Assembly (NCBI GenBank): GCA_016208255.1
Contig: JACQYK010000208.1
Span: 1-34,302, forward strand
Direction: 5' to 3'
Length of the DNA: 34,302 nucleotides
Source of the DNA: Deltaproteobacteria bacterium
GTDB lineage: Bacteria; Desulfobacterota; RBG-13-43-22
The translations under genes and the position numbers were made by a program. Below are positions 1 through 34,302 of the stretch, one piece after another (within the stretch, counting starts at the first letter, position 1; each line of letters opens with the position of its first letter). The notes beneath the pieces are model-generated. The model was given only the letters and a program-made list of their open reading frames with translations, ran no database searches and was not told where the DNA came from.

Positions 1-199
1 AGTTGGCTAAATATGCTACAAAATTTATTCATTACGATGACCCTCCCTTGGAAATGGTATTTTATTTCTTGGTCGAAATTTCTTTACCATACTCCATTCG
101 GAGGGTCTATTTTTTTAAAAACTTATTTTGGACAAGAGTGAGGTTAATTAATCTTTTTGAGCAGTCAAAAACGAAGTTTAGCCGGATATTTGTATGCTA

Positions 200-414
200 A
201 TGTCTGCGATTGAAATTTTAAAGATATTACCAAGCCGCCCAAAAGGCGCAATGAATTAAGCAGTGAGATACGTTATCTCGATCGTAAAAGAGAATCTCTG
301 GGGGATGAAATGTATTCCGCTGAGCGGGAGCTTGAGCGTTTGCGTGATTCCCCGTCGGCCAATAGGCAGACGATCGATTTTGGGAAAACGGAAATCCCGG
401 GGCAGGTGAATTAG
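200..414 (+). pseudogene. Possible small coiled-coil ORF, split by a -1 frameshift
   Basis: An ATG at 200 opens a reading frame (MSAIEILKILPSRPK...) that stops at 257. The -1 frame, entered at 241-244, continues as a charged, heptad-like stretch containing RYLDRKRESLGDEMYSAERE and ends at TAG 412-414. Joined, they give a protein of about 70 residues. The junction is C CCA AAA at 238-244, which has the form of a -1 slippery heptamer; loss of one A from a homopolymer would look the same. No strong Shine-Dalgarno is visible, and the family is not recognised. It converges on the gene ending at 428. The AT-rich stretch 1-199 before it shows nothing convincing. Confidence 0.3.
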
Positions 415-427
415 AGGAGAATGAATC

Positions 428-2698
428 TCAGAACCGTGTAATCTGGCTTTTACCAAATTGCCCGGCCAATTTTTTACAGATTCGATTTATCAATGATTGC
501 CATCTGGAAAGATCTATCGGTAGGAGAAAATACTCATGAACCAATAATTCATCACGAATCGGGTCATATTTTAAGAACTCCGGTTTGGAAATATCGGTCA
601 TCCCTTTGAACAACCAATTCGTATAAGGGGGGGAGAGGTTAAGTTCGGCTTTTCGCGATTCAAGGACCATATGCGCCGTCTGCCGATTAAATTGAATCGG
701 ACGGTTGGATGAAAGGATGATCGAAGAATTATGGGTCTTGAGAAAATTGAAATTTCGAACTAATCCGGATAAAAGGCTACGATATGAGTGGGGTCTGTTC
801 GTATTTATATCCAACACATACAGACCGTCCTGTTTCAGGATCCTAGAGACTTCCCTGAAATACTTGACTGATTTGATACTGGTCGCACCGACCCAATGCG
901 TAATCGCCAGGTTGTCAACAATAAGGTCATATTTTCTCGAATCAAATAAGGATACCGCCACCCGGGCGTCCACATTGAAGATCTTCACTTTAGGGTTCTT
1001 AAGGACCTGACCTAATAACACTTCCGCTTCTCCCTGGCTCAGGATTTCAGGGAGTTCATAAGACCAATCCACAACGTCTATTTGCTTTATCTTGGCATCC
1101 TTCGCTAGTTCTCGGATCATACCCCCGCCCCCGAGTCCAAGCACAAGGACCCGTTCCCTATTATGAAATGATAAGGGAAAAACGGCCAACCTTACATGTT
1201 TGGGATGATCCGGCAAGGCGGACATATACTGGCCGTTGACATAAACACCGCCGGCGGTTTTATCACCATTCCAATCAATAGTCGCCACACCGGTGACGCC
1301 TTCAAGGCCTTCGAAGACATCGGTGGCCATACCGTAGGTAAAAATATTCCATCTGATTTTACCGATGACCCAGGGAAGGCTGCCGATCATAACGAATAGG
1401 ATAAGATAAACAATCATTTTTGGTTTGTAAAACGCTATTCGTTTTTCGCTTTGGGCTCGGAGAAAGACACCGGCCGAAACGGCCATTCCGAAAAAAATCA
1501 AGACCAGAACGGCTGCTTTGGTTCCGAAGACAGGCAGAAAATAAAACTGGAAAAAGATTCCGCCGAAAAAGGCACCGATTGAATTGACCAGATACAGGAA
1601 TCCGGTATTGGACGGTAATCTCTTGGCTTGGGCAGAGGCTATTCTCAGTAAAATGGGAAAAATACCGCCCTGAAAAAAAGCGTAAGGAAAGACCAGAAAA
1701 GCAAAATAAAAAAAATATTTCAGGACCGAGTCAATTTCTGGAAAAGAGGTTCGAAAAAAAACAGCCCAGATTATTCCAAGACTGGAGAATAAAAATAACG
1801 CGGCCAGCCTTAAAAAATACCCTTCTTGGAGGGTGTTGGATTGGGTCAATACCAGGCTTCCCAGGCTCAGGGCAAACAGGAGAGGCATGAGGATCGCCGG
1901 AAAGTTATAAGCCGATGACGGTATCCAAACCATAGCCATTCTGAAAAGGATTAATTCCATGGCCAGGGTAATGAATCCGGAGATAGCACTCAACCAAAGA
2001 AGGAAGGGTTCCGGACGTTTTTGGTTTAAATCCTGCAGGGGAATACCGGATTCCTCAGGTGCTTTGCTCTGAAAAGTTAGAAATCTCCCAAAGAAACGGA
2101 TAAAAATGGAAAGAGCGATATTTAACCCGCCCACGAAAAACAAAGTGGTCGGAATATCAAAATTGTTAAAAAAAAGCAGGGGGACGGACAAAATTCCCAG
2201 GCTGGCGCCCAAAGTGTTAAATCCGTAAATAATTCCAATTTTTTTCCCGTTATACCGCTCGCGATCGATAAATGAGTTGAACATCAAGGGAAGGGTGCCG
2301 CCCATCAATAGACAAGGCGGCAACATGAATAAAAAGCAAACAATGATCAGGACTATTCTGAAGGAGTCGAAACCGGTAGTTCCGGGGTTTAAAAATTGAC
2401 CTAAAGAAATGGCTAACTTTGACAAAACAAAGTAACTGAAAAGAGCATAAAGACCGATGGCCAACTCCACATTGGCGTAAATACCGATAGACCGGCTTTT
2501 GTAGCGTTTAAATAGAAACGCCCCGACACCCAATCCAAGAAGAAAGGTGGAAGTGACAATGGCCGAAGAAACCGAATCCCCGCCGAAATTATAACGGATG
2601 ACCCGATCCCAGGCGGTCTGATAAACCAAGCTGCAAAATCCGGAAACGATTACAATAAAGATAATAAAGGTTTGATGGAGCGGCCTAACCGGGATCAT
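428..2698 (-). CDS. Fused multi-pass membrane / spermidine-synthase-like protein
   Basis: This 756-residue protein has about a dozen hydrophobic segments over residues 10-445, followed by a Rossmann methyltransferase/spermidine-synthase-like domain at about 455-700. The nucleotide-binding loop is GLGGGG at 521-526, followed by DVVDWS at 541-546. The architecture is that of the fused MFS/spermidine synthase proteins. Where aminopropyltransferases carry the catalytic Asp (a D-x-x-D-P-like stretch), this protein reads YDLIVDNLAITHW at about 590-602, so classical spermidine synthesis is doubtful and the substrate is unknown. AGGA lies about 6 nt before the ATG at 2698. The gene begins 16 nt downstream of tRNA-Arg on the same strand, so it may be read through from the tRNA promoter. 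Confidence 0.85.
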   Translation of the reverse strand: MIPVRPLHQTFIIFIVIVSGFCSLVYQTAWDRVIRYNFGGDSVSSAIVTSTFLLGLGVGAFLFKRYKSRSIGIYANVELAIGLYALFSYFVLSKLAISLGQFLNPGTTGFDSFRIVLIIVCFLFMLPPCLLMGGTLPLMFNSFIDRERYNGKKIGIIYGFNTLGASLGILSVPLLFFNNFDIPTTLFFVGGLNIALSIFIRFFGRFLTFQSKAPEESGIPLQDLNQKRPEPFLLWLSAISGFITLAMELILFRMAMVWIPSSAYNFPAILMPLLFALSLGSLVLTQSNTLQEGYFLRLAALFLFSSLGIIWAVFFRTSFPEIDSVLKYFFYFAFLVFPYAFFQGGIFPILLRIASAQAKRLPSNTGFLYLVNSIGAFFGGIFFQFYFLPVFGTKAAVLVLIFFGMAVSAGVFLRAQSEKRIAFYKPKMIVYLILFVMIGSLPWVIGKIRWNIFTYGMATDVFEGLEGVTGVATIDWNGDKTAGGVYVNGQYMSALPDHPKHVRLAVFPLSFHNRERVLVLGLGGGGMIRELAKDAKIKQIDVVDWSYELPEILSQGEAEVLLGQVLKNPKVKIFNVDARVAVSLFDSRKYDLIVDNLAITHWVGATSIKSVKYFREVSRILKQDGLYVLDINTNRPHSYRSLLSGLVRNFNFLKTHNSSIILSSNRPIQFNRQTAHMVLESRKAELNLSPPYTNWLFKGMTDISKPEFLKYDPIRDELLVHEYFLLPIDLSRWQSLINRICKKLAGQFGKSQITRF

Positions 2699-2714
2699 AG
2701 AGTATCCTGCCGTG

Positions 2715-2791
<77 letters not shown>

Positions 2792-2828
2792 GTTTTTATT
2801 CATCGGTTGAATATTAAAAGCCTCTAAT

Positions 2829-2857
2829 TTATTAACAATAAAAGGGGACGAAGTCAA
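2829..2857 (-). promoter_or_regulatory. Sigma70-type promoter for tRNA-Arg
   Basis: On the minus strand TTGACT (2852-2857) is followed after 17 nt by TAATAA (2829-2834). This would start transcription about 30 nt ahead of the tRNA 5' end at 2791. Confidence 0.65.
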
Positions 2858-2938
2858 AGAAAAATAGTATAAGAATGTCTTTTTATCAAAAGGGAGGAGG
2901 AGAAACAGCCCGCCCTTTTAGGAATTATTAATTTCTTG

Positions 2939-2967
2939 TTGACTTTTAAAGGTCAGGCGATTATAAA
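2939..2967 (+). promoter_or_regulatory. Sigma70-type promoter ahead of the 3128 gene
   Basis: TTGACT at 2939-2944 and TATAAA at 2962-2967 are separated by 17 nt. The predicted transcript would have a leader of about 150 nt before the ATG at 3128. The gap 2792-3127 holds this promoter, the divergent tRNA promoter and no gene that can be supported; only weak small hairpins are visible in the leader. Confidence 0.65.
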
Positions 2968-3127
2968 AAGCAATCACCAGATCTCGGAATCGACTCCGGG
3001 TAACTTTGGATGTTATGTTTTGGGTTTTTTCCGCTGGCTGATCAGGCAATCCGATGCCGGGTCAAGTCTCACATAATATTTTTCAAAAAAATTTCTGACA
3101 CTTCCATCAAGAGAGAAGCTAGCGCCT

Positions 3128-3436
3128 ATGACGGGTCCCAATGATCTCGTCCTGATCTATTTAGAAAATCAACCTGTTTTTTTTGCCCGTATTGAAAATA
3201 TAATTCCGGATAATAAACCCGGCTGGGTCCGAATGAATTTCTTGATTTTGCAGGTCCCGGTTTCTTTGGGAGAATGGATCCTTCTGCCGGAGTATATTCA
3301 AGGTGAAGAATTCACCATGGGAGGGAAGAAGGTTCACATCGAAAAAGTTGAGGTCCCCAGGGAGGAACCGGACCTCCCCCCTTCCAATTCGGAAGGGAAA
3401 GTGATTTCCATTTCAGATCGAAGGCGGAAAAATTAA
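3128..3436 (+). CDS. Small hypothetical protein
   Basis: This 102-residue soluble protein is not recognised. It has no signal peptide or membrane segment. The first 75 residues alternate hydrophobic and polar residues (LVLIYLENQPVFFARIENI...), which suggests a small beta-rich domain. The tail is Pro/Glu rich and ends in a basic RRRKN. It lies 34 nt before the DUF169 gene on the same strand and behind a good promoter, so the two probably form an operon. The ribosome site is weak (GAGAGAAG about 10 nt upstream). Confidence 0.7.
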   Translation: MTGPNDLVLIYLENQPVFFARIENIIPDNKPGWVRMNFLILQVPVSLGEWILLPEYIQGEEFTMGGKKVHIEKVEVPREEPDLPPSNSEGKVISISDRRRKN

Positions 3437-3470
3437 AATAAGCCAGATCAGTTTTTAAGGAAAACAGTCC

Positions 3471-4226
3471 ATGGAAAACCTGCAGGAACTAGCCCGGACT
3501 TATCGCCGAATCCTTCAACTTAAAACAGGGCCTGTCGCCATCCGGGTTTTAAAAACCTCTGAAGAAATACCGGTCTTGCTAAAAAAGCCGGAGTCCCCGA
3601 TCCCCAGTTTTTGTTTCGGAATCATGGAGGCTTTTAAAGGAAAAAGTATTTTATTGGGACGTTCTGATGTCAAATGTCTTATGGGCTTAACCGCTCTGGG
3701 ATTTCGAAAAGAAACTTCAAAATCGGGAAAACACAAACAAGGGGTCCAAATCGGGGTGTTTGGAAACGAAGAAGCTTCCCAAAATTATTTTTCCAAAGGA
3801 ATCTCTCTCCCGGCCGGCCAAACCCAAGGGGTGGCCATGAGTCCTTTGGAGAAAGCGGTGATGGGGGTTGATGTCGTTCTGTTTAGGGTCAATTCAGAAC
3901 AGGCTATGTGGTTGTTTGCTGCCAATCAGTATCTCACCGGTGAACGAAACGATTTTTCCATCGGAACGGGATTCCAAGGAGTTTGCGGCGACGTGATCGT
4001 TTATCCTTTGCTGCATAAAAAAGTCAATATGACCGTCAATGGGGTGGGGGATCGAATCTCTGCGGCTATGGGGAAAAACGAATTGTTCGTGGGGGTTCCG
4101 GCCTCCCTGATCAAGAAAATTGCCTCAAATCTGATTGAAATTTGTCAAAAACCGATTTTTAAAGTCACGCATTCCCCCAAGGGGTTACAAAAAATCGCTA
4201 CCTGGCGAAACGGACCCCATCATTAG
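3471..4226 (+). CDS. DUF169-family protein
   Basis: This 251-residue protein matches the DUF169 (COG2043) pattern I know from anaerobes. The opening is an ELARTYRRILQLKTGPVAIRVL-like segment (residues 6-26), followed by a Cys-containing PSFCFGIMEA stretch, a central SPLEKAVMGVDVVLF segment and the C-terminal GVCGDVIVYPLLHKK region with conserved Cys and Gly. The function of the family is unknown; members are often near redox and C1 genes. AAGGA lies about 10 nt before the ATG. It follows the 102-residue gene closely and converges on the L,D-transpeptidase gene. Confidence 0.8.
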   Translation: MENLQELARTYRRILQLKTGPVAIRVLKTSEEIPVLLKKPESPIPSFCFGIMEAFKGKSILLGRSDVKCLMGLTALGFRKETSKSGKHKQGVQIGVFGNEEASQNYFSKGISLPAGQTQGVAMSPLEKAVMGVDVVLFRVNSEQAMWLFAANQYLTGERNDFSIGTGFQGVCGDVIVYPLLHKKVNMTVNGVGDRISAAMGKNELFVGVPASLIKKIASNLIEICQKPIFKVTHSPKGLQKIATWRNGPHH

Positions 4227-4277
4227 AAACCCACGGGTATCCCTCCAAAGCCAAATTGAATAATTGAGCTCCCGCTG

Positions 4278-5222
4278 TCACTTCCTGGTTATTTCTTCGG
4301 CCAGACCATTCCTCTCGTTGAGAACGATTTCCACTCTGGTCCAATCAATTTGATCCCATAAGCTATTTATTCGAGCCAGGGATTGAGCATGATTCCAATA
4401 AGAGAAGGGCTTTTGGTAGGTATTGGGATGGGCTTCCAGGAATATTCTGCCGTTGGGAGTTATCGCCAATTTCAAAGGTTCATAAACAATGGTTATCGGA
4501 GTCCCTGGTTTTATCCGGGGAAAAAGGGTTTCGATATCTTCGGCGAGCATCCGAATACAACCGTGAGAAGTGGAATGACCGATGCTTTCCGGCCAAATCG
4601 TGGCATGAATCCCATAACCCGGAACCGATAAAGGGATCCAATATTTCCCCAGGGGATTATCCGGCCCGGGAGGGATCTTTTCTAAAACAATTTTCCCTTC
4701 CCTCCTCATTTCCTCCTGGATTGATTTAGGGATCTTCCAGGTTTTGTTCTTATATTTCCCTCTTACACTAAAAACTCCAACCGGAGTCGGCCAGTCGAAT
4801 CTTCCCAGCCCAACCGGAAACCGTTTGATCAGGGCCCCTTGTTCAAACAAATACAACATATGACCGGGGATATTCAGCAATAATCCCTCGATGACCTGGT
4901 CCTGGGGAATGATGTGCCGATTGTTGATTTCCAGCCGTTGGCCGATGGATAATTTGAAAGGCCAGAGGAGATTGTTTCTTTTGGCCAGGTACTCCCAAGC
5001 GGTTCCATCCCGCCCGGAGATAGAATATAATGAATCTTTGGTCTTAACCTCATAGGCGAGTTCACCCCCCTGGACCTCTGAAAAAATCGGCCAAGAGGGT
5101 TGATAAGCCGAGCCCAGGGCTGGGTGATCTTGGATTATTCCCCAGAACAGAAAAAAGGTCAAAAAAAGGGACCGGGTTCGATTATTCAGGTTCAGGATAA
5201 AGGTTAGAGAGAGAGTCGGCAT
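4278..5222 (-). CDS. LysM and L,D-transpeptidase (YkuD) protein
   Basis: This 314-residue exported enzyme should form 3-3 peptidoglycan cross-links or attach proteins to the wall in the periplasm. A hydrophobic export segment spans residues 17-30, after a short basic N-terminus. A LysM-like repeat is at 56-100 (YEVKTKDSLYSISGRDGT...) and the YkuD domain is at about 112-246. The catalytic motif is complete: H206 in GYGIHAT and S219-H220-G221-C222 in SHGCIRM, with C222 as the nucleophile. The C-terminal 65 residues are a Trp-rich extension. The gene is divergent from recD2 and has its own promoter. Confidence 0.92.
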   Translation of the reverse strand: MPTLSLTFILNLNNRTRSLFLTFFLFWGIIQDHPALGSAYQPSWPIFSEVQGGELAYEVKTKDSLYSISGRDGTAWEYLAKRNNLLWPFKLSIGQRLEINNRHIIPQDQVIEGLLLNIPGHMLYLFEQGALIKRFPVGLGRFDWPTPVGVFSVRGKYKNKTWKIPKSIQEEMRREGKIVLEKIPPGPDNPLGKYWIPLSVPGYGIHATIWPESIGHSTSHGCIRMLAEDIETLFPRIKPGTPITIVYEPLKLAITPNGRIFLEAHPNTYQKPFSYWNHAQSLARINSLWDQIDWTRVEIVLNERNGLAEEITRK

Positions 5223-5252
5223 GAGAATTTTTTATTTATTACATCTTGGATT

Positions 5253-5281
5253 TAGATAATTATATTTAAGCCGGATGTCAA
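5253..5281 (-). promoter_or_regulatory. Promoter for the L,D-transpeptidase gene
   Basis: On the minus strand a perfect TTGACA (5276-5281) precedes TATCTA (5253-5258) with 17 nt between, about 30 nt before the ATG at 5222. The -10 element is weak. Confidence 0.5.
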
Positions 5282-5331
5282 GGAATTGTTTTGGAATCCG
5301 ACTCTTCAGTTCAGGGCCCTTCCGATTGTCA

Positions 5332-5360
5332 TTGACCCTTTGGAGAATTTAAATTATTAT
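5332..5360 (+). promoter_or_regulatory. Promoter for recD2
   Basis: TTGACC at 5332-5337 and TATTAT at 5355-5360 are 17 nt apart, giving a leader of about 65 nt before the GTG start at 5431. Confidence 0.6.
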
Positions 5361-5430
5361 TGAATTCATAAGGTTCGGGAAAGTAATCTAAATTTTCGGG
5401 AAATATTCAGGGAAAGCCGGGAAGAATTTT

Positions 5431-7605
5431 GTGAACTCCAAGACTCTTATCACTTTGGAAGGTTCGATCGAACGGATCTCCTTTTATAACGAAGAGAATC
5501 ATTTCACCATCGCCAGGTTGAAGATCAAAGGGGAAAAGGATACGATTCCGATCATCGGCCAATTATTTTCTGTGACCCCCGGCGAGGTCTTGAAAATCAG
5601 CGGTTATTTTGAACAACATCCCAAATACGGACGTCAGATCCGAATCGAAAGTTATGAATCTCTAATTCCGGCCACTTTACCGGGTATAGAAAAATATCTC
5701 GGTTCTGGGTTGGTCAGGGGGATTGGGCCGGAAATGGCCAAAAGGATTGTTAAACGGTTCGGTTTAAGCACCCTGGAAATAATTGAACAGGATATTCGGC
5801 AGCTTTCTAAAGTGGAGGGGGTGGGGCCGAAACGAATCGCCCAGATCAAAGAGGCCTGGAAAGAACAAAAGGAGATCCGGCGCATCATGATTTTTTTGCA
5901 GGGATACGGGGTCAGCACCGGATTGGCCACGAAGATATTTAAAACTTACGGGCAACAAGCGGTAGCCCGCATCCAGGAGAATCCTTATGGATTGGCCGCC
6001 GATATCTTTGGAGTCGGTTTTCTTACCGCTGACCGGATTGCCCAAAAAATGGGGATGGAGAAGGATGCCCCGGCCAGGCTTCAGGCCGGTCTGACTTATA
6101 TTCTTCAGCAGAAAAGTGAAGAAGGACAAGTGTGTCTTCCCGAAGAGGAATTGATGGCCGAGACTTCCCGTCAGTTGGAAGTGGATCCCGATCAACTTCA
6201 ACCCGTTCTCAAAACCTTGGTTCAAAAAAAACAACTTCGCACCCGGCAGGGGGAGACGGGGAGAGTTTACATTTTTTTGCCTTATCTGGACCTCTCCGAA
6301 GAAGGGATTTCGCAAAGAATGGGGATCCTATTGCAAAATAAACCCAAAATCGACGGACGGACGGAAGCGATCATCGCTCGGGTGGAAAAGACCTTTCGTC
6401 TTACCTTGTCCGGCCAACAAAAAGAAGCGGTTCGAAAAGCCCTTTCTCAAAAGCTTTTGATTATTACCGGTGGACCTGGAACCGGAAAGACCACTATTGT
6501 TCGCTCTATTTTAGAGATTTTTAAACAATTGGACCGAAAATGTATTCTGATGGCCCCAACCGGCCGGGCGGCCAAACGTCTTTCGGAGGTAACCCATTAT
6601 CCGGCCACCACTATTCACCGGGGGTTGGGTTATAATCCCAAGATGGGTGGGTTTCAAAAAGATGAGGGACATCCTCTTCCGGCCGATCTGGTGGTTATTG
6701 ACGAAGCCTCGATGGTCGACACTTATTTGATGTTTAATCTCTTAAGGGCCGTTCCGGATCAGGCGGTTTTGATCCTGGTCGGTGATGTTTTTCAGCTGCC
6801 TTCGGTGGGGCCGGGAAATGTTCTTTCCGATTTTATTCAATCGGAAAAGGTCCCGGTGGTTCAATTAAACCGGATTTTCAGACAGGGGGAGGGGAGTCTG
6901 ATAGTTGTCAACGCTCACCGGATTCATCAGGGCGACCTGCCGATCCTGGCCAAGGAGGATGGGAACAGAGAGCAGGATTTTTATTTTCTGGAGCAGGAAG
7001 AGCCGGAGAAGGCTGCGCGCTGGATACTGGAATTGGTCCAGGACAAACTGCCTAAACGATACGGGCTTGATCCGCTGCAGGATATTCAGGTTTTGACCCC
7101 GATGTATAAGGGGGTGGTCGGTGCTGAAAATCTGAATCTGTTTCTTCAACAACACTTAAACAAAGACCCCCGATCGGTTCAACGAGGCACCCGCCTTTTT
7201 AAAGTGGGGGACAAGGTCATGCAACTGCGGAATAATTATGACAAGGATGTTTTTAACGGCGACATTGGCCGCCTGGCAAAAATTGATCAGGAGAATCAGG
7301 AAGTCCTGGTCAATTTTGACGGGCGGTTTGTCGTTTATGATTTCGCCGAGCTGGATGATCTGGTCCTGGCTTACGCCATTTCGGTTCATAAATCACAGGG
7401 GAATGAATATCCGGCCGTGATTCTTCCGGTCATGATCCAACACTTCATTTTGCTGCAAAGAAATTTGATTTACACAGCCGTGACCCGTGCCAAAAAGGTG
7501 GTCGTTCTAGTGGGAACCAAGAAAGCCTTGGCCATCGGCATCAAAAATAATAAACCCCAATTACGTTATAGTTTTTTAAAGGAAAGACTGATCCGATTGC
7601 CTTAA
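5431..7605 (+). CDS. recD2: ATP-dependent DNA helicase RecD2 (RecD/TraA family)
   Basis: This 724-residue superfamily 1B 5'-3' helicase is of the RecD2 type, which acts in DNA repair without RecBC. An OB-like N-terminal domain (about 1-80) and helix-hairpin-helix segments (GSGLVRGIGPEMAKRI near 91-106; VEGVGPKRIAQI near 128-139) precede the motor domains. Walker A is GGPGTGKTT at 347-355, Walker B/motif II is VVIDEASMVD near 426, and the C-terminal motifs HKSQGNEYPAV and YTAVTRAKK are present. The length is typical of the family. It starts with GTG after GGAAG. It ends only 4 nt before the stop of the convergent phosphatidyltransferase gene. Confidence 0.95.
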   Translation: MNSKTLITLEGSIERISFYNEENHFTIARLKIKGEKDTIPIIGQLFSVTPGEVLKISGYFEQHPKYGRQIRIESYESLIPATLPGIEKYLGSGLVRGIGPEMAKRIVKRFGLSTLEIIEQDIRQLSKVEGVGPKRIAQIKEAWKEQKEIRRIMIFLQGYGVSTGLATKIFKTYGQQAVARIQENPYGLAADIFGVGFLTADRIAQKMGMEKDAPARLQAGLTYILQQKSEEGQVCLPEEELMAETSRQLEVDPDQLQPVLKTLVQKKQLRTRQGETGRVYIFLPYLDLSEEGISQRMGILLQNKPKIDGRTEAIIARVEKTFRLTLSGQQKEAVRKALSQKLLIITGGPGTGKTTIVRSILEIFKQLDRKCILMAPTGRAAKRLSEVTHYPATTIHRGLGYNPKMGGFQKDEGHPLPADLVVIDEASMVDTYLMFNLLRAVPDQAVLILVGDVFQLPSVGPGNVLSDFIQSEKVPVVQLNRIFRQGEGSLIVVNAHRIHQGDLPILAKEDGNREQDFYFLEQEEPEKAARWILELVQDKLPKRYGLDPLQDIQVLTPMYKGVVGAENLNLFLQQHLNKDPRSVQRGTRLFKVGDKVMQLRNNYDKDVFNGDIGRLAKIDQENQEVLVNFDGRFVVYDFAELDDLVLAYAISVHKSQGNEYPAVILPVMIQHFILLQRNLIYTAVTRAKKVVVLVGTKKALAIGIKNNKPQLRYSFLKERLIRLP

Positions 7606-7609
7606 CGAT

Positions 7610-8275
7610 TTATTCTGGTCTATCCTTTGATAACTTATCCAAACTTTTTAATACAAAAAGAATCCGCCGCAGGGCCGTCAGATGAGTGCCGACTGCGAGC
7701 AAAAGGAGTATGGCGATAAAAAAAAGACGATCCGAGGCCCAGGTTTGGGCGGGGAAAAAAGTGACTAACAGATCGGCAATCAGGGATCCAGCCCCCAGGG
7801 TGATGACCCGTTCGGCCCGCCCAAAATAGCCTAAGGAAACCGACAACCCGAGACCTTCCCCCCGGGCACGAGAATAACTGACCAGAAACGAGCCGGTTAA
7901 GAAAAGAAGAAGAAGGGGGGTAATAAGCCGTTGGTGGATGTTAACCGGGTTGAACAAAAAATAGAGCCAGATACCAAAGATGGCAAAAAAATCGCTGTAA
8001 CGATCCAAAATAGAATCCAGAAAGGCCCCGGAAGGGGTCTGTTGATTGGCCTTTCGGGCCAAGCAGCCATCCACGGTATCAATGGCCCCGGAAACGAGAA
8101 CGCTGATCCCGCCCAGCCAAAGGGAGTAACTATAGGCCGGGATGGACAGGAGGCTGAATATTAAGCCGGTTATGGAAAGGTGGTTGGGTTTTAAGGAACG
8201 TTGGGATAGAAAGGGGACCGGAACCTCTTCAATCCATTTCAAATAACGTCTCCCGACCCGGCTTTCACGAAGCAA
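7610..8275 (-). CDS. CDP-alcohol phosphatidyltransferase, probably inositol-phosphate specific
   Basis: This 221-residue membrane protein has about six hydrophobic segments and the full family signature: D66-x2-D69-G-x2-A73-R74-x8-G83-x3-D87-x3-D91. The family transfers a phosphatidyl group from a CDP-lipid to an alcohol. Because the inositol-3-phosphate synthase gene lies immediately upstream on the same strand, I infer the acceptor is inositol 1-phosphate, giving phosphatidylinositol phosphate; this is from context, not from a specificity residue. The start is TTG at 8275 with AAAGGA 8 nt upstream. A 7-bp hairpin (8274-8280/8283-8289) overlaps this start and could hide it. Confidence 0.85.
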   Translation of the reverse strand: MLRESRVGRRYLKWIEEVPVPFLSQRSLKPNHLSITGLIFSLLSIPAYSYSLWLGGISVLVSGAIDTVDGCLARKANQQTPSGAFLDSILDRYSDFFAIFGIWLYFLFNPVNIHQRLITPLLLLFLTGSFLVSYSRARGEGLGLSVSLGYFGRAERVITLGAGSLIADLLVTFFPAQTWASDRLFFIAILLLLAVGTHLTALRRILFVLKSLDKLSKDRPE

Positions 8276-8342
8276 AGGATCAATCCTTTAAGAAACTTGC
8301 AGTCATCATTTTGGGGTTATATTTTATCTATTACGGTTAAAA

Positions 8343-9434
8343 TCATTTTTTCGATTGGACATACATTTCCATTTTTCGTCTGGCCTCTCCCTCCTCCATC
8401 TGAACCGGGGGATGTTTCATAAGATAAGCTGAGACCGGCAGCATAACCCCGGCTTCCCCCCGATCGCGGGCCAGACGGCAATATCGTATGGCGTCAATGG
8501 CCACGCCGGCGCTGTTGGGGGAATCCTGGACCGACAAACGGGCTTCAAGTTCCAGAGGAACCCCGCAAAAATTAAAAGCCTCAATTCGTAAAAAGCAGAC
8601 TTTGTTGTCCTTCTGCCAGGGGACATAATCGGAAGGTCCGATATGGATATTTTCCTCGGACAAGGGCTTTCTCAATTGAGATTGGACCGCTTCGGTCTTG
8701 GAAATCTTTTTGTTTTTTAAGCGGCTTCTTTCCAACATATTAAGAAAATCGGTGTTCCCCCCGGTATTGAGCTGATAGGTCCGGCTGATTTTAACCCCAC
8801 GTTCTTCAAAAAGATGGGACAATACCCGGTGAATGATGGTGGCTCCAACCTGTGATTTGATGTCATCTCCAATCAGAGGAATTCCCCGCCGTTCGAATTT
8901 TTCGGCCCATTCGGCATCGGAAGCGATGAATTCGGGCATGCAATTGATTAAACTGACCCCACTATTAAGACAACAACGGGCATAATAACGCACCGCCTCA
9001 AATGATCCCACCGGCAGGTAGTTGACCAGTATCTCCGCCTTGGATCTCTTCAAGACTTGTTCAACATCCACCGGTTTTTGTTTGGCCGGTAAAAAAGTCC
9101 GATCCGCAGGAAAATCCTTCATGTGGGGGGCAACCCCGTCTAAGACAGGACCCATTTGAACCTTAAGGCTATAATGGGGGAGAGAAGGCCAAATGGGGTA
9201 GACGCAGTTGGGTGGGGCAAAAACAGCCTCTTCAAGGGGGTGTCCCACTTTTCGGCGATCAATATCAAAGGCAGCCACGATCTGGATATGGTCAGGAAAA
9301 TATCCGCCAATATCTTTGTGCATCAAACCCGCTTCAACGGACGGATTATGCCGATAATACTCGATCCCCTGTATCAAAGCGCTGGCACAATTTCCCACAC
9401 CACAGATCGCCACTCTTATGTTCCTTTTGGACAT
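8343..9434 (-). CDS. ino1: Inositol-3-phosphate synthase
   Basis: This enzyme converts glucose 6-phosphate to inositol 3-phosphate using NAD. The N-terminus carries the Rossmann loop VAICGVGNCASALIQG. Later segments typical of the bacterial/archaeal type are LVNYLPVGSFEA, GIPLIGDDIKSQVGATI, LNTGGNTDFLNM and the C-terminal DSPNSAGVAIDAIR. I chose the ATG at 9434 (363 residues) rather than one six codons upstream at 9452, because GGAGG (9441-9445) sits 6 nt before it and inside the longer version. The next gene in the operon is the phosphatidyltransferase, 67 nt away. Confidence 0.93.
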   Translation of the reverse strand: MSKRNIRVAICGVGNCASALIQGIEYYRHNPSVEAGLMHKDIGGYFPDHIQIVAAFDIDRRKVGHPLEEAVFAPPNCVYPIWPSLPHYSLKVQMGPVLDGVAPHMKDFPADRTFLPAKQKPVDVEQVLKRSKAEILVNYLPVGSFEAVRYYARCCLNSGVSLINCMPEFIASDAEWAEKFERRGIPLIGDDIKSQVGATIIHRVLSHLFEERGVKISRTYQLNTGGNTDFLNMLERSRLKNKKISKTEAVQSQLRKPLSEENIHIGPSDYVPWQKDNKVCFLRIEAFNFCGVPLELEARLSVQDSPNSAGVAIDAIRYCRLARDRGEAGVMLPVSAYLMKHPPVQMEEGEARRKMEMYVQSKK

Positions 9435-9474
9435 ACCATACCTCCATTCCACGGGTCCTTTAACTAAAATAGAA

Positions 9475-9503
9475 AAAATAGCAGGCAGTGATCAAATAAT
9501 CAA
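9475..9503 (-). promoter_or_regulatory. Candidate promoter for ino1
   Basis: On the minus strand TTGATT (9498-9503) and TATTTT (9475-9480) are 17 nt apart in an AT-rich stretch, about 40 nt before the chosen start. Both boxes are imperfect. Confidence 0.35.
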
Positions 9504-9817
9504 TTGTTATAATAAATTATTTTAAAAATCAACCAAAAATAATGAGTTAATTAACAAATAAGTGGCTAAAAGCAATAGAAAAAGTCCTTTACTCTTTTCT
9601 TCCTTCTTCATTTGTGGTAATTTAACAAAGTCCGGCGGTGGAAATTTTTGGATGGTAAAGGGGATCCCTTATCAGCGCCTGCGGGAACGGGAATTGAGCG
9701 ATGGTTCGTCAGCCAGCGGTCTTTTTTCCAGACCAGTCGGGCAGGCCTTCAAATAGGTGCGGCGGCAGCAGATTTTTCTTATTCAATCAATAAAAAAAGT
9801 TCAATTGGCGGGGATTA
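9504..9817 (+). other. Intergenic region between ino1 and the phosphatase gene
   Basis: The region is AT-rich to about 9600 and then more mixed. A 64-codon open frame from GTG 9562 to 9756 has no ribosome site, no recognisable family and an unlikely composition, so I do not call it a gene. Nothing else is supported here. Confidence 0.4.
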
Positions 9818-10468
9818 ATGGGGGAAAGAATATTTGCGGTTGGAGATATCCATGGCTGTTACTTTAAATTGGACAGACTGATGGATAAAATTAAATTGAA
9901 TTTTGAGAAAGATGTTCTTTTGTTTTTGGGGGACTATATTGACCGGGGAGATCAATCCAAAGAAGTGGTGGAATATCTGGTTCAGCTGAAGAGAAAACAA
10001 CCTTCGACGGTCTTTCTTTTAGGGAACCACGAACAGATGTTGCAGGAATTTCTCGGTGGGGAACATATTAATCAATTCCTGGTTAACGGGGGAAAAAAGA
10101 CCTTGGATAGCTACCTCGGCGATAATCGGCTTTATTCTTCCCGGGATCCGAGAACCATTTTCCCTCCGGAACATTTGGATTTTTTTAATTCCCTGTGTCC
10201 TCATTATGAAACGGAAGACTACATCTTTGTCCACGCCGGTCTCAGAGAAGGGATCCCGTTGGAGAGTCAAGACCTCTTTGATCTTCTTTGGATCCGGGAA
10301 GATTTTTACTTTTCCAAGTTTGACTTTGGGAAAACCGTGGTTTTCGGTCATACCCCATTCCAAAAACCGTTTATTTACAAAAATAAAATCGGGATTGATA
10401 CCGGAGCGGCTTACGGTAACAAACTGACTTGCCTGGAATTACCCGATATGAGGTTTACCAGCGTCTAA
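9818..10468 (+). CDS. PP2A-like metallophosphatase (serine/threonine or ApaH-like)
   Basis: This 216-residue cytosolic enzyme carries the calcineurin-type metal motifs in order: GDIHG (9-13), GDYIDRG (38-44) and GNHE (70-73), then HAGL and a late VVFGHTP. This is the pattern of bacterial PPP-family protein phosphatases and of diadenosine tetraphosphatases. Motifs alone do not separate the two, and the substrate stays open. The start ATG follows a GGGGA stretch 4-5 nt upstream. It stands alone, with about 200 nt to the next gene. Confidence 0.9.
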   Translation: MGERIFAVGDIHGCYFKLDRLMDKIKLNFEKDVLLFLGDYIDRGDQSKEVVEYLVQLKRKQPSTVFLLGNHEQMLQEFLGGEHINQFLVNGGKKTLDSYLGDNRLYSSRDPRTIFPPEHLDFFNSLCPHYETEDYIFVHAGLREGIPLESQDLFDLLWIREDFYFSKFDFGKTVVFGHTPFQKPFIYKNKIGIDTGAAYGNKLTCLELPDMRFTSV

Positions 10469-10577
10469 CCGCTTGGGGCCGGTTTGATGTCGGTTTTTAA
10501 TCAAGGTCAGGCGGGGAGCGATTCATTTCCCGTTCCTCCGTGCTCTGGGGAAGGGTTCGGATATCGGTATTTTATTA

Positions 10578-10606
10578 TTGACCGGAGAACATTATTTTGA
10601 TAAGAA
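10578..10606 (+). promoter_or_regulatory. Candidate promoter for the CBS-domain gene
   Basis: TTGACC at 10578-10583 is followed after 17 nt by TAAGAA at 10601-10606. The -35 box is good and the -10 box weak. The leader before 10675 would be about 60 nt. Confidence 0.4.
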
Positions 10607-10674
10607 AATTAAAGGGAAAAGGTTAAAGGCAGTCCGTTAATCCCGGCCGAGGCCGACTTGACAAGGAGGGAGCA

Positions 10675-11316
10675 ATGAAGATCAAATACTGGATGACGAA
10701 GGAGCCGATTACGGTGACTCCGAACACTCTGGCGGTCGAAGCCCAGAAGATTATGAAGGAAAATAAAATTCGACGCCTGCCGGTGGTTGAAAAAGGGAAA
10801 CTGGTTGGCATTGTCACTTTTCGCAACCTGATGGAGGCTGCTCCTTCTTCCGCCACTTCTTTAAGTATCTATGAGTTGAATTACCTGATTATGAAGATGA
10901 AGGTCAAAGACCTGATGAAAAAAAATGTCATCACCGTTTCTCCCGAAGACACGGTGATCGATGCCATTTCTTTGGGAATGAAACACGATATTGGTGGATT
11001 TCCGGTAATGGATCATCAAGGGGAATTAGTCGGAATCGTAACTGAAACTCAAATATCCCGGGCTATGATGCAATTGTTCGGCACCAATGTCAAAGAAGAG
11101 ATCATTCACCTGGAGAATGTGGATCTTCAAGCCGGTACATTTGGAAGAATCGTGGCTGAAGTGGAAAAAACGGGAGCGACGATCATCAGTATGTTTTCCG
11201 TCCCCAAAAGAAACACCGATTTGATGCGCCTCTATCTCCGGATCAAACCGGACCACCAGGTTAAAGAAAAGGTCGTAGCCGCACTTAAAAGCGCCGGTTA
11301 TGATATTGAAGAATAA
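10675..11316 (+). CDS. Tandem CBS-domain protein with ACT-like C-terminus (AcuB-like)
   Basis: This 213-residue soluble protein has two CBS motifs, at about 7-55 (WMTKEPITVTPNTLAVEA ... LVGIVTFRNLM) and 80-132 (LMKKNVITVSPEDTVIDAI ... LVGIVTETQI). The last 70 residues resemble an ACT fold (GTFGRIVAEVEKTGATIISM). CBS pairs bind adenosyl ligands and ACT domains bind small molecules, so it is probably a regulator or sensor; the partner is unknown. AGGAGGG lies 5 nt before the ATG, the strongest ribosome site in the window. A clear terminator follows at 11347. Confidence 0.9.
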   Translation: MKIKYWMTKEPITVTPNTLAVEAQKIMKENKIRRLPVVEKGKLVGIVTFRNLMEAAPSSATSLSIYELNYLIMKMKVKDLMKKNVITVSPEDTVIDAISLGMKHDIGGFPVMDHQGELVGIVTETQISRAMMQLFGTNVKEEIIHLENVDLQAGTFGRIVAEVEKTGATIISMFSVPKRNTDLMRLYLRIKPDHQVKEKVVAALKSAGYDIEE

Positions 11317-11346
11317 TTTTGGCCTGGAAATAAGGCCAATGCTTTC

Positions 11347-11377
11347 GAATGCCCTGAAAAACAGGGCATTCTTTTTT
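11347..11377 (+). terminator. Rho-independent terminator after the CBS gene
   Basis: GAATGCCCTG (11347-11356) and CAGGGCATTC (11362-11371) form a perfect 10-bp stem with an AAAAA loop, followed by six T. It sits 30 nt after the CBS stop and 10 nt before the next start, so it separates the two transcripts. Confidence 0.93.
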
Positions 11378-11386
11378 AAGGCAAGC

Positions 11387-12337
11387 ATGAAAAAGACGAT
11401 CATTGGTTTATGGATAATAGGCCTCTTCTTACTCGGCAACCGGTTGGCCTGGGCCGAAGCGACCAACCGGATTATAGCCATCGTCAATGATGAAATTATT
11501 ACCATTCACGAATTAGAAAAGGCTAAGAAGAACCTGAAGCTCCCCGTCCTGGAAAAAGCGGGGAAGGAGGAGCTTGAAAAGCAACTTTTGTTTCAGTTGA
11601 TTGATCAGAAACTGATCGATCTTCAGGTTAAAAAATTAGGCATCCGAATACCCCCCGAAGAGGTGGAAAAAGCGATTGCCAGGATCAAGGAAGAGCAAGG
11701 GTTGAACAGTCCGGAGGAATTCTCCAGGGTCTTGCTCCAGGAAGGATTGTCCGAATCCGAATTTAGAAAAAAAATCAAAGAACAAATCTTGCGTTTTAGA
11801 CTGATCAGCCGGGAAATCGGAAGTAAAATCATTATTACCGAGAATCAAATTAGGGATTATTACGAAAAAAATAAAACCAAATTTGAAAGGACAGAAGGGG
11901 TCCAATTGGCCCATATCTTTTTGCCGGTTTCAGAAAACGCTCCCCCTGAAGAGTGGGAAAGGGAAAAAAATAAGATCGGGGAAATTCATGACCGTCTCCT
12001 TAAAGGGGAGAATTTTTCTGATTTGGCCCGAAAATTTTCCAAGGATTCCTCGGCTTCCCAGGGAGGCCATCTGGGATTATTCGGCTGGGAAGAGATCGAT
12101 CCCCCTCTTCGGAAAGTGATATCCGCCTTGAAGCCGGGTGAGTTCAGCACCGTTTTAAAGTCTGAGAAGGGATGGCAGATCGTCAAACTGCTTGACTTTA
12201 AAGGGGCTAAAGTCATTGGCTATCAGGAAGCCAAAGACCGGATTCAAGAGCAGCTCTTTCAGGAAGAGGTGGACAAGCGTTTCAGTCAATGGCTTCAGAA
12301 AATTAAGGACCGTTCTTATATACAGGTTCTCCTCTGA
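11387..12337 (+). CDS. SurA/PrsA-like peptidyl-prolyl isomerase (parvulin)
   Basis: This 316-residue periplasmic folding factor begins with a signal peptide (MKKTIIGLWIIGLFLLGNRLAWA). A SurA-type N-terminal segment follows (IIAIVNDEIITIHELEKA, roughly 27-150), then one parvulin domain at about 170-270 (VQLAHIFLP ... FSDLARKFSKDSSASQGGHLGLFGWEE ... KSEKGWQIVKLLD). It should help fold outer-membrane or exported proteins. The frame is open from 11300, but the upstream part would run through the terminator, and the ATG at 11387 gives a proper signal peptide with AAGG upstream. It is followed after 15 nt by asnS, which suggests cotranscription. Confidence 0.9.
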   Translation: MKKTIIGLWIIGLFLLGNRLAWAEATNRIIAIVNDEIITIHELEKAKKNLKLPVLEKAGKEELEKQLLFQLIDQKLIDLQVKKLGIRIPPEEVEKAIARIKEEQGLNSPEEFSRVLLQEGLSESEFRKKIKEQILRFRLISREIGSKIIITENQIRDYYEKNKTKFERTEGVQLAHIFLPVSENAPPEEWEREKNKIGEIHDRLLKGENFSDLARKFSKDSSASQGGHLGLFGWEEIDPPLRKVISALKPGEFSTVLKSEKGWQIVKLLDFKGAKVIGYQEAKDRIQEQLFQEEVDKRFSQWLQKIKDRSYIQVLL

Positions 12338-12352
12338 TCAATACCGATAACC

Positions 12353-13645
12353 ATGATCGTTTCTATTGCGGAATGTCGCCAATATCTTAACCAGGAAGTC
12401 ACCATTCGGGGCTGGTTGGTCCATAAACGCTCCAGCGGACAAGTCCGGTTTTTGATCATCCGGGATGGATCGGGTATCTTACAGGCCATCCTCTTAAAGA
12501 ACAAAGCCCAGGCCGAGGTTTTTCAATCCTTTGATCTTTTAACTCAGGAATCTTCTCTGGTCGTGACCGGAATTCTGCATGCCGATTCAAGGGCACCGGG
12601 AGGCGTGGAATTAGAACTCAGCCGTCTGGACCTGTTTCAGCTTACCAAGGATTATCCCATTTCCCCAAAAGAACACGGCATCGGCTTTTTGATGGAACAC
12701 CGTCACCTTTGGCTGCGTTCTGCCCGACAGCAGGCCATCCTTTGGATCAGGCATGAATTGATCCGGGCGATTCATGATTTTCTGGACGGACACCATTTTA
12801 TCCAATTGGACGCCCCCCTATTAACTCCGGCGGCTTGTGAAGGGACCAGCACACTCTTCAGTACTTCCTATTTTGATCAAGGGAGTGCTTATCTTTCCCA
12901 AAGCGGCCAATTGTATATGGAAGCCGGGGCCATGGCTTTCGGCCGAGTCTATTGTTTCGGCCCCACCTTCAGGGCTGAGAAATCCAAGACCCGGAGGCAT
13001 CTGACCGAGTTTTGGATGGTTGAACCGGAAATTGCCTTTGCCGACCTGGAAGAGTTGATCTCCTGGGCGGAAAAACTGATTTCCTTTATGATTGAACGGG
13101 TCCTGGCGAAACGACGCCCGGAACTTCAACTTCTGGAAAGAGACATTGCCTTTCTGGAAAAAATTAATCCTCCCTTCCCACGGCTCTCCTATTCTCAGGC
13201 CATTGACCTTTTAGCCCAAAAGGGGGTATCGCTTCCCTTTGGCGATGATCTGGGGGGTGACGAAGAAACCCTGATCGCTTCGCAATTCGACCAGCCGCTG
13301 GTCATCCACCGTTATCCAAGCGTTTGCAAGGCCTTCTATATGAAAAGGGATCCCGAAGATTCCCGATTGGTCTTGAATATGGATATTCTGGCACCGGAAG
13401 GATACGGGGAAATAATAGGGGGATCGGCCAGGGAAGAAGACTTGGAACAACTCCAGGAGAGAATCAAAGAACATAATCTGTCCGAAGAAGATCTTAGGTG
13501 GTACCTGGATCTTCGACGTTTCGGTACCGTCCCTCACGGAGGATTCGGATTGGGGCTGGAACGGGTGGTGGCCTGGGTCTGCGGATTAAAACATGTCCGC
13601 GAGGCCATCCCCTTCCCCAGAACCCTGTACCGGCTTTATCCTTAA
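12353..13645 (+). CDS. asnS: Asparaginyl-tRNA synthetase
   Basis: This 430-residue class IIb synthetase charges tRNA-Asn. The anticodon-binding OB domain is at about 14-98 (VTIRGWLVHKRSSGQVRFLIIRD). Motif 2 is at about 202-228 (FGPTFRAEKSKTRRHLTEFW), whose Arg/His spacing and following MVEPEIAF are typical of AsnRS rather than AspRS. Motif 3 is GFGLGLERVV at 397-406, and the protein ends with the characteristic REAIPFPRTLYRLYP. No strong ribosome site precedes the ATG; translation may be coupled to the PPIase gene 15 nt upstream. Confidence 0.95.
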   Translation: MIVSIAECRQYLNQEVTIRGWLVHKRSSGQVRFLIIRDGSGILQAILLKNKAQAEVFQSFDLLTQESSLVVTGILHADSRAPGGVELELSRLDLFQLTKDYPISPKEHGIGFLMEHRHLWLRSARQQAILWIRHELIRAIHDFLDGHHFIQLDAPLLTPAACEGTSTLFSTSYFDQGSAYLSQSGQLYMEAGAMAFGRVYCFGPTFRAEKSKTRRHLTEFWMVEPEIAFADLEELISWAEKLISFMIERVLAKRRPELQLLERDIAFLEKINPPFPRLSYSQAIDLLAQKGVSLPFGDDLGGDEETLIASQFDQPLVIHRYPSVCKAFYMKRDPEDSRLVLNMDILAPEGYGEIIGGSAREEDLEQLQERIKEHNLSEEDLRWYLDLRRFGTVPHGGFGLGLERVVAWVCGLKHVREAIPFPRTLYRLYP

Positions 13646-13673
13646 AAAACCAGCCAGTCGGAATTTTTTATCC

Positions 13674-14435
13674 ATGCCAAGCAAAGTGGTCGAAGGAATT
13701 ATTCTTCAGGTCAAACTCTATGGGGAAGCGGACCTGATCATTGATTTTTTTTCTTCCCAGTGGGGGCGGATGAGAGGGATCGCCAAAGGGGCCAAAAAAA
13801 GCAAAAAACGGTTTGTCCATTGTCTTGAACCGTTAAACTGGGTTCGTCTTACCTTGTTTGAAAAACAGAATAATTCTCTGGTTCGAATTGATCAAGGAGA
13901 ACTGATTAATCCCTTCCCGGGTATTCGAAAGGATTATAAAAAATGGGGGCAGGCTTCTTATTTTTGTGAAATGATCAAGGAACTTTTTGCCATCGGGGAT
14001 ACCAATGAGTCGGTCTTTGAGTTGATCAAGGAATCCTTGCAGGCCTTGGATCAGGGAAAAGGAGACCAGGAAATATTCAACATTTTTCAAATCCGTTTGC
14101 TTAAAATAGCCGGCTATGCCCTCTTCTTAACTTCCTGTCTGGGCTGCGGTAAAAAGGCCGAGGCTATCGATGACCCTCTGTTTTCTTTGAGCCAAGGAGG
14201 GGTTTTTTGCCGGGGGTGTCTTAAAGGAGAAAAGGGGATATCTCTCTCCCCCGGCACTATTCAGTGCCTTCGCCAGGCCGTGAGCATGGCCTTACCGCAG
14301 GTTTTTCGTATCCGCTTTTCCCGAACTATGGGAGAAGAGATTGAACAGCTTTTACAATCTTTTTCCTGCCGGATTATGGGAAAGGAATTGGGATCGGTCC
14401 ACTACCTCAGGCAGTTACAGGAAAATTATGGATGA
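13674..14435 (+). CDS. recO: DNA repair protein RecO
   Basis: RecO anneals single strands and loads RecA with RecR. This version has 253 residues with an N-terminal OB domain (VVEGIILQVKLYGEADLIIDFF, residues 5-26), an ARG/AKG-type basic segment (GIAKGAKKSKKRF) and a zinc-binding set C155-x2-C158 and C179-x2-C182. The frame is open from 13593, overlapping asnS, but homologous proteins begin at the MPSKVVEGI region, so I use the ATG at 13674, 28 nt after asnS. No clear Shine-Dalgarno is seen. It is part of the PPIase-asnS-recO-glyQ-glyS run. Confidence 0.92.
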   Translation: MPSKVVEGIILQVKLYGEADLIIDFFSSQWGRMRGIAKGAKKSKKRFVHCLEPLNWVRLTLFEKQNNSLVRIDQGELINPFPGIRKDYKKWGQASYFCEMIKELFAIGDTNESVFELIKESLQALDQGKGDQEIFNIFQIRLLKIAGYALFLTSCLGCGKKAEAIDDPLFSLSQGGVFCRGCLKGEKGISLSPGTIQCLRQAVSMALPQVFRIRFSRTMGEEIEQLLQSFSCRIMGKELGSVHYLRQLQENYG

Positions 14436-14441
14436 TAACAG

Positions 14442-14521
14442 CAAGGTTTAAGGTATAAGGTCCAAGGTGTAAGGTAAATCATGAAGAGATTTTTAACCTT
14501 TAACCTTAAACCTTGTACCTT
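14442..14521 (+). repeat. Palindromic element with heptamer-repeat arms (AAGGTNN)
   Basis: The left arm, 14443-14477, is five direct copies of a 7-nt unit: AAGGTTT, AAGGTAT, AAGGTCC, AAGGTGT, AAGGTAA. The right arm, 14494-14521, is four copies of the complement: TAACCTT, TAACCTT, AAACCTT, GTACCTT. The stretch 14442-14454 is an exact 13-bp inverted match to 14503-14515. The 16-nt spacer contains ATGAAGAG. It fills the recO-glyQ gap and ends 6 nt before the glyQ ribosome site, so folding could affect glyQ translation. Confidence 0.85.
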
Positions 14522-14536
14522 TTTTCAGGAGGTTTT

Positions 14537-15412
14537 GTGCTTACCTTTCAAGAATTAATCGAAGCTTTGAATGGCTATTGGGCCGACCAGGGCTGTCTGC
14601 TTCTTCAACCTTACGATCTGGAAGTTGGGGCCGGGACTTTTCACCCGGCCACTTTTCTGCGGGTTCTGGGACCGGAGCCGTGGAAGGCCGCCTATGTGGA
14701 GCCTTCCCGGCGCCCGACCGACGGCCGGTATGGAGAAAATCCAAACCGGTTACAATGCTTTTACCAGTATCAAGTCATCCTTAAACCTTCCCCCCTGGAT
14801 GTTCAGGATCTGTATCTGAAAAGCCTGGCAAGCTTCGGTATCCAACCCTTGGAACACGATTTGCGCTTTGTGGAAGACGATTGGGAGTCCCCGACCCTCG
14901 GCGCGTGGGGGCTGGGCTGGGAGGTCTGGCTGGATGGAATGGAAATCTCGCAATTTACTTACTTTCAACAATGCGGGGGTATCGATCTTTCCCCCATATC
15001 GGTGGAGCTGACCTACGGCCTGGAACGGATTGATATGTATCTCCAGGAAAAGGACAATGTCTATGATCTGAAATGGAACAATCAGATTTCCTATGGTGAA
15101 ATCCATCATCAGGATGAGTTTGAGTTCTCTACCTATAATTTCGATCAAGCGGACGTGGCCCAGTTGCGAACCCTTTTTCAATCTTATGAACAGGAAAGCA
15201 AGAGACTCGTCACTTTGAAACTGCCCCGGCCGGCCTATGATTTTTGCCTCAAATGCTCCCATGTGTTTAATCTCCTGGATGCCAGAGGGGCTATTAGTGT
15301 CACGGAAAGAACCGGATATATCGGCCGTGTTCGGGATTTGGCCCGGGCCGTAGCCAGGGAATACCTGACCCAAAGGGAGGCGATGGGCTTCCCTTTATTA
15401 AAAAATCAGTAA
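14537..15412 (+). CDS. glyQ: Glycyl-tRNA synthetase alpha subunit
   Basis: This is the 291-residue catalytic subunit of the two-subunit alpha2beta2 bacterial GlyRS. Recognisable segments are the N-terminal [50 protein letters not shown] and the C-terminal [22 protein letters not shown] stretch. The start is GTG at 14537, with AGGAGG (14528-14533) just upstream. The frame opens further left at 14513, but that part lies in the repeat element. The beta subunit follows after a 230-nt gap that holds a second repeat element. Confidence 0.96.
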
Positions 15413-15414
15413 CC

Positions 15415-15604
15415 GTTCAGCCACTAAGACACGAAGGCGCAAAGAAGGGATATGAATTTTAAACTCTTATCAGAAAGAGAAGAATGGATTGCTGAAAGAA
15501 TTGTGGAGGCCGCCCATACAGAACACATCATTTCGAATGGCATCAAGAGACTTATCCCCTGCAGGTCCGCAGTCCTTTGTGGCTTGGTGACTTGGTGGCT
15601 GAAC
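15415..15604 (+). repeat. Element with inverted 30-nt octamer-repeat arms
   Basis: The arm 15415-15444 matches the reverse complement of 15575-15604 at 25 of 30 positions. Beyond the shared outer GTTCAG, each arm is three copies of an 8-nt unit of form NCACNAAG: CCACTAAG, ACACGAAG, GCGCAAAG on the left, and CCACCAAG, TCACCAAG, CCACAAAG on the complement of the right arm. Between the arms lies a short ORF that looks like a decayed GxxExxY gene. It separates glyQ from glyS. Confidence 0.8.
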
Positions 15605-15616
15605 TATTACTGTTAA
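15452..15616 (+). pseudogene. Truncated GxxExxY-like ORF
   Basis: A 54-codon frame starts at ATG 15452 with AAGAAGGGA just upstream. Its first 23 residues (MNFKLLSEREEWIAERIVEA followed by AHT) resemble the start of GxxExxY proteins, which continue with a V-H-x-x-L-G-P-G-L-x-E-x-x-Y core. Here the match ends at that point and the frame runs through Cys/Trp-rich, unlikely sequence into the right repeat arm. I read it as the 5' end of a gene that has lost its body. The assignment rests on recalled family sequence. Confidence 0.4.
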
Positions 15617-15644
15617 ATGAATGTCAAGAGGTAAAGCAAAAAAT

Positions 15645-17729
15645 ATGGAACAGGATCTGTTACTTGAAATCGGAACCGAAGAAATACCCGCCCGCTTTAT
15701 ATCCGGGGCTTTGGAAGCTCTTAAAAATTTGGCCCGGGAACGATTTCAACAAAGCCGTCTTCAATACCGGGATATCAAGACCGTCGGTACACCCCGAAGA
15801 TTGACCCTTTTAGGTTCTGGAGTTTCTCCTTTCCAGGACGACAAAGAAGAAAACATTATGGGGCCCCCGAAATCTTCGGCCTTTGATAGGGACGGCCTTC
15901 CCACTAAGGTTGCCCTGGGTTTTGCCAAAGCCAAAGGGGTCGGGATTGAAAATCTTGAATTCTTTGAAACTCCTAAAGGGGTTTATCTCGGCCTGAAAAA
16001 AAAGGTTCGGGGTCTTCCAGCCGTTGGGGTGTTAGCCGAACTCCTCCCTCAATTGATTTTAGATCTGCCTTTCCCTAAGTTCATGCGCTGGGGCACTTCC
16101 AGCCTTCGATTTGCCAGGCCCATCCATTGGATCGTCGCCCTCTTCGGGGAGCAGGTAATCCCCTTTGTCTTAGGAGGAATCGAGTCAGGAAACCAAACCG
16201 CCGGTCATCGTTTTATGGCTCCTAAGACCATACCCCTCAGGGAGGCCGGAGAATATTTATCAAAGCTTAGACAGGCCATGGTCATTGCCGACCCCCAAGA
16301 ACGGGAAGACCGGTTACGTTCGGCCATTAGCGGTTTGGCGGAAAAGGCCAAAGGAAAGGTTTTGACCGATTCTGAATTAATACAGGAGGTTAATTTTCTT
16401 GTTGAATTTCCCGATCCGGTTTCCGGAGGATTTAATCCTGAATTTCTAAAATTACCACCCGAAGTTCTGATCACTTCCATGAAAGAACATCAGCGCTATT
16501 TCCCGATGGTAGACGAACAGGGAAATCTACTTCCCGGTTTCATCGCCGTAAACAATACACAGGTAAAGGATACCCAGCGAGTGGTGAGGGGCCATGAAAA
16601 GGTTCTTCGAGCCCGTCTGTCTGATGCCCGGTTTTTTTTCGAAGAGGATTTGAAAAAACCTCTGTCTGAAAGGGTTGAAGGCCTAAAAGCCGTTGTATTT
16701 CATTCCCGGCTGGGGACTTCTTTTGAAAAGGTTGAACGGATCGTCAGATTGGCCGCCGCTCTTGCCCGAAAACTGGCACCCGAAAAAGAAGCCATGGTCA
16801 AGCGATGCGCCTTTTTATGCAAAGCCGACTTAATTTCTCTGATGGTGGGAGAGTTTCCGAACCTTCAAGGGATTATGGGCCGGGAATATGCTTTACGATC
16901 CGGGGAAGAGGAAGAAACGGCTCGAGGAATTTTTGAGCACTATCTCCCGGTTTCAGTGGGCAGTCCGATGCCGGAGACAATAACCGGGACCATCGTTGGT
17001 CTGGCTGATCGACTGGATACGCTCACTGGATTTTTCGGCCTGGGTCAAATCCCCTCTGGTTCGGCCGATCCTTACGCCTTACGCCGCCAGGCGCAGGCCG
17101 TAATCCAGATCATCTGGAACAAAGGGTATTCATTGTCTATAAATGAAGCCCTGGATCAGGCTTTAATCCCCTATACCGGATATATTAAGGAAGATCCCGG
17201 ATCAATCAAAAAAAACCTTTTGGCCTTTTTGGTCCTGCGTTTACAACATTTGTTGGAAGTGGAAGAAGGAGCCGGACAGGAAACCGTTCAGGCCGTTATC
17301 GCTGCCGGATGGGATGATGTTGATGAAGTAAGGGACCGAGTCCTGGCCCTGCAGGCCTTTCAAAGTCATCCGGATTTTCCCTCACTGGTTATAGGTTGCA
17401 AGAGGGCCTTAAATATCTTAAAAGGGGTATCGCCTTCTGATATCGGAGAGGTCCATGTTGAATGGTTAGTTGAGCCTGAGGAAAAGGAACTGTTTGAAAA
17501 AGTAGATCAAAAGAAGGTCGAAATTGATCGTTTTTTCAGACAAAAAGAATACTCCGATTATCTCCTCCATCTGGCCCAACTGCGTCCGACCATTGATGTT
17601 TTTTTTGATAAGGTCTTGGTCATGTCCCCGGATGAAAGAATCAGGAAAAACCGCCTGGCGTTATTGTTTCAGTTGACCGCCCTCTTCAGCCGGTTCGCTC
17701 TATTTTCCCAATTTGATGCTTTATTGTAA
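15645..17729 (+). CDS. glyS: Glycyl-tRNA synthetase beta subunit
   Basis: This 694-residue beta subunit of GlyRS is recognised by the N-terminal LLLEIGTEEIPARFISGALE, KFMRWGTSSLRFARPIHWIVAL, the HD-like middle and FFGLGQIPSGSADPYALRRQA, and ends with a DALR-type anticodon-binding region. The frame opens at ATG 15621, but the second ATG at 15645 gives the N-terminus seen in homologues (MEQDLLLEIGTEE). AGAGG lies 13 nt before it, rather far. It follows glyQ on the same strand across the octamer-repeat element. The length is normal. Confidence 0.95.
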   Translation: MEQDLLLEIGTEEIPARFISGALEALKNLARERFQQSRLQYRDIKTVGTPRRLTLLGSGVSPFQDDKEENIMGPPKSSAFDRDGLPTKVALGFAKAKGVGIENLEFFETPKGVYLGLKKKVRGLPAVGVLAELLPQLILDLPFPKFMRWGTSSLRFARPIHWIVALFGEQVIPFVLGGIESGNQTAGHRFMAPKTIPLREAGEYLSKLRQAMVIADPQEREDRLRSAISGLAEKAKGKVLTDSELIQEVNFLVEFPDPVSGGFNPEFLKLPPEVLITSMKEHQRYFPMVDEQGNLLPGFIAVNNTQVKDTQRVVRGHEKVLRARLSDARFFFEEDLKKPLSERVEGLKAVVFHSRLGTSFEKVERIVRLAAALARKLAPEKEAMVKRCAFLCKADLISLMVGEFPNLQGIMGREYALRSGEEEETARGIFEHYLPVSVGSPMPETITGTIVGLADRLDTLTGFFGLGQIPSGSADPYALRRQAQAVIQIIWNKGYSLSINEALDQALIPYTGYIKEDPGSIKKNLLAFLVLRLQHLLEVEEGAGQETVQAVIAAGWDDVDEVRDRVLALQAFQSHPDFPSLVIGCKRALNILKGVSPSDIGEVHVEWLVEPEEKELFEKVDQKKVEIDRFFRQKEYSDYLLHLAQLRPTIDVFFDKVLVMSPDERIRKNRLALLFQLTALFSRFALFSQFDALL

Positions 17730-18068
17730 TGATTATTTTTAGTTACAGTTAGTTTCCCTCCGGAAACCTCGGATTTCCAGAGGGAGCGGAAAGCTTTCAG
17801 GCATTGTTGGCTCTGGTCTTTTTCCCCGGGTCACGGTCTTCCCGTTTTCCCTCTTTTTAGCAACTGACTGTTTTTCTTTCCCATTAAAGTTTTTTTATAA
17901 GAATACCGAAAATCCAATCAAGAAGAAAAAAGAGGTTACCGAGACTTTGAAAAATAACGTTAACCCCTTAGATTCTTAAATCATTAGTCTGAGAATTTAT
18001 CTCTCACTTTCGGTCCGTCCCGCAATTTCAAATAGGTTTGGTTAGAATTTTGTGACGGTAAGGAACCG
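17730..18068 (+). other. Intergenic region after glyS with one hairpin
   Basis: A hairpin at 17755-17785 pairs TCCCTC with GAGGGA and GGAAA with TTTCC, with one mismatch between and a 7-nt loop. No T-run follows, so it is at best a weak or factor-assisted terminator for glyS. The remaining 280 nt are T/A-rich and show no gene. AAGGA at 18060-18064 is the ribosome site of the next gene. Confidence 0.45.
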
Positions 18069-19256
18069 ATGTATCTAACCTCTTTTATTCACCGCGAACA
18101 ACTTTTCGAGATAGCCGAACGCTGGATCTGTGGATGTCCGGCAGCGGACGACATCGAAAAATTTACTGAAATATTGATTGGCGATGGGTTTGTCTTAGGG
18201 GGGGTCCTGGAAAACTTTTCCGGATTTTTGCTGGGAATCCTTCATGAAAACACTTTCACGGAAAAACACATCCATTCCAAAGGAGAACTTCGGGACGTCC
18301 TCACCCGAAATCCGAACGGAACCAATCCGCGACTGAAAGAACTATTTTCCCTTTACCAGAAGAACCCGGACTATTTTTACCGGGAAGCCCCCATTAACGG
18401 GGTGGTCTGTCTGGATGACGGCGATCATCTGCTGGGAATTTATCGGATCAAGCGTTCCAAGAGAATCGCTGAAAAAGCCAACCGCAGAATCGCCAGTTGG
18501 ATTTTTGAAAAGGTTCAATCCGTAGCTCAGGATATGGCCGGAGAACGAGCCAGACGGTCACATATTCCCCTGGAATGGTTTGTGACCCCCCCGGAGGAGA
18601 TGATCCGAGAGCTTATCCGTGCCGAAGAAGAGGTGGCCCAAAGTTTTAAAGAAGGGCTGATCGAATTTGATCGATCCGCTCTGACCTTGTACGATGTTGG
18701 CGCTATCAAAATAATTGCCGATTCCGAAAAATTGAATTTTCTGGAAAAGATCCTCTTCGAACACCCCAGGATACGGGTGATCGAAAAAGAAGATTTTAAA
18801 GGAAATTATCAAGCCAGCAATTTGATTTTGGAGATTGGGTGGGATGCCGAGCAGGCTTGTCGGACTTTTAAAGATCGCCGGAGTTGGGAGAAATATCTGG
18901 AGCGGGGAATACCGGAAAACCGTCTAAAAAAAGGATTGGAGCCTTTCCTGGAGGGTGCACAGCCAACCCTGATCATTGAACTGATTCTTTCCACCTTTCC
19001 CGACCTGGTGGAATCGGAATTAGGGAAAAGTATCCATGAGGAAAGGATCATTGCTCAGAGGGGTGATAACCGCTACCGGGGTTTCATCCCGATTAATGTC
19101 GAATTTCTGATTGAATATCTTTTTGCAGCGGGATTCAGCCCCAAGCTGCGGATTGAACATGTGCCCATTAAACTTTGGGGAAGGTATTTGCCGGAGACTC
19201 TCAGTTCTTATGTGAGGAGTTTATACGATCTGCCGGAACAAGAACTTTCGTATTAG
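18069..19256 (+). CDS. Unrecognised 395-residue soluble protein
   Basis: I do not recognise this protein. It has no signal peptide or clear membrane segment. The N-terminal 120 residues are mixed, and a helical, charged region spans about 130-200. Residues 205-256 (LTLYDVGAIKII ... EDFKGNYQASNLILEI) resemble the RelA/SpoT synthetase-fold pattern D-x-x-x-x-R-I-I ... K-D-Y/F ... N-x-Y-x-S-x-x-L, although Lys replaces the Arg. The C-terminal third is Leu/Glu-rich. The start ATG has AAGGA 5 nt upstream. It is monocistronic, closed by a terminator at 19286. A role in nucleotide metabolism is only a guess from the weak pattern. Confidence 0.8.
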   Translation: MYLTSFIHREQLFEIAERWICGCPAADDIEKFTEILIGDGFVLGGVLENFSGFLLGILHENTFTEKHIHSKGELRDVLTRNPNGTNPRLKELFSLYQKNPDYFYREAPINGVVCLDDGDHLLGIYRIKRSKRIAEKANRRIASWIFEKVQSVAQDMAGERARRSHIPLEWFVTPPEEMIRELIRAEEEVAQSFKEGLIEFDRSALTLYDVGAIKIIADSEKLNFLEKILFEHPRIRVIEKEDFKGNYQASNLILEIGWDAEQACRTFKDRRSWEKYLERGIPENRLKKGLEPFLEGAQPTLIIELILSTFPDLVESELGKSIHEERIIAQRGDNRYRGFIPINVEFLIEYLFAAGFSPKLRIEHVPIKLWGRYLPETLSSYVRSLYDLPEQELSY

Positions 19257-19285
19257 GCTGTTATGGTCTGCAGGATTTCCTCCAT

Positions 19286-19310
19286 GAGGCCTTTGTAAAA
19301 AGCCTCTTTT
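19286..19310 (+). terminator. Rho-independent terminator after the 395-residue gene
   Basis: GAGGC (19286-19290) pairs with GCCTC (19302-19306). A TTT/AAA extension lies inside the stem beyond one mismatch, and TTTT follows. Confidence 0.65.
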
Positions 19311-19708
19311 GACCAGGTTTTCTCGCCGGATTAAGAATATAATATTACTGAATAACTTCTTGTTGTTTTTCCAGTTTTAATTGGGATATAATTGGTACCC
19401 TTCTCCCTCGCTGAACCCCTGAGATATCACGAAAGTCTTCTATTTCGGCCATTTTCCTGATTTCTGTTATAATGGGAAGCAAAGATCTTGGATTTCTGTT
19501 TTGGAATTGGAATAAAAGCGCTCCTTTTTCTAAATTTTTATACTATATATTGTATATATTTTAAGATGAACTCCTTTCTGTAGTATTTTTTCCTTTACAA
19601 AATTATTTTTTATATTAAAATTGAATTCTGATATTCCTGAATGACCTTTGATTCTAAAATAGATCTTTTTTAATTTCTTCTACAATTAACGAAAGGGAAT
19701 ATTTTAAA
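19311..19708 (+). other. AT-rich intergenic region ahead of smc
   Basis: About 400 nt without a credible gene. TTGTTT at 19363-19368 and a perfect TATAAT at 19387-19392, 18 nt apart, form a plausible promoter, though far from smc; a second perfect TATAAT at 19468-19473 has no good -35 box. The stretch 19540-19620 is almost pure A/T. The smc ribosome site is AAAGGGA at 19692-19698. Confidence 0.4.
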
Positions 19709-22700
19709 GTGAAACTTAAAAGATTAGAACTTAACGGTTTTAAATCATTTTCAGAAAAGACAATAGTATCTTTCCCTAAAGGTATTAGCGGAGTAGTGGG
19801 GCCCAATGGATGCGGGAAGAGTAATATCGTCGATGCCATTAAATGGGTCATGGGAGAACAAAGCCCCAAGCAACTTCGCGGCAAGGGTATGGATGACGTA
19901 ATCTTTTCCGGGTCCAACGGCAAATCATCGGTAGGTATGGCCGAAGTTTCTCTGGTACTGGACAATGACAACGGCTCAATCCCTCCGGAGTACGCCGATT
20001 TCAGCGAGGTGGTCATTACCCGCAGGTTGTTCCGGGACGGGGAGAGCGAGTACGCTATAAACAACAAAGCCTGCCGGCTTAAGGATATCACCCACTTATT
20101 TATGGATACCGGGGTAGGAAGCAAGGCCTACTCGGTTATCGAGCAAGGCCGGATCGGGGCTATTATCGATTCCAAACCGGAGGATCGCCGTCACTGGATT
20201 GAAGAGGCGGCCGGTATTTCCAAGTATAAAAGCAAAAAGAACGAAACGCTGCGCAAATTGGAATTGACCGAGCAGAATCTTTTGCGGGTCGGGGACGTCA
20301 TCGCCGAAATTAAAAGACAGATGAACTCTTTGTACCGCCAGGCCAAGAAGGCCGAACGGTTTAAAGAGATCCGGAAACAATCCAAAGAAGTGGAATTAGT
20401 CCTTTTAGCTAAGGAATATCAAATACTCCTGGAAGGGAAAGGATTCAAAGAAGAAGAGCTCCGCCGTCAGCAGGAGCAGGCCGGTGAATATAGAGACGAA
20501 TGTCAATCCCGGGAGGACTCGCTGGATCAGCTTCAATCCGAACTCCTGGGGCTGGAAAGACAGTTGAAAGAAAAGCAGGAGCAATATTACCGGCAAAAGG
20601 CTGATTTGCAAAGCCAGGAAACCAGGATCCAGCAATACCAGAAGGAGTTGGAAAATCTGGGAAATGAGGCCCTGGAAATTGAAAAGGAAGTCAGCGAGAT
20701 TGAACAGTGGTTGCGCGAAAATGAAACCCGGGAAAAGATCCTGTCCGAAGAGGTCAGTTCTTTTACCCAAACCCTGTCCCTGGAAGAAGGCCGGGTCAGG
20801 GAAAAGGAACAATCGCTTTCTGACTCTAAAAAATCATTGACCCGCTGTCAGGAAGAAGGAGAACAAATTAAAGATATCCTGGTCACCAAGTTGACCGAAC
20901 TGACCCGGGTGAGGAATATGCGGGTCGGATTGGTGAAATTACAGGAAGACCGGCAGAGAAGAATCTTTCGTCAAGGTGAAGAAAAGGCCCAGTTGACGGC
21001 CCGGCTGGATTTTTTGAAGGCCTCGGTTCAGGAAACAGAGGCCCGTCTGGCGGCTCAAAGGGAAGCCTTACGGGAATTCAAAGCCAAAATAGCAAAGGCC
21101 CAAGACCAGAAGACCGAGATTGAAAAAATCCGCAAAAGCCGGGAAGAGGAATTTCTTGACCTGGAGCAGGGCTGGAAACAAGACCAGGCCCAAATCAGGA
21201 ACCTGCAGGAGATCCGTGACAATTTTCAAAGTTATCAGAACGGGGTCCGGGCTTTGCTTCAGGCCGATTGGCCCGAGGAGGTCAGAGACTATCCGGCTTT
21301 TCGGCAGGTATTGGTCGAGGGTCTGGAAACCGAACCAGGCTGCGAGACCGCCGTGGAGACCGCCTTGGGAGAGGCCCTCCAGGCCCTTATGATTCATGAC
21401 CCATCCGTAGCCCTTCAAGGTATCGATTATTTGAAAGATCGTGGTCAAGGCCGGGCCAGTTTTCTTACTTTAAAACCTTTTGGGTCTTCAGAAGATTTTT
21501 CCTTCGGGCCATGGGAGGGAAAGGGGTTGGTCCCCTTGTTGTCTAAAGTCTCCGCCCAGGAGGAATTTCAAACCTGGCTGAACCTCTTGTTAGGTCCCTT
21601 TGTTCTGGTCTCGGATCTAAAGCAAGGATTGGAGGTTTGGAAAAACAATCCCGGTCAAGTGTGCGTGGTTACTTTGGGAGGAGACCTGATCGACTCCAGA
21701 GGGATTATTTCCGGGGGCAGTTCCAGAAATCCGGAGAGCGGTCTGCTTTTTCAAAAAAACCTCATTCATAAATTGGAACTGAAGGTCGGAGAATGGCGGG
21801 AAAAGATCGATCGGAAAAAGGAAGGCATCCTGACCCTCGAAACAGACCTTGCCTATCAAATCAATATGATCAAGGATCTGGAGAACAGAAAAGAGGAGGA
21901 GGAAGCCGTTATCCTGGATTTGGAAAAACGCCTCATCGGCTATCAGGAAGAGACCAAGCCCATACAACGCCGCCTGCAATTGCTCATTTTGGAAGAAGAT
22001 GAATACCGGACTCAAGAGGAGGATCAGGCCTCGGAAGAAAAAGCCCTGTCTTTACAGGAAGGAATCTTGAACAAGGAGATCGAGGACCTGAGAATTAATA
22101 TCCGGGAGCGGGAGGAAAAAACAAGAATTCTGGAAGCCGACCTGGAGCAGGAGAGACAGACCTTGACACTGGCCTATACTCAATTGTCGGCCTTAAAAGA
22201 AAAGGGGGAACACATCGGAGGGGAGTGGGAACGGCTGAAAGAATCCCTGCACGAAAAACAAACCCGACAAAAAAGGCTGCTGGAAAAAATCCAGACCGGA
22301 AAAGAAATTCAGGCGGAGTTGATCGAAAAAGCCTCTTCGGGAGAGGCCCTGGTCAAGGATTTAGGCGATCAGGTCCGTGACTTTGAGGTCCAGATCCAGG
22401 CCGCCAATCAAACCTGGGAAAAGGGGATCAAACAAAAGGAAGATTTGGAGACGGCCCTTAAAGAAACCCGGGGTCTTTTGAAAGAGTCTGAGCAGCAGGA
22501 AAACGAGATTAGAATGGAACTGGCTCAGATGGTGATGAAAATCGAGCAATTAAAGGAACAGACTCTGGAGCAGTCCGGTTTGCCTCCGGAAGAGGTGGTT
22601 ATCACTTATTTAAAAGGGGATGAAGACTTGGAAGCTTTAAGGGCGAAACGCCGTGAGTTTAGGGAAAAGCTCGAACAACTGGGAGAGGTGAACTTGACCG

Positions 22701-23281
22701 CCCTGGAAGAATATAATGCCTTTAAGGAACGGTATGATTTTTACCACACCCAGGAGGAAGACCTGCTTAAATCCATGGATTCTTTGAAAAGGGCCATCCA
22801 GAAAATAAATTTCACCTCCAAGGAGCTGTTTTTGTCCACTTTTAAGATTATTCAAGAGAAAATGAACGAGGTTTTCCCGATGTTGTTTGGAGGAGGCACC
22901 GCCAAATTATCCCTGACCGATGAAGAGGATCCCCTGGAATCCGGTGTGGAGATTATGGTCCATCCTCCCGGAAAAAGAGTGACCAGCATGACCCTCCTCT
23001 CCGGGGGGGAAAAGGCCCTTACGGCCTTGGCCCTATTATTCTCGACCTATTTGGTAAAACCCAGCCCTTTCTGTCTATTGGACGAAATAGACGCTTTTCT
23101 GGATGAGGCCAATGTTGAACGCTTCAAAGGTTTAGTCCGGAATATCGTCCGGGATTCACAGATCATTTTGATTACCCATAACCGCCGAATCATGGAAATG
23201 GCCGATACCCTTTATGGAGTGACCATGGAACAGCCGGGGATATCCAAATTGGTATCGGTCCGGTTGGATACCCTCCAATAG
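19709..23281 (+). CDS. smc: Chromosome segregation protein SMC
   Basis: This 1190-residue ABC-type ATPase compacts and segregates chromosomes with ScpA and ScpB, which are not in the window. Walker A is GPNGCGKSN at 31-39. Two long coiled coils flank a hinge at about 515-665 (VRDYPAFRQVLVEGLE ... GGDLIDSRGIISGGSSRNPESG). The signature LLSGGEKALTALAL is at 1096-1109 and Walker B is CLLDEIDAFLD, with D1125-E1126. The length is normal. Translation starts at GTG 19709. It is followed by a hairpin-rich block rather than by a gene. Confidence 0.97.
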   Translation: MKLKRLELNGFKSFSEKTIVSFPKGISGVVGPNGCGKSNIVDAIKWVMGEQSPKQLRGKGMDDVIFSGSNGKSSVGMAEVSLVLDNDNGSIPPEYADFSEVVITRRLFRDGESEYAINNKACRLKDITHLFMDTGVGSKAYSVIEQGRIGAIIDSKPEDRRHWIEEAAGISKYKSKKNETLRKLELTEQNLLRVGDVIAEIKRQMNSLYRQAKKAERFKEIRKQSKEVELVLLAKEYQILLEGKGFKEEELRRQQEQAGEYRDECQSREDSLDQLQSELLGLERQLKEKQEQYYRQKADLQSQETRIQQYQKELENLGNEALEIEKEVSEIEQWLRENETREKILSEEVSSFTQTLSLEEGRVREKEQSLSDSKKSLTRCQEEGEQIKDILVTKLTELTRVRNMRVGLVKLQEDRQRRIFRQGEEKAQLTARLDFLKASVQETEARLAAQREALREFKAKIAKAQDQKTEIEKIRKSREEEFLDLEQGWKQDQAQIRNLQEIRDNFQSYQNGVRALLQADWPEEVRDYPAFRQVLVEGLETEPGCETAVETALGEALQALMIHDPSVALQGIDYLKDRGQGRASFLTLKPFGSSEDFSFGPWEGKGLVPLLSKVSAQEEFQTWLNLLLGPFVLVSDLKQGLEVWKNNPGQVCVVTLGGDLIDSRGIISGGSSRNPESGLLFQKNLIHKLELKVGEWREKIDRKKEGILTLETDLAYQINMIKDLENRKEEEEAVILDLEKRLIGYQEETKPIQRRLQLLILEEDEYRTQEEDQASEEKALSLQEGILNKEIEDLRINIREREEKTRILEADLEQERQTLTLAYTQLSALKEKGEHIGGEWERLKESLHEKQTRQKRLLEKIQTGKEIQAELIEKASSGEALVKDLGDQVRDFEVQIQAANQTWEKGIKQKEDLETALKETRGLLKESEQQENEIRMELAQMVMKIEQLKEQTLEQSGLPPEEVVITYLKGDEDLEALRAKRREFREKLEQLGEVNLTALEEYNAFKERYDFYHTQEEDLLKSMDSLKRAIQKINFTSKELFLSTFKIIQEKMNEVFPMLFGGGTAKLSLTDEEDPLESGVEIMVHPPGKRVTSMTLLSGGEKALTALALLFSTYLVKPSPFCLLDEIDAFLDEANVERFKGLVRNIVRDSQIILITHNRRIMEMADTLYGVTMEQPGISKLVSVRLDTLQ

Positions 23282-23832
23282 ATTCTACGCCTCGTCCGGG
23301 ATTTCCACGGAAGAGGTGGCCCCTAACGGGGCAGTTGACTTTCAAATAACGGTAAAAACCCATTTTTGTCATTCCAGGCTTGAGTCGTTCGCCTCATCGG
23401 CTCCTTTTTGGGAGCCTCTTCAAAAGCTCGACATACGGCATCCTGCCGATCGGCTTTGCCGATCTTTTGGTCAGACTCCCCGAGGGAGTCTGACGGGATG
23501 CCTATTCAAAAGCCCGACAAAGTCGAGCGGGCCGAGCGGGTCGAGCGGCCCGAACTTTAAGCAAAGACTCCCTTTGGGAGTCGGCCGGAATCCAGAAAAA
23601 TTATCTCCTGGACCCCGGCTTTCGCCGGGGTGACGGAGAAGGAGACTGATTCCAATAACATAAACCATATCGACAAAACTTTGTCGACGTACAGTCGCTA
23701 AGCGCCTAAATATCTTCGATTAGATTCGGTCATTTTTGCCTAAAAATCTTCATAAAAGATACTATTTACACATCCGATAAGCCTGTGATACACTGTCAAA
23801 ATTGGAAAGGCTGTCGAGCGCACCTCTATGAT
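23282..23832 (+). repeat. Composite hairpin-rich (REP/MITE-like) intergenic block
   Basis: Perfect hairpins follow one another: GCCCC/GGGGC (23319-23332); GGCTCC/GGAGCC (23399-23416); a three-way arrangement 23437-23502 in which GGCATCC/GGATGCC encloses GATCGGC/GCCGATC (loop TTT) and a 10-bp TCAGACTCCC/GGGAGTCTGA (loop CGA); GACTCCC/GGGAGTC (23566-23582); ACCCCGGC/GCCGGGGT (23612-23631); TCGACAAA/TTTGTCGA (23670-23687). GTCATTCC at 23368 and GGAATCCAG at 23587 look like the two ends of a REP-type arm into which the middle was inserted. No gene is supported. A TTTACA at 23765-23770 may be part of a weak promoter for the next gene. Confidence 0.8.
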
Positions 23833-24588
23833 ATGAACCGGTTGAAAAAAAGGAAAATAAAGTTTCTTGGGTCAGGGATCTTATTGATAGCAGTCCTGCT
23901 TGGGGGACAGGAGGTCTGGGCCAAGATCTACAGTGTTCAAATAGGAGCTTTTCAAAAATATCAGAATGCCCAGAGGCAATTTAAACAGTTTGAGAAATCA
24001 GTGCCTTCTAATTTGTCTGATTACCTCCGGATTGAGAAAAAAGGACATGAATATGTTCTCAAGGTGGGGAAATTAGATGAGCCGGAAAAGGCCCTGAATT
24101 TGCTTTCCGCCTTGAAAGAACATTCTCCAGACGCCTTTGTCTGGAAAGGAGACTGGGTTCCGAAAAACATCCTTGAAATGCGAGAAAACCCAGTCGGCTT
24201 TGCGGCGGACCATCCAAAGGAGGAGAAGGTCCTTCATCCTGAGGGCAAAAAAAATGAACCACCTCCGAAGGCCGAGCAACCTCTGATAATCAACCAGGCC
24301 TTGCTTACCGGAACCATCCGGGAAATCAGTTCATTCCCCCCCGAGCAATTGGGAATGCCTTCCGGGAAAAACATTTATCGCTTGATAATTCGGGTAGAGT
24401 CAAGCAAAGCGCTCAAAGGGGGGCCGGATTTTATAAAAGAAAGAGAAGGTGAGTTACTAACGGTTTTTTCGGAAATTAATCCGCCTATTTTTCGACCCGG
24501 CCTTAAAATTAAAGGGGTCGTTGAATACCGGGGGAATCGGTTCAGCCGATACTACTGGATCCATAAGCCCCAAGCCGTCAATCCCTGA
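23833..24588 (+). CDS. Exported SPOR-domain-like protein
   Basis: This 251-residue protein has a basic N-terminus and one hydrophobic export segment (FLGSGILLIAVLLGGQEVWA). A SPOR-like fold of about 75 residues follows (KIYSVQIGAFQKYQNAQRQF ... YVLKVGKLDEPEKALNLLSAL), a type that binds denuded peptidoglycan glycan strands. A Pro/Lys-rich linker and a C-terminal domain of about 100 residues (LLTGTIREIS ... LKIKGVVEYRGNRFSRYYWI) that I do not recognise complete it. I chose ATG 23833 because it puts the signal peptide at the N-terminus; the frame opens at 23785. No good ribosome site is seen. ftsY follows 62 nt later. Confidence 0.8.
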   Translation: MNRLKKRKIKFLGSGILLIAVLLGGQEVWAKIYSVQIGAFQKYQNAQRQFKQFEKSVPSNLSDYLRIEKKGHEYVLKVGKLDEPEKALNLLSALKEHSPDAFVWKGDWVPKNILEMRENPVGFAADHPKEEKVLHPEGKKNEPPPKAEQPLIINQALLTGTIREISSFPPEQLGMPSGKNIYRLIIRVESSKALKGGPDFIKEREGELLTVFSEINPPIFRPGLKIKGVVEYRGNRFSRYYWIHKPQAVNP

Positions 24589-24650
24589 TTCTCCGAAATT
24601 TAAAAACTATTTTAGAGCTAAAGTGTTACAAGAAATGATGGTAAGCTGCT

Positions 24651-25667
24651 ATGTTGAAATGGTTTTCTTCAAAAGAACAAAAAAATAACCTTCAGGAACC
24701 GGACTCCGGTTTTGAGGAAAAAGAAGCGTCTCTTGAATTCGGAGAGACCCAAGAAACCACAAAGGGTTTTTTCGGCCGTCTGAAAGAAAGGTTGACCAAG
24801 ACCCGGGAAACCTTAATTACCCGGGTGGACCGCCTGGTCTTGGGTAAAAAAGAGATTGATGAAGACTTGTTGGAAGAATTGGAAGAAATATTGATCACCT
24901 CGGATTTGGGGGTTTTAACCACGCAGGCCCTGATCGAGTCTGTCCAGCAAAAAGTTAAAAGAAAAGAGCTGGATAATCCCGAACGGCTTAAGGGATACCT
25001 GCAAAAGGAGATTTTTCGCTTTTTGGATGTGCCTAAAAGGGCACTGGACTTTAATCAAAAACCTCTCATTTTTTTAATTATCGGGGTCAATGGGGTGGGA
25101 AAAACCACCACGATCGGGAAATTGGCTCAGCGTTTTCGGGACCAGGGGAAAACAGTCTTAATGGTTGCCGGAGATACCTTCCGGGCTGCAGCCGGCGAAC
25201 AACTGGAGATATGGGCCAAGCGTAGCGGGGCAGAGATCATCCGCCAGAAAGAAGGATCCGATCCATCCGCAGTCGTCTTTGATGCCATAAAGACCGCGCG
25301 GGCCCGGGAGATGGATCTTGTTCTGATCGATACGGCCGGACGACTCCATACCCGGGTTAATCTCATGGAGGAATTGAAAAAGATCCGCCGGGTGATACAG
25401 AAAGAAATACCTGACGGCCCTCATCAGACCTGGCTGGTTCTGGATGCCACCATGGGGCAGAATGCCATTTCTCAGGCCCGAATTTTTAATGAAGCTATGG
25501 AAATCAACGGGATCATCCTGACCAAACTGGATGGTACGGCCAAAGGAGGGATCATCGTCGGGATCTGCAATGAACTGAAAATCCCCATTGAGTATATCGG
25601 GGTGGGTGAAAAGGCGGAGGATTTGCAACCCTTTAACCCGGAAGAATTTGTACGGGCTTTATTTTAA
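24651..25667 (+). CDS. ftsY: Signal recognition particle receptor FtsY
   Basis: This 338-residue SRP-family GTPase docks the SRP-ribosome complex at the inner membrane. An acidic N-terminal A-region of about 40 residues is followed by the N domain and the GTPase domain: G1 GVNGVGKTTT (145-154), the family-specific VAGDTFRAAAGEQLE, G3 DTAGRLHT, G4 TKLDGTAKGG, and the terminal GVGEKAEDLQPFNPEEFV. It is complete and of normal length. A hairpin begins 3 nt after its stop. Confidence 0.97.
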   Translation: MLKWFSSKEQKNNLQEPDSGFEEKEASLEFGETQETTKGFFGRLKERLTKTRETLITRVDRLVLGKKEIDEDLLEELEEILITSDLGVLTTQALIESVQQKVKRKELDNPERLKGYLQKEIFRFLDVPKRALDFNQKPLIFLIIGVNGVGKTTTIGKLAQRFRDQGKTVLMVAGDTFRAAAGEQLEIWAKRSGAEIIRQKEGSDPSAVVFDAIKTARAREMDLVLIDTAGRLHTRVNLMEELKKIRRVIQKEIPDGPHQTWLVLDATMGQNAISQARIFNEAMEINGIILTKLDGTAKGGIIVGICNELKIPIEYIGVGEKAEDLQPFNPEEFVRALF

Positions 25668-25670
25668 ACC

Positions 25671-25772
25671 GTCATGCCCCCTCCCAAGGGGCGTGACACT
25701 ACCAGTCCTGGTAATGGGCTGGTGGACTCGGGAACTATTATCGAACCTGAAGTCCTGAAATAAAGTCCAGCC
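25671..25772 (+). promoter_or_regulatory. Structured leader between ftsY and the AOR-family gene
   Basis: A 10-bp stem with one G-T pair joins 25671-25680 and 25688-25697 (GTCATGCCCC/GGGGCGTGAC). TACCAG/CTGGTA follows at 25700-25713. GGACTCGGG (25724-25732) pairs with CCTGAAGTCC (25746-25755) with one bulged A. GGCTG plus GAC (25717-25727) could instead pair with GTCCAGCC (25765-25772), an alternative to the previous stem. No T-run follows the first stem. It may combine ftsY transcript processing and control of the next gene. I could not match it to the molybdenum/tungsten cofactor riboswitch consensus. Confidence 0.45.
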
Positions 25773-25818
25773 GACGACGGATAAACATCCTAACATAAAA
25801 ACGAGAAAGGAGTTTTGT

Positions 25819-26289
25819 ATGAAGCTATTACGGGTAAACACCACCAAGCTGGAGACTCGCTATGAGGATCTTCCCGCCGACTGGAAGATGCTTGGCGGCC
25901 GGGGTCTTTCGGCCAAAATCATGAGGACCGAGGTTCCGCCTCAAGCCGACCCCCTGGGTTCGGAGGCTAAACTGGTTATCGCTGCCGGGCCGCTGGCCGG
26001 CACCCTGGCCCCTTCCTGTGGCCGAACCTCGGTAGGGGGTAAAAGCCCTCTGACCCAGGGCATCAAAGAGGCCAATGCCGGAGGCCCGGTCGGACAGGAT
26101 TTGGACAAATTAGGCATCCGGGCCATCGTCCTTGAAGGCCAACCTAAAGACGATAAGTTATATATTCTTTCCATCTCCAAGGACGGCGCCCTGCTCAAGG
26201 ATGGAGAAGCCTACCGGGGCCTCGGGGCCTTAAAACCTATGCCTTGGCTGATACCCTGCGGAAAGAATACCATGACAAGATTTCAATAA
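25819..26289 (+). CDS. Aldehyde:ferredoxin oxidoreductase family, N-terminal part (frameshifted gene)
   Basis: This part carries the AOR N-terminal domain that binds the tungsten/molybdenum pterin. It contains LGGRGLSAKI, LVIAAGPLAGTLAPSCGRTSVGGKSPLT and ANAGGPVGQDLDKLGIRAIVLEGQ. AAAGGAG lies 7 nt before the ATG. The homologous sequence ends at GLGALK near 26232-26235; after that the frame reads PMPWLIPCGKNTM and stops at 26289. The next frame continues with TYALADTLRKEYHDKISIISIGP. One A added to the run at 26232-26235 would restore a single frame of about 571 codons (25819-27530), a normal family length. This is either a real mutation or a homopolymer sequencing error. Confidence 0.8.
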   Translation: MKLLRVNTTKLETRYEDLPADWKMLGGRGLSAKIMRTEVPPQADPLGSEAKLVIAAGPLAGTLAPSCGRTSVGGKSPLTQGIKEANAGGPVGQDLDKLGIRAIVLEGQPKDDKLYILSISKDGALLKDGEAYRGLGALKPMPWLIPCGKNTMTRFQ

Positions 26290-27530
26290 TATCCATCGGT
26301 CCCGTGGTAGAACGAAAAGCCAAGGGCGCGACGGTCACTTTTACTGACAAAGACGGGCACTGCTCCAGGCATGCCGCCCGGGGCGGGTTGGGAGCGGTCA
26401 TGAGGGCCAAGGGACTCAAGGCCATCGTTATCGATGACCAGGGCGCCCCAGCCATTGAGTACGCCGACCGGAAGGCCTTTCAGGAAACATTGAAGAACTG
26501 GCCGGAGGTCCTGAAAAAGGATCCGTCATTGGCCGGCATGAGTAAATACGGGACCCCGGGGATCATTGTCCCCTTGAGGGGTTTAGGGAGTATGCCTTCC
26601 AAGAACTACAGCAGCGAACCGACCGAAGGATTTGAGGCCCTGGCCGGGCCGTCCCTGGATAAGATCAACCAGGAAAGAAAGGGGCGTATGGATGGCTGCA
26701 TGCCGGGTTGCCTGGTCAGGTGTTCGGTGGTTTATAATGATCCTCAGGGAAACCACCTGACTTCAAGCTACGAGTATGAGACCCTGGCCCTGATGGGCAC
26801 CAATTTAGGGATTGTCGATCCCGATGCCGTGGCCCGGTTCGATCGGATCAGTGACGAACTGGGAGTCGATACCATTGAGCTGGGAAGCGCCATGGGCGTG
26901 GCCGCCTCGGCCGGAAAAATGGAGATGGGAAACGTGGACTCGGCTCTGGCCCTCTTTGATGAAGTGGAAAAAGGAACGGAATTCGGCAGAGTCCTGGCCG
27001 ACGGGGTGGTGGCCACGGCCAAGTTGTTGGGGATTTCCAGGGTTCCGGCTTTCAAAGGCCAGGCCATTCCGGCCCATGATCCCCGGGTGACCAAGGCCAC
27101 CGGCGTAACCTACCATACCAGCCCTATGGGCGCGGATCATACGGCAGGGGTCAATTATGAAAACCCCATGGCCAAGGAAGGGCAGGTGGAGCGTTCCCTG
27201 AAGACCCAAATCATGAACGCCATGCAGGATTCTCTCGGATATTGTATCCTGGCGGCCCCGAACGATAAAAAGGTCCTGATCAATTTCTTAAAGGATTTGA
27301 TCAACGCCCGATTCGGCCTCAAGGTGACTGAAGATGAGCTGGTCAGGATCGGACGGGAAACGCTGAAGGATGAAATCGCTTTCAATGAAAAAGCCGGCTT
27401 CATCGCCGTTAACGATCCGGCTCCGGAATTTGTTCGAACCGAGCCCCTGGCCCCGACCCAGAGCGTTTTTGATGTACCCCAGGAGGAATTGGACGGGATC
27501 TGGAAACAATTGGATACCATTGCCGTCTAA
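26244..27530 (+). CDS. Aldehyde:ferredoxin oxidoreductase family, C-terminal part (frameshifted gene)
   Basis: This 428-codon frame is the continuation of the preceding fragment and has no own ribosome site; the TTG at 26244 is only its first possible start. It contains ARGGLGAVMRAKGLKAIVIDD, the iron-sulphur ligands in GCMPGCLVRC (Cys-x3-Cys-x3-Cys) and a later Cys in DSLGYCILAAP, so the [4Fe-4S] site is complete. Classical AORs have Cys-x2-Cys-x3-Cys. The family oxidises aldehydes or reduces acids with ferredoxin, and also includes the benzoyl-CoA-reductase subunit BamB. With acyl-CoA genes next to it, aldehyde or acyl chemistry in a catabolic route is likely, but the substrate is unknown. 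Confidence 0.82.
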   Translation: MADTLRKEYHDKISIISIGPVVERKAKGATVTFTDKDGHCSRHAARGGLGAVMRAKGLKAIVIDDQGAPAIEYADRKAFQETLKNWPEVLKKDPSLAGMSKYGTPGIIVPLRGLGSMPSKNYSSEPTEGFEALAGPSLDKINQERKGRMDGCMPGCLVRCSVVYNDPQGNHLTSSYEYETLALMGTNLGIVDPDAVARFDRISDELGVDTIELGSAMGVAASAGKMEMGNVDSALALFDEVEKGTEFGRVLADGVVATAKLLGISRVPAFKGQAIPAHDPRVTKATGVTYHTSPMGADHTAGVNYENPMAKEGQVERSLKTQIMNAMQDSLGYCILAAPNDKKVLINFLKDLINARFGLKVTEDELVRIGRETLKDEIAFNEKAGFIAVNDPAPEFVRTEPLAPTQSVFDVPQEELDGIWKQLDTIAV

Positions 27531-27579
27531 GGCCGACATTCCGGAAAGACTATCCGTTTATTCATGAATAGGAGAACCT

Positions 27580-27621
27580 ATGTTCGATGACCAAATTTTA
27601 TTGGGTCGAATGGTCAAGTAG
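27580..27621 (+). other. 13-codon leader ORF or gene remnant
   Basis: AGGAGA sits 4-5 nt before ATG 27580, followed by MFDDQILLGRMVK and a stop at 27619-27621. The signal is better than for several full genes here. It may be a leader peptide for the dehydrogenase gene, or the surviving start of a deleted gene. Confidence 0.3.
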
Positions 27622-27717
27622 GAAAATAGGATTTGAGGTCCAATCTTCGACGAGTCCTATTTTAATATTCCGGCTTCCGGCCGATTGGACGTTCAAAGGT
27701 TTGAAAGGAAATAATTC

Positions 27718-28977
27718 ATGACCGTTGAGGAAATTAAGAAAGTGGTATTTGTCGGAGGCGGGACCATGGGGTCCTTCAACTCCATGGTGGCTGCGGCTGC
27801 GGGATACCCGGTAACCGTCTATGATGAATCCCCCCAGGCCCTGGCGGCTCTCACCGATCGTCAGAAGGCCTGGGGGGAAGTCCTGATCGAAAGATGGCAG
27901 ATGCCCCGGGAAAGGATCGAACAAGGGCTTCAAAACATACAATGGACCAATGATCCGGCCGAAGCGGCGGCCGATGCCGATTTGCTCAGCGAATCAGTCT
28001 TTGAACGGCTGGAGCTAAAGCGACGGATTCACCAAAGGTTCGATGAACTCTGCCCTCCCAAGACCATTTTTACCACCAATACCTCAACGCTGCTGCTCTC
28101 GGATATAGAATCGGCGGTCCGGCGGGGAGACCGGTTTGCCGCCATGCATTTCCATCAACCGAATATTCTGGCGGACCTGGTGGCCGGGCCCCGGACGAGC
28201 CCGGGGACCATGGACCTTCTGAAACGCTATATAAAAAGTATCGGTATGACCTATGTGCTTTTGAAAAAAGAAAGGGCCGGTTATCTGCATAACGCCATGT
28301 ATGTGGCCTTTTTGTCTACCGGCCTGATGTTAAAAGTAATCGGAGGTCTGGATATCGAAGAGATCGACCGCTCCTGGATGCTCAGTCAAAAAGCGGAGGG
28401 AGGCCCTTTCGGATCCATGGATCATGTAGGATTTAATGTCATTGTTGATGCCTTTGAAGGTCAAAATGATCCGGATGATCCTGCCCTGAAGTACAAGGCA
28501 GCCGCGTTAGATCTATTCCGGCCATATCTCGAGCGGGGAGACCTGGGACAGAAAACCGGAAAGGGGTTTTATTCCTACCCGGATCCGGCTTTTTTAAATC
28601 CTGGATTTCTGGAGGATAAAAAGGAAAATCCTTTGGCCAGCAAGATTCTGATCAACTCCGTTCTGGCCACCGCTCTGACCCTGGTTATCGAAGGTGCCGG
28701 GGATATCCGGGATATAGACCGGTCCTGGATGATTACCCATCGTCCGGACATCGGTCCCTTTGGAATGATCGACGAAAAAGGGCTTGATGTCTTCCTGGCG
28801 GAACTGGAGGAAAGAGCGGCCCTTGATCCCCTCTTTGCCCTGAATTTCCCCGTCCTCTCTGAGTACCTGAAGGGTTATATCGAAAGAGGTGAATTGGGGA
28901 TGAAGACCGGCCAAGGGTTTTACACCTACCCGGATCCGGAATTTAAAAACCCGGACTTTATTTTAAATAGTGAATGA
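27718..28977 (+). CDS. 3-Hydroxyacyl-CoA dehydrogenase, two C-terminal domains
   Basis: This 419-residue NAD-dependent enzyme oxidises 3-hydroxyacyl-CoA in beta-oxidation-like routes. The Rossmann loop is GGGTMG at 13-18, where Gly replaces the Ala common at the second position. The central TNTSTL is at 120-125 and HFHQP at 144-148. Two copies of the C-terminal helical domain follow, at about 186-290 and 308-410; each ends in a KTGxGFYxYPDP motif, which shows internal duplication as in stand-alone bacterial enzymes of this class. AAAGGA precedes the ATG by about 9 nt. It lies between the AOR-type gene and an alpha/beta-hydrolase gene on the same strand. Confidence 0.92.
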   Translation: MTVEEIKKVVFVGGGTMGSFNSMVAAAAGYPVTVYDESPQALAALTDRQKAWGEVLIERWQMPRERIEQGLQNIQWTNDPAEAAADADLLSESVFERLELKRRIHQRFDELCPPKTIFTTNTSTLLLSDIESAVRRGDRFAAMHFHQPNILADLVAGPRTSPGTMDLLKRYIKSIGMTYVLLKKERAGYLHNAMYVAFLSTGLMLKVIGGLDIEEIDRSWMLSQKAEGGPFGSMDHVGFNVIVDAFEGQNDPDDPALKYKAAALDLFRPYLERGDLGQKTGKGFYSYPDPAFLNPGFLEDKKENPLASKILINSVLATALTLVIEGAGDIRDIDRSWMITHRPDIGPFGMIDEKGLDVFLAELEERAALDPLFALNFPVLSEYLKGYIERGELGMKTGQGFYTYPDPEFKNPDFILNSE

Positions 28978-29046
28978 ACTTTCCCGGCTAATTGAGGAGA
29001 AAAAGAAATACATTTATTGGGGTACTGATCAGGAAAGGATAAATAC

Positions 29047-29946
29047 ATGGCCTATTTTCAAAACAACAACGTCCGTATCTATTACGAGGATGTGGGACAG
29101 GGTGAACCCATCATAGCCAACCACGGGTTGGCCGAAGACACCACCTACTGGAGTGAATCCGGGGTCACCGCCTCCCTGGCCGCAAAGTACCGGGTCATCT
29201 CGATCGACATGCGCGGCCACGGCCGGACCGTGGTCGAAGGCGAAGCGAAGGGGTATAATGAAATCACCATGGGAGAGGATTTCACCGCCCTGGCTGACCA
29301 CCTCAAACTTGGCAGGTTTCACCTCCTCAGCCATGCCACCGGCGGCATGGTGGCCGCCCGCTACGGGATCCGGCACTCCGACCGGCTGCTCAGTCTGATA
29401 CTGACCGATACGGGATCGGAGACCCTGCCCACTATGTTCGCTGCCGACGGTCATGAGGTTACGGAAGAAGAACAGGAACAGCTTCGAATACTGGGCGATC
29501 AGCTCAGGCAGGATTGGATCAAAAATCAACCGCCCCCGCCAAGCTATCTGCAGCGGAAAGCCAACTGGCGCGCCAACCCGGGGGTCTTTACCTTCAAGAT
29601 GGCCGAACATCCCTACAGTGACCGGATGTATGAGATCATGGATGACTGGGGCCAGCGTCGGAATCCCTGGGCCCTGATGGAGTTCATGCAGAGCTTTTAC
29701 ACCGATCCGGATCCGATGGTGGAAGGATTGCGGCGGATCAAGTGCCCGACGCTGCTGCTGATCGGCGAATTCGACTATGTCTTTCTCAAGCCGACCGAAT
29801 TGATGGCCAGGGAGATACCGGACAACCGGCATGTGGTCCTGCGGGGGTGCGGGCATATGACCGCCCTGGAGGCGCCGAAGTGGACGGCCCATGAGCTTCT
29901 CGATTTTCTCGAATGTGTCAGAAAAACCGGCCGCGCCAAGTGGTAG
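29047..29946 (+). CDS. Alpha/beta-hydrolase-fold protein with Ala at the nucleophile position
   Basis: This 299-residue protein has the fold's landmarks: oxyanion-loop HGLAEDTTYW at 26-35, DMRGHGR at 54-60, the nucleophile-elbow region at 93-101, acid D243 in GEFDYVF and H270 in GCGHMTALEAP. The elbow reads LLSHATGGM instead of LLGHSTGGM, so position 97 is Ala where a Ser is expected, and position 95 is Ser where Gly is usual. Hydrolysis by the normal mechanism therefore seems impossible. It may be inactive, or act as a lyase-like or cofactor-free enzyme. A single base change (TCC to GCC) explains it. No strong Shine-Dalgarno is seen; AGGA lies 11 nt upstream. Confidence 0.9.
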   Translation: MAYFQNNNVRIYYEDVGQGEPIIANHGLAEDTTYWSESGVTASLAAKYRVISIDMRGHGRTVVEGEAKGYNEITMGEDFTALADHLKLGRFHLLSHATGGMVAARYGIRHSDRLLSLILTDTGSETLPTMFAADGHEVTEEEQEQLRILGDQLRQDWIKNQPPPPSYLQRKANWRANPGVFTFKMAEHPYSDRMYEIMDDWGQRRNPWALMEFMQSFYTDPDPMVEGLRRIKCPTLLLIGEFDYVFLKPTELMAREIPDNRHVVLRGCGHMTALEAPKWTAHELLDFLECVRKTGRAKW

Positions 29947-30298
29947 AAAAAAAGTGACCTTTGAAAATGTTAAATTTTAATCAAGATCAAAGAAGGCGAT
30001 TCAGCATCTCCATCACCCTGACCCTCTCCGACTCGGCTGAGCCATTTCGATCAAACTTGTCGACGAGCTCAAGTCGAGTCGCTCAAGGCCCGGAGCTTGT
30101 CGAGAGGCTCGTCGCAGACCCCATGGGGAGAGGGGATTCTTCTTGTTTCCCCTCTCTTGATCCGGTCGGCTTTGCCGACCTCTTGAAGAGCTCGACGGAG
30201 TCGAGCGGAGGGAGGGGATGAAGGGGAGGGTGAAGTAGGATCAATTTATTCGCAAAAGAAACGGAGAGTTAAAGGCGCAACTCCACGGCGCTGCTGCT
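29947..30298 (+). repeat. MITE/REP-like intergenic block with nested hairpins
   Basis: TCACCCT near 30013 and AGGGTGA near 30229 form short outer inverted ends. Inside are a perfect 9-bp hairpin GAGAGGGGA/TCCCCTCTC (30128-30136/30148-30156), GGTCGGC/GCCGACC with a TTT loop (30164-30180) and GCTCGAC/GTCGAGC with a GGA loop (30190-30206). The cores TCGGCTTTGCCGA and AGTCGAGCGG also occur in the block downstream of smc (23449-23463; 23521-23530), so the two are related. No gene is supported. Confidence 0.75.
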
Positions 30299-30553
30299 AT
30301 GAAAAAAGGCCAATCGGACTTCAAAGTGGGTGAAACGGTCTGTTATTTCGGATCAAAAAACAAGAAACAAGAACCTTTTCCGGGCCTGGTCCTGGAGATA
30401 AGGGATCGGATAAAAATCAGCTATTTCGACGCCCCCGAGCAGAGGATCATTTGGGTCGATCCGGAGGATATCGAAAAGCAGAGCAGCTCTCGTTGCGCGC
30501 ACAACGCCGAATGCGGTTGGTGCGATGATACGGGCAAATGCATCTACGAATGA
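30299..30553 (+). CDS. Small protein, beta-barrel-like with a four-Cys tail
   Basis: This 84-residue protein is not recognised. Residues 9-60 (KVGETVCYFG ... GLVLEIRDRIKISYFD ... WVDPEDIEKQ) read like an SH3/Tudor-type small barrel. The tail has C66-x5-C72-x2-C75-x5-C81, a plausible zinc or disulphide knuckle. There is no signal peptide, so zinc binding seems more likely than disulphides. No good ribosome site is visible, and it follows a repeat block, so expression is uncertain. The next gene begins 114 nt downstream. Confidence 0.6.
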   Translation: MKKGQSDFKVGETVCYFGSKNKKQEPFPGLVLEIRDRIKISYFDAPEQRIIWVDPEDIEKQSSSRCAHNAECGWCDDTGKCIYE

Positions 30554-30667
30554 GGCTCAAACCGGAATTTTTTGATCCTTCGAATCCTGTGCTTGGTAAT
30601 GATGAAGTTTTATCCTGCTAGTTTATAAGGGTCCTATAATAGTCTTGTCTGAAATTGAAGGAAAGCC

Positions 30668-31195
30668 ATGAGCCTAAAAATCCCCCTCCCCAATCCGGAT
30701 GACCTGCCGGAAGAGATAAGAAAAATTGTATCCTCTTCCCCCCTGAATGTGGTCAAAATGATGGCCAATGCGCCCGCCAGTTTCCTGGGCTTCCAGGAAT
30801 TGGCCGCCGGGGTGCTCTTTAAAAGCCAATTCGATCCCCGAAAACGGGAAATCGCCGTTTGCCGAATCGGCCATGTCACCCGGGCCAATTATGAATGGAC
30901 CCATCATGTGCGGGTGGCCAGGCGTCTGGCTATCACGGAAGAAGAGATCGGGATCATCGGTTCAGAAAATCCCGTGACCTCCCTTGATGAAGAGGGCAAT
31001 CTTCTCTGCCGCGTTGCCGACAAGATCAGTCTAAAGGTCCGGCTAAGCGATGAGGCCCTGGCCCAAATACTGGAGCGGTACGGAGTCCGGGGCGCTACCG
31101 AGCTGATTCTCTGTTGCAGCTACTTCAATATGGTCAGCCGGTTTTTAGAATCAACCCGGGTAGAACTTGAATCTACGCCCGGTAATCAAGGCTGA
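30668..31195 (+). CDS. Carboxymuconolactone decarboxylase (AhpD-like) family protein
   Basis: This 175-residue protein has the family core PRKREIAVCRIGHVTRANYEWTHHVRVARRLAITEEEI at 57-94, with E76 and H80 at the conserved sites. The redox CxxC of AhpD is absent, so it is closer to the decarboxylase-type branch. Members occur with aromatic and CoA-dependent degradation genes, but their chemistry is often unknown. AAGGAAA lies about 5 nt before the ATG. A perfect TATAAT at 30635-30640, without a clear -35 box, is the only promoter sign. Confidence 0.88.
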   Translation: MSLKIPLPNPDDLPEEIRKIVSSSPLNVVKMMANAPASFLGFQELAAGVLFKSQFDPRKREIAVCRIGHVTRANYEWTHHVRVARRLAITEEEIGIIGSENPVTSLDEEGNLLCRVADKISLKVRLSDEALAQILERYGVRGATELILCCSYFNMVSRFLESTRVELESTPGNQG

Positions 31196-31434
31196 GTTTA
31201 GCCCCCCGCTTCTTAGTCTCCTAGCCGGTATTTCATTCAGTTTTTTTTTCTTGATAAGAATTGCAACGTTGAGGGTTGGATCTTTTTTTTAGATTTGCTT
31301 CGGATCCCTTTCTAAGGAAAGGTCTGAACAGCCGAGATCCAGCCGCTCAAAGGGATTGATTTTTAAGCCGATGGTATGGTAATCCATACATAGACCCAAT
31401 TCTGAGAAGGTAATAAAATGAAACGGAGACTACC

Positions 31435-32682
31435 ATGACCGAAAAAAAAGAGGGACTGCTCAGTCCCTATCGTGTCCTTGATCTGTGTGATGAAAAAGGT
31501 CTCTTTTGCGGCAAGTTGATGGGGGACCTGGGGGCCGATGTCATCAAGATCGAGCCGCCGGGAGGCGAGGCCGTGCGGAACAAAGGGCCCTTTTATAAAG
31601 ATCAGGTCGACCCCCAAAAAAGCCTCTACTGGTTCAGCCTGAATACCAGCAAAAGGGGAATCACCCTGGATATTGCCAAACCGGAAGGTGCGGAAATCTT
31701 CAGAAGGCTGGTGAAGACAGCCGATTTTGTGATCGAGTCCTTCAAACCGGGTTATCTGGCCGGTCTGGGCCTCGGTTATGCCGATCTGGAAAAAATCAAC
31801 CCCGGGGTCATCCTGGTCTCGATTACCCCCTTTGGACAAACCGGTCCCTACCGGGATTGGAAGGGACCGGATATGGTCTTGTGGGCTTTAGGCGCCGGCC
31901 CCTTTATCCGGACCTTCGATAGTCCCGATCGACCGCCTTTTCGGGTCAGCCATCATCCCCAGACCTATTTCCATGGAGGAACCGAAGCGGTGGTCGGGGC
32001 CATGGCGGCCCTCCATCACCGGGCTAATACGGGAGAAGGACAGCAGGTGGACGTCTCCATCCAGGAATGCGTCAGCTGGCATCCCCTGGGGGACTATGAC
32101 CTGAACAAACGGGTCGTGAAACGGGGGACCATGCTGCTTCCTCTTCAGGTTAAGGTTACCCATATCTGGCCCTGTAAAGACGGTCATGTCATGTGGCGTT
32201 ATACCGGCGGACCGGCGGCCAAACGCCATAGTACCCCCCTGGCTAACTGGATTAACCAGGAGGGCTTCGGCGATGATTGGTTCAAGAATTTTGACTGGGA
32301 AAATTTCAGCCATTTCACCACCAATCAGGAGGTGATTGATCATATGGAAGATCTGACTAAGAAATTCTTCCTGACCAAAACCAAGGCCGAGTTAATGGAA
32401 GGGGCCATTAAGTATCGGATCATGCTCTACCCGATCAGTACCGTCGCCGATCTTCTGGAAAGTCCCCAATTAAAGTATCGGGAATTCTGGACGGAGGTGA
32501 GGCACCCGGAGCTGAATGATACGATCCGTTATCCGGGAAAGTGGGCCAATAACTCTGCAACCCCTCCGCGGATCTCCCGTCGTGCGCCGTTGATCGGCGA
32601 GCACAATGAAGAGGTCTATTGCGGTGAATTGGGGTATTCCCCGGAAGAAATGCAAACTTTAAAAGGGGCCGGGGTGATTTAA
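31435..32682 (+). CDS. Class III (CaiB/BaiF) CoA-transferase, first copy
   Basis: This 415-residue enzyme moves CoA between carboxylic acids. The family start is YRVLDLCDEKGLFCGKLMGD followed by LGADVIKIEPPGGE (33-46). SLNTSKRGITLDI and VSITPFGQTGPYRDWKGPDM precede D146, which aligns with the catalytic Asp that forms the anhydride with the acid. RRAPLIGEHNEEVY closes the protein. GGAGA is 5 nt before the ATG. The 239-nt gap before it shows only a 6-bp hairpin (31307-31322). Together with the second copy it may form a heteromeric enzyme, as in BbsEF. Confidence 0.93.
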   Translation: MTEKKEGLLSPYRVLDLCDEKGLFCGKLMGDLGADVIKIEPPGGEAVRNKGPFYKDQVDPQKSLYWFSLNTSKRGITLDIAKPEGAEIFRRLVKTADFVIESFKPGYLAGLGLGYADLEKINPGVILVSITPFGQTGPYRDWKGPDMVLWALGAGPFIRTFDSPDRPPFRVSHHPQTYFHGGTEAVVGAMAALHHRANTGEGQQVDVSIQECVSWHPLGDYDLNKRVVKRGTMLLPLQVKVTHIWPCKDGHVMWRYTGGPAAKRHSTPLANWINQEGFGDDWFKNFDWENFSHFTTNQEVIDHMEDLTKKFFLTKTKAELMEGAIKYRIMLYPISTVADLLESPQLKYREFWTEVRHPELNDTIRYPGKWANNSATPPRISRRAPLIGEHNEEVYCGELGYSPEEMQTLKGAGVI

Positions 32683-32699
32683 TACGAAAAAATTATTGT

Positions 32700-32786
32700 G
32701 GCTATAGGCAAGAGGCTATAGGCCATGGGAAAATCGATATCCATAAACTTCTTCCCTATTGCCCATAGCCCATAGCCTATCGCCCC
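32700..32786 (+). repeat. Palindromic element with heptamer-repeat arms (GGCNANN)
   Basis: The left arm, 32700-32727, is four 7-nt units: GGCTATA, GGCAAGA, GGCTATA, GGCCATG. The right arm, 32754-32781, reads CCCTATT, GCCCATA, GCCCATA, GCCTATC. Aligned as a palindrome, 21 of 29 positions match. A spacer of about 24 nt separates them. It lies between the two CoA-transferase genes and is built like the element before glyQ, though the unit sequence differs. Confidence 0.8.
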
Positions 32787-32870
32787 AATAAAGATATTTT
32801 CATGATCAGTGTCGCTCCAGAGGGCAAGAAGGTTGAATACTCCTCCGGAAAATAAAAAGGAGACTTCATA

Positions 32871-34082
32871 ATGGCAAAATTACCACTGGAAGGTGTAAAA
32901 GTTGCGGATTTTACCTGGGTCTGGACCGGGCCGACGACCACCAAAGTTCTGGCCGATTTCGGAGCCACGGTATTTAAGATCGAAAGCGAAGTTCGCTGGG
33001 ATGTCTGGCGAATCCAGCCCCCCTTTAAGGATGATAAACAGGGACCCAACCGGGGAGCGGTCTTTAATTCGATTAACACCAGCAAAAACAGCGTCTCCCT
33101 CAATTTGGCCCATCCCAAGGCCAAGGAGATCGCCAAGAAATTTGTGGCCTGGGCGGATGTCGTCACCGACAACTTTGCCGGCGGGGCCATGAAGCGGATG
33201 GGTCTCGGGTATGAGGTACTCAAAGAAATCAAACCGGACATTATCATGATGAGTTCGGCCCTTATGGGCCAAACCGGTCCCTGGCATGACAGCCCGGGTT
33301 ATGGGGATCAGTTATCGGCCATATCGGGTTTGCATGAAATTTCCGGTTGGCCTGACCGGATACCCGGGGAAATCGGATTTTACACTGATTTCATTGCCCC
33401 GCGCTTTAATGCCCTGACCCTTCTGGCCGCGCTGGATTACCGGCGACGCACCGGTAAGGGGCAATACCTGGACATCGCTCAACACCAGGGAGGGGTGCAA
33501 TATATAGCCCCCAGCATCCTGGACTATGAAGTGAATAACCGGGTGGCCACCCGCCAGGGAAACGATGACCCTTATGCCGCGCCTCATGGCAGCTACCCCT
33601 GCCGGGGAGAGGATCGGTGGTGTGTTATTGCTGTATCCACGGAAGAAGAATGGCTGGGATTCTGCAAAGTGATCGGCCATCCGGACTGGACCCGGGACCC
33701 GAAATTTGCATCGTTGGAAAACCGGATAAAAAACCGGAAAGAACTCGATGTCCTGGTGGCCTCCTGGACCATAAACCAGACCGATGAAGAGGTGATGACC
33801 CGGTTGCAGAATTCCGGGGTAGCGGCCGGACGCGTCAATGATGCCAGGGACCATATGGAAAATAATCCCCAGATGGCCTTCCGGGAATTCTATCAGGAAC
33901 GGGAGCATCCGGAACTGGGGAGCTATCATCCCCCCCGGCAGCCCTGCGTTTTATCAAAATCTCCCTGTCAAATCAGGCGTGCGCCCCTGTTAGGTGAGCA
34001 CACCGAATATGCCTTAAAAGAAATTATCGGTCTGACCGACGAGGAAATCGAAGAATTGGTCATCGAAGATGTCCTGCGCTGA
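32871..34082 (+). CDS. Class III (CaiB/BaiF) CoA-transferase, second copy
   Basis: This 403-residue paralogue has VADFTWVWTGPTTTKVLADFGATVFKIES, SINTSKNSVSLNL, MSSALMGQTGPWHDSPGYGDQ and the final RRAPLLGEHTEY. At the catalytic site it reads PGYGDQLSAISGL: Gly145 takes the place of the usual Asp and D146 is shifted by one, so activity by itself is uncertain. AAGGAG lies 9 nt before the ATG. It is separated from the first copy by 188 nt, mostly the heptamer element. A catalytic plus a partner subunit is one reading; two enzymes for different acids is the other. Confidence 0.93.
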   Translation: MAKLPLEGVKVADFTWVWTGPTTTKVLADFGATVFKIESEVRWDVWRIQPPFKDDKQGPNRGAVFNSINTSKNSVSLNLAHPKAKEIAKKFVAWADVVTDNFAGGAMKRMGLGYEVLKEIKPDIIMMSSALMGQTGPWHDSPGYGDQLSAISGLHEISGWPDRIPGEIGFYTDFIAPRFNALTLLAALDYRRRTGKGQYLDIAQHQGGVQYIAPSILDYEVNNRVATRQGNDDPYAAPHGSYPCRGEDRWCVIAVSTEEEWLGFCKVIGHPDWTRDPKFASLENRIKNRKELDVLVASWTINQTDEEVMTRLQNSGVAAGRVNDARDHMENNPQMAFREFYQEREHPELGSYHPPRQPCVLSKSPCQIRRAPLLGEHTEYALKEIIGLTDEEIEELVIEDVLR

Positions 34083-34302
34083 GCGAAAAAGAAGTTCAAG
34101 GTTCGTATCAGTTTAGCTTTTATAAATTCAAAACCTTTTTTAGACAGGATTTACAGGATTACTTGGATCTTTGTGCCTTTCCGCCTGCGGGCAGGCAGGG
34201 AAAGGCACAAATCTAATCGTCCTGCGGACGGAAACATTCGTCTCCGCTGGAAGCGGATGAAGTTGCTCGGGCTCTTCCGGAGCCTGAGAAAAAACATGTA
34301 AA
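34083..34302 (+). repeat. Hairpin array at the right edge
   Basis: After a repeated ACAGGATT motif (34145-34160) come four hairpins: 34170-34211 (13-bp TTTGTGCCTTTCC/GGAAAGGCACAAA enclosing GCCTGC/GCAGGC), 34218-34230 (CGTCC/GGACG), 34243-34257 (TCCGCT/AGCGGA) and 34266-34288 (CTCGGGCTC/GAGCCTGAG with one G-T pair). No gene is supported. The array may continue past the window, and the first hairpin could end the CoA-transferase transcript. Confidence 0.75.

Follow-up and report, generated by a model that had tools for sequence, protein, structure and literature searches.

Prokaryotic MITEs, of which Chunjie in Geobacter uraniireducens and QMITE2 in Coxiella are examples, are shorter than 500 bp, end in terminal inverted repeats and carry direct repeats at their younger copies; many copies are truncated, and their transcripts form stable hairpins (passages of PMC10969869). 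In Geobacter metallireducens, three-unit TCTCCGTS[Y] pairs are among the paired tandem-repeat sites listed as predicted sites of a global regulator, and the passages considered from that report mention neither a GxxExxY gene nor a target duplication (PMC2700814). GxxExxY proteins are mentioned in a passage of work on a CRISPR-associated reverse transcriptase (PMC8934634). Among the papers listed from the literature that we searched, which held few subscription papers and no bioRxiv preprints, none ties GxxExxY to inverted arms of tandem units by its title.

An insertion between glyQ and glyS

We analysed a window of 34,302 nt from a deltaproteobacterial genome (contig JACQYK010000208.1; G000:C172 in our numbering), in which a 202-nt insertion at 15409-15610 (+ strand) separates glyQ (14540-15412, +) from glyS (15646-17729, +; start set by comparison with G001 and G002). 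A preliminary description had placed an element at 15415-15604; the element is real and slightly wider than that. Its left terminal inverted repeat, GTAACCGTTCAG (15409-15420, +), agrees at 10 of 12 positions with the right one (CTGAACTATTAC on the + strand; 15599-15610, −). GTAAC.GTTCAG stands at the same place in two relatives from other genomes, L116 and L043, and the right repeat is the same in L116 and in several copies of the window's own genome. Inside these ends, inverted-repeat and arm-pattern searches identified a left arm of three octamers, CCACTAAG ACACGAAG GCGCAAAG (15421-15444, +), and a right arm of three octamers in inverted order, CCACCAAG TCACCAAG CCACAAAG (15575-15598, −). 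In the inverted-repeat search of the window, the arms appeared as a 38-nt pair, 15407-15444 and 15575-15612, that is 82% complementary and the longest among the 23 inverted pairs listed (arms at most 400 nt apart). Over the inner 30 nt, 25 positions are matched and each arm comprises three NCACNAAG units, the same values as first reported. The arms enclose 130 nt with a 54-aa open reading frame (15452-15616, +).

Twelve glyQ-glyS junctions were compared, excluding L073-L086; L066 and L070 were mis-placed. The junction carries no arms in four family members, G001-G004, which bears out the earlier description, in which the element splits the two genes and an empty junction in close relatives was named as a check. 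The insertion adjoins the glyQ codon CAG, and a TAA from the element end (15410-15412, +) acts as the glyQ stop codon; in the two genus mates, GlyQ is longer by two codons (QEA* and QER*). A CAC-rich, arm-like stretch also follows glyQ in G012 (L072), where the end of this gene may have received an insertion independently. The predicted transcript of the element folds far below shuffled sequences (z −5.6) and would form a long hairpin. An Rfam scan of the window at gathering score returned only a tRNA gene (2718-2791, −).

The arms recur elsewhere in the same genome. A search with the three-unit pattern, allowing one mismatch, returned 26 matches in 6.35 Mb (15 forward and 11 reverse), compared to none for the reversed pattern, so the pattern is not due to chance. 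Twenty of the 26 form ten convergent pairs. Six (C35, C105, C296 and C352) belong to a different element family that is also present in G001. No GxxExxY remnant was seen in this second CACNAAG-arm family (L017, L021, L030 and L031 in the own genome; L256-L259 in G001), whose conserved interior is GGGCTTAATTTCATGAGGG-like.

A deleted GxxExxY gene and its full-length relatives

The preliminary description had read the first 23 residues of the 54-aa frame as GxxExxY-like and the remainder as decayed. The frame has no match in Pfam, and NCBIfam yields only an unrelated match below cut-off. A profile built from full-length GxxExxY proteins, in comparison, ranks it first of the 649 open reading frames in the window (E 0.0036, residues 1-26), and the resemblance of the N-terminus stands. 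The remainder is not lost similarity but a jump to the C-terminus of the family: residues 1-25 correspond to the start of a GxxExxY gene product and residues 26-35, in frame, to its end, after which the frame runs into the right arm. At the DNA level, the arm-free interior aligns with L116 in two blocks. Interior positions 6-81 (window 15450-15525, +) match the gene start (L116 1463-1538; 81.6% identity, E 6.8e-16) and positions 84-111 (window 15528-15555, +) match the gene end (L116 1842-1869; 85.7%, E 0.002), while none of 50 shuffled interiors matched at E 0.01. The blocks are 303 nt apart in L116, including a short fold-back insertion of L116 itself. The reading frame thus represents an in-frame internal deletion and not simple decay.

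The stretch missing from the window copy, ~95 codons or about 300 nt, holds the GxxExxY motif and the nuclease core with D, ExK and Q. Motif and core residues show no variation in alignments of 25 and of 62 proteins, and D, ExK and Q are presumably the catalytic residues. The window frame is without them and has no match above the TIGR04256 or PF13366 cut-off. Fragments from both the start and the end of a GxxExxY gene are retained in other copies of the own genome as well. Judged from its sequence, the window element is MITE-like and derives from a mobile element in which a single gene is recognised, encoding a predicted PD-(D/E)XK protein.

Full-length copies with the same type of arm, which the preliminary description proposed to look for, were found in two other genomes. 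L043, from G051 of the same phylum as the window, is intact, with termini GTAACTGTTCAG and CTGAATAGTAAC, CACNAAG arms and a 130-aa frame. Its protein exceeds the PF13366 cut-off (E 2.3e-38) and retains the invariant D, ExK and Q; the profile match and the conserved D and ExK place it in the PD-(D/E)XK nuclease superfamily, with a predicted nuclease fold. L116, from a MAG labelled Desulfobacteraceae, is near-full-length, with termini nearly as in the window and CACNAAG arms of two units on the left and three on the right, and its frame is broken near the end by the fold-back insertion. L115 and L116 both have this fold-back palindrome in their GxxExxY genes, at one shared position close to the C-terminus (~1815-1835), with the frame broken; it looks like the outcome of a copy-back event. 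GxxExxY genes are under strong purifying selection, as assessed from the 22 of 45 gene pairs listed, 7 with saturated dS.

Shortened copies were numerous. Read by eye, G000 and G001 contain at least six deletion junctions, two of which recur at different sites (one in C31_36k and C109; the other in C88, C46, C163 and C31_48k). In G051, one junction is common to six short copies: the inner copy of L250 and L245, L246, L247, L252 and L253. L248 and L249 have lost less of the gene. The full-length copy inside which the inner L250 copy sits is itself damaged. A nested deletion series was thus found separately in the own genome with its genus mate and in the distant G051. Because short copies with one junction occupy different sites, the shortened forms were most likely themselves copied to new places. 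Shortened GxxExxY copies also occur with arms of a second class, CGCAGAT (L005 and L260); that in L005 (1460-1640) is flanked by an inverted, not a direct, repeat (CTCCTTTTTTAATT and AATTAAAAAAGGAG). One copy in the own genome, L023 (1540-1690), holds a nested second repeat element with ends GTCATTCCCG and CGGGAATGAC.

None of the four GxxExxY genes above cut-off in the own genome (96% complete, 7.5% contaminated) is an intact gene with these arms. In G051 (82% complete), 15 of the 16 exact termini lie in GxxExxY elements and the remaining one is without a partner on its contig; among these 16 termini, no second kind of element with the same exact ends was seen.

Target duplications and arms across genomes

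We assessed direct repeats at 26 copies, with ends set by hand after duplications in G051 had been seen by eye and with a slip of 1 nt allowed in copies and controls alike. In 16 of the 26 copies, the flanking 8-mers agree at seven or all eight positions, compared to 1.5% of mispaired flanks, and none of 5000 permutations was as good. Flank identity peaks at a length of 8. The 16 comprise nine of eleven copies in G051, four of eleven in G000 (the window copy is counted among the eleven), two of three in G001, and L116. L116 matches at 7/8, and in G051 the full-length copy that is interrupted matches at 8/8. The window copy and the intact L043 match at 4/8 each and show no target duplication. 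The inner copy of L250 matches at 2/8, and its left end must be moved 2 nt inward for a duplication of GCGAACT (7 nt) to appear. The orthologous sites of C46 and C88 in G001 and G002 are too diverged for a target duplication to be read. Together with the ends shared at many sites, these flanks support the proposal of a short-arm mobile unit carrying a small reading frame.

We then assessed how far arms and gene occur together. Among 59 genomes, the own included, GxxExxY is present in 20, exact CACNAAG arms in 9 and both in 8 (Fisher p 0.0004, uncorrected for kinship); G017 has one arm match without GxxExxY. Exact arms were paired between adjacent matches only, using 66 of 69 matches (the one in G017 and two overlapping ones were left out). 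The resulting 13 convergent pairs span at most 401 nt inside, and the largest encloses a GxxExxY gene. The outer arm pair of G051:C210, around the interrupted GxxExxY gene, is wider at 531 nt. In a larger set of GTDB loci from many phyla (the best 80 of 576, biased to the L043 subfamily), inverted flanks exceeded every shuffle in 67 of 80 GxxExxY loci, compared to 0 of 25 glyQ loci (one of 26 was omitted as too short). Under a harder cross-locus control, 54 of 80 were above the 95% level and 29 of 80 above the 99% level. Recognisable tandem units are present in 64 of the 68 loci scoring at least 18. In a smaller set of 31 loci, 23 of the 27 usable ones score at least 18, with L053, L003, L004 and L058 lower; L056 (short) and L040, L042 and L049 (mis-placed) were left out. 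The 70 testable of the 80 GTDB loci with arms showed no 8/8 duplication and no clear excess at 7/8 or better (0.19 compared to 0.12 in controls).

The arm unit types vary between loci (CACNAAG, CGCNAAG, CACNGAG, CGCNGAG and others). On the protein tree, unit type changes 24 times, whereas shuffling within phylum gives a mean of 34.6 changes (minimum 29). The AAG/GAG core changes 7 times, compared to a mean of 15.9 (minimum 10); in both cases, 0 of 300 shuffles were as low. The tree is poorly resolved, with 6 of 77 inner branches starred. A distance test concurs (arm versus protein, rho 0.18 across phyla, p 0.001). Phylum labels were assigned by hand from titles in the distance test and from taxonomy in the tree test. 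Arm unit type tracks the protein tree and not the host phylum. Such covariation is also expected without binding, if the element is inherited as one unit.

GxxExxY genes were also encountered on plasmids (distant members in 7 records) and on viral contigs (5 loci). A PDB sequence search with the GxxExxY profile returned no match, and PADLOC and PHROGs gave none for L043; on L002 they gave weak Cas4-like and other matches. In VIA, no transposase is named among the 50 matches listed, which excludes nothing.

Comparable arms surround other genes. In the flank comparison, which used single-letter shuffles for both this set and the glyQ loci, genes of the four-helix-bundle family (23S IVS, TIGR02436; L199-L228) have inverted flanks above the shuffled maximum in 26 of 29 loci (L210, one of 30, was omitted as too short), so such arms need no nuclease gene. 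By eye, these flanks are mostly tandem heptamers. Target duplications at 22 of these loci were 0, compared to 0.135 in controls, and thus not in clear excess. TIGR02436 has 14 matches in the own genome. The window itself contains an element of inverted heptamer arms (AAGGTNT, 4.9 and 4.4 units, 15-nt gap) at 14443-14522, just upstream of glyQ. A search of the own genome with it gave 62 match rows, a count that includes the query and matches doubled on the two strands. It encloses no gene, and target duplication does not exceed the control. Another empty heptamer element, with inverted GGCTATA units, lies at 32703-32785. Eight heptamer elements of the own genome showed no excess of target duplication (6.4 compared to 6.3 in controls). 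It had been suggested that the empty heptamer elements may belong to the same class and have lost their cargo. Their reading as emptied GxxExxY elements is unsupported, since heptamer arms accompany four-helix-bundle genes.

Origin of the element and comparison with known systems

We propose, with a probability of about 0.72, that the window copy is a non-autonomous, internally deleted form of a small mobile element carrying one GxxExxY gene (predicted PD-(D/E)XK fold), and that a nuclease of this kind, from another copy, likely acted on its arms and inserted it into the glyQ-glyS junction. The unit consists of a 12-nt terminal repeat (GTAAC..GTTCAG), a three-octamer arm, the reading frame, the inverted arm and a terminal repeat. 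The GxxExxY protein would bind the octamers of the arms, cut the element ends and open the target by an 8-bp staggered cut, and short copies that retain the ends would be moved in trans. The GxxExxY protein thus likely helps such elements move. We raise more tentatively, as an idea that may well prove wrong, that GxxExxY represents a new class of DNA transposon, in which a single 120-130-aa PD-(D/E)XK enzyme would recognise arms of three tandem 8-9-nt units, move its own element with an 8-bp target duplication and drive MITE families in trans; the class would extend over bacteria and some archaea, its arm units and enzyme co-evolving.

Alternatively, GxxExxY might be a passenger, and a transposase or host machinery acting in trans might recognise the ends, make the 8-bp duplications and move full-length and short copies. 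Duplications of 8 bp are common among DDE transposases and fit this explanation, as do the inverted tandem-unit flanks of four-helix-bundle genes, the own genome without an intact GxxExxY gene bearing these arms, and the second CACNAAG-arm family without a visible GxxExxY remnant. We nevertheless consider it rather unlikely, given that all exact termini in the 82%-complete G051 but the unpartnered one lie in GxxExxY elements, that the gene is under strong purifying selection and that arm type tracks the protein tree across phyla. Far less probable is an RNA-level element resembling 23S rRNA intervening sequences (IVS), with arms that pair in the transcript, processing by RNase III and spread via RNA copying or recombination. 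The strong predicted folding of the transcript would agree with this, and in the Coxiella IVS, which ends in inverted repeats, tandem heptamers precede the reading frame (passages of PMC4990558); the window copy, however, lies in the glyQ-glyS gap and not in rRNA, and 8-bp target duplications suit DNA insertion.

The arms could also be bound in pairs by a global regulator; such sites have been proposed in G. metallireducens, where the layout in the passages available is very similar, with opposite-strand pairs of three tandem TCTCCGTS[Y] repeats (PMC2700814). This is disfavoured, and in our view very improbable: the short copies hold GxxExxY remnants, target duplications are present, one copy lies inside another and the element is absent from the orthologous junction. 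A chance inverted repeat next to a random reading frame would fit the weak scores of the 54-aa frame and of the C-terminal block, each taken alone, but it is practically negligible in view of the 26 versus 0 pattern matches, the two-block DNA match and the termini common across genera. An IS200/IS605-type element was rejected as well; such elements are not known to make a target duplication, and the 8-bp duplications in the CACNAAG family contradict it.

GxxExxY, a widespread family named solely after its motif, gains a likely role through its tie to inverted-arm mobile elements with short non-autonomous offspring. The same tie could account for paired tandem-repeat sites that are present in many copies and were formerly interpreted as regulator sites. 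The predicted enzyme-arm pair can be tested in a laboratory strain.

The locus resembles each of the described systems in part. Like the G. metallireducens sites, as given in passages of PMC2700814, the arms are opposite-strand pairs of three tandem units in heptamer or octamer classes, and TCTCCGTS[Y] is complementary to ACGGAGA-type units such as occur in some arms here. The 23S rRNA IVS with an S23 (four-helix-bundle) frame also places a small frame between inverted repeats, with tandem heptamers there (passages of PMC4990558). It differs in protein family and in its rRNA location, and we rejected the window element as an IVS, as it has no four-helix-bundle frame and is not in 23S rRNA. The GxxExxY family (TIGR04256; PF13366, PDDEXK_3) is the source of the remnant, and the window frame is without its motif and invariant core. 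Like prokaryotic MITEs, the 202-nt element is shorter than 500 bp, multi-copy and bounded by terminal inverted repeats, with many truncated copies and a transcript predicted to form a stable hairpin, and the two-block match to L116 and the nested series in two lineages indicate internal deletion from a gene-bearing mobile element. Its arms of three tandem octamers are unlike those of MITEs. MITEs are taken to derive from transposase elements, whereas the only recognised gene of the parent here encodes a predicted GxxExxY PD-(D/E)XK protein.
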